From Desulfurococcus amylolyticus Z-533 (GTDB lineage Archaea; Thermoproteota; Thermoprotei_A; Sulfolobales; Desulfurococcaceae): a DNA stretch of 64,000 nt. A program made the translations under genes and the position numbers. Shown here piece after piece: positions 1-64,000 of this stretch. Each line of letters opens with the position of its first letter. Positions within the stretch are counted from its first letter, which is position 1. The stretch is taken from the NCBI RefSeq assembly GCF_000513855.1, contig NZ_KI911318.1, forward strand, positions 390,087 to 454,086, read 5' to 3'. The notes below the pieces were generated by a model, which did no database searches, was not told the origin of the DNA, and worked only from the letters and a program-made list of their open reading frames with translations.

Positions 1-2
1 TT

Positions 3-1031
3 ACAGATCACTTCAGGCTTGGAGGCCAGCTGGTTAAGCAGACCCATAAGTTCTTCGGTGATACAAGATACTATGGTGGTGTAAGAGGCTTCAAAATAGC
101 TGAGAAACTGGTCAACGAGCTCAAGAAGTATTCGACCATTAAAACATATACAAGAGCTTTTGCCTACGGGTTCTTCGGTGAGGGTTATATGGGTATAGCT
201 GTCCAGGGGGAGGAACCTGTTAACCTACTTGTCAAACCCAGGTACACTATAATCGCAACAGGTGCAACTGAGAGGATGATTTTATTCGAGAACAATGACC
301 TACCAGGTGTCATGGGGGCTGGCGGTGCTCAGACACTTATGAATGAATATGGTGTTAGACCAGGTGAGAATGCGTTGGTTGTGGGTAGCGGTAATGTTGG
401 ATTAATAGTGGCTTATCAATTACTGCAAGCCGGGGTAAGGGTTCACGGTATAATCGAGATAATGAGAGAGATCGGTGGCTGGATCGTCCACGCAGCAAAG
501 GTGAGGAGGTATGGAGTGCCAATCCTCACTGGTCATACAATTACAAGGGTTGAGGGGGCAGAGAAAGTTGAGAAAGCAATAGTAGCGGCTGTCGACGATA
601 AGTTGAACCCTATCCAGGGCTCGGAGAAGGAATATAGCGTAGACCTAGTCCTCCTAGCGGTTGGTTTACAACCTAATTATGCACTCCTGAGTCAAATGGG
701 GGCTACTATGAAGTATATTCCAGAAGCCGGCGGCCTCGTACCAGTTAGAACGAAATACATGGAGACAAGTATACCAGGTGTTTTCGTGGCAGGCGATCTA
801 ACGGGTATTGAGGAAGCCACAACAGCCTTCATAGAGGGAGAGATTGCGGCATATACGATCCTTGAGAGAATGGGGTTTACGGATGTGATCACTGAAAGAG
901 ATAGATTGGTGGATTTCCTGTGGAACGAATACAGGATGAGCCCTGTTATCTCAAGGGCTAGGCAGGGCAAGCTCAAAGCCACTGTAACAGAGGAGGAGAT
1001 GGAGAAGCTTAGGAAGGGGATCGATATATGA
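3..1031 (+). CDS. FAD/NAD(P)-binding oxidoreductase, alpha subunit of dye-linked L-proline dehydrogenase type (5' truncated)
   Basis: The frame is open from base 3, so the gene begins left of the window. The first visible residues (GGQLVKQTHKFFG) and a dinucleotide-binding GSGNVG motif in the middle match the alpha subunits of sarcosine oxidase-like and archaeal dye-linked proline dehydrogenases, which carry FAD and pass electrons on. A second FAD-binding motif near the C-terminus (GVFVAGDLTG) is typical of pyridine nucleotide-disulfide oxidoreductases. The stop overlaps the next start (ATGA), so translation is probably coupled with the ferredoxin, BFD and beta-subunit genes that follow. Substrate is inferred from family and gene order; other amino acids or amines are possible. 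Confidence 0.8.
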   Translation, partial: TDHFRLGGQLVKQTHKFFGDTRYYGGVRGFKIAEKLVNELKKYSTIKTYTRAFAYGFFGEGYMGIAVQGEEPVNLLVKPRYTIIATGATERMILFENNDLPGVMGAGGAQTLMNEYGVRPGENALVVGSGNVGLIVAYQLLQAGVRVHGIIEIMREIGGWIVHAAKVRRYGVPILTGHTITRVEGAEKVEKAIVAAVDDKLNPIQGSEKEYSVDLVLLAVGLQPNYALLSQMGATMKYIPEAGGLVPVRTKYMETSIPGVFVAGDLTGIEEATTAFIEGEIAAYTILERMGFTDVITERDRLVDFLWNEYRMSPVISRARQGKLKATVTEEEMEKLRKGIDI

Positions 1032-1510
1032 GCTCTAAGCGGACAGGCATTATAACTAAAGAGGAACTAGTAGAGAAGAAGCTGCTTCCATCCATGGAGA
1101 GGCTCTCCAATGGACCCATAGCCATACTTGAATGCCCTGAGGAAATACCATGCAACATATGCGTATCGGCATGCCCCTTCAACGCTATCTCCAAGAGCAG
1201 GATATACGAGGTACCCAGATTAAACCCGGATAAATGCATCGGTTGCGGGGTCTGCGTGGGCAAGTGCCCCGGCTTAGCCATATTCGTCGTTGACTTAAGT
1301 AAGCCTGGTAAGGCCTATGTCACACTGCCATATGAAATGTTGCCGTCGCCCTCCAAAGGAGCCCGGGTGGAGCTACTGGATAGGGAGGGCAGGGTCATCG
1401 GGGAGGGGACAGTAGTTAAGGCGTGGGTCTATGAGAAAACATGGGTTGTGACAGTTGAAGTACCAGGTGATTTATGGTTTGATGTACGCGCGGTCAGGAT
1501 TGTAAGGTGA
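1028..1510 (+). CDS. Ferredoxin-type 2x[4Fe-4S] subunit of the amine dehydrogenase complex
   Basis: A 160-residue protein with two iron-sulfur cluster signatures in its first half. The first is a C-x5-C-x2-C-x3-CP arrangement around CNICVSACP, and the second is the full CIGCGVCVGKCP. The C-terminal half is a small beta-rich extension without cysteines. It lies between the alpha subunit (4-bp overlap) and the BFD-like gene, matching the small electron-transfer subunits of four-subunit archaeal dye-linked proline dehydrogenases. Its role is presumably to relay electrons from the flavin subunits to an acceptor. Family assignment is firm; the complex is inferred from context. Confidence 0.75.
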   Translation: MSSKRTGIITKEELVEKKLLPSMERLSNGPIAILECPEEIPCNICVSACPFNAISKSRIYEVPRLNPDKCIGCGVCVGKCPGLAIFVVDLSKPGKAYVTLPYEMLPSPSKGARVELLDREGRVIGEGTVVKAWVYEKTWVVTVEVPGDLWFDVRAVRIVR

Positions 1511-1794
1511 TGAACGTGGGCATTGATCCAAGGAAAGTAATAGTTTGTAGATGCGAGAATGTTACATTAGCCGATGTATTAAACGCTATAGAGAGCGGGC
1601 TAGATAACCTGGAGGTATTAAAGAGGAAGCTGAGGATAGGGATGGGTCAGTGCCAGGGACAGACATGCCTCCTCCTGGTTGCAGGCATTCTAGCGAGGAA
1701 GACTGGGAAAAGCTTCGATGAGGTCCTCATCCCCCGTAATAGACCCCCGATCTCTCCTGTGAAAGTGAAGTACTTTATAGGTGATGAGAGATGA
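1507..1794 (+). CDS. BFD-like [2Fe-2S]-binding subunit
   Basis: A 95-residue protein with the BFD-type (bacterioferritin-associated ferredoxin) cysteine pattern: CRC near residue 15 and C-x4-C in GQCQGQTC about 35 residues later. Such domains bind a [2Fe-2S] cluster and occur free or fused in sarcosine oxidase and proline dehydrogenase complexes. An ATG at 1510 just after the GTG at 1507 is an equally good start; both overlap the upstream stop. It is followed by the catalytic beta subunit with a 4-bp overlap, so all four genes form one operon. Confidence 0.75.
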   Translation: MMNVGIDPRKVIVCRCENVTLADVLNAIESGLDNLEVLKRKLRIGMGQCQGQTCLLLVAGILARKTGKSFDEVLIPRNRPPISPVKVKYFIGDER

Positions 1795-2921
1795 AGACGG
1801 ACGTGTTAATTATTGGGGGCGGGGTAACCGGGTTATTCACCGCTGTAAGCCTTCTGGAGCAAGGGTGCAGGAATATAGTGATTATAGAGAAATCATACAT
1901 TGGTTCAGGCGGTACATTTAGATGTGCAACTGGGATAAGGGCGAGCTTCACTAGTAGGGAGCATGTTAACGTGATGAAGAGGGCTATAGACTTATGGCCC
2001 GAGTACGCTAGGAAACTAGGGTTTCTATACAGGAGGGATGGCTACCTATGGGTATTGACAAGGGAGAGGGACGTCGAGTTCTTCAAGCAGGTTGTCGAAT
2101 TTCATCACTCACTCGGCGTACCTTCAAGAATGATTTCTCCTGAGGAAGTAAGGGAAATAGTTCCATCAATAAATACTAATGGAATACTTGCAGCAGTATA
2201 TGACCCCTTAGCTGGTAAGGCTCAAGTATTCAACGCGGTTTTAAACGCTGTCATTCATTTAAAACGAAACAATATTAATGTATATGAGGGTATGAGAGCC
2301 CTTAAAATCAGTGATGAAGGAAGTAGGATAGTTGTTGAAACAAATAAGGGAAGGGTTGAGGCGGATAAGGTAATTGTTGCAGCCGGTAAAGACAGTGCTA
2401 ACTTACTCAAAGGCCTCGGCGTTGAACTCCCAATACATAATCTAGCCAAGCATGTCTTAATTACTGAGGCGTTTAAACCGGTTATTAAGCCGCTTATAAT
2501 AGACTGGTCATCTTCGTCATATATTCTACAGGTATTCCACGGCAACATATACATTGGCTCGGATATACCTGAGAAGTACGATGAGCCGGCTGTAAATAAA
2601 TACATGTTTCTAGAGAAAGCCGCCAAAGTATGGACAAGGTATTTCCCGTGGTTGGGTGAAGTATATGTTCTAAGGTATTGGACCGGGTACTATGATATGA
2701 CGCCGGATCACCATCCAATAATAGGGCCCCTGGAGGAAAACGAGAACATACTTGTCGCAGCCGGGTTTAGCGGTCATGGATTCATGATGGCTCCAGCAGT
2801 CGCCGAGGCACTCACACAGTATATTCTAGGCGGGAAACCCACCATACCGGAGTTTGAGAATCTTAAACCTGATAGGTTTAAGAAGGGGAAGTTAATAAAG
2901 GAGATAGCGGTGTTCGGCTAG
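1791..2921 (+). CDS. FAD-dependent amino acid oxidoreductase, beta (catalytic) subunit, DadA/proline dehydrogenase type
   Basis: A 376-residue DAO-fold flavoprotein. The N-terminal dinucleotide-binding motif is IIGGGVTG (residues 6-13). The C-terminal FAD-contact region contains the HHPIIGP and GHGFMMAPAVAE stretches typical of glycine/sarcosine/D-amino-acid/proline oxidoreductases. With the upstream alpha, ferredoxin and BFD genes it reproduces the subunit set of archaeal four-subunit dye-linked L-proline dehydrogenase, in which this subunit oxidises the substrate. Substrate specificity cannot be read from the sequence. It converges with moaE only 7 bp downstream. Confidence 0.75.
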   Translation: MKTDVLIIGGGVTGLFTAVSLLEQGCRNIVIIEKSYIGSGGTFRCATGIRASFTSREHVNVMKRAIDLWPEYARKLGFLYRRDGYLWVLTRERDVEFFKQVVEFHHSLGVPSRMISPEEVREIVPSINTNGILAAVYDPLAGKAQVFNAVLNAVIHLKRNNINVYEGMRALKISDEGSRIVVETNKGRVEADKVIVAAGKDSANLLKGLGVELPIHNLAKHVLITEAFKPVIKPLIIDWSSSSYILQVFHGNIYIGSDIPEKYDEPAVNKYMFLEKAAKVWTRYFPWLGEVYVLRYWTGYYDMTPDHHPIIGPLEENENILVAAGFSGHGFMMAPAVAEALTQYILGGKPTIPEFENLKPDRFKKGKLIKEIAVFG

Positions 2922-2928
2922 TCCTCCA

Positions 2929-3414
2929 CTATGATGGTGAGGGGGTCAGCGTCCTCCTATACCTAACTCCATCGCCTATAACCCAGTATTCGCCATCGCT
3001 TCTTTTTTCAAGCTTGAAAACCGGGACTTCTTTTTTAACCCTTTCAAGCACCTCTATCATTGCTGGATTAGTGTTCTTTCTGCTTGTACCCATCGTAACG
3101 ATATATATAGTGGTTTCACCAGGTTTGAGCCGCCCAAGCCTATGATATATCACGACAGCGCTGAGAGAGTACTTGGTGCATATATCCCTCGCGATCTCCT
3201 CTAGTCTCTTGGCAGCAACCTCGCTTATAGCCGTATATTCAAGCTCATGTACTCTCGCCTCGTTTAACTCCCCTTTCACTAAGCCAACGAATATGGATAA
3301 AGCACCGTTTCCATGGTTCTTATCCATGGCTGAGAGCTTCCCGATTAATTCATCAAGGAGTATTTTTTCACCACTCTCTAGGAGCTTGGCCTCGATATAG
3401 CACATCTCAGCCAC
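2929..3414 (-). CDS. moaE: Molybdopterin synthase catalytic (large) subunit
   Basis: MoaE converts precursor Z (cPMP) to molybdopterin using sulfur carried by the C-terminus of MoaD. The 161-residue protein has the family core: VYHRLGRLKPGE in the middle, and near the C-terminus VPVFKLEKRSDGEYWV, which supplies the active-site lysines and substrate-pocket residues. The N-terminal ~25 residues are a little longer than usual. It is the last gene of the minus-strand Mo/W cofactor run and overlaps moaD by 8 bp, as expected for subunits of one enzyme. Confidence 0.92.
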   Translation of the reverse strand: MAEMCYIEAKLLESGEKILLDELIGKLSAMDKNHGNGALSIFVGLVKGELNEARVHELEYTAISEVAAKRLEEIARDICTKYSLSAVVIYHRLGRLKPGETTIYIVTMGTSRKNTNPAMIEVLERVKKEVPVFKLEKRSDGEYWVIGDGVRYRRTLTPSPS

Positions 3415-3643
3415 CTGAAAACGGAGGCACTATATAGACTGTATCACCATCTCTAAGTTGTTGATCCAGGCTTGCTATCTCCCCGTTGATCAGTACTATT
3501 GGCTCGGGCTTTGATGGTAGACTATACGTGTTCTTCAAGTAATCCAGTAGCTCGCCCACCGTGATAGACTCATCGAGCTCGATTCTCACTTCGTTTCCAA
3601 GGAAATCCGAGAATATGGAGTACGACCTGATAGTGATCCTCAT
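3407..3643 (-). CDS. moaD: Molybdopterin synthase sulfur-carrier (small) subunit
   Basis: A 78-residue beta-grasp (ubiquitin-like) protein ending in PPFSGG. The terminal Gly-Gly is adenylylated and thiocarboxylated in MoaD/ThiS-type sulfur carriers. Its position directly before moaE (8-bp overlap) and after moaC identifies it as MoaD rather than a tRNA-thiolation carrier. No dedicated activating E1-like enzyme (MoeB) lies in this window; the cysteine desulfurase at 33-34 kb is a possible distant sulfur source (inference). Confidence 0.92.
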   Translation of the reverse strand: MRITIRSYSIFSDFLGNEVRIELDESITVGELLDYLKNTYSLPSKPEPIVLINGEIASLDQQLRDGDTVYIVPPFSGG

Positions 3644-3645
3644 GG

Positions 3646-4095
3646 CTACACCCCTTTCTTCTTCTCTACGACTCTGAGATCAGTTATAACCGTATATGGG
3701 TATTGCCCGTCTTCATTCTTCTCGTATTTCTTAACCATATCCCATATGTTCAGTAATGCTATGGCCGCACCTGTTAAAGCCTCCATTTCCACCCCTGTCC
3801 TAGCCGTTGTCTTAACTGTTATATAGACTCTTATGCCGTCATCGAGTACCTCGAAATCAACTTTGACATTTGTTATGGGGATGTTATGTGTTAAAGGCAG
3901 TATTCTAGGTGTCTCCTTAACACTCATTATAGCTGCTATTGTTGACACTGAAAACACGTCTCCCTTCTCAACAAGCCCTTTTTTAATAATTTCTATGGTT
4001 GAAGGCTTAAGTTTTATATAGCCTGTCGCCGTTGCCTCCCTGTACACGTCCTCCTTCCCGGTTATATCAGCCATTCTGATGCCCAAGTGGATCAC
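3646..4095 (-). CDS. moaC: Cyclic pyranopterin monophosphate synthase
   Basis: MoaC completes cPMP synthesis after MoaA has rearranged GTP. The sequence shows family hallmarks: LPLTHNIPI in the middle, GVEMEALTGAA and YPYTVITDLRVVEK near the end, at the usual ~150 residues. The longest frame begins with a GTG overlapping the moaA stop (GTGA). An internal ATG at 4074 (MADITGKEDVYREA) would fit the usual MoaC N-terminus better, with GGTG about 13 bases upstream. Neighbours are moaA and moaD. Confidence 0.92.
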   Translation of the reverse strand: MIHLGIRMADITGKEDVYREATATGYIKLKPSTIEIIKKGLVEKGDVFSVSTIAAIMSVKETPRILPLTHNIPITNVKVDFEVLDDGIRVYITVKTTARTGVEMEALTGAAIALLNIWDMVKKYEKNEDGQYPYTVITDLRVVEKKKGV

Positions 4096-5006
4096 CCAGG
4101 TTTAAAGAATGGCTCCCTCAAGTAAACAGCTCTCTTTATACCGTTTATAACTCCTTTCTCATCCCTATTCTTAAGCTCCCTAGATATATCTACTATTGGT
4201 TTATTTACAAATAGGCATGTCTTGATCCATCCCTCCGGTGTAAGCCTAAGCCTTGTACACCTTGAACAAAGAGCTGGATTTCCATACCCTTTTACAACAT
4301 CTACCTTTATACCGCTTGGCATAATGTACTCTGGCCTACTCTGGAACTCCCTTACTGTTTTAGCGATGGAGTTTTTCTCGAGAAACTCTATAATCGGATC
4401 CACTATAACATGCTGATCCCTGTAGACATCTTGTGGTATCCCAAGGGGTATAAGCTCTATGATGTTTACGTCAAGTCCCTTATCCGACGCGTATTCTATT
4501 ATATTCTTTACTTCATCAATGTTCACCTTCATTACTAAGAAATCTATTTTAACCTTGATTCCATGGTTCAATGCCTCGTCAACGCCTTTCAAGACCTTCT
4601 CGAGTAGCGTGGATCCCCCGGTTATAAATCTATATACGGGGGGCTTAAGGGAGTGTATGCTTACATTGATTCTATTTAACCCAGCCTCAGCAAGCAATCC
4701 TACTTTTTCAAGTAATAAACTCCCATTCGTAGTCATTGAGACGTCCCTTGTATAGATGGCTATCTCTCTAACTATATCTACTATATCACTCCTCACCAAG
4801 GGCTCCCCTCCAGTTAGCTTGAAGGATTTTATGCCATGTTTTACCGCTACCTCGGTTAAGAAGCCATAGTCCCCGGCATCTAATGCTTCATTCCCCTGGT
4901 CATTCATCATTCCTTCCCGGTGGCAAAATATGCATTGATAGTTGCATCTCGAGGTTACAGCGATCCTGAAGCTATCTATTTTCCTACCGAACCTATCAAC
5001 CAACAT
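4092..5006 (-). CDS. moaA: GTP 3',8-cyclase (radical SAM)
   Basis: MoaA is the first enzyme of molybdopterin synthesis, using S-adenosylmethionine radical chemistry on GTP. The N-terminal cluster motif is C21-x3-C25-x2-C28 (CNYQCIFC), followed by a TGGEPLVR motif. The C-terminal cluster shows CSRC and a third cysteine about 13 residues on (KTCLF), binding the second [4Fe-4S] that contacts GTP. Length, 304 residues, is normal for archaeal MoaA, although the GG end of bacterial MoaA is absent. It lies between the transporter ATPase and moaC. Confidence 0.93.
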   Translation of the reverse strand: MLVDRFGRKIDSFRIAVTSRCNYQCIFCHREGMMNDQGNEALDAGDYGFLTEVAVKHGIKSFKLTGGEPLVRSDIVDIVREIAIYTRDVSMTTNGSLLLEKVGLLAEAGLNRINVSIHSLKPPVYRFITGGSTLLEKVLKGVDEALNHGIKVKIDFLVMKVNIDEVKNIIEYASDKGLDVNIIELIPLGIPQDVYRDQHVIVDPIIEFLEKNSIAKTVREFQSRPEYIMPSGIKVDVVKGYGNPALCSRCTRLRLTPEGWIKTCLFVNKPIVDISRELKNRDEKGVINGIKRAVYLREPFFKPG

Positions 5007-5008
5007 TT

Positions 5009-6118
5009 TTAACCACTTTCCTGATCGATTAAGTAGGTGTGCTCCCTGCTCATATAGAGGAGTATCCTCTTACCTCCCCCGAAATCATTTAGCTTGGACC
5101 ACTCATTCTTAGGTATTGTTAACGTCGTGATTCGTCCCCATATATCTATAACTAGCTTTACACTGGTTAAATTATCTATTTCTTCAAGCAGGGATGCCTC
5201 AAGGGTATAGTGATCGCCTTTGCCTGGAGTAAGGGTTATATATCCCGGGTTTACAACTATGAGGGAGTTTCTCCCATCTATGCAGGAACTAGCGTATGTA
5301 TTATACCCTATTTTCTTCTCTACCTTATCTATAGCCACTAATGCTTCACCCTCGTTGCACTTCTTTATTCTAGCTGGGATTACGAGGAATCCAAGGGCTT
5401 GAAGCATGTATGGGCTTGAAAGAATCTTGTGCTCGCTTAACTCGCCATCATATACTATTCTACCATCAACCAAGGCTATGATCCGCTCCTTGAAGAACAA
5501 TATATCTTCTATGAGATGGGTGGTCAATAACACTGCCACCTTAAGCTTATTAAATAGATTAAATAGCTCATTCCTCAACCTCTCTCTGGTAACCGGGTCT
5601 ATAGGGGACAATGGCTCGTCTAATAGTAGTAATGAGGGATTATATGATAGGGCTCTTGCAATAGATGCTTTCTGCCTTAATCCATTACTTAGTTGACCAG
5701 GATACATATCCCTGTATTCCCTTAGCCCGAAGATCTCTAGTAGCTCATTCACTCTTCTCTCAATATCGTTTCTACTCCAACCCCGCTTTTTCAAGGGTAA
5801 CTCAATGTTCCCCTTAAGCGTTAAATTAGGGAATAATGAGGGTTCTGATGGCACGTAACCTATGTTTCTCTCATAGGGAGGCTTATTCACTCTAGGCTTC
5901 TTCATATATGGTTTTTTCTCATATATTGTCTCGCCATCTATGATTATAACGCCTGAATCGGGCTCTATGAGACCAGATATCGATTTCAACAGGGTTGTTT
6001 TACCAGACGCGTTGGGACCAATTATTACGGCTATCCCACCCTTCTCTAATTTGAACCCGATGTCCTTGTTAACTTGTCTACCATTGAAACTCTTGTTGAG
6101 CCCGTTGACTTCAAGCAT
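5009..6118 (-). CDS. Tungstate/molybdate ABC transporter, ATP-binding protein
   Basis: A 369-residue ABC ATPase. Walker A is GPNASGKTT (residues 34-42), Walker B is LLLLDEPLSP, and the H-loop is TTHL. The signature motif is LSNGL rather than LSGGQ. After residue ~235 a C-terminal regulatory domain of about 130 residues resembles the TOBE/MOP-type oxyanion-binding extensions of ModC/WtpC. It overlaps the permease by 8 bp, and the whole transporter is embedded with moa genes, which points to molybdate or tungstate as substrate. In a hyperthermophile tungstate is likely, but the sequence alone does not decide. Confidence 0.82.
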   Translation of the reverse strand: MLEVNGLNKSFNGRQVNKDIGFKLEKGGIAVIIGPNASGKTTLLKSISGLIEPDSGVIIIDGETIYEKKPYMKKPRVNKPPYERNIGYVPSEPSLFPNLTLKGNIELPLKKRGWSRNDIERRVNELLEIFGLREYRDMYPGQLSNGLRQKASIARALSYNPSLLLLDEPLSPIDPVTRERLRNELFNLFNKLKVAVLLTTHLIEDILFFKERIIALVDGRIVYDGELSEHKILSSPYMLQALGFLVIPARIKKCNEGEALVAIDKVEKKIGYNTYASSCIDGRNSLIVVNPGYITLTPGKGDHYTLEASLLEEIDNLTSVKLVIDIWGRITTLTIPKNEWSKLNDFGGGKRILLYMSREHTYLIDQESG

Positions 6119-6887
6119 TTTGTGGATGCCCCTCCATGGATTCCAGCTGGTAGACTACGGCGATGAGCACTAGTATTGACACGATATATATTGACAGCGT
6201 GATCACAAGCACACCTATACCCCCTAGTTGGCTAACCAAGTAGAGGTATATTGGTAACGTCACTGTTTTCCCCCATATACCTCCACCGATAATATAGGAT
6301 GCCCCGAAATCCCCTAGGACACGTGTAAAAACAAGTATAAAGCCGGTGAACACTTGCCTAGTACTCATAGGTAGTAGGATAGTGTAAAGGTACTCGATAT
6401 TAGTAAACCCCATTGTCAAGGCGGCATCCTCATAGCTTCTAGGGATGCTTGAGAACAATGCAGTGAAATAGCTTACGCCAACGGGTATTCCTAGAAAGAG
6501 CTGGGCTGCTATTATTCCCTTTGGGTCATTCACTATTTTTAATGTATTGTCGATGATCAAGCCTAGAGGGGTCTTGGTGAAGAATAGTAGTAATAGGAGT
6601 CCCACAGCCGCTGGAGATATAGATGATGGAAGCATTATAACCGGGAGTAGTAGATTCCTCCTAGTTATCCTCCTTGAAATATAGTAACCTATAGGTATCG
6701 TGATCAGTAATATCAGGATGGATGAGGTGGTCGAGGTGTACAGGGAGAGAAGCATGGAGTAGTAGAAGTCGCTTAACAGGTGACCCGGTACAAGGATCCC
6801 TTGCCATATAGCCATATATATAGGGGTTGCAAATATCGTGGCATCAAGGACTAGTAGCAGTATAAGCAGGAGGAGGAACACCCTCAC
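6111..6887 (-). CDS. Tungstate/molybdate ABC transporter, permease protein
   Basis: An integral membrane protein with about five to six hydrophobic segments and an EDAALTMGF segment, the cytoplasmic EAA loop of ModB/WtpB permeases that docks onto the ATPase. The frame extends to a TTG at 6905, but a GTG at 6887 overlaps the upstream stop (GTGA) and avoids a 22-bp overlap, so I prefer it. The gene sits between the binding protein and ATPase genes. Length (259-264 residues) is usual for the family. Confidence 0.82.
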   Translation of the reverse strand: MRVFLLLLILLLVLDATIFATPIYMAIWQGILVPGHLLSDFYYSMLLSLYTSTTSSILILLITIPIGYYISRRITRRNLLLPVIMLPSSISPAAVGLLLLLFFTKTPLGLIIDNTLKIVNDPKGIIAAQLFLGIPVGVSYFTALFSSIPRSYEDAALTMGFTNIEYLYTILLPMSTRQVFTGFILVFTRVLGDFGASYIIGGGIWGKTVTLPIYLYLVSQLGGIGVLVITLSIYIVSILVLIAVVYQLESMEGHPQNA

Positions 6888-7756
6888 TTCGCATACCCCA
6901 TGCAAGCATTATTAAACAATAGCTCTTCGAGTCTATAAGGAGTTATAGAGGATATCTTATCGAGGTCCCCTACATATCCATTCTCCAAGGGGTATGGATT
7001 GAATCTAACATACTCTACAAGGAACTCCACAAATTCTAGTGCTGCCTGATAGTTTTTAGTGGTGTTGAGTACTGCAGTCATTTGACAACTCATCAACGGT
7101 AGCTGTGCTGGATTAAGCCAGATTATACTTGTATCATTCAAGTACCAGTAATGCGCTACATGTGGAAGTATTGCAACATCTACGAGTCCTAATGCGACCT
7201 GCCTAGCTGTCTGCCCTACATCTCCATAGATCACTAGCTTGTCTTTTACTTTATCGTAGATACCGTTTTTGACAAGTAGTTCTACAGCCATTCTACCGAA
7301 GGGAGCCACGCTCGGGTTAGCTATACCTATTTTCACATCCTTTGATACTAAGTCATCCAGGCTAGTGATATTTGCCGGGTTATCCTTGGGGATTATGAGT
7401 GCTAATACTACATATGAGAGTACCTTAATCGACTCGTTCACTACGAGCCCCATTCTTGAGGCATTCAACATGTACTCGTGATCCGCTGTGACGAAGACGT
7501 CTCCTTCACCAGTCAATAATATCTTATTTAATAATGTCCCGGTAGCACCTCCAATGATCTCGATTCTAACATTCGGATGTAGTTGCATGTATTCCCTTGA
7601 AGCGTTATTCAGTAATGGTTGAACCACTGGGGGAGTATAGACTAAGAGCACCACCTGGGCGGGACTCTGTGAGTAATACGTGTAGATAATCCATGAGGAT
7701 ACCACTAAAAGCAGTAGTATCATGCTTAAAACTATTGTCTTAGACGTAGGCTTCAT
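6884..7756 (-). CDS. Tungstate/molybdate ABC transporter, substrate-binding protein
   Basis: A 290-residue ModA/WtpA-type solute-binding protein, anchored outside the cell by an N-terminal hydrophobic helix (residues ~7-27); I see no lipobox. Typical features are the GATGTLLNKIL stretch, a GDVFVTADHEYM region, SVAPFGRMAVELL and GDVGQTARQVALGLVDVAILP. It starts the three-gene transporter (6-bp gap to the moeA-like gene, 4-bp overlap to the permease). Tungstate is the likely ligand given the lifestyle, but molybdate is not excluded. Confidence 0.8.
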   Translation of the reverse strand: MKPTSKTIVLSMILLLLVVSSWIIYTYYSQSPAQVVLLVYTPPVVQPLLNNASREYMQLHPNVRIEIIGGATGTLLNKILLTGEGDVFVTADHEYMLNASRMGLVVNESIKVLSYVVLALIIPKDNPANITSLDDLVSKDVKIGIANPSVAPFGRMAVELLVKNGIYDKVKDKLVIYGDVGQTARQVALGLVDVAILPHVAHYWYLNDTSIIWLNPAQLPLMSCQMTAVLNTTKNYQAALEFVEFLVEYVRFNPYPLENGYVGDLDKISSITPYRLEELLFNNACMGYAK

Positions 7757-7762
7757 AATGTC

Positions 7763-8761
7763 TCACCGCCTTCGTAGAAAGTACTCGGACAACCCTCCCT
7801 CACCAAATGAGATCAGATACTCCCTCGGGATTTTTACACCGGCCGCTATCCACGGTAGCACTACGTCTAGGATATTGTAGTCTGGGAAATATATTATTCC
7901 GCTTGAAACCCCTATTACGGCTTTCCCATCCTTATACGCAATCATGCTCATGGTGGTCGGCTTCATTGGAACACCGTAGGCTACTACCTCGCTGGCTACA
8001 CTGGCTATAGCCTTTGGTGTTTTATCAGTTGGATCAATACTCATACCTCCGGTGACAACTACTGCATCATGGTCGAGTAATAGGTTTTCAATGGCTCCCG
8101 CTATCTCGGATTCGTCATCCCGGACATATACTAGTGCCCCCTGCTCTAATTCATATAACCGTATCTTCTCAACGACAACCGGGGATGCAAGATCCTTCTT
8201 CCTTCCCTCCACGATCTCTGTTCCTGTTACAATAATACCTATCTTTGGGTGTGTATTCCTGTAGACCTGTAGGATTTTACGTGATGTAAGTATTTCACTT
8301 GATATGTATGAGAGATAATCCCTGGGGATACTTAGAGGTATTAAATCGACAATGCCGACTATATCTGAGTGCTTCACATATACGCCTTTACGTCTAGTTA
8401 TGACGACGTATACTCCTGTAGAATTGATTTTCTCGAGTAGAGTTGAGTCAACCATGAGTAACCCATTCACGGCTGACCTAAGTAGTGCTTTTCCCTCAGA
8501 CGCCTTCTCAACTATGATATTTTCCCCTGAGATTAATTGGGCAAGCTGTAGCACAGCCTCCTCTTCGTGTAAGCCGTACTCTACGCTGTCTCCATCCTCA
8601 ATATACACGTAGTAGTGGCCGTGATTCTTTAGTAACTCAACATCTTCAAGACTTACTACTTCACCGCGTCTTTTAATCGGTGACTTGAAATCCGGTGTAA
8701 CAGCCGAGTAATCGAATGCCAGCTTCCTACCTACTGCATCATCTACTTTTACAAGCTTCAT
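7763..8761 (-). CDS. Molybdopterin-binding protein, MoeA/MoCF-like
   Basis: A 332-residue protein with a MoCF (MogA/MoeA) molybdopterin-binding fold in residues ~165-300. It carries GTEIVEGRKKD and VVVTGGMSIDPTDKTP; the second motif replaces the TGGxSxGxxD of canonical MoeA, as in a divergent archaeal/clostridial subfamily. The N-terminal half resembles the linker domain of MoeA only weakly. As the first gene of the minus-strand Mo/W run it probably acts in metal insertion or cofactor handling. The ATG lies about 22 bp from an inverted repeat that overlaps the predicted transcription start. Confidence 0.75.
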   Translation of the reverse strand: MKLVKVDDAVGRKLAFDYSAVTPDFKSPIKRRGEVVSLEDVELLKNHGHYYVYIEDGDSVEYGLHEEEAVLQLAQLISGENIIVEKASEGKALLRSAVNGLLMVDSTLLEKINSTGVYVVITRRKGVYVKHSDIVGIVDLIPLSIPRDYLSYISSEILTSRKILQVYRNTHPKIGIIVTGTEIVEGRKKDLASPVVVEKIRLYELEQGALVYVRDDESEIAGAIENLLLDHDAVVVTGGMSIDPTDKTPKAIASVASEVVAYGVPMKPTTMSMIAYKDGKAVIGVSSGIIYFPDYNILDVVLPWIAAGVKIPREYLISFGEGGLSEYFLRRR

Positions 8762-8782
8762 ATAAAATCAACTCATATTATC

Positions 8783-8846
8783 TGACTATTAATTATTAGA
8801 CAACTATGCTGAGAAATATATATTTTTGTCCAATAATTAATAGTCA
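8783..8846. promoter_or_regulatory. Bidirectional promoter framed by a 20-bp inverted repeat
   Basis: The arms TGACTATTAATTATTAGACA (8783-8802) and its near-exact inverse (8827-8846) differ at a single base. The 24-bp spacer contains an A/T run (AAATATATATTTTT) that can serve as a TATA box in both directions. Counting ~25 bp from that box puts the two transcription starts within the arms. A dimeric regulator bound to the arms would control both the Mo/W cofactor operon (minus) and the DUF89 gene (plus). The repeat is seen directly; the operator role is inferred. Confidence 0.6.
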
Positions 8847-8897
8847 AATCAAGATTTATCACGGCATCATACATGGTGAATCAGCAGGGATAACGAC

Positions 8898-9806
8898 ATG
8901 AAGCCGCAGACGGAGTGTTTAAGGTGTATTTTGACAACGAGGCTTAGAGAGATAGAGTATTCATCGTTAAGTCCAGGAGAGAAGATAGTACTAGCTAAGA
9001 GGATAATGAGCAAACTAGTGAACGACTTCTCCCTTGATTCAACTGAGCTAACAAGGCTTGCATCGGACTTGTTTCAGCTAACGGTAACAGCGCCGGGCGT
9101 CCTCGACTACTATAGGTTAGTGAAGACCCAAAGTATGAGAAGGGCTCTCGCGTTGAGAGATGCCCATAGGGAGCATGCAAGATACTTAGACGACTACAGG
9201 AGGTTACGTTACCTATTGAAGGTCTCAGCCCTCGGAAACCTTATAGACTATGGTGTCATGGATCATAACTTCAATGAAGAAATAGACCCAGGTATCGCTG
9301 AGAACGTGGAGATAGCAATAGATGATAGTGTTAAATTCTATGAACTAGTGAGAAAAGGCGGGCTCAAGATAATGTTCCTGCTGGATAACGCTGGGGAAGC
9401 AGTCTACGATTCACTACTCGTAGAGTATCTCCGTGGAAAAGGTAACACTACTATAGGAGTAGTTAAGGATGAGCCAGGCTTTCAAAACGATGTAACACTT
9501 AACGATTTCATAGAGATCGGCCTGGACAAGGTGTTCGATAAGATTGTAACACCAGGTTGCAGAAGCATATGTTCATCCATACACCTCGATAAGGTGAGCG
9601 AGGACTTTAAATCACTATTGAATTCAGTCGACTTAATCATTGCAAAAGGTATGGCGCACTACGAGTACTTAACAGATATTGATATAGGTAAGCCTGTGTT
9701 ACATATCTTCATACCTAAATGCGACCCCATCTCTAGAAGCCTTGGCTCGGTAACTTACCGTGGTAAACTGGTGGTATATTTAAGGTTTCCGGGATCAAAA
9801 CTGTGA
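8898..9806 (+). CDS. DUF89/ARMT1-type metal-dependent phosphatase
   Basis: A 302-residue protein starting MKPQTECLRCIL; the paired Cys is characteristic of archaeal DUF89 members. The internal motifs LDNAGEAVYDS (metal/phosphate site Asp-Asn) and later IIAKGMAHYEYL also match the family, which acts on damaged or side-product phosphometabolites such as sugar phosphates. It is divergently transcribed from the Mo/W operon across the inverted repeat, suggesting shared regulation. The 3' end overlaps the convergent small membrane gene by 74 bp. Physiological substrate is unknown. Confidence 0.8.
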   Translation: MKPQTECLRCILTTRLREIEYSSLSPGEKIVLAKRIMSKLVNDFSLDSTELTRLASDLFQLTVTAPGVLDYYRLVKTQSMRRALALRDAHREHARYLDDYRRLRYLLKVSALGNLIDYGVMDHNFNEEIDPGIAENVEIAIDDSVKFYELVRKGGLKIMFLLDNAGEAVYDSLLVEYLRGKGNTTIGVVKDEPGFQNDVTLNDFIEIGLDKVFDKIVTPGCRSICSSIHLDKVSEDFKSLLNSVDLIIAKGMAHYEYLTDIDIGKPVLHIFIPKCDPISRSLGSVTYRGKLVVYLRFPGSKL

Positions 9807-10059
9807 TCCTCCTCACATGGGAACCGGAATCCACTAGGTCAAGATATCTCACGGTGTATGTATGAATTATATCTATTATTAGGTCTGGTGGAACCCGTTT
9901 CCATAGAAGCGAGACTGTTAAACAGGTAATGTTGTATATGTATAGGAGGATGTACCCTGTAAGAAAAATTAATAATAAGATTATCCCCCATGATGCAGCA
10001 CCTATAATGATGTCCAGTAATTCAAGAAACAGTATTACATAGTGTTTTCTACTATCCAT
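9733..10059 (-). CDS. Small putative membrane protein, unrecognised
   Basis: A 108-residue frame with a long hydrophobic stretch at residues ~8-50 (one or two membrane helices) followed by a basic, soluble tail. GGAG precedes the ATG at a fair distance, and the start overlaps the stop of the upstream wHTH-like gene by 8 bp, which argues for a real operon member. Against it, its last 74 bp overlap the end of the opposite-strand DUF89 gene. I recognise no family. Confidence 0.5.
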   Translation of the reverse strand: MDSRKHYVILFLELLDIIIGAASWGIILLLIFLTGYILLYIYNITCLTVSLLWKRVPPDLIIDIIHTYTVRYLDLVDSGSHVRRITVLIPETLNIPPVYHGKLPSQGF

Positions 10060-10492
10060 GGGGCTTCTCCAGGCACTTCCTCAATATTATTCTGGGCCTC
10101 TCACTACTCCCCATGTTTACTATAATGCCTTTACTAAGTAATATCCTAACTCTCTCACCAATGATGCGCCTTGAGGCTTTCCCACGTATGTTTCTGACAC
10201 CTCTATATATTTCCGAGATACTCATTTCATTACAGCTGGAAAGTACTTCAATAATCGCCCTTGTAATCGGATCCGGTTTATCTAGTCTAATTAAAACATC
10301 ATAAGCCATCCTAGCGATTTCAAGGGACCTAATTAACGGGAGTGAGAATGCTGATGCTACTTCAAGCGCTATTTTAATTTCTGGGTGATCGATGTTTTGT
10401 TTCTCCAGTCTTTCCTCAAGTTTCTCTAGTTTCTCCACTAGCTCCCTCAATACTGAGATGAGGATGTCTAGTTTCTCACCTATACTGCTCAA
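10052..10492 (-). CDS. Coiled-coil and winged-helix-like protein, unrecognised
   Basis: The 146-residue product begins with a charged heptad region (residues ~5-35, rich in Leu, Glu and Lys) likely to form a coiled coil. After an Ala/Leu-rich helical middle comes a segment reading SCNEMSISEIYRGVRNIRG and then a likely recognition helix, which resembles a winged helix-turn-helix. It may therefore be a DNA-binding regulator, but I cannot name a family. It lies between two other unrecognised genes on the same strand. Confidence 0.65.
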   Translation of the reverse strand: MSSIGEKLDILISVLRELVEKLEKLEERLEKQNIDHPEIKIALEVASAFSLPLIRSLEIARMAYDVLIRLDKPDPITRAIIEVLSSCNEMSISEIYRGVRNIRGKASRRIIGERVRILLSKGIIVNMGSSERPRIILRKCLEKPHG

Positions 10493-10534
10493 GCCATGCT
10501 TTACCTCTAGTATATCAAGTACTACGGCCGGCTT

Positions 10535-11005
10535 TCATTGTTTCTCTTCTTCATCAACCCTTATCCTTTGTGAAGCTGTTCTCTGCATTATTAGCTGGGC
10601 GAGGCGTTCGAGGAGGTCTCCCCATGCTGGTAGCGCTTTAAGCCTTGAGTAATAGTATTCTTTAACCATCTCTTTAACCATTTCATCGGGGAGTCCCTGG
10701 GCCTTGAGTGCCTGGTATAACTGCCCTATATCCTCTCCTAGTTTTTTACCATCATATGATGACTGGATGAAGTTGAATATGTCCCTGAGCCCTGACCCAA
10801 GCCAGGTGAATAGGTTTTCTAAGAATGGTGATACGGCTGATAGTATCTTGGATATCTCCTCTGCATCGCTTTCCTCTCCGCAGTGTAATTCATCGAGTTT
10901 TTCACGTAGCTTATCTCTTAATTTATTTTTTAACTGCTCATCCTGTATCCCGAGCTCTTCTACTACTTCATTGATAAAGTCTTCTCTCCAGTTTCTCCTA
11001 CTCAT
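10535..11005 (-). CDS. Hypothetical acidic helical protein
   Basis: A 156-residue, highly charged protein predicted to be almost all helical. Residues ~1-40 are a Glu/Lys/Arg-rich segment, a hydrophobic patch around FLENLFTWLGSGLRDIFNFI follows, and the C-terminus ends in an acidic tail. No known motif is recognised. It is the first of three minus-strand genes (10535, 10052, 9733) with short spacing and follows hxlB on the same strand after a 75-bp gap. The three may form one transcription unit. Confidence 0.65.
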   Translation of the reverse strand: MSRRNWREDFINEVVEELGIQDEQLKNKLRDKLREKLDELHCGEESDAEEISKILSAVSPFLENLFTWLGSGLRDIFNFIQSSYDGKKLGEDIGQLYQALKAQGLPDEMVKEMVKEYYYSRLKALPAWGDLLERLAQLIMQRTASQRIRVDEEEKQ

Positions 11006-11080
11006 TCTACCACCTTCACTCTAGGAATAATGAGTGTTCACAATATTATTTTTACCTGGATACGGGTGATCAATTATTGC

Positions 11081-11686
11081 TCACTCGATGTTAGCATGTC
11101 TATTTCTTAATTCTTCCTCGGTGACGCCGAGTTTATCCATTAGCTCAGCAATAACGCCGTCAAGGAATATTAACAGTGTATCCTCGAAGAGGGTTCCAAG
11201 AGGGGCTAGGGGCTCATGTAGTCCCAATATCTGCCTGCTAATGTAATCCTCCTCGGCAGCCATCTTGGTTCTACCAGGTATTCTAACGACTATATCAGCT
11301 AGCTTACCTAACGGGCTATCAGGATATGTGGTTATAGCTATCACCTTAACTCCCACACTCTTAGCCACCTCAGCAGCTGCAACAACCAGTCTAGTCCTAC
11401 CAGAACCCGAGATGGATACTAAGACATCGCCCGGGGAGGCTCTTGGGAGTATGGTTTCACCGACAATATACGTGTTGAAGCCTAGGTGGAGAAGCCTCAT
11501 AGCGAATGCCTTTCCAACCAGACCACTTCTACCAGCACCTATGACGAATACCTTCTTATTATTTCTTAACGCGTCTATAAGTGTATATATCATTTTCTCC
11601 TTCTCATCATCGCTTATCAAGTCGACTGCTTTCAATGCAAAGTCTATTATCCCAAGCATAGCATCTCTTGTTACACCTGAAACCAT
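11081..11686 (-). CDS. hxlB: 6-phospho-3-hexuloisomerase
   Basis: A SIS-domain isomerase of 201 residues that interconverts 3-hexulose 6-phosphate and fructose 6-phosphate. In archaea it works in the reversed ribulose monophosphate pathway to make pentoses. Visible motifs are VIGAGRSGLVGKAFAMRL and the phosphate-binding SISGSGRT. Near the C-terminus PLGTLFEDT is characteristic of PHI proteins. No hexulose-phosphate synthase partner (hxlA) is adjacent, so a separate gene elsewhere is expected. Confidence 0.9.
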   Translation of the reverse strand: MVSGVTRDAMLGIIDFALKAVDLISDDEKEKMIYTLIDALRNNKKVFVIGAGRSGLVGKAFAMRLLHLGFNTYIVGETILPRASPGDVLVSISGSGRTRLVVAAAEVAKSVGVKVIAITTYPDSPLGKLADIVVRIPGRTKMAAEEDYISRQILGLHEPLAPLGTLFEDTLLIFLDGVIAELMDKLGVTEEELRNRHANIE

Positions 11687-11760
11687 GAGACTCCCTTAGG
11701 CTACTATCTTTTAACACGTATTTAAATAATATAGTATGCGTAGATCAAGTGTTTTACAGG

Positions 11761-11839
11761 TGTAAACCCGAATAGACGCGGGAAACAGGTGAACCACCCA
11801 AGAAGGAACCCATGCACTTCAAGGCGGGGAAGAGGTCAG
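11761..11839 (+). repeat. Solo IS200/IS605 end with TnpB guide-RNA (reRNA)-like sequence, copy 1
   Basis: About 80 nt alignable with 35706-35778. Both copies begin AAACCCGAATAGAYGYGGGAA, continue with CCAAGAGG/CCAAGAAGG-like sequence and end in a CTTCA-loop G-rich stretch followed by GGTCAG. This layout recalls the 3' end of archaeal tnpB genes, where the guide RNA forms a terminal hairpin just before the element's right end. AAA CCC GAA TAG could be the last codons of a lost tnpB (KPE-stop). In this copy the terminal hairpin is degraded. No tnpA or tnpB is present nearby. Confidence 0.5.
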
Positions 11840-11878
11840 TGAAGAAATATTAGCTGGGCTAGACATAACCTAATACAG

Positions 11879-11950
11879 CCCCGCCTCCCTCACACCTCCA
11901 CGAGACCCCATCGACGGGGGATGAAAATGAAGGAGGGCGGTCGGGCGGGG
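11879..11950 (+). other. GC-rich hairpin, possible structured RNA
   Basis: CCCCGCC (11879-11885) can pair with GGCGGGG (11944-11950), with further pairing between the CCTCC and GGAGG runs inside it and a small CCCC-GGGG hairpin in the middle. The stretch is far more GC-rich than surrounding intergenic DNA, which in hyperthermophiles often marks structured RNA. It matches no RNA family I can name. Together with the guide-RNA-like relic it fills most of the ~300-bp gap before the radical SAM gene at 11991. Confidence 0.3.
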
Positions 11951-11990
11951 TACACTAAACCAGTGAATCGGGGTATGAGTTGGACACGGT

Positions 11991-12881
11991 ATGAGTGTCT
12001 TAAGGCGATTCGATCCTTGGAATTCCCCCCTATGTACTTGTCCATTTAAGTACAGCCTGCACCCTTACACAGGGTGCAGCCACTTCTGTCTTTACTGCTA
12101 TGCAGCCTCGTATATTGGCAGGAGGCCTAGTACACCTAAGGAGAGCTTTATCGAGAGGCTTAAAAAGGATTTAGAGAGGATTAGTGTGAAGGGTATTGTA
12201 GAGCTAAGCACTAGTAGTGATCCATATCCACCCATCGAGTTATGGATGGGTTTAACCCGTAGAAGCCTCGAGATACTTGGTAAAAACGGCTTTAAGCTCT
12301 TAATCACAACGAAATCCAATATTATTACGAGGGATATAGATATACTGGCGAGATACCCTTCATCAGTAATGATCACTATCACAACCCTTAACACAGAGTT
12401 GGCTAGAATACTGGAACCCGGGGCTCCACCTCCTGAGAAAAGAATAGAGGCTGTGGAAAAGCTCAGGAGCAAGGGTATTCCGGTAGGTGTTAGAATAGAC
12501 CCGGTAATACCCTTCATCAATGATAACCCAACCGAGATAAGTAAACTAGTTAAAACCGTTAAGGAAGCCGGCGCGCTCCAGGTAACTGTGTCAACATATA
12601 AGGCTAAATGGGACAGCCTGCGGAGGCTTATGAACGCGTTTCCACAGGTTTCAGAAAAACTAAGGGAGTTATACGTGGAGAACGGTGAATTCATTCATGG
12701 ATACATGTATCTCTCCAACGAGGTAAGGAAGAGTATTCTAAGCCGGGTCATCAATGAGGCTGTGAGAAGCAACCTGCCTGTTGCAACATGTAGGGAGGGA
12801 TTTCCAGAGTTCTTCATCAAGGCTTCGTCTTGTGATGGATCTGGATTAATAGTGTATCATCCATTAAATAAACTAGGGTGA
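11991..12881 (+). CDS. SPL-family radical SAM protein
   Basis: A 296-residue radical SAM enzyme of the spore photoproduct lyase-like (Rv2578c/SplB-related) group. The cluster motif is C-x3-C-x2-C in GCSHFCLYCYA near residue 30. It is followed by the STSSDPYPPIE stretch (SAM-binding region) and ITTKS and RIDPVIPF motifs seen throughout this COG1533 group. True SPL repairs UV-induced spore photoproduct; archaeal members have no established substrate. The stop overlaps the start of the ZPR1-like gene (ATGA), implying a functional pair. Confidence 0.8.
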   Translation: MSVLRRFDPWNSPLCTCPFKYSLHPYTGCSHFCLYCYAASYIGRRPSTPKESFIERLKKDLERISVKGIVELSTSSDPYPPIELWMGLTRRSLEILGKNGFKLLITTKSNIITRDIDILARYPSSVMITITTLNTELARILEPGAPPPEKRIEAVEKLRSKGIPVGVRIDPVIPFINDNPTEISKLVKTVKEAGALQVTVSTYKAKWDSLRRLMNAFPQVSEKLRELYVENGEFIHGYMYLSNEVRKSILSRVINEAVRSNLPVATCREGFPEFFIKASSCDGSGLIVYHPLNKLG

Positions 12882-13429
12882 TGTACTTGGATATAAATAA
12901 GCCGGTGAAATTCAACGAGTACACTGGTAAGTGCCCTGTTTGCGGAGGCTTAATGGTTTACGTAGACTATGTTTACAGGATACCCTACTATGAATCCGTG
13001 TTGATAACCACTGGTGAGTGCTCCTCATGTGGCTATAAGTACAGGGATGTAAGGTTGACAGATCAAAAGGAGCCTAGGAGAATAATATACAGGGTTGAGA
13101 AGCCCGGTGATGAAAGGGCATTGGTGATCAGGTCGTCGGGCAGCATCCTCTTAATACCAGAGCTTGGATTAAGTATTGAACCAGGTCCATTCTCCCAGGG
13201 ATTCATAACAACTGTGGAGGGACTAATCATGGATTTCGCTGAGAAAACAAGGTTCCTCTGTGAGGAAGATAAGGAGAAGAAGGCTGAATGTGGTACCGTG
13301 ATGGAGAAGTTGGCTAAGGCCAGGGATGGGCTGATCAGCTATACTGTTATTATAGAGGATAAAACCGGGTTAAGCGATATAGTGAGTGGGAAAACGATCT
13401 ATGAAAAGCTTCAACCCGCAACAGGCTAG
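12878..13429 (+). CDS. ZPR1-type zinc finger protein
   Basis: A 183-residue protein with a single C4 zinc finger: CPVCGG near residue 15 and CSSCGYKYRDV about 30 residues later, followed by the beta-rich domain of the archaeal/eukaryotic ZPR1 family. In eukaryotes ZPR1 binds translation factor eEF1A and assists its folding; archaeal versions have one ZPR1 module instead of two. It overlaps the SPL-family radical SAM gene by 4 bp and converges with the aminopeptidase (4-bp overlap of stops). Confidence 0.8.
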   Translation: MMYLDINKPVKFNEYTGKCPVCGGLMVYVDYVYRIPYYESVLITTGECSSCGYKYRDVRLTDQKEPRRIIYRVEKPGDERALVIRSSGSILLIPELGLSIEPGPFSQGFITTVEGLIMDFAEKTRFLCEEDKEKKAECGTVMEKLAKARDGLISYTVIIEDKTGLSDIVSGKTIYEKLQPATG

Positions 13430-14529
13430 ATTATGAACCGACCGTTTTCATAGATTAACTCGTTATCCACGTAGACCTTCGCATTCCTCATGTCCTTAAT
13501 CATATCCCAGTGTATTGCTGAAACATTCCTCCCACCTGTCTCAGGGTAAGCCGAACCTAGGGCTAGATGTATGGTGCCCCCGATCTTCTCGTCGAACAGT
13601 ATTTCCTTAGTGAACCTAGTTATATTATAGTTCAACCCGAATGCTATCTCCCCTACTTTCCTGGCTCCATCATCTGTTTCAAGCATCTTCTTTAAAAATG
13701 CCTCGCCGCGTCTAGCGGTAGCCTCTACTACCTCGCCTTTTCTGAAGACCAATTTAACACCTTCTACTTCTACACCACGCCATATGGCCGGATACTCGAA
13801 CTCCACATATCCCTCGATACTATCCTCTACAGGGGCTGAGAATACCTCGCCACCAGGCATATTGTAGTGTCCATCATCATTAATCCATGTTCTTCCATCC
13901 ACGCGTAGATAGAGGTCTATCCCGGGGCCCACGTATCTTATCTCCCTAGCCTTATTCAGGAACTCAGCTATCCTCTGCTGTCTCTTCCCGATCTCGCTCC
14001 ACACAGATACCGGGTCAGCTGAGTCAGCGTATGTGGCGTGGTAGACGAAGTCTTCGTATTCACTTATACTCATACCGGCTTCCTGGGCTAATGCCCTCGT
14101 TGGATATGGGGCTATAACCCATTTCAGCTCACCCTTCGCGCTTCTCTCCAAGTATATTTTATTTAGCTCCCTTCTAGCCTGACTCCTCACCTTAAGCTTC
14201 TCCGGGTCTATTCCGATAAGCGGCTTAGTGTGGGATGGTGAGAGTATGCTTATCTGCGCGTTCACTCTCGACACGATTTCCTTCTCGAGTATGCTTACAT
14301 GTGAGAGGACTTCTTGTGGTGCATACTTGTAGAATGCCTCGGTTATTGATTCATCACCTATATTTATGAATACTGGGTAAGCCCCGGCCTCCACGGTATA
14401 TCTGACTATCTCTCTGACCAACGGTATTGATTCAACTGAGGCATTGATTACGACTTCTTCCCCTTTCCTCAGATATACACAATAGTTGACTATAAGGCGG
14501 GCTAGATTAGAGATCCTGGGGTCCGCCAT
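13426..14529 (-). CDS. M29 family metallo-aminopeptidase (AmpS/AmpT/PepS type)
   Basis: Removes N-terminal amino acids from peptides, fitting a peptide fermenter. The metal ligands of the M29 family are visible: a Glu in GGEVFSAPVEDS, a second Glu in VGEIAFGLN, then His in GTIHLALG and His-x-Asp in AIHWDM near the C-terminus. The longest frame begins at a TTG (14541), but the ATG at 14529 gives the expected MADPR start. The divergent ferritin gene begins ~60 bp away, so the two share an AT-rich promoter region. Confidence 0.9.
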   Translation of the reverse strand: MADPRISNLARLIVNYCVYLRKGEEVVINASVESIPLVREIVRYTVEAGAYPVFINIGDESITEAFYKYAPQEVLSHVSILEKEIVSRVNAQISILSPSHTKPLIGIDPEKLKVRSQARRELNKIYLERSAKGELKWVIAPYPTRALAQEAGMSISEYEDFVYHATYADSADPVSVWSEIGKRQQRIAEFLNKAREIRYVGPGIDLYLRVDGRTWINDDGHYNMPGGEVFSAPVEDSIEGYVEFEYPAIWRGVEVEGVKLVFRKGEVVEATARRGEAFLKKMLETDDGARKVGEIAFGLNYNITRFTKEILFDEKIGGTIHLALGSAYPETGGRNVSAIHWDMIKDMRNAKVYVDNELIYENGRFII

Positions 14530-14587
14530 GCAATACACCAATGATTTAAAATGATCGAATACGATAAAATAATTTTAGGTGTCCCAT

Positions 14588-15073
14588 ATGCACCCTGAGT
14601 TAATCGAGGCATTAAATAAGCAGTTGAACCAGGAACTCAGGAATGCCTACCTCTACTTCTCCATGGCATCCTTCCTCGACTATAAGGGGCTACATGGATT
14701 CTCGCACTTCTTCAAGATACAGGCGAAGGAGGAGCTAGAGCATGCCTTAAAAATATACCAGTTCATCAATGATAGAGGGGATATGGTAGTACTCCAGGGG
14801 ATAGATGCACCCAGGCGTGAGTGGAGGGATATAGTGGAGTTGGCAAGCGATTTCTATAATGCTGAGCGGGAGAATACTGAGAGGATATGGAGATTGATGG
14901 ATCTAGCCAGGAGACACGGTGATAAAGCATGTGAGGTATTCCTGGAGTGGTTCATTAACGAGCAGGTTGAAGAGGAGAAGAACGCATTAGAGCTCCTGGG
15001 GAAAGTTAAAATGATAGGTGACAATATAGGGGCCTTATTAATGCTTGACAGAGTTCTTGCGGAGAGGAAATGA
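14588..15073 (+). CDS. Ferritin (non-haem)
   Basis: Iron-storage four-helix-bundle protein of the FtnA type. The ferroxidase-centre residues are recognisable: Glu in NQELRNAYLYFSMA, Glu-x2-His in AKEELEHALKIY, and Glu residues in FYNAERENTERI and NEQVEEEKNALELL. I chose the ATG at 14588 because AGGTG lies ~5 bases upstream; a GTG at 14579 is in frame but lies inside that site. The product is ~161 residues, normal for archaeal ferritins. It stores iron and limits Fenton chemistry in an anaerobe that also has superoxide reductase. Confidence 0.92.
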   Translation: MHPELIEALNKQLNQELRNAYLYFSMASFLDYKGLHGFSHFFKIQAKEELEHALKIYQFINDRGDMVVLQGIDAPRREWRDIVELASDFYNAERENTERIWRLMDLARRHGDKACEVFLEWFINEQVEEEKNALELLGKVKMIGDNIGALLMLDRVLAERK

Positions 15074-15088
15074 TGTATTTAAACAGGG

Positions 15089-16093
15089 TTGAAAGATTGG
15101 GAAGCCTTGGAGTGGGAAAGGGGAAAGTATTTGCAAGCCTCAATCCTAGAGGATTTTTCAAGGGCTCTCTCACTATCCTTAATACTTGAAGCTTCTGCAT
15201 GGCCTAAGCCAGGCAACGTACATAGGCTTAGGGATAGACCTGATCTAAGGTACGAGGCGTTCCTGGCTACAGGGGTTATGGCCTACAGTTATTTCAGGAG
15301 GGGTATTAAACGAGGCTTGAATGGATGGCGTAGCATAGTGCTTGGTGATCTGATCTATGGATTAGTCTCTGACTCCATGAGGAAAACCCCTTCATCCAAT
15401 ACATGCCTTGGCTCCAGTACGCTCTTAATCCCCCTCAGTCTTGGTCTAGGACGCTGTATTGCAAAGGGGATCCCTGGATTAGAGTGTGTGATAGAGGGGG
15501 CCATGGAGGCGCTTAACGGGGCTGGTGTGTGGGACACTATATATTACTATAGAGCCGTGAGAACGGCCTCACCAAGCTATCTTAAGCCAAGCGATGACAC
15601 GGGGGAATATGTAAACATATGGGATCCGCATTACGCTAGGAAACTAGCTGAGAAAAATACTCGGCTAATAGACGTCTTAAAGTATAGTTCTAGAATAGAT
15701 GTGGTGGCCGATGAGCTGGTTAACGGATATAAACGCTCCATCGCTTCGGAGAGATTTCTTAGAGAGCGATTCAACCTGCATGGTGACTGGAATAGAAGCG
15801 TTGTTGAGACATACCTGTACATCCTCATGGAAAACAATGATACAATAGTGTTGTTAAAGCATGGGGCTGGAATGGTAGAATATGTGAAAAAGAGGGCGGA
15901 GGATGTTCTCTTAATGGTTCTCAAGGATAATAGTAGCGAGTGGGTGAAACCTGTCATGCTTCTCGATGAGGAATTATACAGGCTTAAAGTAAATCCAGGT
16001 GCCATAGCCGATCTCACAGTATCCTCGATAGCTTTATTCCTGTTGAAGAATATTATCCAGGGTGATGCTTTTCTAAAACCTAGTACCGTTTAA
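15089..16093 (+). CDS. CitG-family protein (triphosphoribosyl-dephospho-CoA synthase-like)
   Basis: The N-terminal EASAWPKPGNVHR motif and the later TPSSNTCLGSSTLLIPLS (nucleotide-binding) region match CitG/MdcB, which make the precursor of the citrate lyase or malonate decarboxylase prosthetic group. No citrate lyase genes are seen, and archaeal homologues are of unknown function. The start is uncertain: TTG at 15089 gives 334 residues, and later TTG codons (for example 15134, after AGGGGAAAG) would remove a non-conserved head. The 3' end overlaps the convergent molybdoenzyme gene by 14 bp. Confidence 0.75.
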   Translation: MKDWEALEWERGKYLQASILEDFSRALSLSLILEASAWPKPGNVHRLRDRPDLRYEAFLATGVMAYSYFRRGIKRGLNGWRSIVLGDLIYGLVSDSMRKTPSSNTCLGSSTLLIPLSLGLGRCIAKGIPGLECVIEGAMEALNGAGVWDTIYYYRAVRTASPSYLKPSDDTGEYVNIWDPHYARKLAEKNTRLIDVLKYSSRIDVVADELVNGYKRSIASERFLRERFNLHGDWNRSVVETYLYILMENNDTIVLLKHGAGMVEYVKKRAEDVLLMVLKDNSSEWVKPVMLLDEELYRLKVNPGAIADLTVSSIALFLLKNIIQGDAFLKPSTV

Positions 16094-17027
16094 ACCTCTC
16101 CTCTAGATCAACCCTTCCCCGTGGATGATACCCAAGTGCTTCCCAGTATCCATCCCTGTACTCCTCGCTAAGGATTATCCTTGAAACCCATTTAGCGCTC
16201 TTCCAGCCGTATAGATGTGGTATTATTAGCCTGGCTGGGTATCCATGCAGGATATCGAGTGGTTTACCATTCATTTCCAACGCTACTATTCCTTTAACCC
16301 CGTCACTATACGGGACTATTGTTGTGTACCCGTCGAGGCTCTCCGTGAACATCCATTTCACATTGTGACGTGGAGCCGCTATCTCCATAATCCTTGAGAG
16401 CCTGACTCCCGTGAACTCGAGGCCTCCCACGCTCCAGCCTGTTACACAGTGGAAATTCACCCTAAGCGTTTCCACCCCTAGTTCATAGAGGTCTTTCAGT
16501 GACAGGCTCACCGGTTTTTCAACGCTCCCAACTACTTCTAAACGCCATCTGGCCACATCTATTGATGGTACTCCGAGTATATTGTATACAATCATGTTAG
16601 GTATATATGTTTGCCCAGGGGCTCCGGGCCCCTCCTCATTGTTGGTATGGAGCTCCCTGAGGGGATTATACATATTCTCGAATCTAACCAGGTGAACGTA
16701 GCCTCTTGGTATAGTGAATAATATGCGTGAAGCCCTATTGTTTCTCACTACTATACGTACACTTATGTACTCACCACTTGTATCTAACGCTCTGTATTTA
16801 AACCTGTACAACATATGTGTGGATCCAATGGATTCATTCGAGTCGAAGACTAGGATTCCCTTCCCAGCATCCTTGAACACGGCTTCTAGGTGTTTTTCAA
16901 TAATACCTCTTACATCGCTTATATCATTGATAACCGCTGCCTCCTCTATAACACAGTCCACTACTACTTCAACACCTTTACTCTTTAACCCCTCGTTTGC
17001 AGTGGTATAGCACTTCAATTCAACCAC
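16080..17027 (-). CDS. Sulfite oxidase/YedY-fold molybdopterin-dependent oxidoreductase
   Basis: A 315-residue protein whose residues ~140-290 form an oxidoreductase molybdopterin-binding domain. VNFHCVTGWSVGGLEFTGV carries the cysteine that ligates molybdenum, and later VALEMNGKPLDILHGYPARLIIPHLYGWKSAKWV is highly typical of the family. The N-terminal ~110 residues are unlike catalytic-subunit partners I know. There is no Tat or Sec signal, so it is probably cytoplasmic, unlike YedY/MsrP. It is a likely consumer of the cofactor made by the operon at 3-9 kb. Confidence 0.82.
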   Translation of the reverse strand: MVELKCYTTANEGLKSKGVEVVVDCVIEEAAVINDISDVRGIIEKHLEAVFKDAGKGILVFDSNESIGSTHMLYRFKYRALDTSGEYISVRIVVRNNRASRILFTIPRGYVHLVRFENMYNPLRELHTNNEEGPGAPGQTYIPNMIVYNILGVPSIDVARWRLEVVGSVEKPVSLSLKDLYELGVETLRVNFHCVTGWSVGGLEFTGVRLSRIMEIAAPRHNVKWMFTESLDGYTTIVPYSDGVKGIVALEMNGKPLDILHGYPARLIIPHLYGWKSAKWVSRIILSEEYRDGYWEALGYHPRGRVDLEERFKRY

Positions 17028-17080
17028 CTATCGGGTTATAAGTTGTAATAATTTATAATATTATTAATGAGGTGAACTAT

Positions 17081-17446
17081 ATGAGCGATGAGCTACCTGA
17101 TTCATTAAGGCTGAAGCTCTACAAGAAGTATGTTTCAGCAATCACTAGGAAGAGCAGTGAGGTGGATAAAACACGGGTTGAAAAACCCGAGGATGTGGTG
17201 TGGAGTAAATTAACGGATGAAAAAGCGAGGGAGCTCATGAATAAGCTTAAAGCACTCTACCCCGATATTTACCAGGTACTCGTTGGAGAGCTATATAAGT
17301 TATTGAAGGACGGGGTTTTAAAGGAGCTGGATGGTTTAACCGCGTATAGTATTATAAAGGCTCTAGGACTGAATATACGCCCGGATATAAGGATAAAGTT
17401 TGTTAAGGATGGTAAGGAAGTAGATCTCGATGAATACATGAAGTAG
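17081..17446 (+). CDS. Conserved-looking small helical protein, unrecognised
   Basis: A ~121-residue charged protein, helical through most of its length, ending in a short beta-like stretch (IRIKFVKDGKEVDLDEYMK). I place the start at ATG 17081 because GAGGTGA sits 7 bases upstream; an earlier in-frame start at 17072 overlaps that site. I recognise no family. It stands alone between the molybdoenzyme (divergent) and the carbamoyltransferase (convergent). Confidence 0.7.
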   Translation: MSDELPDSLRLKLYKKYVSAITRKSSEVDKTRVEKPEDVVWSKLTDEKARELMNKLKALYPDIYQVLVGELYKLLKDGVLKELDGLTAYSIIKALGLNIRPDIRIKFVKDGKEVDLDEYMK

Positions 17447-17507
17447 AGTATTTTAGAAGAGTAGGGAGGATAGGAAAAAGAGAGCCTTTAACCAAAACTA
17501 CAGGGAG

Positions 17508-18572
17508 CTATTTAACACCGTACATCGTTAATGCTAATACAGCCATCTTCGTCCATAAACCGTTCTCTGCTTGTTCATATATGACTGATTTCCTTGGGTT
17601 GTCTATTACCTCGTCATCTGCCTCATATCCCCTGAATATTGGGAGGACGTGCATTAATACGCCATGCTTATCCATCAAGTCCATTAGGCTACGTGTCACC
17701 TTCCAGTTCTTATACTTCTCATATATCTTTAATTCCTCATCCTTGAATTTACTGTATCCGAGCTTGACTAGTTGTGGGGAAGCCCAGTTCCTCGGGAACA
17801 CCGCATGCGCACCCCTGACAGCCTCCTCAAGGTTATCAGTGAACTCTATTGTGCTACCATGTTCTCTTGCCAGCTGCTTAGCCTTTTCAACCAGCTCTGG
17901 GTCTAGGTCGAAACCTGGTGGTCTAGCCACTACTACATCTACTCCGAAGCGTGGGAACAGTATCATGTCCTCCTGGACGCTGCACCACCCTCTTATCTCA
18001 GGGCTGTATGCCCACATTATGACATACTTTTTGCCTTCCGCGTTTCCGAATCTCTCCCTGAAGGTGAATATGTCGGCTAACCCCTGTGTTGGATGGAACT
18101 TGTCGTCAGCCATGTTTATTACTGGTATATTTGCTGCGTCAGCCATCTCCCTTATATACGCGTTACCAACTCCATATAGGTAATCTATGGCTTTATCCAG
18201 GATTCTAATCCCTAATCCATGGCCATAGACATCGTACATAGCTGCGACATCTTTAACGGCTTCGCCGGCTTTCTCCTGCTTCCCGAAGGCCATGCGTGTC
18301 GTTGTTGCATCAATGAATGCTGCATGTCCACCTAGGAATACCATGGCTGACTCGAAGGCTGCCCTCGTCCTCGTTGATGGTGCGAAGAATAACATGTAGA
18401 ATACCTTTCTCTCTAGGATCTTTGGTAATGCCTCTACACCATAGTAGTGTGCTATCTCTTTGAACTCCTTAGCTAGTCTAAGCGTTATCTCTAATTCCTC
18501 ATCGCTCCAGTCAAGGGTTGATATTAGATCTCTGCCGCTTAACTCTCTTACTAGGTGTCTTAGGGCCGGCAT
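17508..18572 (-). CDS. Knotted carbamoyltransferase, YgeW/AOTCase-like
   Basis: A 354-residue transcarbamylase-fold enzyme. The carbamoyl-phosphate motif is FFAPSTRTR (residues 62-70) and HPTQG lies at 160-164. Residues ~186-220 (MWAYSPE... SVQEDMILFPRFGVDVVVARPPG) match the insertion that forms the knot in N-acetyl/succinyl-ornithine transcarbamylases and E. coli YgeW, not ordinary ornithine carbamoyltransferase. The usual HCLP motif reads HVLP (308-311), losing the Cys. The acceptor substrate is therefore unclear and probably not plain ornithine. No arginine-pathway neighbours are present. Confidence 0.75.
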   Translation of the reverse strand: MPALRHLVRELSGRDLISTLDWSDEELEITLRLAKEFKEIAHYYGVEALPKILERKVFYMLFFAPSTRTRAAFESAMVFLGGHAAFIDATTTRMAFGKQEKAGEAVKDVAAMYDVYGHGLGIRILDKAIDYLYGVGNAYIREMADAANIPVINMADDKFHPTQGLADIFTFRERFGNAEGKKYVIMWAYSPEIRGWCSVQEDMILFPRFGVDVVVARPPGFDLDPELVEKAKQLAREHGSTIEFTDNLEEAVRGAHAVFPRNWASPQLVKLGYSKFKDEELKIYEKYKNWKVTRSLMDLMDKHGVLMHVLPIFRGYEADDEVIDNPRKSVIYEQAENGLWTKMAVLALTMYGVK

Positions 18573-18680
18573 TGGTTGGACTCACCTTTAATACTACTTT
18601 CACCTGGTTAAGGTAATAAATTTTCACGAGGTTTTGTTTAAAACGCCTGGCTGATATAGGTTTTTAAGAAGGTGTGTGAA

Positions 18681-20300
18681 GTGCGTGGGAGATTAGTCTT
18701 AGTTATAGCAATCCTGGTTATTGTCGTGGCAGCTGCCTTATTATATATAGTGCTATCACCAAGGGAATCTATACCTAGGAGGATCGTTGTATACGCGTAC
18801 AACGATAAGATATCAGGCATAGATCCAAGCATAGAGGATGACACAGGCTTGGTTATCCTGGGCTCAGTATACGAGCCACTGCTCTACTATAACCCCCTTA
18901 AAAACGAGTTCAAGCCTGCTCTCGCAGTGAACTGGAGCAGTAATGAGGATGGTACTGAATGGGTTTTCCACTTAAGACAGGGTGTAAAATTCCATGATGG
19001 AACACCATTCAATGCCACGGCTGTAAAGATAAGTGTTGAAAGAGCCCGGGATATATATAGGGAGACGGGGAGGGGTCTAGGATATATATGGGACGCAGTT
19101 GAGGAAGTCCAGGTGCTCGATGAGTACACAGTTAAATTCAAGCTTAGCTATCCCCAGAGACTAGATATGATCGCGGCTGCAAGCTACGCAGCCTACATAT
19201 TCTCTCCAAGCGTCCTTGAAAAGAGCTCGGCATCCTCCTACATGGATGAAGCCCTTGAGAAGTGGTTCAACAATGGCAATGATGGTGGCTCAGGACCATA
19301 TATGATTGTATCCTATCGTCCCGACGCCGAGGTCAGGTTAAAGAAATTCGACGAATGGTGGGGGTGGAGCATAGTTAACAACCCTGATGCACCAGATGAA
19401 ATAATTATAAAGATACTTACGGAGCCCCAATCCCAGTATAATGGACTTATTGCCGGCGAAATAGATATCGCTTCAAGCGTGCCCCGGGACAACATAGGGG
19501 ACCTTGTAAACAGGGGGTTCAAGGTATTCAATTTAACTACGTATCACAATTACATAATGTTCTTCAATACGAAGAGGTATCCAACAAATATAACAGAGTT
19601 CAGGAAAGCAGTACTCTACATGATAAACCTGGATGAAGCCATGCAACTAGCCATGAAAGGGTACGCTCTCAAGGGAAGCGGTATAATACCTCATAGTTTT
19701 CCGGGGCATATAGATAACCTAGTATATGACTATAACATGGAGGAAGCATTAAGATACCTCAATCAATCCGGGGTCACTACCCCTGTAACCATTGAGATAC
19801 TTTACCAGGTGGACTATGAGGAATTAAAGATCTTTGCTGAGTATCTGCAGTCAAGGCTTAGGGAGATAGGTGTAAACCTGGTGCTTAATCCACAGCCCTG
19901 GTCTCAGTTAAAGGATATCGCTAAGGGTATTTGGGAGCACCCGGAGACAACACCGCATATAATTATAGCTGACTGGTGGCCCACCATACCATCCCCATAC
20001 GACTACCTATACACAATGTTCCATAGTGAGTCAAAGGAGTGGAACTTCGCTGGATACGAGGATCCAGAGTTCGATAACCTGGTTGACACGGCGTTTGAAC
20101 GCGAGGGAAGTAATTACACGGATGCGATCAACCTTTACAGGGAGGCACAACTTAAACTATATAATGAAGCAATCGCCGTAAATCTATGGGATGAGGTTAA
20201 ACCGTTTATCTATAGTGGGAAACTGGAGATACCGGAGGAAGCCATGAACCCGCTTTACATGTATGTCGTGTTTTTCCAGTACGTGAAGGTGAAAGCGTAA
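18681..20300 (+). CDS. Peptide/oligosaccharide ABC transporter, family 5 substrate-binding protein
   Basis: A DppA/OppA-type solute-binding protein of ~540 residues. An uncleaved-looking N-terminal hydrophobic helix (residues ~5-25) probably anchors it outside the membrane. The family 5 signature region is visible as LVILGSVYEPLLYYNP, then WVFHLRQGVKFHDGTPFNATAVK. I prefer GTG 18681 over GTG 18672 because GGTG (18671-18674) then stands 6 bases upstream. It begins a five-gene operon with two permeases and two ATPases; di- or oligopeptides are the likely cargo, although family 5 proteins in archaea can also bind sugars. Confidence 0.88.
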   Translation: MRGRLVLVIAILVIVVAAALLYIVLSPRESIPRRIVVYAYNDKISGIDPSIEDDTGLVILGSVYEPLLYYNPLKNEFKPALAVNWSSNEDGTEWVFHLRQGVKFHDGTPFNATAVKISVERARDIYRETGRGLGYIWDAVEEVQVLDEYTVKFKLSYPQRLDMIAAASYAAYIFSPSVLEKSSASSYMDEALEKWFNNGNDGGSGPYMIVSYRPDAEVRLKKFDEWWGWSIVNNPDAPDEIIIKILTEPQSQYNGLIAGEIDIASSVPRDNIGDLVNRGFKVFNLTTYHNYIMFFNTKRYPTNITEFRKAVLYMINLDEAMQLAMKGYALKGSGIIPHSFPGHIDNLVYDYNMEEALRYLNQSGVTTPVTIEILYQVDYEELKIFAEYLQSRLREIGVNLVLNPQPWSQLKDIAKGIWEHPETTPHIIIADWWPTIPSPYDYLYTMFHSESKEWNFAGYEDPEFDNLVDTAFEREGSNYTDAINLYREAQLKLYNEAIAVNLWDEVKPFIYSGKLEIPEEAMNPLYMYVVFFQYVKVKA

Positions 20301-20301
20301 A

Positions 20302-21330
20302 TTGCCCGTGAGCATAAACTATGTTGTGAAAAGGGTTTTTTGGTGTATCCTAATAGTTTTCGGGATAATTGTTTTTTCATACTTGATCCTCATTTTCTCA
20401 CCGGGAGATCCGGCTGTTAAATGGGCTGGAAACCCAAGGGGGCCGTATGCCTCAATGGCTATTGAGAAAGCTAGGGAGGAACTTGGACTCAATGATCCAT
20501 TATACCTGCAGATCGCTAGATTCGTGTATAACGTTTTCAACGGTAATATAGGGGATAGCATCGCCTATAAGCAGCCAGTGCTACCGCTCATCTACTCAAG
20601 GCTTCAATCGACACTGGAGCTACTTGTAATCGCGTATGTTATAGCTGTACCGCTGGGAATTTTCCTAGGTATTTACTCGGCGTTGAGAAGGGGTAGTAGG
20701 AGCGACTCCTTGATACAGGCCGTCGGCACGATCTTAGCGAACACGCCTACTTTCTGGGTTGCAACGGGGCTCTTCCTAGTGTTTTCGATGTCAGGGATCT
20801 CATTATACGGTAGGATTAATACAAGGTTGGCTTTATCAACGGGGTTTCACCCTATAACTGGGTTCTACTTACTTGACAGCCTTATCCAGGGCAACCTACT
20901 CGTCTTCATCGATGTCCTACTACGACTACTGCCTCCAGCTCTCGCCGTAGCTGTATACCCGCTTGGAGTATTAATCAGGTTAACGAGAACCCTCATGGCT
21001 GAGGCGCTCCTAGAGGACTTCGTAAGAGTGCCTGTTGCATGGGGGGTTAGGAGGGATATAATCATATGGAGATATGCATTAAAGGCATCTATCCCAGGCG
21101 TGATACAGATAAGTGGGCTTTCATTCGCATACAGCCTTATTGATGCTATGGTTGTGGAATACACGGTGTTCGGTAGGGAGGGGCTTGGAAATCTATTATA
21201 CGATGCACTCAACTACTCTGATTTCAGGCTAGCAATAGGCTTAATCACTGTAGTAGCTGTCTTCTACCTTGTGGTTAACACACTAACTGATATAATTCAG
21301 GCACTCGTAGATCCAAGGGTGAGGCTATGA
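20302..21330 (+). CDS. Peptide ABC transporter, permease (DppB/OppB family)
   Basis: A 342-residue inner-membrane permease with the N-terminal helix typical of DppB, the FSPGDPAVKWAG motif after the first membrane segment and about six helices in all. The cytoplasmic EAA-type loop reads VRVPVAWGVRRDIIIWRYALKAS. The TTG start lies one base after the binding-protein stop, and the 3' end overlaps the DppC-type gene by 4 bp, so translation is coupled along the operon. Confidence 0.88.
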   Translation: MPVSINYVVKRVFWCILIVFGIIVFSYLILIFSPGDPAVKWAGNPRGPYASMAIEKAREELGLNDPLYLQIARFVYNVFNGNIGDSIAYKQPVLPLIYSRLQSTLELLVIAYVIAVPLGIFLGIYSALRRGSRSDSLIQAVGTILANTPTFWVATGLFLVFSMSGISLYGRINTRLALSTGFHPITGFYLLDSLIQGNLLVFIDVLLRLLPPALAVAVYPLGVLIRLTRTLMAEALLEDFVRVPVAWGVRRDIIIWRYALKASIPGVIQISGLSFAYSLIDAMVVEYTVFGREGLGNLLYDALNYSDFRLAIGLITVVAVFYLVVNTLTDIIQALVDPRVRL

Positions 21331-22223
21331 ACAGTATTGAGGCAAATATTAGGGGTGCAGCATACCTTGTCAGGAAACAGTTTAGGAAGACGAGGTTTAA
21401 AACAGGTTTAGCAATAGTGTTGGTGATCACCATTCTAGCTCTACTCTCGCCAATAATAGCTCCGTTCCCAGAGGAGGGCCTAGGCTATATACCGGAGAAC
21501 GCTGTAGCGAAGGCCAGGCTTCCGCCGAATCCAGTCAATATATTTGGAACCGATACGAGGGGGAGAGACTTATTTTCTAGAGTGCTCTTTGGCGCCGGAT
21601 CAGCATTGGTTGAAATATTAATCGTCGTTCTCACGAGTCTCTCTATAGGTATAATCATAGGGGTTTCGGCAGCGTACTTTAAAGGTGTCGTGGAACACGT
21701 ATTGAACTACCTTATTGAATTATTTGTAAGTGTACCAGCAATAATAATAGCCCTGGCTTTGAGACTGGCAATAGGACCCGGCTTATATGTGGTCATACTC
21801 GGGTTGATTACAACATGGTGGTCATGGTATGCTAGGGTTACCTATATATATGCCAGAAGCATTGTTGAAATGGATTACGTAGTATTAGCAAGGCTCAGTG
21901 GGCTGAACAGTTTAAAGATAATTTATAGGCATGTATTAAGGAACACAATTCCACCCGTCCTAGTACAGGCTGTGACAGATATGGGGAGTGTCCTCTTAGA
22001 GGCCACCTCCATAAACTTCATAGGGCTGGGCGTCCCCTTAAACTCGCCCGAATGGGGGGTTATAATGCTTGAAGGCCTCCCAGTTATTACTATCGCGCCA
22101 TGGATAACTATGTTCCCCGGCATCTTTCTATTGATCACTGCTCTCGGATTCAGCTTAATAGGTGATAGCCTAAGAGAGGAACTGGATCCACGGATGAGGA
22201 GGAGGTGGAGGCTGTGGTTCTAG
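21327..22223 (+). CDS. Peptide ABC transporter, permease (DppC/OppC family)
   Basis: A 298-residue DppC-type permease: an N-terminal helix followed by FGTDTRGRDLFSRVLFGAG, the most diagnostic family motif, then five further membrane segments. The ATPase-docking loop reads LARLSGLNSLKIIYRHVLRNTIPP. It partners with the DppB-type gene just upstream; its last 19 bp overlap the first ATPase gene. Confidence 0.9.
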   Translation: MNSIEANIRGAAYLVRKQFRKTRFKTGLAIVLVITILALLSPIIAPFPEEGLGYIPENAVAKARLPPNPVNIFGTDTRGRDLFSRVLFGAGSALVEILIVVLTSLSIGIIIGVSAAYFKGVVEHVLNYLIELFVSVPAIIIALALRLAIGPGLYVVILGLITTWWSWYARVTYIYARSIVEMDYVVLARLSGLNSLKIIYRHVLRNTIPPVLVQAVTDMGSVLLEATSINFIGLGVPLNSPEWGVIMLEGLPVITIAPWITMFPGIFLLITALGFSLIGDSLREELDPRMRRRWRLWF

Positions 22224-23179
22224 CCGTTAAAGCAGTGGACTTGAAGATAGGTTATATGGATGAGGAGGAAAAGATTTACTGGGCTGTTAGAGGCGTTAGC
22301 TTCCAGGTGAGTGAGAGCGAGATATACTGTATTGTCGGGGAAAGCGGTTGCGGTAAATCAACGATCGGTAACGCTATTGCCGGGATTTTACCTTCACATG
22401 CTGTGACAAGGGGTAAGCTCTATATATATGATAAAAAGGTGATCGACAACGAGAAAATGGATTACACCGGGATACGAGGCAGGGTTGTCTCATATATACC
22501 ACAGAACCCCGGAACAAGCTTGAACCCTTATGAGACCATAGAGGAACAGTTCTACCACGTGTTGAGTAGTGTATACGGCTATGATAAGAGGAAGTCTGTT
22601 GAGACAGCCAGAAGATATCTCGCAATGGTTGAACTGGATCCCGATAAAGTACTCGATTACTACCCACATGAGCTCAGTGGAGGCATGCAGCAGAGGGCTG
22701 CGATAAGTATAGCGCTGGCTACAGGGGCGCGGATAATCGTCGCTGATGAGCCAACCTCCTCATTGGATGCTCACCTCAGGTTGCAATTGATTAGGTTAAT
22801 GAGGAAGCTGAGGGATACTGTGAGGTTATCCCTAATACTGATAACACATGATCTCGTCTCAGCTGGACGGATATGTGACACCATAGCAGTAATGTATGCT
22901 GGTAAAATAGTTGAGGAGGGAAGAGGGAGCCTACTTCTAACCGAGCCTCTCCACCCATATACTCAAATGCTTGTAGACGCGGTTCCAATCCTGGGGTTGA
23001 AAAAGCCGTTGAAGAGTATTCCAGGTGAACCACCCCAAGTCGGAGGCGAGATATCGTGGTGTGTGTTTCGTGAGAGATGCCCTGTTGCATTCGAGAAATG
23101 CGGTATCCATCCTCCCGAGCTATATATAATGGAGAGGAAGGTCTCATGCTGGAGGTACATGAATCATGGTGCCAGGTGA
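22205..23179 (+). CDS. Peptide ABC transporter, ATP-binding protein (DppD/OppD family)
   Basis: A 324-residue ABC ATPase with Walker A GESGCGKST, signature LSGGMQQRA, Walker B IIVADEPTSSLD and the C-terminal oligopeptide-transporter extension. That extension contains a cysteine-rich segment (CVFRERCPVAFEKCGIHPP), as in OppD/DppD proteins that bind a [4Fe-4S] cluster. It overlaps the upstream permease by 19 bp (GTG 22205; GTG 22214 is an alternative) and the second ATPase by 14 bp. Confidence 0.9.
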   Translation: MEAVVLAVKAVDLKIGYMDEEEKIYWAVRGVSFQVSESEIYCIVGESGCGKSTIGNAIAGILPSHAVTRGKLYIYDKKVIDNEKMDYTGIRGRVVSYIPQNPGTSLNPYETIEEQFYHVLSSVYGYDKRKSVETARRYLAMVELDPDKVLDYYPHELSGGMQQRAAISIALATGARIIVADEPTSSLDAHLRLQLIRLMRKLRDTVRLSLILITHDLVSAGRICDTIAVMYAGKIVEEGRGSLLLTEPLHPYTQMLVDAVPILGLKKPLKSIPGEPPQVGGEISWCVFRERCPVAFEKCGIHPPELYIMERKVSCWRYMNHGAR

Positions 23180-23942
23180 TATCATTAGACTGGAGGATGT
23201 CACAGCTGGATATGTTGTTATTAAACAAGGCATTAAGAGCATAACACGAGAGAAGATGGTGGTGTTGAGAAACATTAATCTAAGGATAAAGGATGGAGAG
23301 AGAGTTGTAATCATAGGTGAAAGCGGCTCGGGGAAAACCACCCTGCTAAGGGTTATTCTGGGACTACTTAAGCCCTTCAACGGGAGAGTATTTGTCATAG
23401 GGAAAGATATATATAGTCTAAAATGGAGGGAGCGAGTGAAAGTATTAAGGCAGATAGGATATGTTTCACAAGACCCCTATAAAGCATTGAATCCAAGTGT
23501 AAAGGTTGGAACAATACTGGAGGAACCCCTAGAGGCACTTGGTATAAGTGAACGGGGTTCCCGGGTTAAAGACATCTTAAGACTTGTAAACTTACCTGAG
23601 AATGTTCTCAACATGTATCCGATGGAATTGAGCGGTGGAATGAGGCAACGGGTGCTTATAGCCAGGGCTATAATACACGATCCCGAAGTACTCATCCTGG
23701 ATGAGCCAACCTCAGCGCTAGATGTATCAATGCAGGCCCAGATAGTGAACTTGATAAATGAAATACATAGGAAGCTCGAACTTGCCGTCCTCACTGTTAC
23801 CCACGACCTCGGTGTTGCACAGTATCTAGCCGATAGAGCAGTGGTATTATATAGAGGCGAAATAATTGAGGAGGGTGATATAGATTCTATAATCAAGAAC
23901 CCGAGAAACGAGTATACAAGACTACTTGTCTCAAGCTACTAG
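23166..23942 (+). CDS. Peptide ABC transporter, ATP-binding protein (DppF/OppF family)
   Basis: A 258-residue ABC ATPase with Walker A GESGSGKTT, Q-loop in IGYVSQDPY, signature LSGGMRQRV and Walker B LILDEPTSALD. It is shorter than bacterial DppF because the C-terminal oligopeptide extension with the cysteine cluster is absent. As the last gene of the operon it completes the two-ATPase, two-permease transporter. It is followed by a 670-bp region without genes. Confidence 0.88.
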   Translation: MVPGDIIRLEDVTAGYVVIKQGIKSITREKMVVLRNINLRIKDGERVVIIGESGSGKTTLLRVILGLLKPFNGRVFVIGKDIYSLKWRERVKVLRQIGYVSQDPYKALNPSVKVGTILEEPLEALGISERGSRVKDILRLVNLPENVLNMYPMELSGGMRQRVLIARAIIHDPEVLILDEPTSALDVSMQAQIVNLINEIHRKLELAVLTVTHDLGVAQYLADRAVVLYRGEIIEEGDIDSIIKNPRNEYTRLLVSSY

Positions 23943-23989
23943 GTTTAACTACAAAGCCAGTATCTTTTTATGTTGGTAATATTGTCTAT

Positions 23990-24290
23990 GTCGGAGAGAT
24001 TGCTTCCCCAGGGAAGCATGTAAGCGTTTTGATGAACTGGGCTGTTTCATTGTTGATAACGGGTTGTAGCTAAGAGCCTGCCTAGGCGGTGGGAGCAATG
24101 CTCCAAGCCTGGGTTGGTTAAGTCTAGATGGGAGCCCCGTGCCGTTGGGCTCGACAGCCGCCCATGAGCCCACACGGGTACCCAAAGCCCTGTGGGCGAG
24201 GCGGAAGTCCCTACACCTGATCATGAACGGATGTAAAGTAATCGAAATGAAGGTGTAGGGACAAACGGAACTTCCTACCACATACACAAA
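23990..24290 (+). other. GC-rich structured non-coding region, possible IS remnant
   Basis: A block far richer in G and C than flanking intergenic DNA. It contains several self-complementary segments: GGAGCAATGCTCC, paired GGGCTC/GAGCCC runs, and a 12-bp perfect stem GTCCCTACACCT (24207-24218) with AGGTGTAGGGAC (24251-24262). Short stop-free stretches in two plus-strand frames read like a Pro/Arg-rich coding tail broken by a frameshift, which would fit a decayed TnpB-type transposase end. I also considered a housekeeping RNA but found no conserved core. Identity is uncertain; the structure is clear. Confidence 0.35.
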
Positions 24291-24332
24291 ACACCATAGT
24301 TTAAACGAGGTGAAGCGATAGGGAGAAGTGAT

Positions 24333-24575
24333 GGGTTTAGGTCTTATATAGGTTTATATAAGCTGGTTTCATTCCTTCATCCTCGTTCCCCCTGTATACT
24401 GCTTGGGTTTGCAGAGTGCTTCAGGAATAGATTCATACATGTGATTACATTCTTCAATAAAAGAATTTTGATAGTAAACCCTAGTAAACCTATATGAAAG
24501 CAGAAACAGCATACCGAGGCAAAGCAATTAAAAATATTTAGAGGTAATTAAATAACGACGAACAGACCTAAACCC
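24333..24575. repeat. MITE-like segment with 12-bp terminal inverted repeats
   Basis: GGGTTTAGGTCT (24333-24344) is repeated exactly in inverted form at 24564-24575. Inside it a second inverted pair, TATAGGTTTA (24346-24355) and TAAACCTATA (24485-24494), repeats the same core, and TAGTAAACC occurs twice in tandem near 24473-24490. No coding sequence is present. The right end contains the probable pheS promoter (AATTAAAAATATTT near 24526), so the repeats could equally be regulatory. Confidence 0.35.
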
Positions 24576-24630
24576 TCTGACATCTTAAGGGTGAGTGTAT
24601 TAAACGTTCACAATGGGTGGTGAGGAGTGC

Positions 24631-26175
24631 TTGAGTAGACCGGTGTTTCTATCACCTAGGCAGTATAGAATAGTATCTATATTAGTGGAGAAGAAGGCCA
24701 TAGACATTAATACTCTTGCTCAATTAATTGAAGGCAGGCCAGAAGATTTGATGAGGGATCTCGCTGAACTAGAGGGAAGGAAGTTAATTAGAATTCTTAA
24801 GCAGGCGGTGAAAATACCTGTTTTAACAAGTGAGGCATACTTCTACCTGGAGAAGGGGATGCCAGAGGAACAAGTGTATAGGGTGCTCGGTAAGTGTGTT
24901 AATAAACCGCTCAATGAGTTTATTCAGTGCATTAGAGAACATACAGGTATACCAGAGGAAATAGTAAAGATAGGGTTGCAGTACCATTTGAAGTCGAAGT
25001 GCCTGGTGGTCTTGAATGGCATAGTTGCCAAGGGGGAGGAAGAAAAGTGTATTGAATTGATGAAAAGTGCTGAGGAAGTTAAGAGGAAACTCGAGTTGAT
25101 CAGGGATAAGGGCGAGATGCCCTCCGACACAGAGTTACTTAGAAGGAGGCATCTAATAGAGTTGAGGGATAGGACGAGTATCACTGTATTGCCGATGCCG
25201 GAGCTCTTAGACCTCTATAGGAATGGATTGGTAAGGGAAAAAGAGGTATTAACCATAGTAAAACCAGCCCTAACCCCCACACTAGATCAATACATTATAA
25301 AGGAATTCGATCTCTCAATAGAGCCTCCTGCCATACCTTTGGCTAGAAAGCACCCCTTTATGGAGTTTATAGATGATCTAAGGGATATCCTAACATCGAT
25401 GGGTTTCGAAGAGGTTAAAGGACCCCATGTAGAGGCTGAGTTCTGGAATTTCGACGTCCTATTTCAAGCACAGGATCACCCGGCTAGGGAGATACATGAT
25501 ACATTCTTCCTGAAGACTGATCTACGGGCTAAGATACCTGCTTGGCTCCTTGAGAGGGCTGGTAGGATACATGAAGAAGGATGGAGGTATAAGTGGAGTC
25601 CTGAAAGATCTCTAAGACTAGTCTTAAGGAGCCAGACAACGGCTGTTTCTGCTAGAGCTATATATGAGAGGGGAGAGGGTGAGTACAGGGTTTTCACGAT
25701 AGATAGGAACTTCAGACCCGAGAACCTTGACGCTAAGCACAGTATGGAGTTCCACCAGTTGGATGGGGTGATCGTGGGCAGGGATGTTAACTTCAAGCAC
25801 CTTCTATATTTCTTCAAGGAGCTTGCAGCAGCCTTAGGGATAAAGGAGGTCTGGTTTAAACCAGGTTACTTCCCCTTTACTGAGCCAAGTGTTGAAGGAT
25901 ATATTAAACACCCGAGGCTTGGATGGGTTGAGGTGTTCCCCGGGGGTGTTTTCCGACCTGAGGTCATGAATATTCTTGGAGCACCGGGTGTTAGGGCTGT
26001 TGCATGGGGTATAGGTGTAGACAGGCTGGCTATGACTGTGCTGGGCTTAAACGATATCAGGCTATTATTTACCAGGGATCTCGACGTGTTGGAGAACATT
26101 AAGTATAATGGACTACCATTCTTTAAGTCGAGAACAACCGGTAGAGAGGTAAGGGTTGTAGAGTACCCATACTAG
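24631..26175 (+). CDS. pheS: Phenylalanine--tRNA ligase, alpha subunit
   Basis: Charges tRNA-Phe as part of an alpha2-beta2 enzyme. The N-terminal ~220 residues are the archaeal/eukaryotic winged-helix extension. The class II core follows: MGFEEVKGPHVEAEFWNFD (motif 1 region), QDHPAREIHDTFFL, FRPENLDAKHSMEFHQLDG (motif 2) and GIGVDRLAM (motif 3). TTG 24631 is preferred to ATG 24613 because GGTGGTGAGG, a strong ribosome-binding site, lies between them. The beta subunit gene pheT is not adjacent. Confidence 0.93.
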   Translation: MSRPVFLSPRQYRIVSILVEKKAIDINTLAQLIEGRPEDLMRDLAELEGRKLIRILKQAVKIPVLTSEAYFYLEKGMPEEQVYRVLGKCVNKPLNEFIQCIREHTGIPEEIVKIGLQYHLKSKCLVVLNGIVAKGEEEKCIELMKSAEEVKRKLELIRDKGEMPSDTELLRRRHLIELRDRTSITVLPMPELLDLYRNGLVREKEVLTIVKPALTPTLDQYIIKEFDLSIEPPAIPLARKHPFMEFIDDLRDILTSMGFEEVKGPHVEAEFWNFDVLFQAQDHPAREIHDTFFLKTDLRAKIPAWLLERAGRIHEEGWRYKWSPERSLRLVLRSQTTAVSARAIYERGEGEYRVFTIDRNFRPENLDAKHSMEFHQLDGVIVGRDVNFKHLLYFFKELAAALGIKEVWFKPGYFPFTEPSVEGYIKHPRLGWVEVFPGGVFRPEVMNILGAPGVRAVAWGIGVDRLAMTVLGLNDIRLLFTRDLDVLENIKYNGLPFFKSRTTGREVRVVEYPY

Positions 26176-26192
26176 GTAAGGGTTCAGTCTTC

Positions 26193-27125
26193 ATGAGGTT
26201 TTTCACATCATTCTTCTACGGTATACACCCGAGTAAATGCTATGGCTACATAGTGAACATAGATCCCCTTCTCCCCCCGGGCAAGTGTGTTTTGAACTGC
26301 CCGTACTGTCCTTTACCAATTAGAGAAGTCGTTGGGAAAGGTTATGGTGTAAGAGTCAACATCGATCACTTTAAATCAGTGCTGGAGAAGTATGGTGATG
26401 TACTCGCAGAGGTTAAACGCATCAGGATATGGGGATTCGGCGATCCATTCCTAGTTGAGAACCTCAGTGAATTATTAATGGTTCTAAGGGAGTATATGCG
26501 TAGTCGTGGCATAGATGGGTCGTTAATATTACACTCCAGCGGGCTAGCACTCCACAGGATGGTGGAGACGAATACAGCTGAATTAATGGATGAGGTTGGA
26601 GTGGCCTTTCCATGGTGTATCGGTGAGTATCCTCTTCATGGGTTCGGAGGATTAATTAACCTGTTGCAATCATTTCCCGAGAAAGATAAACTCATTATAG
26701 AGGTGCTTGCATATAGGAGGAATAGTGAGATATATCCGGATCCCCTGATGCTTCAAGAACTATCCTCTTGTATTAAGAAAACTGGTGTTAACAGGATACG
26801 TGTCAAAACCCTCTCGAGACCCCCATTCAATGAGGAACTCAAACCCGTATCCCGGCGAGTATTAAATGATATCGTGAGGCGTCTAGAGGAGGACGGCTTC
26901 GATGTGTCGACGTGTAACATGGATCTACCTCCATTGAGGAGTATTAAGATTAGTGGGCTCTTAGAAGTAATATATAATCACATACTCAGGCTTCCATTGT
27001 CAACTAGGGATATATTACAGGTTTACGGTGAAAACGGGCTTATAGCAGTGAAGAATATTGTCGATGAACAAAAAGCTGTTACAAGGGTCTGGGAGAACAT
27101 ATTGTTCTATAGGGGTATACTATAG
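26193..27125 (+). CDS. Radical SAM protein of unknown substrate
   Basis: A 310-residue protein with the canonical cluster motif C-x3-C-x2-C (CVLNCPYC) near residue 35. The SAM-binding G-rich segment reads RIRIWGFGDPFLVENLSELL in place of the common GGEP. The rest carries the usual beta/alpha barrel pattern. I do not recognise the subfamily. It lies 17 bp after pheS and upstream of the QueT-type transporter, so tRNA or nucleobase chemistry is conceivable, but that is only suggestion from context. Confidence 0.7.
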   Translation: MRFFTSFFYGIHPSKCYGYIVNIDPLLPPGKCVLNCPYCPLPIREVVGKGYGVRVNIDHFKSVLEKYGDVLAEVKRIRIWGFGDPFLVENLSELLMVLREYMRSRGIDGSLILHSSGLALHRMVETNTAELMDEVGVAFPWCIGEYPLHGFGGLINLLQSFPEKDKLIIEVLAYRRNSEIYPDPLMLQELSSCIKKTGVNRIRVKTLSRPPFNEELKPVSRRVLNDIVRRLEEDGFDVSTCNMDLPPLRSIKISGLLEVIYNHILRLPLSTRDILQVYGENGLIAVKNIVDEQKAVTRVWENILFYRGIL

Positions 27126-27303
27126 GATTATTAGTTCTTCACCTGATGACTCAAGAATTCACTAATAACAATTAATCCAGGTTATTTATGAGCTGTGAAA
27201 TCAGGGAAGGTTCTTGTCCTTGTTGCACCAGGGATAGAATCATGGTTTAAAAAGCAATGGTTAGTTATTTATATAATCCTTGAAAACCCGGTACGGTGAT
27301 TTC

Positions 27304-27789
27304 ATGAGGATTAGTCCCGTGTTCATAACGAGGTCGTTAATTATAGCGTCCGTCTATACTGCTGTAACCCTGATGCTTGGATACATATCGTATGGTGAAC
27401 TACAGTTTAGGGTGAGCGATGCAATGATAATATTGCCGTTGATAGTTGGTATGGGTTTAGACGCGGTTGTTGGCTTAACCATAGGTGGGTTGCTTGGAAA
27501 TTTAGCGAGTCCATTCATACCATGGGACTGGGTCTTTGGACCACTGGCCAATCTAGTCGCTTCAACTATTGTTTACCTGGTTGGGAGAACCAGGCTGAAC
27601 ACTTATGTAAAGCTTGCCGTATCCTCGATACTTGCCTCTCTAGCTATTGCTGTGATAGTGGGATACGAGTTAACAGTGATATATGGGCTTCCAGGGCTAA
27701 CTATACTCTATATTTTCATAAGCGAGCTAGTCATTATAGGCGTCATAGGTGGATTAGTATATAGGTCTCTCAGGGTGTTTTTTAAGTGA
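27304..27789 (+). CDS. QueT-family ECF transporter substrate-binding (S) component
   Basis: A ~161-residue integral membrane protein with five to six helices. The segment YGELQFRVSDAMIILPLIVGMG and the following NLASPFIPWDWVFGPLANL closely follow bacterial QueT, a proposed queuosine-precursor transporter. ATG 27304 is chosen over TTG 27280 because GGTGAT stands just before it and a TATA-like ATTTATATAA ends near 27277. It overlaps the ECF ATPase gene by 4 bp, and a T component follows, making a complete ECF importer. In archaea preQ0-type bases are used for archaeosine; the actual ligand is unproven. Confidence 0.8.
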   Translation: MRISPVFITRSLIIASVYTAVTLMLGYISYGELQFRVSDAMIILPLIVGMGLDAVVGLTIGGLLGNLASPFIPWDWVFGPLANLVASTIVYLVGRTRLNTYVKLAVSSILASLAIAVIVGYELTVIYGLPGLTILYIFISELVIIGVIGGLVYRSLRVFFK

Positions 27790-28508
27790 ACGAGGTGAGA
27801 GGTGTAGATTTATCAATAGGTTATTCGCCGGGTAAACCGTTAATAGAGGATGCAGAGTTCACTCTAGGCCCTGGGCTCCACGTATTGATCGGTGCTAATG
27901 GAAGTGGTAAGTCGACGCTGTTGAAGACGATAGCTGGGATAATAAAGCCTTTGAAGGGTAGTGTAGAGGTAAACAGTGTAAATATACATGACATACGTAG
28001 GCGGGAAGCAGTAAGGCTTGTAGGATATGTGTGGCAGAATCCTTTCCACGGCTTCATAGAGGCTACTGTTGAAAGAGAGATATCATTCATCACGAGGATG
28101 ACTGGGGCGCGGGTAAATGGTGAGATACTCTACAGGCTCGTGGATATGGAGTTAATGAATAGAAACCCGTTCACACTAAGCGGGGGAGAGGCTAGGAGGG
28201 TTGCGCTTGCAAGCGTTCTCTCAATAGATCAACCAGTATGGTTGCTCGATGAGCCCTTCTCGGATCTAGATTATAACGGCTATCTCATCCTCGCGGAGCT
28301 AATAAGGTATGGAGTTAAAAACGGTAAGGTAATCGTTATGACAACACATATTGTTTCACTACTCGATCCACTAGAGCCAAATACTTTTCTATTAATAGAC
28401 AGGGGCAGGAGACGACTGCTCAAGGGAGACTGGGGGGATTTAACCGATGACCTATTACTTGGGGCAGGCATAATTCCGAGGAGGATTTCATGTGGCACTA
28501 CTATATGA
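27786..28508 (+). CDS. ECF transporter ATP-binding protein (EcfA-like)
   Basis: A 240-residue ABC ATPase with Walker A GANGSGKST, Q-loop VGYVWQNPF, signature LSGGEARRV and Walker B VWLLDEPFSDLD. The QNPF context is typical of ECF (energy-coupling factor) ATPases. Only one ATPase gene is present, so the complex would contain a homodimer instead of the EcfA1/A2 pair. GTG start, overlapping both neighbours (4 bp with QueT, 17 bp with the T component). Confidence 0.85.
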   Translation: MNEVRGVDLSIGYSPGKPLIEDAEFTLGPGLHVLIGANGSGKSTLLKTIAGIIKPLKGSVEVNSVNIHDIRRREAVRLVGYVWQNPFHGFIEATVEREISFITRMTGARVNGEILYRLVDMELMNRNPFTLSGGEARRVALASVLSIDQPVWLLDEPFSDLDYNGYLILAELIRYGVKNGKVIVMTTHIVSLLDPLEPNTFLLIDRGRRRLLKGDWGDLTDDLLLGAGIIPRRISCGTTI

Positions 28509-29067
28509 ATCAGTGATGCTGCAGGATAGGGATACATGGCTCAATAGGAAGTGGTTCATCTTATTGAAGCTAATCCTCCTTATTGTTAACATAGCCATCA
28601 TAGTCCTAGATAATCCCTATATCATCTTATTATTCACCATTATGTATGTGGTCTTCTATGCTAGTATAAGAGCTTTGAAACTAGTTTACTCCGCTCTCTT
28701 AATGTATATACCCCCTATCTCGGCTGTTGCATTATTAACATACCTAGCAGGTAATCTCTCCACGCATCACTTGAATCTCTATATATATGGGTTCTCCCTA
28801 ATCCTCTCCATACTGCTTATCTTCTCAACAAGCAAGCGCGAGGATCTACTTAGGTTGCTATCGAAGATAAGGCTTGATATGGCGTACTCGTTAACCATCA
28901 ACATATTCGAGGAGCTGAGGCAAATGGCTGACTCTAAGATAGCGCGTGGATGGGAGCCCGGCTTCAACCCATTCAAATACTATGTCATAATAATAGATGC
29001 GATAAAATTAACGATAATTAGGTTGCAGGAAGTAGAAGAGGCTTTAAGAGCTCGTGGAATAGAATAG
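28492..29067 (+). CDS. ECF transporter transmembrane (T) component
   Basis: A 191-residue membrane protein with about four hydrophobic helices in residues 20-110, followed by a cytoplasmic C-terminal helical region rich in charge, as expected for the EcfT coupling helices. The usual Ala-Arg-Gly motifs are represented by SKIARGWEPG and EEALRARGIE near the end. Its identification relies on these and on its place after QueT and the ECF ATPase. It is short for EcfT (usually ~260 residues). Confidence 0.75.
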   Translation: MALLYESVMLQDRDTWLNRKWFILLKLILLIVNIAIIVLDNPYIILLFTIMYVVFYASIRALKLVYSALLMYIPPISAVALLTYLAGNLSTHHLNLYIYGFSLILSILLIFSTSKREDLLRLLSKIRLDMAYSLTINIFEELRQMADSKIARGWEPGFNPFKYYVIIIDAIKLTIIRLQEVEEALRARGIE

Positions 29068-29148
29068 TACATCCTGCCTAAGATGGATTCCAACAGATGA
29101 TTTAAATGAAGAATGAATAAGGTAAAAAGATATATCCCCGGGTTAAAA

Positions 29149-30969
29149 CTATCTCCTGGAGGCCTCTACGACGAGAGGTACTAGCCGTCCCTTCATGACA
29201 TCAACTAAGCCTTTATCAGTTATACGTAGATCCGGGATTACTGGCAGAGATACAAGTGCTAGAGTCATAAAGAAAGACTCGAAATCCAGTTGGAAGCGTG
29301 TTCTCAAAGTGTTAACCATGTTAAGGTATTCCCTGAATACCTCATCCGGTTCCTTTATACTCATTAATCCAGCCAGCTTTAACTCTATTTCAGATACTAT
29401 TTTACCATCGTCAACAATGACTATTCCACCCTGAAGCCTCATAACCCTCTCCACGGCAACCATCATGTCCTCCTTGCTCCAGCCTGCTACAATTAAATTA
29501 TGCGTGTCATGTGCTATTGTCTGTGCTATTGCCCCTGCCTTAAAGCCCAGTCCCTTGATTAGCCCACTGCTATGAGATCCGGTGGCTTTATGCCTGTCTA
29601 TCACTGTTATATACATTATATCTCTACTTGGATCTGGGAGTACCTTGTGCTCGGAAACCTCTACGTCTAGTATCCTCCACTTGGTGAGGGCTGAGCCTGG
29701 TGTAACCTCTATTACGTTGGCCAACACGCTTCCCTTCCTTACCTCTATGCGTGGAGGGATGCTTAGTGAGGAGGGATCCACTCCTATCTTCACGGTGTTT
29801 AATGCTTCCTCGGGGTATTGGGCTTTCTTTATTACCTTCTTTAATTCGCCCTCATAGTATATTATAGAGCCATTCGCTATGGTTGTCACAGGTTTTATAT
29901 GGTCTATTCTCTCCGTGATCACTATGTCACCCAGTCTCCCAGGGGTTATCGAGCCTATCTGATCCTCTAGATGCAGTCTCAACGCTGGATTTATCGTGGC
30001 GTATTGGATCGCTTTAACGGGATCGACACCATACTCTATTGCTAGGTTGATTATTCTATCCATATGACCCTTCGTGAATAAGTCGAAGACATTTATATCA
30101 TCGCTTACGAAGCTACATAGCATACAATCTCTATCCCTCATCAATGGAAGGAGGGCCTTTAGATCCCTCCATGCACTCCCCTCCCTGATGAATATATACA
30201 TTCCACGTCTGAGCTTCTCTAAGGCCTCCCTGCTGCCGGTTGATTCATGGTCACTCAATATTCCAGCCGCGATGTAAGCATCTAGTTTTTCATCACTGAG
30301 GAGCGGTGCGTGTCCATCGATAACCATCCTCCTCTCGCTGGCAGCCTGTATCTTAGATAATACTTCCCGGTTGGCGTTTACAACACTTATGAAGTCCATG
30401 ACTTCTCCTAAGCCAATGATGCCATCCATGTTTAATGCTTCCTTGACTTCTCTAGAGGACACGATATTACCGGGCGTCTCAAGCATATAGGATGGATCTG
30501 TAGCCGGTACACAGCTTGGCACCTCATAGAGTATTTTCAGCGGTAGCTCCCTGGATACTTTGGTGAATATCTCTAGCCCCTTCAACCCGAGGACGTTGAC
30601 TATTTCATGTGGATCGGCAACCACAGTCGTTGTGCCATGCTTTAAAGCAATCTTGGAGAAACCTATTGGATCCAGCAGGGTTGATTCGATATGTATGTGG
30701 AGGTCTATGAAGCCTGGTACAGCATACCTTTTCCTTCCATCTATTACGATGGTCCTCGATGATATATATTTCGAGACATCCGCGATCTCCCCGATCCTAG
30801 CTATTCTACGCCCCTTAATTATTATGCTTGCATCCTCTAGTATCTCGCCCGTGGTTGAGGATACAAGGTTTATATTGGTTACCACGATGTCTGCTGGCGT
30901 ACGCCCCATCGCCGTATTTATTAGTTCGGCTCTTTCATCAGGGTTAAAACTCGCGAAGTAGGATGGCAA
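29149..30969 (-). CDS. ade: Adenine deaminase
   Basis: Converts adenine to hypoxanthine for purine salvage. The 606-residue amidohydrolase shows metal-binding HIH in GFIDLHIHIESTLLDP, the diagnostic GTTTVVADPHEIVNVLG, DGHAPLLS, and C-terminal GLGFKAGAIAQTIAHDTHNLIVAGW. All are typical of Ade-family enzymes. The start is a TTG preceded by GGTGG. It diverges from the second amidohydrolase at 31043 across ~75 bp. Confidence 0.93.
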   Translation of the reverse strand: MPSYFASFNPDERAELINTAMGRTPADIVVTNINLVSSTTGEILEDASIIIKGRRIARIGEIADVSKYISSRTIVIDGRKRYAVPGFIDLHIHIESTLLDPIGFSKIALKHGTTTVVADPHEIVNVLGLKGLEIFTKVSRELPLKILYEVPSCVPATDPSYMLETPGNIVSSREVKEALNMDGIIGLGEVMDFISVVNANREVLSKIQAASERRMVIDGHAPLLSDEKLDAYIAAGILSDHESTGSREALEKLRRGMYIFIREGSAWRDLKALLPLMRDRDCMLCSFVSDDINVFDLFTKGHMDRIINLAIEYGVDPVKAIQYATINPALRLHLEDQIGSITPGRLGDIVITERIDHIKPVTTIANGSIIYYEGELKKVIKKAQYPEEALNTVKIGVDPSSLSIPPRIEVRKGSVLANVIEVTPGSALTKWRILDVEVSEHKVLPDPSRDIMYITVIDRHKATGSHSSGLIKGLGFKAGAIAQTIAHDTHNLIVAGWSKEDMMVAVERVMRLQGGIVIVDDGKIVSEIELKLAGLMSIKEPDEVFREYLNMVNTLRTRFQLDFESFFMTLALVSLPVIPDLRITDKGLVDVMKGRLVPLVVEASRR

Positions 30970-31042
30970 TCAACCACCTTTAGCCCTTTTTGATGTATTT
31001 CTCACTATGCAGGGTTATTAACTTTTATGAAATAAACCAATT

Positions 31043-32458
31043 ATGTGGGTGGGCTATTTGGCGGATATATATATTAGAGGCGGCTGGATAATAACCATGG
31101 ATTCCTCGAGAAGGATAATTCGTGACGGTGCTGTAGCAGTAGAGGATGGAGAGGTCAGAGCTGTAGGTAAAAGGGAGGTGCTTGACAAGGATTACCGTTA
31201 TTACTCAGATATAGTAATCAATGCCGAGAGAGACATAGTGATGCCAGGGCTAATCAACACGCATGTACACCTAGCCCAAGGTCTGCTAAGGGCATGCGCA
31301 GACTACCTACCTCTAATCCCCTGGTTGAAGGATAGAGTTTGGCCGCTTCAGGGTAACTATAGACCTGAGGAGGCATTAGCATCAGCTAAACTAGTAACCC
31401 TTGAAATGATTAAATCGGGGACAACGGCTTTCCTTGAGACAGGGCTGGTGGGACGCTATGGTGTGGATAATATAGTGGAATTCCTACACGGCTCAGGGAT
31501 AAGGGCTGCTATTGCTAGACATGTAATGGATTTGAAAGGTTATGCATTAGAGGAAAACATCCTGCACGAGGGACTAGTTGAGCCAGGGGACACTAGTTTC
31601 AATGACACGCTGAGACTACACAGCAAATATCATGGATGGGATAATAGGATATGGATATGGTTTGGGCCAAGAACCCCTGGAGCCGTAAGCCTTGAACTCT
31701 ATAGAAAAATCTCTGAGAAAGCCAAGGAGTTGAAGACAGGTATAACAATGCACCTCGCAGAAGTAAGAGATGACGTTGAATACACCATTAAGACATTTGG
31801 TAAAAAACCGGTTGAATTCGCTCACTGGCTAGGATTAACAGGGTCAAACGCTGTCCTGGTGCACGTAGTATGGGTTAGCGATGAGGAGATAAGGCTTCTC
31901 GGTGAAACCGGTACTTCTGTCAGCCATAATCCATCAAGCAATATGAAGCTGGCTAGTGGGGCAGCCAGGGTCTCGGATATGCTGTCTAATGGGGTTAACG
32001 TGGCCTTGGGGACCGATGGTGGTCCAAGTAATAACACGTATGACTTGGTAAGGGAGATGAAGCATGCTGCACTGCTTCAACCCCTTAGAACGCTGAGGGC
32101 TGACGCGATAAGGGCTGAGCAGGTCCTTGAGATGGCTACTATAAATGGTGCACGGGCATTAATGATCGGTAATATTACTGGGAGCATAGAGATCGGTAAA
32201 AGGGCGGATATAATAGTGATTGACTACTGGAACCCGCATTTACACCCATTAAACAACCCTGTCTCACACATTGTTTATGCTGCCTCGGGACATGATGTAA
32301 AACACAGTATTATAGATGGGAGATTAGTAATGTTTGATAGGAAAACACTCACGTTAGACGAGGAGGAGATAATAGAGGAGGCAGAGAAGGCGGCTTGGAA
32401 TCTGTATAATCGTGCCGGGATATGTGGGAAGCCTGATGTAATATGGCCGCTGGTTTAG
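31043..32458 (+). CDS. Amidohydrolase of the MtaD/SsnA/TrzA family (adenosine/SAH deaminase-like)
   Basis: A metal-dependent deaminase of ~470 residues. GLINTHVHLAQGLLRA gives the first metal His pair, TMHLAEVRDD the substrate/metal His-Glu, VLVHVVWVSDEE another His, and GTDGGPSNNTYD the catalytic Asp. Members deaminate 5'-methylthioadenosine, S-adenosylhomocysteine, guanine or related compounds; the exact substrate cannot be fixed here. A TTG at 31058 with GGGTGGG just upstream is a credible alternative start to the ATG at 31043. It neighbours adenine deaminase, suggesting purine catabolism or salvage. Confidence 0.82.
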   Translation: MWVGYLADIYIRGGWIITMDSSRRIIRDGAVAVEDGEVRAVGKREVLDKDYRYYSDIVINAERDIVMPGLINTHVHLAQGLLRACADYLPLIPWLKDRVWPLQGNYRPEEALASAKLVTLEMIKSGTTAFLETGLVGRYGVDNIVEFLHGSGIRAAIARHVMDLKGYALEENILHEGLVEPGDTSFNDTLRLHSKYHGWDNRIWIWFGPRTPGAVSLELYRKISEKAKELKTGITMHLAEVRDDVEYTIKTFGKKPVEFAHWLGLTGSNAVLVHVVWVSDEEIRLLGETGTSVSHNPSSNMKLASGAARVSDMLSNGVNVALGTDGGPSNNTYDLVREMKHAALLQPLRTLRADAIRAEQVLEMATINGARALMIGNITGSIEIGKRADIIVIDYWNPHLHPLNNPVSHIVYAASGHDVKHSIIDGRLVMFDRKTLTLDEEEIIEEAEKAAWNLYNRAGICGKPDVIWPLV

Positions 32459-32691
32459 CCTTCAATATACAAACAAAAGGGGTTCTGTACACTCTTAATA
32501 GACAAATTTAATCACTGATTCATAAACTATAACACAATATTTTTAATTGAAACAATAGTTTAAAACTGGTATATTTTTATCACAATCTTTATACATTCAT
32601 ATCGATTGGAAACAGTGATTGAGTAATAGTTATTAATCATATTTTATATCAAACATAAACGTGTTCAGTGGGAACTGTTTTTACAAAACAT

Positions 32692-32730
32692 AAAGTTTAA
32701 ATATGGCAACATACTAAATAAAGTAAACGA
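32692..32730 (+). promoter_or_regulatory. Promoter of the small basic protein gene
   Basis: A TATA box TTTAAATAT (32696-32704) preceded by an A-rich TFB-recognition-like stretch predicts a transcription start near 32730, about 20 bp before the ATG. The 270 bp from 32459 to this point are extremely AT-rich and hold no gene that I can see. Confidence 0.55.
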
Positions 32731-32749
32731 AGGAATGGAGGGAAAGGGA

Positions 32750-32917
32750 ATGCCCGAGAAGCTAAAGTTCTTCGATCTAAAGGCGAAGAAGTACTTCGAG
32801 ACAGACCAGTATGAGGTTGTAGTGAAGGAGACCAAGAGGGGCAAGATAAAGATAGCCTTCGCTGTCAGCCCCTATTCCGGCAAGAAGTTTGCCAGAATCC
32901 TTGGTCCAGCAAAGTAG
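32750..32917 (+). CDS. Small basic protein, possible nucleic-acid-binding factor, unrecognised
   Basis: A ~55-residue Lys-rich protein (MPEKLKFFDLKAKKYFETD at the start, KKFARILGPAK at the end) with alternating hydrophobic/charged residues suggesting a small beta-sheet fold. ATG 32750 is preferred to 32735 because GGAGGGAAAGGGA lies directly upstream. It has its own strong-looking promoter and a T-rich terminator, pointing to abundant monocistronic expression. By size and charge it could be a chromatin or ribosome-associated protein, but it is not recognisable as Cren7, Alba or Sso7d. Confidence 0.75.
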   Translation: MPEKLKFFDLKAKKYFETDQYEVVVKETKRGKIKIAFAVSPYSGKKFARILGPAK

Positions 32918-32939
32918 GCTTGATGAATACTCTAAGGAA

Positions 32940-32966
32940 TAAAAATAAATTATTTATTTTTTAATT
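32940..32966 (+). terminator. T-rich transcription terminator
   Basis: The run TTATTTATTTTTTAATT begins about 30 bp after the stop of the small basic protein gene, in the gap before the convergent cysteine desulfurase. U-rich tracts without a hairpin are the usual intrinsic terminators of archaea. Confidence 0.5.
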
Positions 32967-32995
32967 ACCGTTACCTCGTAATCCTAATTCTTTAG

Positions 32996-34261
32996 CTATG
33001 TACCAGTGCAGACTTCTGTAGGTGGTTTTGATTTAAGCGACTCTTTTAGAGAAACTATTTTCTCCAGGGCCTCGATAAAGTAGTCCACTTCTTCTAATGT
33101 ATTATATATATAGTAGCTTGCCCTCACAGTACCCTTTAATCCAAGCCTATAGTGTAATGGATGTGCACAATGCATTCCAGTTCTCACAGCTATACCGAAT
33201 AAGTCGAGTGCCGAGCCGACTGTGTGGTGGTTTAACCCCTTTATATTGAATGCTATTACACCAGTCTTATCGCGTGGATTGCGTGGACCATAATATTCCA
33301 CATCCTCGATCTCACCAAGCCTCTTCAATGTGTATTCAACTAATGCTTTCTCGTGTTCACGCACATTCTCCATACCTATTTTCAACAGGTAGTCTACTGC
33401 AGCACCTAATCCAATGCCCCCTGCTATATTAGGTGTACCTGCTTCAAACCTCCATGGTAGGTCATGCCATACTACATTATCCAATGTGACATCCTTGATT
33501 GTATCTCCACCGACTTTAAATGGATGCATTGATTCGAGGAGCTCTTGTCTACCCCATAGGACACCTATCCCGGTGGGACCGAGCATTTTATGCCCGCTAA
33601 AAGCGAGGAAGTCTATTTCAAGCTCCCTTATATTTGTCGGGAGATGGGGGACGCTTTGAGCTCCGTCGGCAACAACTATTGCCCCAACACTATGGGCCAA
33701 CCTAGCTATCCTTCGTGAATCATTTATCGTTCCTAGGACATTGCTTGCTATAGGGAAGGCTACTACGCGTGTTTTCTCGGTGATAAATTCCTCTAGCAGT
33801 TCATACTTTAAGTATCCATCATTGGTTATATCGATATATTTCACCTTGGCATTCTTGAGCTTTGCTATCAGTCTCCATGGAAGCATACTGCTATGGTGAT
33901 CCATAACTGTTAATATTATCTCATCGCCCTCCCTGAGATTCCATAGTCCCCATCCATAGGCAACTATGTTCAATGCCTCGGTAGTATTACTACAGAAAAT
34001 GATCTCTCTCCACGAGTAGGCGTTAATGAACTTGGCTATCTTCTCATGTGCTTCCTCATACATCTGGCTAGCCTCTTGGCTCAGAGTGTGGAATCCACGG
34101 TGCACATTAGCGTTGTGATACATGTAGAAGTCTCTGATAGCGTTGATCACCTGGATAGGCTTCTGAGTTGTCGCGGCGTTATCGAAGTAGACCAACTTCT
34201 TACCGTTGACCTCTCTGTTAAGGATGGGGAAATCCTTACGTATTTCCTCCGGGTCAAACAT
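32996..34261 (-). CDS. Cysteine desulfurase, SufS/CsdA type
   Basis: PLP enzyme that releases sulfur from cysteine for iron-sulfur clusters and possibly for MoaD. Visible features are the PLP lysine in FSGHKMLGPTGIG, DGAQSVPH (PLP-contact), MDHHSSMLPW and the nucleophilic cysteine in RTGMHCAHPLHYR, the group II (SufS) arrangement. ATG 34261 follows AGGTG at a good distance; a GTG at 34270 would overlap that site. No SufBCD scaffold genes lie next to it. Confidence 0.9.
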   Translation of the reverse strand: MFDPEEIRKDFPILNREVNGKKLVYFDNAATTQKPIQVINAIRDFYMYHNANVHRGFHTLSQEASQMYEEAHEKIAKFINAYSWREIIFCSNTTEALNIVAYGWGLWNLREGDEIILTVMDHHSSMLPWRLIAKLKNAKVKYIDITNDGYLKYELLEEFITEKTRVVAFPIASNVLGTINDSRRIARLAHSVGAIVVADGAQSVPHLPTNIRELEIDFLAFSGHKMLGPTGIGVLWGRQELLESMHPFKVGGDTIKDVTLDNVVWHDLPWRFEAGTPNIAGGIGLGAAVDYLLKIGMENVREHEKALVEYTLKRLGEIEDVEYYGPRNPRDKTGVIAFNIKGLNHHTVGSALDLFGIAVRTGMHCAHPLHYRLGLKGTVRASYYIYNTLEEVDYFIEALEKIVSLKESLKSKPPTEVCTGT

Positions 34262-34366
34262 CCATGACACCTATTAAATGACATAACAATAGCCCTAAAT
34301 ATAGCTGACATTCTCCCTCGTTATAAAGGATGAGGCTTTCACTTATAAAAACAATGATTCAACCAG

Positions 34367-35617
34367 CTAGGGACCTATGATCCCCGGGATCCTTGGATGA
34401 GGAGACGCGTATGCTACATGTCGAAGTCTGTGGATGTATTTCACCAGTCTCTCGACACCCATACCCCATCCACATGAGGGTTGTATTGCCCCCGCTTTAG
34501 CCAGCTCGAGGAACCACCTGTATTTCTCAAGTGGTTCTCCATGATACTTTATTCTTTCAACTAGTTTCTCATACCTATACTCCCTGCATCCACCATCCAG
34601 TACTTCACCTGCATGGCCTGGTAGAATCAGGTTGTAGTCTATATTATATCCCGGTTTCTCGGGATCCGGCATATAATAGAAGCCCCTGCTTACTGTGGGG
34701 AAGCCGTGTAACCACACTGGGGTCCCATACATATCTCCTAGTACTGCCTCGGCCTCGAAGCTTATTTCCTTACCGTGTTCAAGTCTATACCCTTTTCTCT
34801 CCAACAACCCTAGTGCTGAGTCATAGTCTATCCTAGGGTAGGGTGGTTTTGTAATAGTCTTCTCTAGGAAATCTACCTGATCGTATGTTAGGAGCTCGCT
34901 GTAATGGTTAAGCATATATCTCACTGTTTTATATAGTGTTTCCTCAGCCAGCCTCATCATATCGCTGGCTGTGGTTATAGAGGCTTCGACATCCACTTGA
35001 GTGAACTCGACTAGGTGTCTCCCAGTATACATGTTTTCAGGTGGCTCTATTCTAAGGTTCCTGGCTACGTAATATATCTTCCCGAGTAGTGATGCATATA
35101 ATTGTTTATACATGATGACACTACTTTGTACCTCATATGTCTCACCATATATTTTGACGATGGCCTTTTCCGCTCCCCGCAGACCTGGATCGCTTACATA
35201 ACCTATTATTGGGGCTGACAATTCCGTGAAGCCGTGCTTATCAAGTATACGTCTCATGGTCCTCAATACTATAGAGTATGTTTTAACAACCCGTAGTATT
35301 TCAGGGCGTCTAATATATATGGGGTAGTTTCTCACATACTCGGCCGGATCCAAGGGTACGTTATCCACGCATATTTTCGCGGGCTCTAATGGTTTGTGGA
35401 GAACCTTGAAGTCTTTCACCTTCAATCCCTGCTCAGTTAGCACCCCGGTTATTAATACTGTTGACTCACATGGTAGTGAAGTAATATCCCTAGCCTTCTC
35501 ACCCAGGATTCGTACCTCTTTCTCGCCTGTGGCATCTCTTACAAGGATTCTCGAGGAGTCGAGGGGTTTTATTCTTGCATATATGGCTATTTCTTCATCT
35601 AAGAATAGTTTATGCAC
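34367..35617 (-). CDS. Asparaginyl/aspartyl-tRNA synthetase-family protein (AsnRS or archaeal asparagine synthetase A-like)
   Basis: A class IIb synthetase-fold protein of 416 residues. The N-terminal ~85 residues look like a shortened OB-fold anticodon domain, followed by the catalytic core. Motif 2 is represented by NLRIEPPENMYTGRHLVEFTQVDVE and motif 3 by GWGMGVERLVKYI. GMGVERL and RHLVEF are closer to AsnRS and the archaeal AsnRS-like asparagine synthetase than to AspRS. The N-terminus lacks the common RGWV-type opening, so a biosynthetic rather than tRNA-charging role is possible. GTG start. Confidence 0.75.
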   Translation of the reverse strand: MHKLFLDEEIAIYARIKPLDSSRILVRDATGEKEVRILGEKARDITSLPCESTVLITGVLTEQGLKVKDFKVLHKPLEPAKICVDNVPLDPAEYVRNYPIYIRRPEILRVVKTYSIVLRTMRRILDKHGFTELSAPIIGYVSDPGLRGAEKAIVKIYGETYEVQSSVIMYKQLYASLLGKIYYVARNLRIEPPENMYTGRHLVEFTQVDVEASITTASDMMRLAEETLYKTVRYMLNHYSELLTYDQVDFLEKTITKPPYPRIDYDSALGLLERKGYRLEHGKEISFEAEAVLGDMYGTPVWLHGFPTVSRGFYYMPDPEKPGYNIDYNLILPGHAGEVLDGGCREYRYEKLVERIKYHGEPLEKYRWFLELAKAGAIQPSCGWGMGVERLVKYIHRLRHVAYASPHPRIPGIIGP

Positions 35618-35705
35618 AGGGATTTTTAGACTACGTGTTAAATAACATCCCTTTCACCTATTGAGCACATAATATCCTCTGGATGGTTTTTAAATCTTTA
35701 TAGAT

Positions 35706-35778
35706 ATAAACCCGAATAGATGTGGGAACCAATGAACTGTCCAAGAGGTAACTCTCGTCCTTCAGGGCGGGGGGTCAG
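35706..35778 (+). repeat. Solo IS200/IS605 end with TnpB guide-RNA (reRNA)-like hairpin, copy 2
   Basis: Second copy of the repeat at 11761. Here the terminal hairpin is intact: CTCGTCC (35754-35760), loop TTCA, GGGCGGG (35765-35771), followed by GGTCAG. A preceding in-frame YRYKPE-stop parallels YRCKPE-stop in copy 1, as if both retain the end of the same tnpB gene. The rest of the element is missing. A promoter-like TTTTTAAATCTTTATA lies immediately upstream. Confidence 0.5.
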
Positions 35779-35803
35779 ACTAAGACATATATATCATTAT
35801 TGA

Positions 35804-36595
35804 TCAAGAGGGTGTATATGATTTAACCACGGATCCCCCCATTAAAGTGTAGACCTCCACATGGTTCTTCAAGGGTGTTGACGATATCTTTGGTATAAGT
35901 ATTTCATCCACCTGGAATATCCCAGCTCGCTCCGTCATATTCACGTTTATTCTTACAGAGAATCTCTCTGAGGGAAGTATTTCAACGGATTTTATGCTAA
36001 GCGCTGAAACACTATGTATGGAGATACCTCCGAGCCTATAGGGTACCCTCGCCCTTCCCTCAGCCATATCAACGCCATCACCTACTTTAACGCATCCAGC
36101 CTCATAGGTGAGGCATTCTACGTCATAGCTTGTACAATATATTGCATGCGCTATCTCCTGCCTTAACTTAGTCCTGGTTAGTTGATCCGTGATCAACTTC
36201 TCAAGAACCCTCTCGATGATTGGTATAGCCAGTAGGGCCCCAATCCTTTCATGCATGTCCCTATGGATGCTATTACCTATATCATGAAGCAACGATCCGA
36301 TTAATGGTATAAGCCACGTGTATTCAATATTATCCACGACTCCATCCTTTAATAGGGAAGGCTGAACTCCTTTGGAGAGAAGTAACTGGTATATGTAGAG
36401 TGATGCACCAGCGGCTATATGTGCATGCACCGATCCATGATCATTATATTTCAAGCGGTTTACAGCCATGACATTAGCCATGTTCCATAATGCCTGAACC
36501 TCTGGATCATTTACTAATAGTGTATATGCCTGTTTAAGGAAGGGATTTCCAGATAACATGGATTCGATGAGTTTCGGGTTAACTAAAACCATCAC
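35804..36595 (-). CDS. HD-domain phosphohydrolase
   Basis: A 263-residue protein with the metal-binding HD signature: a His in HGSVHAHIAAGASLY, then LLHDIGNSIHRDMHERIGALLA and a distal Asp in KVGDGVDMAEGR. HD proteins hydrolyse phosphate esters, often nucleotides; no specific subfamily is evident. A C-terminal ~70-residue beta-rich domain (SIHSVSALSIKSVEIL...) follows, as in archaeal HD proteins of unknown role. An ATG at 36592 is equivalent to the GTG start. It is divergent from the PA14-domain gene, across an inverted repeat. Confidence 0.82.
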   Translation of the reverse strand: MMVLVNPKLIESMLSGNPFLKQAYTLLVNDPEVQALWNMANVMAVNRLKYNDHGSVHAHIAAGASLYIYQLLLSKGVQPSLLKDGVVDNIEYTWLIPLIGSLLHDIGNSIHRDMHERIGALLAIPIIERVLEKLITDQLTRTKLRQEIAHAIYCTSYDVECLTYEAGCVKVGDGVDMAEGRARVPYRLGGISIHSVSALSIKSVEILPSERFSVRINVNMTERAGIFQVDEILIPKISSTPLKNHVEVYTLMGGSVVKSYTPS

Positions 36596-36615
36596 TTATC
36601 CCTTTACCGTGTTTC

Positions 36616-36668
36616 CATGTAAATAGTAAATAAACCCTTAATAAATTACTTACATAGATATTTACATG
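36616..36668. promoter_or_regulatory. Inverted repeat in the divergent HD/PA14 promoter region
   Basis: CATGTAAATA (36616-36625) and its exact inverse TATTTACATG (36659-36668) are separated by 33 bp of A/T-rich sequence. The right arm ends 2 bp before the ATG of the PA14-domain gene, so that transcript is probably leaderless or nearly so. A role as an operator for both genes is possible but unproven. Confidence 0.4.
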
Positions 36669-36670
36669 AT

Positions 36671-37435
36671 ATGCTTCTAAAGGTGTACCCTGTGTCATTG
36701 GTCACAATAAGGCTGGCTAAGCCAGGCTTACTCAACGGTGTCAAGACACGATTTTACGCCTGGGATAATGGTAATCCACCCAAGGGGCTTAACGGACTAC
36801 ACCCCTTAGCTGAGGTGATCAGCCCACGTATAGATTTCACATGGTTTGAGAAGCTGCATGAGAAAATCACCTCAGAAAAATTTATCGCCGAATTCAAAGG
36901 CTTTATTAAGATAGATGTACCCGGAGTATACAGGTTCTACGTGGTTTCAGACAACGGTGTTATATTCTCCGTTGGCGATAAAACACTTATTGATACATGG
37001 TCCAGCCAGGAGTCTCGGATACATAGTAGTCCCGAGATAAGGTTGAATAAGGGTTTCAAAAGGATAATACTGCTCTACTATAACAGGGCTAGACACAGCG
37101 AGGTAAGGCTTGGATGGGTGAAACCAGGGGGTAGAGTAGAGGTAATCCCGGATGATAGATACTATTTCTCGATCGGTGAGCATGTATTCATTACTGGGTT
37201 ACCCGACGGCTATGTGGTGAGGATGCTGCCATTAAAGGATACATCATCAGAGAAGACATGTGTCTCCTTAATGAATATATGCATGGTGGAGGTACCGTGG
37301 AAAGAACAACCGCTTGAAGCCTATGTAAGCATATATAATAGAGAAGGAAAAGTATTCGCCAGGTTCTCCGAGCCACTGGTATTCTTTGGTGGTGACGAAT
37401 ATATCGTTGAATACCTTGGGGGCAACCAACATTAA
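36671..37435 (+). CDS. PA14-domain protein
   Basis: A 254-residue protein dominated by a PA14-type beta-barrel at residues ~10-165: FYAWDNGNPP, GVYRFYVVSDNGVIFSVGDKTLID, then RIILLYYNRARHSEVRLGW. PA14 domains bind glycans and usually occur in extracellular or wall proteins, toxins and glycosidases. Here there is no signal peptide or membrane helix, so the protein looks cytoplasmic unless exported unconventionally. The remaining C-terminal ~90 residues are unrecognised. An AEC-type transporter follows on the same strand. Confidence 0.7.
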   Translation: MLLKVYPVSLVTIRLAKPGLLNGVKTRFYAWDNGNPPKGLNGLHPLAEVISPRIDFTWFEKLHEKITSEKFIAEFKGFIKIDVPGVYRFYVVSDNGVIFSVGDKTLIDTWSSQESRIHSSPEIRLNKGFKRIILLYYNRARHSEVRLGWVKPGGRVEVIPDDRYYFSIGEHVFITGLPDGYVVRMLPLKDTSSEKTCVSLMNICMVEVPWKEQPLEAYVSIYNREGKVFARFSEPLVFFGGDEYIVEYLGGNQH

Positions 37436-37492
37436 TATTGTTTGCTCACATCAAAAATAACACGCACTAGGGATCTATCAGGGGTATCAGGC

Positions 37493-38383
37493 TTGAATGA
37501 GGTCCCCATGTTAATGTTGTTAATAGGTATAGGTATTCTTGTACAGGTGGTTTTCAAACGGATCCTGGGATTAGACGAGCTCTTCGAGAGAATATTGAAA
37601 AAGCTTGTTGATTTCATCTACTATTTACTAATACCCCTGGCATTCACAAAGACCTATACCGAGAGAGGTGTCATGGTGAATGATTTATGGTTGATGGCTT
37701 CATTCATAATATTTCTAGTTATCTCCATGACATCCCTAAGACTTATCGTTAGGCACGGAAGTAAAGACTATTATAATGCATTACTTATCACATCTATATT
37801 TCCCAACGCAGTCTTCCTCGGTTTCCCGGTTTCACTTGCATTATTTGGTTCCATACATGTTGCATCCATATATGGTCTTGCAACACTAGTCCTTAATGTC
37901 GTGGCACCGGACATCATCGCACTGGGTAAAGCCTCGCTGATAAGGCTCATTGAAATGCCGGCGCTGCTAGGCTTTATCATAGGGTTGATTGGACACTACC
38001 TGTTCCCTCCGGGATTAGCTGAGATCATCATTAACACATTGTGGTGGGCACCCTACGCATTAAGTTATACAGCTACAATGATCCTGGGAGCTAGGCTGCC
38101 GCTAAGAGTGGATGTACTGCGGGGAAATATTAAGTTCATAGCGTTCACCTCTATATATAGGTTCATGATTGCACCATTAGTCACATATATAGTATTGTTT
38201 ATACCTGGAGTGGATTGGAGTATTGTTACACAGGCCATTGTTGTCTCAATGATGCCTCCCGCCGTGTTAAATACCCTGATTGCAAGCAAGTATGGATGGA
38301 TGCCTGAATTAGTTGCATCCACCACATTTATTCTGACATTAATAGTGGTTCTATGCCTCCTCTTTACCAACTTATTGTTTTAA
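37493..38383 (+). CDS. AEC-family (auxin efflux carrier-like) transporter
   Basis: A ~297-residue membrane protein with about ten helices. The central SIFPNAVFLGFPVSLALFG and the C-terminal MMPPAVLNTLIASKYG are the two discontinuous-helix regions typical of AEC/BASS-fold carriers; archaeal members probably move organic acids or amino acids. The frame is open from 37442, but TTG 37493 or ATG 37508 is a more natural beginning, just before the first hydrophobic segment. Substrate unknown. Confidence 0.78.
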   Translation: MNEVPMLMLLIGIGILVQVVFKRILGLDELFERILKKLVDFIYYLLIPLAFTKTYTERGVMVNDLWLMASFIIFLVISMTSLRLIVRHGSKDYYNALLITSIFPNAVFLGFPVSLALFGSIHVASIYGLATLVLNVVAPDIIALGKASLIRLIEMPALLGFIIGLIGHYLFPPGLAEIIINTLWWAPYALSYTATMILGARLPLRVDVLRGNIKFIAFTSIYRFMIAPLVTYIVLFIPGVDWSIVTQAIVVSMMPPAVLNTLIASKYGWMPELVASTTFILTLIVVLCLLFTNLLF

Positions 38384-38907
38384 TTATCCAGAACTGAGAA
38401 GGGCCCTCCGTTATTTGCTTTTTAGACACCATTTCCAGCCTATGGTCTTTCTAGGTCTCCATGGGCTGGTTCACCACGGCTTCAGGTATGCTTTTTCCAC
38501 CAGTTCCTTCACGTTGTAAATCACTATACGGAATTACTGCTCGGGGCTAGTGGTCTCAGGGACTCCCCGATACATTCATAAATACTATCTACGTACCTAT
38601 ATGTAGTCAGAATTACAAGTTTCACCAGCCCTACAAAACCCTTAAAAACCTACAAACTAGAAAAGCATAGTATCCTTTTGCTTAGAGCCCTTGGCTGTTG
38701 TTTTGGTTTTTATATGGGCTTGTATTGGTTGGTGTTGTTTGCTGCTGTGAAGAGTTTATTATAATAAGGTGAGGGGCTGAGGACACCTCCAAAGAAACCC
38801 GGGATACAGGGTCTCAGAATACCCCTCAACACCCCTAAGCCAGATGAAGGGACAACACAGCCAACATAAACTTAATATCAGACCCTGAACCCCCCTTTCT
38901 AAACGGC
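38384..38907. other. Non-coding gap containing a strong hairpin
   Basis: A 524-bp stretch without a convincing gene. TGAGGGG-CTGAG (38770-38781) pairs with CTCAG-CCCCTCA (38813-38817 and 38822-38828, with a 4-nt bulge) to form a 12-bp stem around a ~31-nt loop rich in C and G. The segment 38430-38600 has a short stop-free reading (FRIVIYNVKELVEKAYLKPW, minus strand) that suggests an old gene remnant, but I cannot assign it. A CCCCCCTTTCT run close to 38895 may mark transcript ends. Confidence 0.4.
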
Positions 38908-39846
38908 TTACTCGAGTTCCTCAACAACTATTGGGACTTCTATCTTGAATAACTTGCCTCCTCTAATTATCTCCAGCTGAATAACGCCATTATCTATGCT
39001 CTCCTCTATAGTCTCCTTTAACTCACTGGTTTTCCTCACTGGTTTTCCATTAACCGCTACTATTACATCTCCCTCCCTAATGCCCATTCTATAAGCTGGC
39101 ATACCTGGCACAACCCTTACAACTAACAATCCTTCCTTTACTGGTAGCCTATATATCGAAGAAGTGGTTGGGTTTAATGGTGCTACGTAGACCCCTATCC
39201 ATGCTCTCAGCGGTCTACCATATTTTCTAATGATCTCTATGAAACGCTTCACCGTGTTCACCGGTATGGCGAACCCGATTCCCTGTGCATAAGGTATTAT
39301 TGCAGTGGCTACCCCGATAGCCTCTCCATTCAAGTTCACGAGTGGCCCTCCGCTATTACCTGGGTTTATTGCGGCATCTGTCTGAATGAGGTCCTCTAGT
39401 ATTACTTCACCACTTGAAAGAGTTCTTCCAACCGCGCTTATTACTCCTAGTGTGACACTGGGACCTGGTAATCCTAGTGGAGACCCTATGGCTAATACTA
39501 TTTCACCGGGCTTAACCATGTTAGAGTCTCCTAGCCTTATTGGTACACCATGTTTCTCAGTCCTTAGGAGAGCTAGGTCCCTGCTTGGGTCTATGGCTAC
39601 TATTTCAGCCTCACTAATATATCCATCACTAAACATTATCTTGATAACTGATGCATTTCTAACCACATGCGCATTAGTTACTACCAGGCCCTCTGAAACA
39701 ATGAAGCCTGATCCATAGCTTCTAGCCTGTTCCTGACTGAAGAAGAATGGAATTGGATAAGATATTTGAGTAGCTATGGTTACCACTGACGACTCTATCT
39801 CCTCAACCATTCTAGTTAGCTTCACGGATAACTCGTAGGGATCCAT
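38908..39846 (-). CDS. HtrA/DegP-family serine protease
   Basis: A 312-residue trypsin-fold protease with catalytic His in VVTNAHVV, Asp in SRDLALLRT and Ser in INPGNSGGPL, followed by one PDZ domain (residues ~215-305, GLLVVRVVPGMPAYRMGIREGDVIVAVNG). HtrA proteins degrade or refold damaged proteins. There is no signal peptide or membrane anchor, so it would act in the cytoplasm, unlike bacterial DegP. It is monocistronic and flanked by two long non-coding stretches. Confidence 0.9.
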   Translation of the reverse strand: MDPYELSVKLTRMVEEIESSVVTIATQISYPIPFFFSQEQARSYGSGFIVSEGLVVTNAHVVRNASVIKIMFSDGYISEAEIVAIDPSRDLALLRTEKHGVPIRLGDSNMVKPGEIVLAIGSPLGLPGPSVTLGVISAVGRTLSSGEVILEDLIQTDAAINPGNSGGPLVNLNGEAIGVATAIIPYAQGIGFAIPVNTVKRFIEIIRKYGRPLRAWIGVYVAPLNPTTSSIYRLPVKEGLLVVRVVPGMPAYRMGIREGDVIVAVNGKPVRKTSELKETIEESIDNGVIQLEIIRGGKLFKIEVPIVVEELE

Positions 39847-40018
39847 TATAGATCACTAGTATAAAATCAGGGTGAAATAATTAAAATACCTTATTCTTTA
39901 TTAAGTGTTTCTCACCTATCGTGGCTTTTACAACTGAAAGCCTCGTCCTTGTCCTTTATGGCGGGAATGGAGTGTTTATTAGGTTTTAGTGCTTGCACTA
40001 TAGCTGGATGGTGGAGTG

Positions 40019-40309
40019 TTACAAGAGTGATGCATATAATCCTAGTGCCTCACTCCACTTCAGTATTTCCTGGTTTTCCCGGATTAATAGATCCAGTGGA
40101 TAGCCTCTCGGAACATCCTTCAACTCCCTACTAGCTAATACCTCTCTGAATAACTCAACGTGGAGATCGCATAGTTTTAATATGTCATCCACCCTGAAGT
40201 CCTCCTTGAGGAGTTCCTGCTCTATAAAAGGTATCTCAATTGGTGAAACCTGGGAGAGCTCATACCTATATTTCTCCTTTAACTCCTTTACAGCAAAGAC
40301 AGCATTATC
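40019..40309 (-). pseudogene. Remnant of a DUF438/hemerythrin-type gene
   Basis: An open stretch of 97 codons without a usable start. It reads the core of the DUF438 domain, including VSPIEIPFIEQELLKEDF and KLCDLHVELFREVLASRE, then DVPRGYPLDLLIREN, and a stop where the hemerythrin-like domain should begin. Its 5' end coincides exactly with the edge of the 30-bp palindrome at 40309-40338, and an in-frame stop precedes it. Both ends of the original gene are thus missing. The family recognition is from memory of conserved residues. Confidence 0.65.
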
Positions 40310-40338
40310 CTACTTTATGGGATATCCCATAAAGTAGG
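40309..40338. repeat. Perfect 30-bp palindrome
   Basis: The 15-base half CCTACTTTATGGGAT (40309-40323) is followed immediately by its exact inverse complement, with no spacer. It abuts the broken 5' end of the DUF438 remnant. Possible explanations are a rearrangement or excision scar, a replication hairpin or a protein-binding site. The bases on either side (to 40430) hold no gene I recognise. Confidence 0.7.
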
Positions 40339-40430
40339 TATGGTTCTGGCCAGGATTCGACAACTGGTTGCTTTAGGTATGGAATGTAGTGAGAAACATG
40401 CAGGTAAGGTAACTGGTGGATTTGGTGGAT

Positions 40431-40868
40431 TTAAACGTATGCATCGGCCTTGATTATGTCGGTGAGTATTGCTGGATAGATGTTTATAACGCCCTCTATA
40501 TTCTTTATCTCATCATGTATTTTCTTTAATTCCTCACTATCTCTCGCCCATATTACTGCAAGTAGCTCGTGGTCTCCCGACGTCAATGCAATGTATTTAA
40601 CATATTCCTTCTCCCTTAGTTTCGATGCCACCTCGAATAATTTATCTGGTTTGACATTTATACCGGTGAAGCTGATCTTATTATATCCCAGGATGGCCGG
40701 GTTAACTATTAACGCATATTTCCTTATCACACCTCTTTCCTCCAGTTTTCTAACTCTTTTGATCACTGCTACATCACTTAGCTTTAGCTTCATTGCGATT
40801 TCTCTAAAGGGTTTTCTAGCGTTTTCCATTAACTCCCTTATTATAAACGTGTCAATCTCATCAAGCAA
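40431..40868 (-). CDS. Lrp/AsnC-family transcriptional regulator
   Basis: A 145-residue regulator: N-terminal helix-turn-helix (residues ~5-50, ENARKPFREIAMKLKLSDVAVIKRVRKLEERGVI) and C-terminal RAM effector-binding domain (SFTGINVKPDKLFEVASKL, TSGDHELLAVIWARD). Such proteins respond to amino acids and regulate metabolism or themselves. It is the third gene of a minus-strand group with superoxide reductase and a CxxC protein, separated by 2 bp from the latter; regulation of that group is a natural guess. Confidence 0.9.
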   Translation of the reverse strand: MLDEIDTFIIRELMENARKPFREIAMKLKLSDVAVIKRVRKLEERGVIRKYALIVNPAILGYNKISFTGINVKPDKLFEVASKLREKEYVKYIALTSGDHELLAVIWARDSEELKKIHDEIKNIEGVINIYPAILTDIIKADAYV

Positions 40869-40870
40869 GT

Positions 40871-41173
40871 CTAATCACCCTGCTTACACAAGTCTAGCTT
40901 AAATATACCTAGCCTTTTAAACTCATTATCCCCGGTCTCCCTGTATTCGATCAACCTAGCTTCGCAACCCATAGATCTCAATATATATGCGTAGTCCTCT
41001 ACCCAATCCCTCACACCGCATGTCAGGCAGAACGAGCCCTCGAACTCGACCACGACTATTCCATCTTCTTCACTAATACTTACAAGGCGGGCAGTGGCCT
41101 CAGGAGACCTGGTTTTATTGTATGCCTCGAGAGCGGAAAAAACTACTTCATGAAGTAACCGGTTTTTCTCCAA
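40871..41173 (-). CDS. Small CxxC protein, unrecognised
   Basis: About 100 residues, with a CLTCG motif near the middle preceded by a beta-rich segment (EEDGIVVVEFEGSF), an arrangement recalling NifU C-terminal or other small metal/Fe-S domains, though I cannot assign it. The frame is open from ATG 41215 inside the superoxide reductase gene. TTG 41173, 5 bp after that gene's stop and preceded by AGGGTAAG, is a more likely start. It lies between superoxide reductase and the Lrp regulator. Confidence 0.65.
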   Translation of the reverse strand: MEKNRLLHEVVFSALEAYNKTRSPEATARLVSISEEDGIVVVEFEGSFCLTCGVRDWVEDYAYILRSMGCEARLIEYRETGDNEFKRLGIFKLDLCKQGD

Positions 41174-41178
41174 GGATC

Positions 41179-41556
41179 TTACCCTGATATCTTTATTTCC
41201 TTGTAATTCTCCCATAATCCATGGAGGTTACAGTACTCAACAGCGATTAGTTTACCCGGCTTCTGGATCTTCAAGTATACCTCCACGACAGGCTCGCTAT
41301 ATACTGGTGTGAACTCATATCTACCTATTAGGATGGGGTTGAATACTCGGCCCTCTTCCTCAAAGTATAATTCCATCCATCTAATAGAGTGTTCCACGGT
41401 GTTAGGATGGGGTCCAACACTAACTTTTACCTTGAATACCTCACCGGGTTTCACCGAGTCAGGAGCCTCTATCCTGGGTGTGTGGCTTTCCACCTTGCTT
41501 AATGCCTCTCCCCTGGCTGATGAAGGTGTATATATGAGATCTTTTAATCCAGTCAT
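41179..41556 (-). CDS. Superoxide reductase (class II, neelaredoxin-like)
   Basis: Reduces superoxide to hydrogen peroxide without making oxygen, the usual anaerobe defence. The iron site ligands are present: His in VESHTPRIEAP, the pair in GPHPNTVEHSIRW, and Cys plus His in EYCNLHGLW. The first desulforedoxin domain of class I enzymes is absent. The frame extends upstream to 41640 with an untypical leader; ATG 41556, preceded by GGGTGG, gives a normal ~125-residue protein. The usual Glu-Lys of the lid loop is not evident. Confidence 0.88.
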   Translation of the reverse strand: MTGLKDLIYTPSSARGEALSKVESHTPRIEAPDSVKPGEVFKVKVSVGPHPNTVEHSIRWMELYFEEEGRVFNPILIGRYEFTPVYSEPVVEVYLKIQKPGKLIAVEYCNLHGLWENYKEIKISG

Positions 41557-41744
41557 ATTATCCACCCAAACTAATAAATTAAAATAGGGATTTTTAAAGT
41601 TTATAATGTGAGCCATATATTTTAAGTAATTATATTCCATGATAACCCATGGGTCAGCTGGGATTACAAGCCAGAGGTAAATTAATTATTTAATTTGCCC
41701 TCACAATATCTAAATGTGCTGACACTGCTTACAGGGTGGTATAA

Positions 41745-42290
41745 ATGAGTGATGACCGAGAGATCTTAGAGCTACTAAAGAAGCTTCTTTCAAAACCCGA
41801 GAGAAAGATAGAGGGCCGGGTGGGGTTGGAGGTCGAGTCCATTGGGCCAGAGTCACCTCATGGAGTATATGTATTCAATCATTCAAGCGGTAAATGGATC
41901 TTGAGACAAATAGAGGGAGATTATTTTAAGCCGTGGGAGGATGGATTATACGTAATATACTTCGATAACGCCAAGTGTCCTGCTTGCAGAGGTTATGATG
42001 CATACTGGTATCCCTTCGTCAAGCTCTTCGGCTCTGCATTCAAGAATTCGCACTATGTCGTCATACTTTGCGACTGGTTTACAAGGGAGTGTGATTCGAG
42101 CATTGCTAAGGGTAGCTTCGAATACTACGATATCCATGCATCACCGACAACCCTACTATTATATGTGGAGAATAATGGGGTTAAAGCATCCAAGAGACTT
42201 GAGGGTTCTAAGAGAATAGATGAACTAGTTAATGAGGTATCAAACTTCATCAAGAGTGTTAAGGGTAGTCAAGTAAGTGGAAGTGGTTGA
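41745..42290 (+). CDS. Thioredoxin-like protein
   Basis: A 181-residue protein with a thioredoxin fold in residues ~65-175. YFDNAKCPACRGY has the redox pair C78-x2-C81, and SPTTLLLY supplies the cis-proline. The N-terminal ~60 residues are a beta-rich extension I do not recognise. It stands first in the pterin gene cluster and overlaps mptA by 14 bp, suggesting co-expression. Its role could be reductant or disulfide handling for the reductive steps, but this is inference. Confidence 0.72.
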   Translation: MSDDREILELLKKLLSKPERKIEGRVGLEVESIGPESPHGVYVFNHSSGKWILRQIEGDYFKPWEDGLYVIYFDNAKCPACRGYDAYWYPFVKLFGSAFKNSHYVVILCDWFTRECDSSIAKGSFEYYDIHASPTTLLLYVENNGVKASKRLEGSKRIDELVNEVSNFIKSVKGSQVSGSG

Positions 42291-43149
42291 TGTGGCCCAC
42301 GATGGGATCCCCGATGTCCACAGTGAGAAACCCCCATTCGAGTTGGATGTGGATAATGTTGGCTTAAGAGGGCTTCGTGGACCCATTATGAAGATTAGGG
42401 AATACATGGTTATCCCGGTATTCAAGGTGTCGGTTAGCTTACCGGCATCATTTAGGGGGGCTCATTTATCGCGTTTATACAAGGCTTATACAGGGGTTGT
42501 GAAACCAGGTGCCGAGCTAACAATGGATTTACTGAGGCAGCTAGCCATAAGGCTACTCGAGGTAAACGAGTATGCTGTGAGAGCCATGGTTTCAGTTAAG
42601 GGGAGGCTCTATCATACGGTGGATCGGGGAGGTGTACCGGAGTACTCTAGCAACGGTTTTATATACGCTGGCGTGAGGTATGAGCGTGGAGGCAGCGTGA
42701 GTGAATACACTGGTGGAGGCATTTACGGGTTAACCACCTGTCCATGTGCAGGAGCGGTCTCTAGACATATATATGGGGAACCCTACACCCACATGCAGAA
42801 GGTAAGGATTAATGCATATATTAAGTCCAGTAAAACCCTTATCGAGCCCATAGAGGTCTTCGAGAAGCTTAATACAGTTGTCTACACACCACGTAACTAC
42901 CTTAAGAGGATTGAGGAGGCCGAATTCGTTAAGATGATATATGAGAAGCCGCTGTTCACAGAGGATATTGCCAGGCTTGCAGCAGTTAAGCTAGCCGAGC
43001 TAGTGGCTAACCATGGAATCAGCGGGCCCGATGGAATATTATATGTGAGTGTAAGATCCTATGAAACCATACACGAGTACGTTGTTGAATCAATAGTTAG
43101 AACCAGGTTAACCGATATCGCTGGCTTTAAGATAATTAATAAGACTTAA
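42277..43149 (+). CDS. mptA: GTP cyclohydrolase MptA (FolE2/GCYH-IB family)
   Basis: First enzyme of archaeal pterin synthesis, converting GTP to 7,8-dihydroneopterin 2',3'-cyclic phosphate in the Fe(II)-dependent MptA type. The 290-residue protein opens with IPDVHSEKPPFELDVDNVGL, then TTCPCAGAVSRHIY, with the metal-binding Cys typical of the family. It is followed directly by mptE and mptD genes. A GTG at 42277 starts the frame, and later in-frame GTGs are possible. In other archaea the product also feeds tetrahydromethanopterin. Confidence 0.88.
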   Translation: MEVVDVAHDGIPDVHSEKPPFELDVDNVGLRGLRGPIMKIREYMVIPVFKVSVSLPASFRGAHLSRLYKAYTGVVKPGAELTMDLLRQLAIRLLEVNEYAVRAMVSVKGRLYHTVDRGGVPEYSSNGFIYAGVRYERGGSVSEYTGGGIYGLTTCPCAGAVSRHIYGEPYTHMQKVRINAYIKSSKTLIEPIEVFEKLNTVVYTPRNYLKRIEEAEFVKMIYEKPLFTEDIARLAAVKLAELVANHGISGPDGILYVSVRSYETIHEYVVESIVRTRLTDIAGFKIINKT

Positions 43150-43162
43150 ATAGGGTGGTTAA

Positions 43163-43894
43163 TTGAGCTGGGTAATAGATCCCTCCGGGTGGAAACCGTT
43201 GTATAATTACATAAAGTCCAGGCTGAACCTTTCATTCGATAGGGATCAGGAATCAACTGATTTATTAAGTAGGCTTCTAGAAAACCGTGATAATATAATC
43301 GAGTACGATGAGTTGAGGGAAGCCTATGAAGGTAGAAATCGTGCACTTATTTTCGGATGTAGTCATAGCCTTGCGAGAGACCTGAGGAAGGCTGTTGAAA
43401 CCAACGTACTTAGAGATGCACTGCTTATAGCTGCTGATGGATCAACCTCTCTCCTTCTATCACATGGTATCTACCCGGATATTGTTGTCACTGATCTAGA
43501 TGGATACATATATGACCTAGCCAGGGCTTCGCATCAAGGCTCTATAACCGTGATACATGCCCACGGAGATAATATGCATAGGATAAACAGGTTTATCGGG
43601 GAGTTCAGGGGTCCGTTAATCGGCTCTACACAGGTGGAGCCGCGGCCACACGTGTACAACTTCGGGGGATTTACCGATGGTGATAGAGCGGCCTTCATAG
43701 CTTACGCTATAGGTATTAGAGAGATATATCTAGCAGGCTTCAACCTCTATGGAGAGCCCTCTATATGTCCAGGTAAAATCGTCCCGTTTAATAAGAGGTT
43801 GAAAAAAGCGAAGCTTGAAGTAGCCTCATATATGCTCAAGTACTTAACGGGTAAAGGAGTTTCCTTTAAATATATTGGGGAGGGAGTTGACTAG
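43163..43894 (+). CDS. mptE: 6-hydroxymethyl-7,8-dihydropterin pyrophosphokinase (MptE, DUF115)
   Basis: The 243-residue protein carries the DUF115/COG1634 pattern: FGCSHSLARDL, then ALLIAADGSTSLLLSHGIYPDIVVTDLDG, the nucleotide-binding core of the archaeal pyrophosphokinase unrelated to bacterial FolK. Near the C-terminus EIYLAGFNLYG is also typical. TTG start after GGTGG; the stop overlaps the mptD start by 8 bp. It activates the pterin for joining to an arylamine in folate or methanopterin synthesis. Confidence 0.85.
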   Translation: MSWVIDPSGWKPLYNYIKSRLNLSFDRDQESTDLLSRLLENRDNIIEYDELREAYEGRNRALIFGCSHSLARDLRKAVETNVLRDALLIAADGSTSLLLSHGIYPDIVVTDLDGYIYDLARASHQGSITVIHAHGDNMHRINRFIGEFRGPLIGSTQVEPRPHVYNFGGFTDGDRAAFIAYAIGIREIYLAGFNLYGEPSICPGKIVPFNKRLKKAKLEVASYMLKYLTGKGVSFKYIGEGVD

Positions 43895-44276
43895 CGATCC
43901 AGCTGCAAAGTATTTCTCAGGTAAAACCACGTCGAGGGATAGAGCAGTATTCGAGGCAGGCATCGCTATAGGGATGATCGTACACCAGTTCACAGGTATA
44001 CCTGTAAAGAGGCTGGAGGATATAGAGTTAATAGGGAAAGTCATCGAGAACGCTGTAAAGGCACAGCCTTTCAAGGAGGATGCTAAGATAGAGATAAGGA
44101 TAGGGGATCTAAGCAGTAGCCCTGGGAACCCATATAGCTACACCACCCTGAAGACGAGGCATATAGATGCCAGGATAGTGGTTAGATACAACAATGTAAG
44201 AGTTGTAGCCAGGCTTAGATACATTCCCGAACTAGACTTTAACCTGGCGTATATAGAGGATATTGAAGAGCTTTGA
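43887..44276 (+). CDS. mptD: Dihydroneopterin aldolase MptD (DUF372)
   Basis: A ~129-residue archaeal-type dihydroneopterin aldolase, unrelated to bacterial FolB. Recognised by DPAAKYFSGKTTSRDRAVFEAGIAIGMIVHQFTG at its start and by a charged C-terminal half, as in COG2098. TTG 43887 is chosen because GGGGAGGG stands just before it; the frame extends to another TTG at 43875. It lies between mptE and the flavoprotein reductase. It cleaves dihydroneopterin to 6-hydroxymethyl-7,8-dihydropterin. Confidence 0.82.
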   Translation: MTSDPAAKYFSGKTTSRDRAVFEAGIAIGMIVHQFTGIPVKRLEDIELIGKVIENAVKAQPFKEDAKIEIRIGDLSSSPGNPYSYTTLKTRHIDARIVVRYNNVRVVARLRYIPELDFNLAYIEDIEEL

Positions 44277-44288
44277 GGATGCTGCTTC

Positions 44289-45002
44289 ATGCCGGAGAAG
44301 AATGTTGCATGGGGCATAACAGGTGCCGGCGCCTTCTTGAAGGAGAGCATTAATGCTATTTCGAAGATCATGGATAGCGGCGTAGGTGTCACAGCATATG
44401 TTTCGCGAGCCGGTAGAAGTGTGCTAGCGATGTATGGGTATCTGGATCAATTAACAGGTATTCTTCAAGGCCCTTATCCTATCGGCGTGGTCTTCGAGGA
44501 TGAGGAGGATGCCGGGTATCCGTCTACTGGCAGAATATATAGGGGCGTATATAACTTGGTGGTTGTCTCGCCAGCCTCCATGAACACTGTCTCGAAAATA
44601 GTTAACGGGATAGCAGACTCACTGGTATCCAACCTGGTAATGCATGCGGTTAAGAATAATATTCCGGTCTTAATCATGCCTGTAGATCTCTACGAGTCTA
44701 AGAGCGTGATGCCCCTTGTAATAGATAGGGATAAATGCTCCATGTGTGACAAGTGTATTGCAGCTGAGAACTGTCCAACAGGGGCTCTACGACCTGACCC
44801 TCGGCATAAGGTTAGGGTTAGCCCTGCAAGGTGTACAAAGTGTTTCATATGTCAAAAAATATGCCCCTATAACGCTATCCACTTCGATGTAGAAGTTGTG
44901 GTTAAACCACATCCATTCTACGTGGGTATCATTAAGAGGCTTAACGATATAGAGGGCGTGGAGATAATAGATCACCCTGACAGGATCTTAGAATACATCT
45001 AG
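44289..45002 (+). CDS. Flavoprotein/ferredoxin dihydropterin reductase (DmrX/dihydromethanopterin reductase-like)
   Basis: A 237-residue fusion of an N-terminal flavoprotein fold (WGITGAGAFLKESINAI... SPASMNTVSKIVNGIADSLV, FMN-binding) and a C-terminal double [4Fe-4S] ferredoxin domain (CSMCDKCIAAENCP and CTKCFICQKICPYNAI). This architecture matches acceptor-type dihydromethanopterin reductases, which reduce the dihydropterin to the tetrahydro form. Located directly between mptD and the DHPS-like gene, it supports a methanopterin-type cofactor. Actual pterin substrate unknown. Confidence 0.8.
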   Translation: MPEKNVAWGITGAGAFLKESINAISKIMDSGVGVTAYVSRAGRSVLAMYGYLDQLTGILQGPYPIGVVFEDEEDAGYPSTGRIYRGVYNLVVVSPASMNTVSKIVNGIADSLVSNLVMHAVKNNIPVLIMPVDLYESKSVMPLVIDRDKCSMCDKCIAAENCPTGALRPDPRHKVRVSPARCTKCFICQKICPYNAIHFDVEVVVKPHPFYVGIIKRLNDIEGVEIIDHPDRILEYI

Positions 45003-45011
45003 GTGAATTAA

Positions 45012-46565
45012 TTGAGGATAGCATTGGTGACTGGTAGGCTAGCAGGGGATGCTATTAGGAAAATAGCGTCGGGGATCAATGTTTCCGGGATCGAGTTAGT
45101 AGTCGTGGAATTACCAATACCTGTAGCAGCCATGATGAGTGATACTTATCTCGAGAAGGAGCTGCCTAGGCACATGGATGTGCTTGGAAACGTGGACCTG
45201 GTTATAGTTCCGGGATACACTAGTGGTGACCTCACGAGGGTATCAGAACTTATCGGTAAACCGGTGGTAAAGGGGGTGAAGTACATGTATGACATCCCAT
45301 TAATGATTAAAGCCATCTCCAATGGTATTGAACTCTCACCCAGGACGCCGGCAGATGATGTGGTAAGGCTCTATAGGGCTGAGAGAGATAAAGAGGTGCT
45401 CAGGGGTCTCAGAGAAAAGGCTAGTACACAATACTATTTCACCATAGGGGATAGATATAAAATCTACGTGAACCCCGTTTATCCTATTATCATCCACGAG
45501 GTATACATGGGACATGATGCATACACGCTTGACGACATCATCAAGAAATCCGAGAAGGCTTTACTCGATGGAGCCGATATAGTTGTAGTCGGGTTTCCCC
45601 ATAACGCACCAGTAGATATCATTGAAGAGGTGGTTGCAGAAGTAAAGAAGAGGCTTGGAAGACCCATTGGCGTTGATGTAGAGGATGTCAACGCACTATT
45701 GAAAGCTGCTGAGGCCGGAGCAGATGTGTTGATGAGTCTCAGTTACTCTAAGATAATGATGCTTGATAATGCATCATCCATTAGCGATAAAGGCGTTGTC
45801 TTGATACCGGATCACAGCATCCACGAGGAAGACAAGCTTGGTAGCCTTGTAGAGGCATATAAGCTGGCAGTGGAGAAAGGGCTCTCAAAGATAATAGTGG
45901 ATCCTGTCCTAGACCCCCCGCTTAGCGGGCTTGCATCCTCCCTAGAGAGATACAGGGCGGCAAGACGGTTGTTCCCTCATACTCCATTATTAATGGGTGT
46001 TGGAAACGTTACCGAGCTAATAGACGCTGACAGCGTTGGCGTAAACGCTATCCTGGCATCGATAGGTGTTGAAATCGGGGTCGAAGCTTATTTGACAACT
46101 GAGGCTAGTGTGAAGACGCGTGGCTCCACCAGGGAGCTTAGAAGAGCCCTCGACATGTGCCTTATAGCGCGTAACGAGTCCAGGCCTCCAAAGGATTTAT
46201 CCATAAACCTTCTGTTACTGAAGGATAAGCGGAGGAAGTCTATTGGTACCAGGCAGCGTGGTGTAATCCTGTATGCTAGGGAAAGAAGGAGCCCGGGGAT
46301 CGATCCAAAAGGCGTTTTTAAGATATATGTGGATCATGATGCTGGAAACATCATCGTCGAGCACTACAGGCTCGGAGAATTAGAGCCCGACTACACTATC
46401 ATTGGGAATGATCCATACGCTATACTTTCAGAGATAACTGGGAGACAGCTCGCTTCAAAGCCCGAGCACTATTTCTACTTGGGCTACGAGTTAAGCAAGG
46501 CATATGTAGCGTTGAAAACCGGGAAAGAATACGTTCAAGAAGAGGATTTATTCGAGGATACTTAA
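45012..46565 (+). CDS. Dihydropteroate synthase-like protein (archaeal type)
   Basis: A 517-residue protein. The central ~200 residues (ADIVVVGFPHNAPVD, GVDVEDVNALLKAAEAGADVLMSLS, IIVDPVLDPPLSG, LLMGVGNVTE) form a dihydropteroate synthase-like TIM barrel. The N-terminal ~170 residues and the C-terminal ~150 residues are extra domains of the MJ0107-type proteins linked to methanopterin synthesis. TTG start after AGGTGAAT. In the cluster it would couple the activated pterin to an arylamine, but the activity of this family is not settled. Confidence 0.78.
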   Translation: MRIALVTGRLAGDAIRKIASGINVSGIELVVVELPIPVAAMMSDTYLEKELPRHMDVLGNVDLVIVPGYTSGDLTRVSELIGKPVVKGVKYMYDIPLMIKAISNGIELSPRTPADDVVRLYRAERDKEVLRGLREKASTQYYFTIGDRYKIYVNPVYPIIIHEVYMGHDAYTLDDIIKKSEKALLDGADIVVVGFPHNAPVDIIEEVVAEVKKRLGRPIGVDVEDVNALLKAAEAGADVLMSLSYSKIMMLDNASSISDKGVVLIPDHSIHEEDKLGSLVEAYKLAVEKGLSKIIVDPVLDPPLSGLASSLERYRAARRLFPHTPLLMGVGNVTELIDADSVGVNAILASIGVEIGVEAYLTTEASVKTRGSTRELRRALDMCLIARNESRPPKDLSINLLLLKDKRRKSIGTRQRGVILYARERRSPGIDPKGVFKIYVDHDAGNIIVEHYRLGELEPDYTIIGNDPYAILSEITGRQLASKPEHYFYLGYELSKAYVALKTGKEYVQEEDLFEDT

Positions 46566-46615
46566 AAATATAGGTTTCAACATCCCATATAGCAGTCTTA
46601 GAGGTGCTTTCATTA

Positions 46616-47653
46616 ATGGAGGATAAAATAATTACAACCCTCCACGGGGCTGGCGGAATCGAGTCATGGAATATAATAGAGAAGCTGATACGCGGACGTG
46701 TACCCAGAGACCTCTGGAGCACACCAGGGGGAGCAGGTCTAGACGTACTCGACGACGGCTCATACATTAGGATCGGTGAGTCATATATAGTGTTCGCTAG
46801 CGATGCATATACTGTGAAACCACTGTTCTTTCCAGGCGGAAATATAGGTGAGCTCGTTGCTTCAGGAGTATTAAACGACCTGGTAATGATGGGGGCTCGA
46901 CCAGTAGCATTCATGGATAACATAGTTGTTGAAGAGGGCTTCGCCATAAGGGAATTGGAAGACATAGTGGACTCGATGGTTAAGACGCTCGTTGAAAACA
47001 ATGTTGCATTGATTGGCGGGGACTTCAAAGTCATGCCAAGGGGAAGCGTTGATGGAGTAGTTATCTCGGGCTTCGCCATAGGGGTCTCTGGCAAACCACC
47101 CGTGGTTGATTCCATAAAGCCTGGCGATAAAATAATAGTTACAAACTATATTGCGGAGCACGGCTCGACAATATTAGCTGCCCAGCTGGACATGCTTAAC
47201 GATGCACCCGGGCTTAAAAGCGATGTAAAGCCTCTTGTTAAAACTGTTTTACCAGTAATCGAGGAGTACCGTGACTACATAAACGCGGCTAGGGATCCCA
47301 CTAGAGGAGGGCTCGCCGCGATACTGAATGAGTGGTCTCGTTCCAGCGGCCTAACAATAATTATTGACAAGGGGAAGATACCTGTTAGAAAAGAGGTGGC
47401 AGAGTTCCTCGAGATGCTTGGGGTAGACCCTCTTACACTGGCATCGGAGGGTGTTGCAGTGTTAAGCGTTAGAAGCGAGGTAGCGGATAAAGTAGTTGAG
47501 GCCCTCCGTAGAAACGGTGAGAACCCATATATCATAGGGGAAGTCGTCGAGCCTAGATCAAGGGAGTTGAGGGGTCGGGTAGTTGCTTTAACAGAGGTTG
47601 GGGGTTTAACGATTATTCCCCCTCAAGCATATAACTTACCGAGGATATGTTAG
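46616..47653 (+). CDS. hypE: Hydrogenase maturation protein HypE
   Basis: HypE makes the thiocyanate that becomes the CN ligands of the NiFe active site; the sulfur acceptor is its C-terminal cysteine. The protein ends in PRIC, exactly the functional tail, and shows the AIR-synthase-like fold with LHGAGGIESW, ALIGGDFKVMPRG and DPTRGGLAAILNEW. ATG 46616 lies 9 bases after GAGGTG; an earlier GTG at 46604 is inside that site. It is followed by hypC and hypF, then the hydrogenase genes. Confidence 0.94.
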   Translation: MEDKIITTLHGAGGIESWNIIEKLIRGRVPRDLWSTPGGAGLDVLDDGSYIRIGESYIVFASDAYTVKPLFFPGGNIGELVASGVLNDLVMMGARPVAFMDNIVVEEGFAIRELEDIVDSMVKTLVENNVALIGGDFKVMPRGSVDGVVISGFAIGVSGKPPVVDSIKPGDKIIVTNYIAEHGSTILAAQLDMLNDAPGLKSDVKPLVKTVLPVIEEYRDYINAARDPTRGGLAAILNEWSRSSGLTIIIDKGKIPVRKEVAEFLEMLGVDPLTLASEGVAVLSVRSEVADKVVEALRRNGENPYIIGEVVEPRSRELRGRVVALTEVGGLTIIPPQAYNLPRIC

Positions 47654-47663
47654 GTGGAGTACT

Positions 47664-47888
47664 ATGTGTTTAGGCGTCCCAGGTGAGGTCATAGGTATTG
47701 AGGATAATAATGAGCTGAAGACTTTAAGGGTGAGGATTGGTGGTGTGATCCGCGAGGTCATATCGGCGCTGGATAAAGTAGAGGTAGGCGACTATGTCAT
47801 CGTCCACGCCGGTGTAGCCATAAGCAAGATCAGCAGAGAGGAGGCGGAGGAAACACTCAGGCTCCTTGCGGAGATCAGTGGCATCTAG
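47664..47888 (+). CDS. hypC: Hydrogenase maturation chaperone HypC
   Basis: A 74-residue HypC/HupF protein starting MCLGVPGEV, whose N-terminal Cys2 binds the Fe(CN)2CO intermediate during cofactor assembly. The pattern DYVIVHAGVAISKI near the C-terminus also matches. It is 10 bp after hypE and 24 bp before the hypF ATG, as expected for a maturation operon. HypA, HypB and HypD are not in this window and must be elsewhere. Confidence 0.95.
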   Translation: MCLGVPGEVIGIEDNNELKTLRVRIGGVIREVISALDKVEVGDYVIVHAGVAISKISREEAEETLRLLAEISGI

Positions 47889-47912
47889 AACACTGTGAAA
47901 CCGGGGTCTTGG

Positions 47913-50210
47913 ATGAAAGCGTTAAGAATAGTGGTTACAGGGCTAGTCCAAGGAGTTGGCTTCAGGCCATTCATAGATAGGGTTGTTAGGCAGATGAAGC
48001 TGAACGGTTATGTGAGGAATGTCGGTGGGAGCGAGGTCGAGGTATGGATTGAGGGCAATGAAGAATACTTGTATGAATTTCTAGCTGCCTTGTTATACGA
48101 GAAGCCGCCTCCAGCATTGATCGATGATGTTGTTTTCGAGGAGGAGATCCCAGTAGGTTACACGGGGTTCACGATTCTAAAGAGTAGTGAAGCAAGGATT
48201 CTTAGGTCGAATATACCGCCCGATCTTGCTGTATGCAGACACTGCCTCGAAGAAGTACTAGACCCCTTGAACAGGAGGTACATGTATCCCTTTAACTCGT
48301 GCGCCTGGTGCGGTCCCAGGTTCTCGATGATGCATAGGTCGCCGTATGATAGGGAGAATACAAGTATGTCCAAGTACATGCTCTGTGATGAATGCCTAAG
48401 GGAATACAATGACCCAGAGAATGTAAGGAGACATCATGCCCAGGGAATAAGTTGCCCTAGGGACGGCCCCAGGCTCGCTCTCTACGATAATGATTTCACC
48501 CCTATTAATACACGGGACCCTATTAAAGAGGCGGCTCAATTAATTGATGAAGGGTATATAGTGGCTGTTAAAGGCATAGGAGGGTATCATATAGCATCGC
48601 TCGCTACAGATGACGAGGTGGTTCATAGATTAAGGACTAGGAAAAAGAGGCCTAGGAAACCGTTTGCAGTAATGGGGCTTGACACTAGTATTCTAGAACT
48701 ACTTGTCTACATGGATGAGAGGGATAGGGAGATACTTGAGTCGCCGAGGGCGCCAATACTGCTTCTGCCTAAACGCGAGGATTCACCGGTGTCAAGGCTC
48801 GTCTCACCTGGTTTAAGCCATGAAGGAGTCTTCATAGCTTACACGCCCCTGCACTTTCTACTATTGATGAACACCAAGGATAAATTCCTTATAATGACCA
48901 GCGGCAATGTATCAGGGGAACCCATGTGCCGTGATGAGGAATGCGCTAAAAACAGGTTGACCAGTATAGTGGATTATTTCCTCGTGCATGACCGTGATAT
49001 CGTGAATAGGGTTGATGACAGTGTTATACGTAAAACAGGCGGCGAGTACGTTTTACTTAGAAGATCTAGGGGTTATGCCCCCTCATGGATCAAGATACCT
49101 GTTGAACTACAGCGTGAAGTAATAGCTTTCGGTGGAGATCTTAACAATGTTGGTGGAATAGGCTTTGAAAACAAGATTGTTTTAACACAGTATATTGGGG
49201 ATCTTGAGAGCTATAATGCACAGGTCGATCTAGTAAACACTATAGAATACCTGGTGAGAAACTACGGGGTTGACTCAGAGAAGGCTCTCATAGCTGTTGA
49301 TAAACACCCTTCATACCACTCTAGAAGGCTTGGTATAGAGTATTCCAGGAGGCATGGTGCCGGGATAATCGAGATCCAACACCACTATGCACACGTCTTT
49401 GGCGTAGCTGTCGATAGAGGTTTAAGCGGGGTGGTTGCCGGGCTGGCAATAGATGGTGTCGGATGGGGCGACGATTCAACGATATGGGGTGGAGAGGTAT
49501 TAGTGTTCGACATGGATAAACCCGGTGTATATAGGAGGGTCGCATCCATAGATTACATCCCATTAACCAGTGATAGAGACACCGTTAAACCATTCAGGCT
49601 CCTCTACGGATACCTCGCTAAAAAAGGATGGGATATAGGGGAAATAGACAGGGTTCTAGGGCTAAGGGATGGCAACCGTATATTAGAGGGGCACATGGTA
49701 TACAACATGGTGAAGCGGGGCAGGTACACCCCGGCTTCCAGCACCGGGCGTCTCATCGATATAGTGGCCTCTATAATAGACCCTGGCATTGAGAGGAGCT
49801 TTGAAGGGGAGCCAGCTATAAGGCTTGAAGCCATGGCATTCAATGGCGTACCAAGACTACTGGAGGACGTTAGGTTCCAAGTAGATGGCAACCTGGTGAG
49901 GCTGGATGTATATGGCGTTATATCCAGGATCCTTGAGGAAAGGAGCTCTATGAAACCATGTGACCTAGCTGCATCCTTCCTATATAGCATTGGCTACTAT
50001 TACGGGGAGCTCATAGCAGCATCTATTAAGGGCTCCAGTGTCTCCAACATAGTTGTCTCTGGTGGAGCATCTGTAAACGAGTATATTTACAGGGGTCTAC
50101 GTGATAGGCTTGCTTCAGAGGGCTTGAAGCCTTTACTACCATTAAATATACCGCCTAATGATGAGGGAATAGCCTTCGGGCAGGTGATCGTAGCTGGTTT
50201 AATTAGGTAA
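47913..50210 (+). CDS. hypF: Carbamoyltransferase HypF
   Basis: A ~765-residue enzyme that transfers the carbamoyl group from carbamoyl phosphate to HypE. Domains in order: acylphosphatase-like (GLVQGVGFRPFIDR), two zinc-finger motifs (CRHC, CAWCGPR and CDEC), a YrdC-like domain (AVKGIGGYHIA, KKRPRKPFAVM) and a Kae1/carbamoyltransferase-type domain (IEIQHHYAHVFGV, AIDGVGWGDDSTIWGGE). ATG 47913 gives the usual MKALRIVVTG start; the frame reaches back to a GTG at 47895. Confidence 0.94.
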   Translation: MKALRIVVTGLVQGVGFRPFIDRVVRQMKLNGYVRNVGGSEVEVWIEGNEEYLYEFLAALLYEKPPPALIDDVVFEEEIPVGYTGFTILKSSEARILRSNIPPDLAVCRHCLEEVLDPLNRRYMYPFNSCAWCGPRFSMMHRSPYDRENTSMSKYMLCDECLREYNDPENVRRHHAQGISCPRDGPRLALYDNDFTPINTRDPIKEAAQLIDEGYIVAVKGIGGYHIASLATDDEVVHRLRTRKKRPRKPFAVMGLDTSILELLVYMDERDREILESPRAPILLLPKREDSPVSRLVSPGLSHEGVFIAYTPLHFLLLMNTKDKFLIMTSGNVSGEPMCRDEECAKNRLTSIVDYFLVHDRDIVNRVDDSVIRKTGGEYVLLRRSRGYAPSWIKIPVELQREVIAFGGDLNNVGGIGFENKIVLTQYIGDLESYNAQVDLVNTIEYLVRNYGVDSEKALIAVDKHPSYHSRRLGIEYSRRHGAGIIEIQHHYAHVFGVAVDRGLSGVVAGLAIDGVGWGDDSTIWGGEVLVFDMDKPGVYRRVASIDYIPLTSDRDTVKPFRLLYGYLAKKGWDIGEIDRVLGLRDGNRILEGHMVYNMVKRGRYTPASSTGRLIDIVASIIDPGIERSFEGEPAIRLEAMAFNGVPRLLEDVRFQVDGNLVRLDVYGVISRILEERSSMKPCDLAASFLYSIGYYYGELIAASIKGSSVSNIVVSGGASVNEYIYRGLRDRLASEGLKPLLPLNIPPNDEGIAFGQVIVAGLIR

Positions 50211-50275
50211 ACCTACCGCTTGATTTATTTATCCTAGTTAATAAATCCTATAACCATGGCGAGGGTGCTTACGCC

Positions 50276-50758
50276 TTGGATAATGAGGTTGTAGAGGGGA
50301 AAACTACTAGAAGAGAATACAAGGTAATCAGGTATAGCCCATGGCTAGTGCACTTCAACACTGGTGCCTGTAATGGATGTGATATAGAGGTCTTAGCAGC
50401 AATCACCCCATTATACGACCCAGAGAGATTCGGCGTGAAGCTCGCGCCTAGCATAAGGCATGGAGATATACTAGTGGTAACTGGAGCTGTAACCAAGAAA
50501 GCAGCTGAGAGACTTAAGAGGCTATATGATCAAATGCCCTGTCCTAAATTCGTTATCGCTGTAGGGGCTTGTGCCTGTACTGGCGGTGTGTTTTCCAAGT
50601 CATATCCTGTCCTAGCCGGCGCTGATAAGGCTGTCCCGGTTTCAATGTATATCCCGGGATGCCCTCCACGCCCGGAGGCCATTCTAGATGGTATTGTGAA
50701 GCTCCTTAAGAAGCTTGAGAGTGGCGAGAGCGGTGATGGCTGTGGAGGAAAAGCTTAG
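50276..50758 (+). CDS. Membrane-bound hydrogenase small subunit (MbhJ/NuoB-like)
   Basis: A 160-residue protein carrying the proximal [4Fe-4S] cluster next to the NiFe site. Cysteines are in NTGACNGCDIEVLA, AVGACACTGGVF and IPGCPPRPEAIL, the group 4 hydrogenase/complex I NuoB pattern. TTG start. It is the first gene of the Mbh cluster, ~65 bp after hypF, with a possible TATA region near 50215-50230. The 3' end overlaps the NuoC-like gene by 23 bp. Confidence 0.9.
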   Translation: MDNEVVEGKTTRREYKVIRYSPWLVHFNTGACNGCDIEVLAAITPLYDPERFGVKLAPSIRHGDILVVTGAVTKKAAERLKRLYDQMPCPKFVIAVGACACTGGVFSKSYPVLAGADKAVPVSMYIPGCPPRPEAILDGIVKLLKKLESGESGDGCGGKA

Positions 50759-51185
50759 CTTCATGGATAAATATGTGGTTGAGAAAGGCTTTGTTAAACC
50801 AAATAGAAGGCTCTTCACTATTAGATCAGAGCATGTGAGACAGGTGTTCACAGAGTTTATTGAGAGGCTGGGAAGGGAGAACTTCTATCTCTCAACAATA
50901 GTCGGCACCGATATGAAGGATGAGGGGAGGATACGGCTGGACTACTATGTTGTACTACTCCCCGAGGAGGAAACTATTGTTATAAGAACCTATCTACCCC
51001 GCGATAACCCTGTGGTAGACTCCATAATAGACTTACTACCGGGGGCTCTATCAGGTGAGTGCGAAACATATGATCTTCTCGGAGTGGTTTTCAAGGGTAA
51101 TTCATTCTTAAAGCGCGGCTTCTTCATCCCGCAGGATTTAGTTGAACAGGATAGGTATCCCCTGAGAAAAGATAGCGGGGTGTAG
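50736..51185 (+). CDS. Membrane-bound hydrogenase NuoC-like subunit (MbhK)
   Basis: A ~149-residue homologue of the 30-kDa complex I subunit, with RLDYYVVLLPEEETIVIRTYLPR and PGALSGECETYDLLGVVFKGN toward the C-terminus. It helps hold the small and large hydrogenase subunits together. I prefer ATG 50736 because the longer frame (ATG 50715) overlaps the preceding gene by 44 bp. The large subunit begins 4 bp after its stop. Confidence 0.87.
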   Translation: MAVEEKLSFMDKYVVEKGFVKPNRRLFTIRSEHVRQVFTEFIERLGRENFYLSTIVGTDMKDEGRIRLDYYVVLLPEEETIVIRTYLPRDNPVVDSIIDLLPGALSGECETYDLLGVVFKGNSFLKRGFFIPQDLVEQDRYPLRKDSGV

Positions 51186-51189
51186 ACGT

Positions 51190-52407
51190 ATGGCTGTAAC
51201 AAAGATAATCGAGGTCCCATTCACACTAGAGATTCCTGTAGGACCCCAACATCCCGCCCTCCACGAGCCCGTATTATTGAAGGCTTATGCGGATGGGGAG
51301 GAAATAGTAAAGGTAGATATTAACACGGGATATAATCACAGGGGTATCGAGAAGCTCTGCGAGAAAAACAGCTTCTACCGCGACATATTTATTATTGGAA
51401 GAGTCTGTGGTATATGTAATGCGGTACACGCAAATGCTTATGTGAGGGCGCTTGAAGCAATATTAGATGTAACACCTAATAATAGGGCCAGATACCTAAG
51501 AGTCCTGGCGATGGAGCTAGAGCGTATACACAGCCATATGCTGATAAATGCTGTGATGGCTGAAAACATAGGCTTTGAAGCACTATTCATGAACATAATG
51601 CTAGACCGTGAAAAAGTAATGAAGGCCAAGGAGATCGTGACAGGTGCCAGAGTTATGGCGGACTACATGATGGTTGGCGGCGTTAGAAGAGACATAGATG
51701 ACGTCAAGAGGGATAAACTGAGAAAGCTTATCTCAGAGCTGAGGCCAAGGGTTGAGTACTATAGGAAGGTATTCGAGGAAGACGAAACAATCTTGAAGAG
51801 ACTAATCGATGTAGGCAGGCTTAAACCAGTGGATGTCACAAGCCATGGGTTACTTGGCCCTGTTGCAAGGGCTTCTGGTGTAAAGATAGATACAAGGGCC
51901 AGTGACAGGTATGATGCATACAATGAGATTCCATTCGACGTTGTAACCAGGAATGAAGGGGATTCATGGGCTAGAATGATGGTTAGATGGGATGAGGTCC
52001 TTGAAGCCATAAACATGGTAGAGTATATCCTGGAGAAACTACCCAGCGACGGTAATCCAGTACCGGATGAGAAGAAGCTGCCGAGGAAATTCCCGCCTGG
52101 AGAGGCGTATACAAGGGTTGAGGCTCAAAGAGGTGAGCTGACATACTATGTCATGAGTGATGGTAAGGGTATGAATCCCTACAGGGTTAAAATAAGGACT
52201 CCCAGTTTTAATAATATAATAAACACGGGTTTCATGTATATTGGCCACACAATACCTGATCTTCCTGTAATACTTACATCTCTCGACCCATGTATTTCAT
52301 GTATGGAGAGAGTCACTGTTGTGGACTTGGAGAAGAATATCGTGTACAAGGTTTCCTTGAAGGAGCTGGGTGGTGGGAAATGGGGAAGCCGAAGATACTC
52401 GATCTAG
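51190..52407 (+). CDS. Membrane-bound [NiFe]-hydrogenase large (catalytic) subunit (MbhL)
   Basis: A 405-residue NuoD-related protein. The four cysteines that bind Ni-Fe are present: C73 and C76 in RVCGICNAVH, C368 and C371 in DPCISCMERV. This sets it apart from NuoD and from Mbx/Mbs-type subunits, in which ligands are lost. About 34 residues follow the last Cys, so a C-terminal processing peptide is possible. With hypE, hypC and hypF upstream it should reduce protons or oxidise H2. Overlaps the ferredoxin subunit by 28 bp. Confidence 0.9.
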   Translation: MAVTKIIEVPFTLEIPVGPQHPALHEPVLLKAYADGEEIVKVDINTGYNHRGIEKLCEKNSFYRDIFIIGRVCGICNAVHANAYVRALEAILDVTPNNRARYLRVLAMELERIHSHMLINAVMAENIGFEALFMNIMLDREKVMKAKEIVTGARVMADYMMVGGVRRDIDDVKRDKLRKLISELRPRVEYYRKVFEEDETILKRLIDVGRLKPVDVTSHGLLGPVARASGVKIDTRASDRYDAYNEIPFDVVTRNEGDSWARMMVRWDEVLEAINMVEYILEKLPSDGNPVPDEKKLPRKFPPGEAYTRVEAQRGELTYYVMSDGKGMNPYRVKIRTPSFNNIINTGFMYIGHTIPDLPVILTSLDPCISCMERVTVVDLEKNIVYKVSLKELGGGKWGSRRYSI

Positions 52408-52781
52408 TATTAAAGAACCTGGCTAGTAAGCCAGCTACCATACAGTATCCCAAGGAACCGACCCCTGTGGAGCCCGATTACAGGGGGAGGCATTACGCGG
52501 ATCTAGGTAAATGCACTGGCTGCTCTCTCTGTTCTATTGAGTGCCCTGCTGACGCAATAAAGATGACGCCTATACCCAGCGGGTATGATGTACCGAAGAG
52601 CAATCCCAGGAAGATATATCCATTAATAGACTATGGTAAGTGTGTTTACTGTTATCGTTGTATAACCGTGTGCCCATTTAATGCTTATATCTCCACAAAC
52701 GAGTACAGGCTTGCAGATACCACTATGCATAATTCATCTGAGCTAAGTCTTTCCACGCTTAAGAAGAGTGGTCCCGGATGA
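52380..52781 (+). CDS. Membrane-bound hydrogenase ferredoxin-like subunit (MbhN/NuoI-like)
   Basis: A ~133-residue protein with two [4Fe-4S] motifs: CTGCSLCSIECP and CVYCYRCITVCP. It relays electrons from external ferredoxin to the small subunit. The frame is open further upstream within mbhL, but ATG 52380 with GGTGGG just before it gives the normal N-terminus. The stop overlaps the next gene by 4 bp. In Pyrococcus this gene ends the cluster; here it sits between large subunit and Mrp-like genes. Confidence 0.88.
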   Translation: MGKPKILDLVLKNLASKPATIQYPKEPTPVEPDYRGRHYADLGKCTGCSLCSIECPADAIKMTPIPSGYDVPKSNPRKIYPLIDYGKCVYCYRCITVCPFNAYISTNEYRLADTTMHNSSELSLSTLKKSGPG

Positions 52782-53053
52782 TCATCGATATGGTTGCACC
52801 CGTAATAATACTCGTATACACTATATCAATAATGCTCGTCTTCATAAGGGCTGTAAAGGGACCCACAATAGGGGACCAAGTACTAGCCATTGATACCATG
52901 ACTTATGCCGTAGTCACATTGATGATTATAGTGGCTATCTACCTGAAAGAAGCCATACTAGTTGTCACAGCTATACCATTAGCACTATGGATTTACGCGC
53001 TTGACATCTACATTGCTAAATACCTTGAGAAAAAGAGTGAGATAGGTGGTTAA
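52778..53053 (+). CDS. MrpF/MnhF-like subunit (MbhB)
   Basis: A 91-residue membrane protein with three helices and the MrpF hallmark RAVKGPTIGDQVLAIDT between helices 1 and 2. It belongs to the Na+/H+ antiporter module of Mbh-type hydrogenases. ATGA overlap with the ferredoxin-type gene and a 2-bp gap to the MrpG-like gene. Confidence 0.87.
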   Translation: MIIDMVAPVIILVYTISIMLVFIRAVKGPTIGDQVLAIDTMTYAVVTLMIIVAIYLKEAILVVTAIPLALWIYALDIYIAKYLEKKSEIGG

Positions 53054-53055
53054 GT

Positions 53056-53448
53056 ATGGCTCTCGTGGAAATAATTCTCGAATACGTAGGATTAGCACTA
53101 CTATGCCTAGGGGCCATTGCATCACTCATAGGTGCTATAGGTATGCATAGACTCAGGAATTTTTATCTCAGGCTTCACGCAGCCACAGTTATAACAATAT
53201 GGGGTGGCGTGTATCCGATTGTAGGTGCATCGATACTAGCTATAGTAATGCCTGAGCTGGGTGTATACAGGTGGTTTATGGCTGGAGCCGGGTTTGTAAC
53301 AGCTTTCACCATCCTCATACTTGCCCCAGCCGGCTCTCATGCACTGGCACGTGCCGTGCATAGATCTAGGACCGCACTGGTTGAGCCCTGTATTTATGAT
53401 GCAATAGATAGTGGGATGTGTGTGAAAAAGGAGGTGTCTACGCAATGA
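53056..53448 (+). CDS. MrpG/MnhG-like subunit (MbhC)
   Basis: A 130-residue protein with three membrane segments and the MrpG signature GAIGMHRLRNFYLRLHAATV; TAFTILILAPAGSHALARAVHR follows in the third helix region. It is part of the Mrp-like ion-translocating module. The stop overlaps the MbhD-type start (ATGA), so both are translationally coupled. Confidence 0.87.
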   Translation: MALVEIILEYVGLALLCLGAIASLIGAIGMHRLRNFYLRLHAATVITIWGGVYPIVGASILAIVMPELGVYRWFMAGAGFVTAFTILILAPAGSHALARAVHRSRTALVEPCIYDAIDSGMCVKKEVSTQ

Positions 53449-53708
53449 TAAGCGCGGAACTAGCCGTATACTTATTAATGACTATATCTAGTGTGGCATC
53501 GACTATAGCCGTGTATTTTGCAATCATGGAGAAGGATCTCGTGAAAGCAGTGATCTATAGCGCTATCCAGAGTACTTTCTACGCTATTCTCTTTTACCTG
53601 TTAATGGCTCCTGACATAGTCTTGGTATACCTACCTGTCTCGGTTGGATTGATCCCTGGTGTACTCCTCATATTGATTGGTAAAACCGAGAGGGGTGAGA
53701 AAGAGTGA
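53445..53708 (+). CDS. MbhD-like membrane subunit (DUF4040 type)
   Basis: An 87-residue, three-helix protein with KDLVKAVIYSAIQSTFYAILFYLLMAPDI, matching MbhD (an MrpA C-terminal fragment; DUF4040). ATG 53445 overlaps the MrpG-like stop by 4 bp; the open frame continues upstream but overlaps mrpG. Position before the MbhE/F fusion agrees with the Mbh gene order. Confidence 0.82.
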   Translation: MISAELAVYLLMTISSVASTIAVYFAIMEKDLVKAVIYSAIQSTFYAILFYLLMAPDIVLVYLPVSVGLIPGVLLILIGKTERGEKE

Positions 53709-54526
53709 GAAGGAGTATTCTGCATCTAACCATAATTCTAACACTGCTTCTAGGGTTAAGCCTCTTAGCCAGCATATCATGGCAGTGGTTTGTCCCTGGT
53801 GAATGGTTTAAGTGTCCCTTGCAGGGTATCTGGTGTCTTCCAGTATTCTACTTGGCTACAACATATAACCCGGAGCTACCCAACTACACTGTGAATTCTC
53901 CGGAGGCTGTTACAGCAATAGTGTGGGACTACCGTGGCCTGGATACGTTATTTGAGACATCGGTATTCTACCTAGCACTGATAGCGGGAATCGCGTTAGC
54001 CAGGGGTGTATCATATAAGTTGCCAACTGGTGGAGAGCTCGGTCTCTCCAAGATAGTTAAAACTGTTTCGAGGCTGACACTCCCGATGATTATAACTGTT
54101 GGAGCATCAATCGGGCTACATGGTCATTTAACGCCTGGTGGAGGCTTCCAGGGTGGGGCCACAGCGGCTGTCGCATTCATGGTTGCCATCGTAGTGTTCT
54201 CCATAGTGTTCCTAGTGGAGCACGGTGTCAGCAAGGATAGAATGCTTATATTAAGGAGCATCGGTTTAACCGGCATAGGTTTAACAGCTGTAGCGTTATT
54301 CTTCGCTGGATTAATTCTCGGTAAGAACGCATATGTATTCCAGAACATGGCTAAACCATTTGCAGGATTAAGCTTTCCCTGGGAGGTGAATAGCGCATTA
54401 ATAAGCGGGACGCTATGGTTTTTCAATCTATTCGAGTTCTTAGCTGTGACAGCCGGGTTTACAATAGCATTCATGCTTCTAGCAATGAGTGAGGCGGGGT
54501 CTGAGGAGGGGGTTAGGCATGAGTGA
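53705..54526 (+). CDS. MbhE-MbhF fusion (MrpA C-terminal and MrpB domains)
   Basis: A 273-residue membrane protein. Residues ~60-100 (NSPEAVTAIVWDYRGLDTLFETSVFY) are the MbhE/MrpA C-terminal element. From ~125 the MrpB domain follows with LHGHLTPGGGFQGGATAA. In Pyrococcus these are two proteins (MbhE, MbhF); here they are one frame with no internal stop. GTG start with a 4-bp overlap upstream. The membrane module translocates Na+ or H+. Confidence 0.85.
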   Translation: MRRSILHLTIILTLLLGLSLLASISWQWFVPGEWFKCPLQGIWCLPVFYLATTYNPELPNYTVNSPEAVTAIVWDYRGLDTLFETSVFYLALIAGIALARGVSYKLPTGGELGLSKIVKTVSRLTLPMIITVGASIGLHGHLTPGGGFQGGATAAVAFMVAIVVFSIVFLVEHGVSKDRMLILRSIGLTGIGLTAVALFFAGLILGKNAYVFQNMAKPFAGLSFPWEVNSALISGTLWFFNLFEFLAVTAGFTIAFMLLAMSEAGSEEGVRHE

Positions 54527-54923
54527 GTTTATTGTAAACTACTTGTTCTCACTTACCTTGTTCTCACTAATATTCAACTTTGTATTATCCATATACGGCT
54601 TATTCTTTAAGCCCCATTATATTAAGAAGGTGATCGCGTTAACCATATTCTCTGATACGATCAATGTCTTCGCAATATACGTTGGATACAGGAGATGGAT
54701 CAACGGAATCAACCCACGTCCACCAGTATTAATTAAGCCGCCTACCCCTGGAGCTATTTCAGAGTTCATTAATAGTGCTGTGGACCCGTTACCACAGGCA
54801 CTTGTGCTGACGGCTGTGGTGATAGGGCTTGCCGTCACTTTGTTCCTTATATTTCTTGGTTACCAGTTATACAAACACTATCATACTCTCGACATGAGGG
54901 AGATAAGGAGGCTCAGAGGGTGA
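54519..54923 (+). CDS. MrpC/NuoK-like subunit (MbhG)
   Basis: A ~134-residue membrane protein with three helices resembling MrpC/NuoK. The segment ALTIFSDTINVFAIYVGY lies in helix 2, and a PRPPVLIKPPTPG loop (the NuoK/MrpC -DPLPQALVLTAIVI site follows as DPLPQALVLTAVVIG) precedes helix 3. ATG 54519 overlaps the upstream stop by 8 bp. The DPLPQALVLTAIVIG-type motif is the best identifier. Confidence 0.87.
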   Translation: MSEFIVNYLFSLTLFSLIFNFVLSIYGLFFKPHYIKKVIALTIFSDTINVFAIYVGYRRWINGINPRPPVLIKPPTPGAISEFINSAVDPLPQALVLTAVVIGLAVTLFLIFLGYQLYKHYHTLDMREIRRLRG

Positions 54924-55435
54924 TCATAGTGAAGAAGCTCGGTAAGGCAGTAGTAGTATTCATGCTTTCATTTACTACATATATAGTGTTCTCAGGGAGC
55001 ATACAGCCATACGATTTAATAACAGGTGCCGTAGTGGCAGGTATTGTAGGGGCATTATTCGCAAATATAACCCTGACTAATCCTGGTAAAGTAATTAATC
55101 CAGTTAGATGGATCTGGTTAATCGTCTACGCGTTAAGATACTTCACTATAGATGAGACAAAGGCTCATCTAGATGTAATAAAGAGGATACTTCATCCAAG
55201 AACCCCTGTTAACCCAGCTATAGTCAAGGTTCCATACGAGGTCGACTCAGACTACGCTATAACCGCCATAGCCAACTCGATAACCAATACCCCGGGCACG
55301 GTTGTTGTAGAGGTGAGAGAAGATGAGAAAGCATTCTATGTTCACTGGATTGATGCTAAAACCGTGGAACCCAGCGGGGCCAGGAATGAGATATCTTTTG
55401 TTTTCGAAAAGTATTCCCGTAAAATATTCGAGTGA
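54920..55435 (+). CDS. MrpE-like subunit (MbhA)
   Basis: A 171-residue protein with two to three N-terminal helices and a cytoplasmic C-terminal domain. SDYAITAIANSITNTPGTVVVEV is the recognisable MrpE core. In Pyrococcus Mbh this gene is first in the cluster; here it lies between MrpC-like and MrpD-like genes. 4-bp overlap with the preceding stop. Confidence 0.85.
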   Translation: MIIVKKLGKAVVVFMLSFTTYIVFSGSIQPYDLITGAVVAGIVGALFANITLTNPGKVINPVRWIWLIVYALRYFTIDETKAHLDVIKRILHPRTPVNPAIVKVPYEVDSDYAITAIANSITNTPGTVVVEVREDEKAFYVHWIDAKTVEPSGARNEISFVFEKYSRKIFE

Positions 55436-55447
55436 GAGGTGTAGATC

Positions 55448-57040
55448 ATGCTGGATCAACTAGCATTTAAACTAGCTGGGTTAACAGTCCCATTGCTTGC
55501 ACTCATAGCGTTCCTCATACCTTTACTCGAGAAGCTCACGGGTAGTAGGGATGCCCCGAGGATCCTAACCTTATTGGGGTCGCTGATAGCTGTTTTTTCG
55601 TCTCTAATAATCCTCATTAGTGTATATACTAGTGGAGAGGTGATCCTATACCCATTTGGTGGATGGCCCCCACACTTCGGTATAGTCTACGAGATAGATG
55701 AGTTAAACGTGTTGATTGGTGCATACATCGCATTAGCGATGCTTGCCGTGGTTGTGTACTCTACATGGTATGGCCGCCACCTTGATGAACCTATATGGTA
55801 CTATGTACTCCTCACAGGGTTAGAGATAGGTATGCTTGGATGCGTTTACACAGGCGATGCATTCAACCTCTTCGTAATGCTCGAGGTTCTCAGCGTATCT
55901 GCCTACGGATTAGTGGCCTACCATAAGAATAGGGCTGAGGCTGTTGAGGCAGCAGCGAAATACGCGTTAATCGGTGCCGTAGCCACGAATCTTTACTTTG
56001 CTGCATTAATAATAATTTACGTGACCCATGGCTCGTTGAACATGGGATTATTATCACTGATTGCACGACAATATAGTGGTGCAGGGGAGGCAGTGAAATA
56101 CGCTGGCTTAATAGCTGTAGCCTTCTCGCTATGGGTCTTCACTTACAAGTCAGCATTATTCCCCTCACACTTCTGGCTACCTGACGCACATCCGGAAGCC
56201 CCTACACCTGTCTCGGCAGCTTTATCCGGTGTTCTTGTAAACGTGGGAGTATATGCTGTAATGAGGTTCCTCTACACTATATTCGGTTCTGGTAGCTACC
56301 TTGCTGAGTTCAGGGCGATCGTACTGGCTACATTATTTATCCTGGGTTCTCTAAGCGGATTAATCGGGGCATTAATGATGATGATGCAGAAGGATGTGAA
56401 GAGGCTGCTCGCATATAGTACCATTAGTCATATTGGGATAATATATATAGGATTATCAATAGGCTTCCTCTCAGGTGTTGGGGAAGCTGTAAAGATAGCC
56501 ATGGCAGGCGCCATAGCCCACATGATCTCACATGGTATAGCGAAGACGATGCTCTTCATGGCAAGCGGGGTATTCATCGATGCCGCTGGCTCCAGGGACC
56601 TGGATGAATTAAGAGGAATTGGTAGAAGTTATCCGATCGCCAGCTTTGCATGGTTAACCGGGTTCCTTAGTCTCGCAGGGCTACTGCCGTTCTTAGGCTT
56701 CTACTCTAAGCTACTAATATACTATGGCTACACCTATTCAGGCTTCATACTTGGAGGCGTAATGATAATAGTGATATCAGCTCTCTCCCTACCGGGGTAC
56801 TTCAAGGCCATATACTCGGTTATATTCAGCATTGGCAGGGAAAGGGAGAAAACCAATGCGGGAACAGCTGAGGTAATAATTTTTATCATGGCGATCACAC
56901 TGGTGATCCTGGGCCTCCTGTTCCCATTCATGGAAAACATATTCATGAAGGCTTCGGAGGCTATTACAACCCGTGTAGGGGTATATGATTATTCTTTGAA
57001 AGCGTATCATGAAATACTAAGGATCTTAGGAGGTGGGTAG
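55448..57040 (+). CDS. MrpD/NuoN-like antiporter subunit (MbhH)
   Basis: A 530-residue, ~14-helix proton antiporter-family protein. GDAFNLFVMLEVLSVSAYGLVA carries the essential Glu of helix 5, KSALFPSHFWLPDAHPEAPTPVSA contains the key Lys of helix 7, and LLAYSTISHIGIIYIG follows. It is the only large antiporter-like subunit in the cluster, so the complex should have one such ion pathway. In Pyrococcus Mbh, MbhH plays this part. Confidence 0.9.
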   Translation: MLDQLAFKLAGLTVPLLALIAFLIPLLEKLTGSRDAPRILTLLGSLIAVFSSLIILISVYTSGEVILYPFGGWPPHFGIVYEIDELNVLIGAYIALAMLAVVVYSTWYGRHLDEPIWYYVLLTGLEIGMLGCVYTGDAFNLFVMLEVLSVSAYGLVAYHKNRAEAVEAAAKYALIGAVATNLYFAALIIIYVTHGSLNMGLLSLIARQYSGAGEAVKYAGLIAVAFSLWVFTYKSALFPSHFWLPDAHPEAPTPVSAALSGVLVNVGVYAVMRFLYTIFGSGSYLAEFRAIVLATLFILGSLSGLIGALMMMMQKDVKRLLAYSTISHIGIIYIGLSIGFLSGVGEAVKIAMAGAIAHMISHGIAKTMLFMASGVFIDAAGSRDLDELRGIGRSYPIASFAWLTGFLSLAGLLPFLGFYSKLLIYYGYTYSGFILGGVMIIVISALSLPGYFKAIYSVIFSIGREREKTNAGTAEVIIFIMAITLVILGLLFPFMENIFMKASEAITTRVGVYDYSLKAYHEILRILGGG

Positions 57041-57042
57041 AC

Positions 57043-57399
57043 TTGATAATCGAGGTAGTAATGGATCCATCCATTACAGCATTAATTATTCTAGCTGGAA
57101 GCGGGCTAACACTACTTGTAGCAGCTACATTATACTATCTATTAAAGTCGAGGTCGGTGAGGACAACAGAGCTCTACTTATCCGGTGAAGGAGAAAATGT
57201 TGTAAGCAACCTATCACCTGGTGTGGGCAGTCTATATTATGGATTCATGAAGAGATTCGCGAAAAACCTGTATAAGGTGTTGACCGAGAGTGTTCACACA
57301 GGGAGCCTCCACGACTGGTTCAACTTCATAGCTTCATGGCTGGGGCTCCTCGTGTTAATCGCGATACTTGTTTTAATATTAATGCTTGCAGGGTGGTAG
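57043..57399 (+). CDS. MbhI-like small membrane subunit
   Basis: A 118-residue protein with a hydrophobic helix at each end (residues ~8-33 and ~92-116) and a polar loop between them containing YYGFMKRFAKNLYKVLTESVHTG, similar to MbhI, which links antiporter and hydrogenase modules in Mbh. TTG start 2 bp after the MbhH stop; the NuoH-like gene follows after 1 bp. Confidence 0.72.
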   Translation: MIIEVVMDPSITALIILAGSGLTLLVAATLYYLLKSRSVRTTELYLSGEGENVVSNLSPGVGSLYYGFMKRFAKNLYKVLTESVHTGSLHDWFNFIASWLGLLVLIAILVLILMLAGW

Positions 57400-57400
57400 C

Positions 57401-58396
57401 ATGGATGTGAGCCAGGTAGCCTTATTCCTGTTCTCAACACTGGTATTCCCCGGGTTCCTTTTCATATTCACACTATCCCTGTTCACACAGTACCTAGTTA
57501 GAAAGATAAGTGCCAGGTATCAGAAGAGAATGGGTCCCTCATACATAGGACCCTATGGTGTGCTCCAGCCATTCATGGATTTCTGGAAGCTTCTAAGAGT
57601 TAAGGAGGTGGTTAGATCCAGGTATAGCATGCAGAGAGTAGCCGAGCTAACCCTATTAATCGGCATAGCTTGTATTACCGGTGCAATAGTGTTGCTACCA
57701 ATCGGAGTCCTCAATATTCGGGGTCCACTAGATTACCTGGTATTCTTCTACATGGCCAGTGTCATGCCGATTCTAATGATAGTGCTTGCATCGCTCTCGA
57801 TGCCTGGACCATATACAAGCCTAGGAGTGTCCAGGTTGCTCAGTATTCTAACGATCAGCGAACCGGTATATTTCACCGGGTTATTCATACCTTGCTTCCT
57901 AGCTACATATAGGGATCCATTGGTCCTCTCCGTTAGCATGACTTCACATAGGGTCATGGATTTATGGCTTAACCCTGTTGCGGCATTGATATTATTGCTC
58001 TCACTGATAGCTCTAGTGATCTCACTACAGTCTAAAGCCATGTATCCGCCATTCAATATTCCTGAGGCCGAGCAGGAGATAATAGCTGGTTTTGAAACAG
58101 AGTTCTCGGGACCCCTATTAGCGCTGGCTTCGCTACTACATGACATGGATCTAACGGTGTCGATCCTTACAGTAGTATACATAGTACTCGGAGGTCCAGC
58201 GCCATTCCAGCATTCAACACTTGGTGGTATACTAATGGTGATACTAAAATACCTGGTGCTAGTATTAGTAGTGGCCACAATTAAGAATATCTTCGGAAGA
58301 TACAGGCTAGAACAGGCACTTATGCAATTATTAAAGTACGGAGGTATACCCGTGTTAATCTCAGTAATATTATCACTCGCATGGGTATACCTCTAG
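57401..58396 (+). CDS. NuoH-like membrane anchor subunit (MbhM)
   Basis: A ~331-residue, eight-helix NuoH/MbhM protein with RYQKRMGPSYIGPYGVLQPFMDFWKLLRVKE in the first cytoplasmic loop and PFNIPEAEQEIIAGFETEFSG, the conserved acidic loop facing the hydrogenase. It connects the redox module to the membrane and is thought to transmit conformational change. ATG 57401 is preferred to an upstream in-frame start overlapping MbhI. Last gene of the cluster; a 270-bp gap follows. Confidence 0.9.
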   Translation: MDVSQVALFLFSTLVFPGFLFIFTLSLFTQYLVRKISARYQKRMGPSYIGPYGVLQPFMDFWKLLRVKEVVRSRYSMQRVAELTLLIGIACITGAIVLLPIGVLNIRGPLDYLVFFYMASVMPILMIVLASLSMPGPYTSLGVSRLLSILTISEPVYFTGLFIPCFLATYRDPLVLSVSMTSHRVMDLWLNPVAALILLLSLIALVISLQSKAMYPPFNIPEAEQEIIAGFETEFSGPLLALASLLHDMDLTVSILTVVYIVLGGPAPFQHSTLGGILMVILKYLVLVLVVATIKNIFGRYRLEQALMQLLKYGGIPVLISVILSLAWVYL

Positions 58397-58446
58397 CTCT
58401 CTTCAATATAATATTTAAACGTAATTACTGGGAGCAAATACTCGCC

Positions 58447-58502
58447 CGCAGATTCACGGATCGAACCCTATTGTTCTATTTAGACTAGTGGAGCCATCTG
58501 CG
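58447..58502 (-). other. tRNA-like fragment or hairpin
   Basis: Read on the minus strand, CGCAGAT and ATCTGCG (7 bp) can form an acceptor-like stem enclosing 42 nt that include GGGTTCGATCC, close to a T-arm motif (B box), and a CTA/TAG-closed 7-nt loop. The D arm is missing and the T stem pairs poorly, so this is not an intact tRNA gene. It may be a degraded tRNA copy or a chance hairpin in the 270-bp gap after the hydrogenase cluster. Confidence 0.25.
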
Positions 58503-58615
58503 ATATGACTGTACATTTACCGGGGCTCTATGCCATTATACTTCCCCCTTGATATTATTATCATTGTAGGATATAGTAAATACATAGGTAAATGATTAGT
58601 ACAGTGCTCAAATAC

Positions 58616-58634
58616 CTTTTAAAATTATATAAAC
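58616..58634 (+). promoter_or_regulatory. Promoter of the GH53 gene
   Basis: The A/T block TTTTAAAATTATATAAA (58617-58633) fits an archaeal TATA box, predicting a start near 58655. The short leader includes AAGGTGA about 7 bases before the TTG start codon. Confidence 0.45.
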
Positions 58635-58669
58635 AGGCAAACTATTATACCTTGTAAAGGTGACTATTA

Positions 58670-61096
58670 TTGAATCGGTTGCCAAGGCTTGTCGGCCCCC
58701 TCATCCTAGTTGCTTCATTACTGGCTCCTCTGCTATCCCTGATAATAATAAATGCTCAGAGCAGTAGCACTATACATGTGAACCCGGTCCCGGGGTTGTC
58801 GAGGGATTTCCTCAGGGGTCTAGACCTCTCAGAGGTTTCATGGATCCTGGGGTTGGGTGGAAAATATTATTATGAGGATGGGAGAGAAGGCGATATACTT
58901 GACATAATTGCTGATAACGGCGTCAACGCTGTTAGACTGAGGGTTTGGAATAACCCATATGATGAAAATGGTGTTCCATATGGTGGTGGAAACTGTGACC
59001 TTGAAAGGATGACACAGTTCGCCTCTAAAGTAAAAAGCAGGGGGTTTAAGCTCCTCATTGATTTCCACTATAGCGACTGGTGGGCGGATCCCTCAAAGCA
59101 ATATAAGCCAAAGGCATGGGCTAACCTTTCATTCAATGAACTAGTGAGTACAGTTTATAATTGGACTAGGGACGCACTATTATACATGAAGAACAATAAT
59201 GCATTACCAGACATGGTTCAAGTTGGCAACGAGATAAACAATGGTTTCCTATGGCCCGATGGGCGCGTCGAGAACTGGACTCAATTCGTGACCCTGTTAA
59301 AGTCTGCTATAAAAGCTATCCGCGACATAGATCCCTCAATCAAGGTCGTTATACATCTATCTGGTAACAGAGAGTTAGACTACTATGTCAACTTCTTCGA
59401 GAGGCTTGCCAATGATGGGGTAGACTATAATGTCATAGCGTTATCATACTATACATACTGGCATGGTAGCCTCGAAAAACTGAAGCAGATAGCCTCAACC
59501 CTAACCTCCAGGTTTAACAAGGAGATCATACTAGCCGAGATAGCATACCCATGGACGCTGGAAGATGCCGATGGATACCCGAATTTATTTAGCAGTAGGG
59601 ATCAGGAGATTAAAGGCGGGTACAGGGCCAGCGTACAAGGTCAGGCAAGCCTCATTAGAGACATAATCGAGGCCCTGTATGAATCAGCTGGGGATAAGGC
59701 CTTAGGTGTATTCTACTGGGGTGCAGCCTGGATCCCTGTGCCGGGTGCAGGCTGGAAGACTGGTGAGGGCAATCCATGGGAAAATCAAGCTTTATTTGAC
59801 TTTAATGGGAAGGCCCTACCATCGCTGAGAGTGTTCAGAATGATCTACGAGGCCGAGTACATCGAGGTGAAGCCTGTAGGGCTATATAATCCCGGACCAT
59901 TAAATGTAACAGCCTATGCTGGTTCAAAACCTGTTCTACTGGAGAACACTCTGGTAGTCTACTCGGATGACTCAATTAGAAACGCTGCAATCAAATGGGG
60001 TGAAATACCGGTATATGAGTCACCTGGCACATACTACCTTAATGGATACGTGGAAAACACCAGTATAATGGTTGTAGCCAGGATCACAGTCTTGGAGAGG
60101 TTGTACATAGATGTGGGAGACCCCGAGGGAGACGATAAGGGGCCGGGAACATATGGCTATCCAACAGCATCCGTGTACGCTCCAGGAGTATTCGATATTG
60201 TGAGAGCTAGTTTAGAGGTGGAGAGCGAGGACTTAGTTGTAAGAGTCTACTTTAAGAACCTAGGTGGGAACCCCTGGAATGGGCCCAATGGCTTTAGCCT
60301 ACAGTATATTCAAGTATATATACGTACAACAAATCCGCTAACGACTAACAAGGTGTATAGGAGGGATACTTTTGGACTTAATATAGAGCTCAGAGATGAT
60401 TATGCATGGCAATACGCGTTACTTATATCACCTGGATGGGGTTCGGGACCTCTTCCAGATGGCGAGTTATCCTCGTTACACTATGCCAATGGAACAGTCC
60501 TCGTGGAGGGCAAGGGCTTCAAGGTATCATCAAACACGAGTGATAACTATGTAGATGTAAGGATACCGTTGAATCTGCTCTCGGACTGGGAAAACTTGAA
60601 GTCTTGGAAGATAATTGTAGCTGTTGCAAGCTGGGCTGGTGAAAACCCTGATCGTATAAGGTCATTTGCACCGGGAGGTGGAGAATGGCTTTCAGACCCC
60701 GTGGCCTACGCTAATGAATCATCTAAGCCACTTATACAGTCAGCATTACTCGTGAATGTATTGCCGAAGATGTATGATTTATTAATTTACTCCCAGGAAT
60801 ATCCACATGGATTAACCGCGGATCAACAGTATACATGGTTAATGGGTTTCAACCCCTCTAAATCCACCTTAGCGATTATTCCACCCGAGGTAAAACAAAT
60901 AGAAACTGTGACACAGACTATAACTACGACCATTACAACCACACTGCTGTCGACCACAGAGAAAACCGTGAGTATATATGAGACGCAAACAGGGTATCCC
61001 GGTTACACGGTAAACACTGTGATCGGTGTAGCATTACTGTCACTAGCACTGGGTATTGGAGTAGGGTATTTCTTGTTAAGACTACAGAGGAAGTGA
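58670..61096 (+). CDS. Secreted, membrane-anchored GH53 endo-beta-1,4-galactanase
   Basis: An 808-residue extracellular enzyme. An N-terminal signal helix (residues ~8-30) leads to a GH53 barrel (residues ~45-395), which attacks arabinogalactan. The acid/base Glu188 is in VQVGNEINNG and the nucleophile Glu290 in ILAEIAYPW. Residues ~475-690 (DVGDPEGDDKGPGTYGYPT) resemble the C-terminal domain of glucodextranases and pullulanases. A Thr-rich stretch and a membrane helix near residues 780-805 anchor it to the cell. TTG start. The sugar ABC transporter follows. Confidence 0.85.
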   Translation: MNRLPRLVGPLILVASLLAPLLSLIIINAQSSSTIHVNPVPGLSRDFLRGLDLSEVSWILGLGGKYYYEDGREGDILDIIADNGVNAVRLRVWNNPYDENGVPYGGGNCDLERMTQFASKVKSRGFKLLIDFHYSDWWADPSKQYKPKAWANLSFNELVSTVYNWTRDALLYMKNNNALPDMVQVGNEINNGFLWPDGRVENWTQFVTLLKSAIKAIRDIDPSIKVVIHLSGNRELDYYVNFFERLANDGVDYNVIALSYYTYWHGSLEKLKQIASTLTSRFNKEIILAEIAYPWTLEDADGYPNLFSSRDQEIKGGYRASVQGQASLIRDIIEALYESAGDKALGVFYWGAAWIPVPGAGWKTGEGNPWENQALFDFNGKALPSLRVFRMIYEAEYIEVKPVGLYNPGPLNVTAYAGSKPVLLENTLVVYSDDSIRNAAIKWGEIPVYESPGTYYLNGYVENTSIMVVARITVLERLYIDVGDPEGDDKGPGTYGYPTASVYAPGVFDIVRASLEVESEDLVVRVYFKNLGGNPWNGPNGFSLQYIQVYIRTTNPLTTNKVYRRDTFGLNIELRDDYAWQYALLISPGWGSGPLPDGELSSLHYANGTVLVEGKGFKVSSNTSDNYVDVRIPLNLLSDWENLKSWKIIVAVASWAGENPDRIRSFAPGGGEWLSDPVAYANESSKPLIQSALLVNVLPKMYDLLIYSQEYPHGLTADQQYTWLMGFNPSKSTLAIIPPEVKQIETVTQTITTTITTTLLSTTEKTVSIYETQTGYPGYTVNTVIGVALLSLALGIGVGYFLLRLQRK

Positions 61097-61163
61097 TTTT
61101 ACATAAGTATTTCAACATTCTTTATTTAGCATTCTAAATACAACCCATAGATTTTTACAAAGA

Positions 61164-61176
61164 TTAAATATATAAC
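61164..61176 (+). promoter_or_regulatory. Promoter of the sugar ABC transporter
   Basis: TTAAATATATAA (61164-61175) is a good archaeal TATA box ~40 bp before the ATG at 61215, giving a short leader that carries GGGGGTATACC. Confidence 0.45.
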
Positions 61177-61214
61177 CTTGGTTTACTTATAGGCATTATT
61201 AGGGGGTATACCTC

Positions 61215-62762
61215 ATGACGTTAACAGCTATAACTAAAACCTCGGCCATCATAATTGTTATCATCGCAATCATAGCGGTGGCCGGTGGAGTACTCCTATT
61301 GACTCAACAACCAGCCCAGCCACCATCAACAACCACTACTACAACAACCCAGACGTCCACCACAACAACTATGACAACCACCACTACCACAACTACTACG
61401 ACAACCACTACACCGGTGGGCTCTACAATAACAATTGGTAATGTCACCATAAGGGTACCTGAGGAGTTTGCTAAGTTTGTTGAGAATGTCAAGACAGGTA
61501 ATGTCAAGGTGACGATATACTTTGGGCATGCATTAAACCCTGAGGAAAGAGACTCATTCATTAAAGTCATAGGGGCCTTTGAACAAGAATATCCAGGAAT
61601 AGATGTCGTAGAGAAGAGATATGGGGGAATGGGTGAGCTTCAAAGCGCGGTCATAGCTGCTGCATCGCTTCCACCATCACAAAGGGAAAGCCTTGTTGGC
61701 CAGGCTCCCGACGTGTTTAACTGGGCCCATGACTGGATTGGTTGGTTTGCTGATTCCGGGTACCTTGTGCCGCTTGAAGATTATATAGGATATGATGCAG
61801 TTGACGATATATCTCAGAACATACTTCCATCAGCTATGAGCTCTGTTACGTATCTGGGTAAGACGTATGGCCTCCCATATGCTGGTGAGGCATTAGCACT
61901 CTATGTGAATACAGGGCTGGTTCCAAACCCGCCGACAACATTCAATGAGTTAAAGACCTTAATGGAGCAGTTCTATAAGCCGAGCGAGGGTAAATATGGG
62001 ATAGCCGGTCAGATCGCGGGCCAATACCATACTAATCCCTGGGTCACAGCGTTCGGTGGTTTCTACTATGATGACGTGAGTAAGGAACTAGGCTACTTAA
62101 AGCCTGAGACAGCCGAGGGCCTCAAGTTCTTCGTGGCCAACATCCTACGGTACATGGATGTATCCGACCTCGGCAACGATTATCAGAGGAGACTATTTGG
62201 CGAGGGTAAGACCCCATTCTATATATCTGGGCCATGGGATGTCAAGTACGCTGTTGAAACATTAGGTGTCAACAACTTCACTGTTGTTCCACTACCATCG
62301 ATTAATGATAGAATACCTAAGCCGTGGAGTGGATTTAGAACAATATATGTCTCGGTTATGGCTACGGCTGGAGGTAAGGAGAGAACATATGCTAGTATAT
62401 TGTTTGCATTATACATCGCCCTAGATGATAAAGCTATTCTAACACTTGTCAACGAGCTTGGATACATCCCAGTCAAGCCGAGTGTAGCTGATTATGTGAG
62501 GACAAACATAAATGCAAACCCGCTCTACAAGATAGTACTAGGATTCTATGAACAGCTAGGAAAAAGTGTTCCAATGCCGAAGGACGCGAATATGCAGAAG
62601 GTCTGGGGAGCCGATACGTATCTCCAAGCAATATGGAAGGCGTATTCAGATGCTATAAGCTCTGGTAAATCACCAGATGATGCTGTGCAAGCTGCGATCG
62701 CTCAGGTGGATAAGGCACTCAGTGACGCCTATAACGATATATCTGCAAAGATAAAGAAATAA
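61215..62762 (+). CDS. Sugar ABC transporter, family 1 (maltose-type) substrate-binding protein
   Basis: A 515-residue binding protein. After an N-terminal hydrophobic anchor (residues ~10-33) comes a Thr-rich linker of ~35 residues, typical of glycosylated archaeal surface proteins, then a MalE-like domain: TIYFGHALNPEERDSFIKVIGAFEQEYPGI at the start and SGPWDVKYAVETLGVNNFTVVPLPS later. It probably captures oligosaccharides such as those released by the upstream galactanase; that link is inferred from position. Confidence 0.88.
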   Translation: MTLTAITKTSAIIIVIIAIIAVAGGVLLLTQQPAQPPSTTTTTTTQTSTTTTMTTTTTTTTTTTTTPVGSTITIGNVTIRVPEEFAKFVENVKTGNVKVTIYFGHALNPEERDSFIKVIGAFEQEYPGIDVVEKRYGGMGELQSAVIAAASLPPSQRESLVGQAPDVFNWAHDWIGWFADSGYLVPLEDYIGYDAVDDISQNILPSAMSSVTYLGKTYGLPYAGEALALYVNTGLVPNPPTTFNELKTLMEQFYKPSEGKYGIAGQIAGQYHTNPWVTAFGGFYYDDVSKELGYLKPETAEGLKFFVANILRYMDVSDLGNDYQRRLFGEGKTPFYISGPWDVKYAVETLGVNNFTVVPLPSINDRIPKPWSGFRTIYVSVMATAGGKERTYASILFALYIALDDKAILTLVNELGYIPVKPSVADYVRTNINANPLYKIVLGFYEQLGKSVPMPKDANMQKVWGADTYLQAIWKAYSDAISSGKSPDDAVQAAIAQVDKALSDAYNDISAKIKK

Positions 62763-62792
62763 TAGTTTAGGGATTAAGGACCGGTGGATGGG

Positions 62793-64000
62793 ATGAGCTC
62801 TAAGAGGAAAATCCTTTTTCCCACACGCATCGCGCTTATCTTGGTAATGCCGGCATTGATCTTGTATTTATTTTTTAATACATGGCCAATGATATTCTCC
62901 ATAGGAATAGCATTTACAGATGCTACTCAGAAGAATATATCGCCTAGTCCAGAAGCCATAGGCAACTGGGAGAACGCGACCCGGTGTGCTATTAACCTTA
63001 GAGACAAGCCGGAGTACAAGGAGAAAGCCTCCGGCCTAGTGAATTCCACAGTAAGTAGCCTAATGGATGTATATGGCAACTTGACAGGGATAAAAAACTA
63101 TATCGAGGCCGGTGGAGACTTCTTGAATACGCCTCTAAGCTACTTAAGAGGGTTAGATCGATCTGTTAGGACATTAATGAGGGTGTCAGAAGAGTTCAAG
63201 ATGTACTTCAACTGCACCGAGCTAGGTTACCCCACAAGTATATCACCGATCTCTAAAGAAATGCTTGAGAAATTTGATGCATTAAGTACGTTGAGTGGAA
63301 GGCTTCAAAACCCGGGTGCATATGATAATAAGACCTACTATAATGAGGTTGTCACCGGATACAATATAACCATTGAGCTGGTAAACTACTTTAAGCGTCT
63401 TGAGACGGATTACGAGGGATATATGAATGAATTCATAGCGAGTGCCCAGAATGAACTGGATTCACTACAGTTGAAGTTCATAGGGTTGGAGAACTTCAAG
63501 AAGCTATTCTATGACCCGAGATTCTATAACTCACTATATAAGACAATGCTCTTTGTTGCTACTAGTGTGCCGCTCAAGGTTGGATTCGGCGTTCTACTCG
63601 CCTTATTTTATTCCTCGGAGCTCCTCAGAGGCAGGAGAATAATGAGAGCCCTCATTATTGTTCCATGGGCAATGCCATTTCTACTCTCAGCACTCACATG
63701 GAAGTTCCTGTTTATACCTAATGGTCAACTAGGCCAATTACTCGGGCTTAACATGAATAACAGGGAGTGGGATGCATTCCTAGTGTACAACCTATTTGAG
63801 ACGTGGCTTGCTTACCCATTCATAATGACTATAACACAAGGTGCTCTTGGAGGAGTACCGAAAGAAGTCATAGAGGCATCATATATTGATGGTGCTAATG
63901 CCTTTACAAGACTAAGGAAAGTGATATTTCCATTGATCAAGAAGCCCGTGCTGGTGGCATCGATCTCGACGACGGGTGCCTCGTTACAGGCATTCCTTGT
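62793..64000 (+). CDS. Sugar ABC transporter permease, MalF-like (3' truncated by the window edge)
   Basis: The frame starts at ATG 62793 (GGTGG ten bases before) and runs open to the window end, >400 residues. The first membrane helix (TRIALILVMPALILYLFF) and SIGIAFTDAT are followed by a ~215-residue extracytoplasmic segment, reminiscent of the MalF P2 loop. A core permease domain follows: ENFKKLFYDPRFYNSLYKTMLFV, then the EAA loop EASYIDGANAFTRLRKVIFP. It follows the binding protein by 30 bp; the second permease would be to the right. Confidence 0.85.
   Translation, partial: MSSKRKILFPTRIALILVMPALILYLFFNTWPMIFSIGIAFTDATQKNISPSPEAIGNWENATRCAINLRDKPEYKEKASGLVNSTVSSLMDVYGNLTGIKNYIEAGGDFLNTPLSYLRGLDRSVRTLMRVSEEFKMYFNCTELGYPTSISPISKEMLEKFDALSTLSGRLQNPGAYDNKTYYNEVVTGYNITIELVNYFKRLETDYEGYMNEFIASAQNELDSLQLKFIGLENFKKLFYDPRFYNSLYKTMLFVATSVPLKVGFGVLLALFYSSELLRGRRIMRALIIVPWAMPFLLSALTWKFLFIPNGQLGQLLGLNMNNREWDAFLVYNLFETWLAYPFIMTITQGALGGVPKEVIEASYIDGANAFTRLRKVIFPLIKKPVLVASISTTGASLQAFL

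Follow-up and report, generated by a model that had tools for sequence, protein, structure and literature searches.

A six-gene pterin operon of Desulfurococcus amylolyticus predicted to serve a tetrahydromethanopterin-type modified-folate pathway and led by a thioredoxin-like gene

The best reference for the locus described here is the synthesis of tetrahydromethanopterin (H4MPT) in methanogens, in which MptA, MptB, MptD, MptE, RFAP synthase (MptG) and DmrX take part. To our knowledge, the late steps of the modified-folate pathway are incompletely assigned. H4MPT and modified folates are established in sulfur-dependent hyperthermophilic archaea (PMC6193120, PMC3334880), and modified folates are the rule in those archaeal hyperthermophiles that have been examined (PMC3334880, PMC6193120); for Sulfolobus, Pyrococcus and Thermococcus, PMC3334880 cites the work of R. 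H. White. As such carriers have long been reported from organisms of this kind, a pterin operon in Desulfurococcus is to be expected, and its presence in a non-methanogen, which a first, sequence-only reading of this DNA had considered notable, should not be viewed as such.

Our analysis considered a window of 64,000 nucleotides from D. amylolyticus Z-533, to which the positions below refer; beyond it, the genome was covered by selected stretches and by searches for protein families. Six ORFs on the same strand occupy positions 41745-46565, and these, together with their neighbors, are as follows:

40431..40868, minus strand: Lrp/AsnC-family regulator (PF13404/PF01037), a recurrent neighbor of the thioredoxin-like gene
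40871..41215, minus strand: small FCxxCG protein with no Pfam match, a recurrent neighbor of the thioredoxin-like gene together with lrp
41179..41640, minus strand: desulfoferrodoxin/neelaredoxin-family protein (PF01880, E=9.1e-32), divergent from the thioredoxin-like gene
41745..42290, plus strand: thioredoxin-like protein (trx), 181 aa, assigned from an AF2 model with Foldseek/VIA; CPAC (C78/C81) plus C109 and C116
42277..43149, plus strand: mptA, predicted GTP cyclohydrolase of the FolE2/MptA family (PF02649, 113 bits, E=1.9e-32)
43163..43894, plus strand: mptE, predicted 6-hydroxymethyl-7,8-dihydropterin pyrophosphokinase, archaeal type (PF01973, 82 bits, E=6e-23)
43875..44276, plus strand: mptD, predicted dihydroneopterin aldolase, archaeal type (PF04038, 113 bits, E=1.7e-32)
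44289..45002, plus strand: DmrX-like iron-sulfur flavoprotein (PF02441, 4Fe-4S domains, TIGR02700), candidate terminal dihydropterin reductase
45012..46565, plus strand: TIGR00284 (MJ0107-type) DHPS-like protein (355 bits), candidate condensing enzyme
46604..47653, plus strand: hypE, hydrogenase maturation (TIGR02124, 293 bits, above cut-off)

The operon proposed in the sequence-only reading was borne out. Two gene pairs overlap, trx with mptA (14 nt) and mptE with mptD (20 nt), and the remaining spacings are 13, 12 and 9 nt. All six genomes compared, belonging to two genera, retain the order trx-mptA-mptE, and the complete order trx-mptA-mptE-mptD-dmrX-dhpsL was found in all four of these that were examined in full. 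As the trx-mptA order is common to 6/6 genomes, a chance arrangement within these two genera can be ruled out. In Desulfurococcus, trx is probably co-transcribed with the genes that follow. Between the desulfoferrodoxin gene and trx, only an AT-rich stretch is seen, with no conserved promoter element discernible by eye across four intergenic regions. At the other end, hypE starts 38 nt 3' of the operon; it adjoins dhpsL in one relative (G001) and not in another (G002), and probably lies outside the pterin pathway.

As in methanogens, MptA, MptE, MptD, a DmrX-like protein and a TIGR00284 protein are found, here in one operon, and an RFAP-synthase (RFAPS) homologue is encoded in the same genome. 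The differences lie in the operon-like packing, in the divergence of the RFAPS homologue and in the lack of Mch. All three mpt products score above their Pfam cut-offs, with MptA reaching 99 bits against TIGR00294, where the equivalog cut-off is 220. For the DmrX-like protein, which combines a PF02441 flavoprotein domain with two 4Fe-4S motifs, the best NCBIfam model is the dihydromethanopterin reductase TIGR02700 (205 bits, below the cut-off of 251), and residues 6-236 align to positions 2-233 of the 234 in the profile, i.e., over the full length. This protein is thus not classed as a TIGR02700 equivalog, though it is a candidate for functioning as DmrX. The DHPS-like protein, in turn, does not differ from the TIGR00284 family in any respect that we found, exceeding the curated cut-off of 257 bits over its full length (residues 1-513), with an architecture of DUF6513, a DHPS-like TIM barrel and a DUF4346 pterin-binding domain. 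When the TIGR00284 profile was compared to the PDB, DHPS structures were retrieved (6pz2, E=5.8e-10), while phmmer with the single TIGR00284 protein gave no PDB match. This protein is the sole DHPS candidate in the genome, and we did not come across any experiment on what the family does.

The search for RFAP synthase suggested by the sequence-only reading was successful. A homologue is encoded 6.3 kb beyond the window and about 50 kb from the operon (G000:C1:382831-383763). By its sequence, it is a divergent member at the very edge of the family, scoring 111.7 bits (six-frame) and 113.7 bits (on the ORF) against TIGR00144, where the cut-off is 113.5, and 140 bits against the equivalog NF040726, below the cut-off of 328. 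The PRPP-loop PRHIGLGSTTQ (H-x-GxGS; the ForT H99-S104 loop) is retained, as are the equivalents of ForT Arg-19 and Thr-106 and of MTH0830 R26. The equivalent of MTH0830 D19 is, however, replaced by Asn and that of ForT R135 by Lys, and the classical DLxGxxGRxDGG motif is lost, reading NPFIRGARRYISAG instead. The D19N variant of MTH0830 RFAP synthase keeps partial activity. Across genomes, RFAPS and a full TIGR00284 protein are both present in 35 cases, each alone in 2 and both missing in 6.

Further to these analyses, we considered whether the carrier is of the methanopterin type or plain folate. Of the C1-carrier enzymes, for which the sequence-only reading had suggested a search, SHMT and ThyX are encoded in the genome and Mch is absent. 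Canonical DHPS (PF00809) has no match in the genome, whereas the same search was positive in 13 of 14 controls, and DHFR (PF00186) has none in any of 61 genomes. DHFR-independent routes exist. In relatives, mptA, mptE, dmrX, the TIGR00284 gene, RFAPS and the genes for DUF447 and DUF1464 are clustered at one locus. It should be noted that an RFAPS homologue alone is not proof of a methanopterin-type carrier, because haloarchaea use folate despite an RFAPS-like protein (PMC8305020). Taken with SHMT and ThyX and with the lack of canonical DHPS and DHFR, however, its presence makes a methanopterin-type modified folate the clear best reading, in agreement with what had been proposed from the sequence. 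We consider it highly probable that the operon provides the pterin half, the condensing enzyme and the final reductase of a tetrahydromethanopterin-type modified-folate pathway, as expected of a hyperthermophilic archaeon, with the thioredoxin-like protein acting as a general redox protein. Alternatively, ordinary tetrahydrofolate might be made as in haloarchaea, where such a switch is known (PMC8305020), with the TIGR00284 protein condensing pABA itself and the RFAPS-like protein serving another role. While the divergence of the RFAPS homologue and its score below the NF040726 equivalog cut-off would suit this alternative, Haloferax, our control, contains both PF00809 DHPS and DHFR, which are missing here, the RFAPS homologue goes together with the pathway genes both in gene clusters and in its occurrence across genomes, and modified folates prevail in the archaeal hyperthermophiles examined, as described above. 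Plain folate is thus unlikely.

In the modified-folate pathway so predicted, MptA would open GTP, and 6-hydroxymethyl-dihydropterin pyrophosphate would be reached through MptD and MptE. This intermediate would be coupled by the TIGR00284 protein to the aryl moiety that the distantly encoded RFAPS homologue supplies, and the DmrX-like flavoprotein would then reduce the dihydropterin to the tetrahydro form. Given the absence of Mch, an oxidation-state enzyme, SHMT and ThyX are the probable users of the carrier. The genomes show the identities and order of the genes, which partner genes are present or absent, and the restriction of the trx adjacency to one lineage; the catalytic roles of these particular proteins, the carrier structure, co-transcription and the general redox role of trx are inferred. 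The modified folates of hyperthermophiles (PMC3334880) are comparable, in that they come from the same kind of organism and in that RFAPS predicts a decarboxylated arylamine, the Desulfurococcus carrier being predicted here from genes.

By itself, the thioredoxin-like protein matches nothing in Pfam or NCBIfam, while its relatives match PF00085. Its AlphaFold model (pLDDT 93) presents a thioredoxin fold according to both Foldseek and VIA, with Aeropyrum pernix thioredoxin (3emx, Z 12.7) as the best structural match. The protein resembles PF00085 thioredoxins in fold, in a CxxC placed where the domain's first long helix begins and in an SP motif at the cis-proline place, with C78, C81, S133 and P134 being invariant in 39 homologues. 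It differs from them in an N-terminal extension of about 30-45 residues, in a second Cys pair (C109 and C116), likewise invariant in the 39 homologues, and in itself lying outside every thioredoxin Pfam model.

According to the sequence-only reading, this leader could be a new pathway component, an idea made dependent on its conservation beside mptA. Such a dedicated role, e.g., keeping the MptA metal site or the flavoprotein reduced, would be consistent with the overlap or short gap between trx and mptA in the six genomes and in one unplaced MAG (L068), and with trx being present in all 20 high-quality genomes that carry mptA. The adjacency is, however, found only in Desulfurococcus and Thermosphaera (g1 and g6) and this MAG, and the proposal therefore fails. 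Moreover, among 38 high-quality genomes with trx, 18 lack mptA and 7 lack RFAPS, and where mptA is missing, the trx homologues still extend over the full length, with identities of up to 56%. Where both genes are present, trx lies near mptA in 6/22 genomes and near RFAPS in 0/28. In high-quality genomes, the trx and RFAPS counts (31/7/6/1, p=1) are at chance level; co-occurrence p-values here are uncorrected for relatedness and serve as description only. Within 3 kb of trx, a pathway gene is found in 1 of 58 named loci, as compared to lrp in 12 and the FCxxCG gene in 11. On this distribution, we rejected a dedicated role as very improbable and dropped the protein from the list of pathway candidates; trx would instead encode a general redox protein, its gene having been placed ahead of mptA in the Desulfurococcus/Thermosphaera lineage.

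A refinement of this last point, compatible with the modified-folate reading, is that trx forms part of a group for oxidative stress or redox sensing, along with Lrp, desulfoferrodoxin and the FCxxCG protein, and simply abuts the pterin operon. The lrp and FCxxCG neighbors occur in several families, in divergent or convergent orientation, and desulfoferrodoxin lies between them and trx in g1 and g6 and nearby in g9. Since trx has other neighbors in most loci, the link is only moderate, and we regard this membership as quite possible rather than probable.

DUF447 and DUF1464 look like better candidates than trx for missing pathway steps. In this genome, DUF1464, DUF447 and RFAPS form one overlapping run, and each of the two DUF families clusters with RFAPS in 11-12 genera; DUF1464, unlike in Desulfurococcus, occurs in no methanogen control. 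No function paper was found in the open literature for DUF447, DUF1464, COG2457 or COG2441. The solved relatives of DUF447 (2ptf, 2iml and 2nr4) are FMN-binding split barrels, and DUF1464 is butyrate-kinase/ASKHA-like. We tentatively propose, as a possibility that is still rather doubtful, that the two catalyze further archaeal modified-folate steps, e.g., opening the ribose ring of RFAP by reduction and transferring a phosphoryl group on the side chain, on a variant arylamine from the divergent RFAPS. They could thereby fill open steps of the pathway. Both families are uncharacterized and follow RFAPS in position and presence across the order, structures have been solved for one of them, and they offer a testable lead.

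The ORF listing of the window contains six ORFs at 41745-46565, all on the + strand, and these ORFs, together with their family matches, agree with the gene set that had been read from the sequence alone:

first ORF, +, thioredoxin-like gene (trx), 181 aa, without family match
second ORF, +, mptA, PF02649
third ORF, +, mptE, PF01973
fourth ORF, +, mptD, PF04038
fifth ORF, +, DmrX-like gene (dmrX), PF02441 and 4Fe-4S motifs
sixth ORF, +, dihydropteroate-synthase (DHPS)-like gene, TIGR00284 (355 bits, above the cut-off)

The trx and mptA genes overlap by 14 nt and mptE and mptD by 20 nt, with the remaining intergenic gaps being 9-13 nt. For the DmrX-like protein, the top NCBIfam match was TIGR02700, dihydromethanopterin reductase (205 bits vs a cut-off of 251). 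Right behind the operon, at 46604-50210 (+), are found hypE, which begins 38 nt 3' of the last pterin gene, and hypC-sized and hypF-sized ORFs; of these three, the profile test covered hypE alone and the hypC and hypF labels refer to ORF size. In the related genome G002, hypE is not at this place behind the operon.

The sequence-only reading had proposed a search for RFAP synthase (RFAPS), and a homologue was indeed found in the host genome (G000, a single contig, C1, of 1,307,099 bases), outside the window at G000:C1:382831-383763, 6.3 kb ahead of the window start. This homologue scored 111.7 bits in six-frame translation and 113.7 bits on the ORF (family cut-off 113.5), and 140 bits against the equivalog model NF040726, below the cut-off of 328. 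When aligned with ForT (residues from PMC8183095), it retains Arg-19, Thr-106 and the PRPP loop and has Lys in place of Arg-135. When compared with MTH0830, whose sequence near D19 and R26 was taken from the primers given in PMC6787355, the R26 equivalent is retained and the D19 equivalent is Asn; the MTH0830 D19N enzyme kept partial activity (PMC6787355). The D-L-x-G-x-x-G-x-x-D-G-G motif of better-scoring homologues of the order is lost from the G000 protein. These scores, residue changes and the lost motif place the protein in a divergent group of the RFAP-synthase family, and its activity is one that we infer from sequence. Two RFAPS paralogues each were seen in G038, G048 and G058; in G038 and G048, the second one adjoins DUF1464.

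As for other partner genes, SHMT and ThyX are present in G000. A PF00809 search that was positive in 13 of 14 controls found no such DHPS in G000, so that the TIGR00284 protein is the sole remaining candidate for the condensing enzyme; this family's profile matches PDB dihydropteroate synthases (6pz2, E=5.8e-10). DHFR was found in none of the 61 genomes searched, thus leaving the DmrX-like protein as candidate for the last reduction. Together, SHMT, ThyX and the missing DHPS and DHFR are consistent with a modified-folate pathway. Mch was not found in G000 and is patchy across the order (7/61 genomes). Divergent TIGR00284-like proteins (about 110-180 bits, sub-cut-off) occur in G006, G018, G023, G026 and others, genomes without mptA and without RFAPS, where they possibly serve salvage or another function once the pathway was lost. 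G015 carries a second, divergent copy at G015:C1:791991-793415.

Members of the host genus, Desulfurococcus, and of Thermosphaera are hyperthermophiles that live anaerobically by sulfur reduction or fermentation. Methanopterin-type carriers are already known from organisms of this kind: H4MPT was at first believed to be confined to methanogens and sulfur-dependent hyperthermophilic archaea (PMC6193120), the modified folates of archaeal hyperthermophiles have been reviewed (PMC3334880) and Crenarchaeota are listed among the holders of H4MPT-linked genes (PMC5020050). The operon had been annotated correctly, as an expected pathway.

The further suggestion that trx is a new pathway component is unsupported. 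Homologues of trx occur in 49 of 61 relatives and mptA in 24, and trx adjoins mptA solely in Desulfurococcus and Thermosphaera. Among the 45 good genomes, trx is distributed independently of RFAPS (31/7/6/1, p=1) and 18 genomes bear trx without mptA. In named genomes, 66 trx loci were identified, 58 of them with enough sequence for neighbour counts; a pathway gene lay within 3 kb of trx in one (mptA, L068), an Lrp/AsnC-family regulator gene (lrp) in 12 and a gene for a small FCxxCG protein in 11. The latter gene adjoins the Lrp regulator and trx across several families; in the window, it lies at 40871-41215 (-), with an invariant FCxxCG and no Pfam match. The trx product is extended at its N-terminus and carries two pairs of invariant Cys, and its predicted structure (pLDDT 93, built with 39 sequences) is a thioredoxin fold by Foldseek and by VIA (VIA Z 12.7, rmsd 2.8, 120 aligned with 3emx). 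The reading we favour is that of a redox protein of general function, put ahead of the operon in one lineage.

DUF447 and DUF1464 are a better lead than trx. In G000, they form an overlapping run with RFAPS at G000:C1:381034-383763 (5035-7764 of the examined stretch L041), 6.3 kb before the window:

G000:C1 381034-382236, DUF1464, first of the run
G000:C1 382223-382846, DUF447, between DUF1464 and RFAPS

When stretches were compared across genera, a single locus with mptA, mptE, dmrX, TIGR00284, RFAPS, DUF447 and DUF1464 was found in G015, G038, G005, G016, G014 and G008. In the 61 genomes surveyed, RFAPS lies within 8 kb of DUF447 in 23/30 genomes (11 genera) and of DUF1464 in 18/36 (12 genera). 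Of the 45 good genomes, 34 hold both RFAPS and DUF1464, 3 and 0 hold one alone, and 8 hold neither. Among controls, DUF447 was also found in the methanogen, Haloferax and Sulfolobus, and DUF1464 in Sulfolobus only. DUF447 has relatives with solved structures (2ptf, 2iml and 2nr4), which we take to be FMN-binding, and DUF1464 is similar to butyrate kinases. Our literature search found no paper on the role of either family. In G015, G005 and G016, the cluster is without mptD and a 6-pyruvoyl-tetrahydropterin-synthase homologue adjoins mptA or mptE, a known kind of replacement:

L044 7566-7976, L047 11106-11561 and L057 9309-9779, 6-pyruvoyl-tetrahydropterin-synthase homologue, near mptE, mptA
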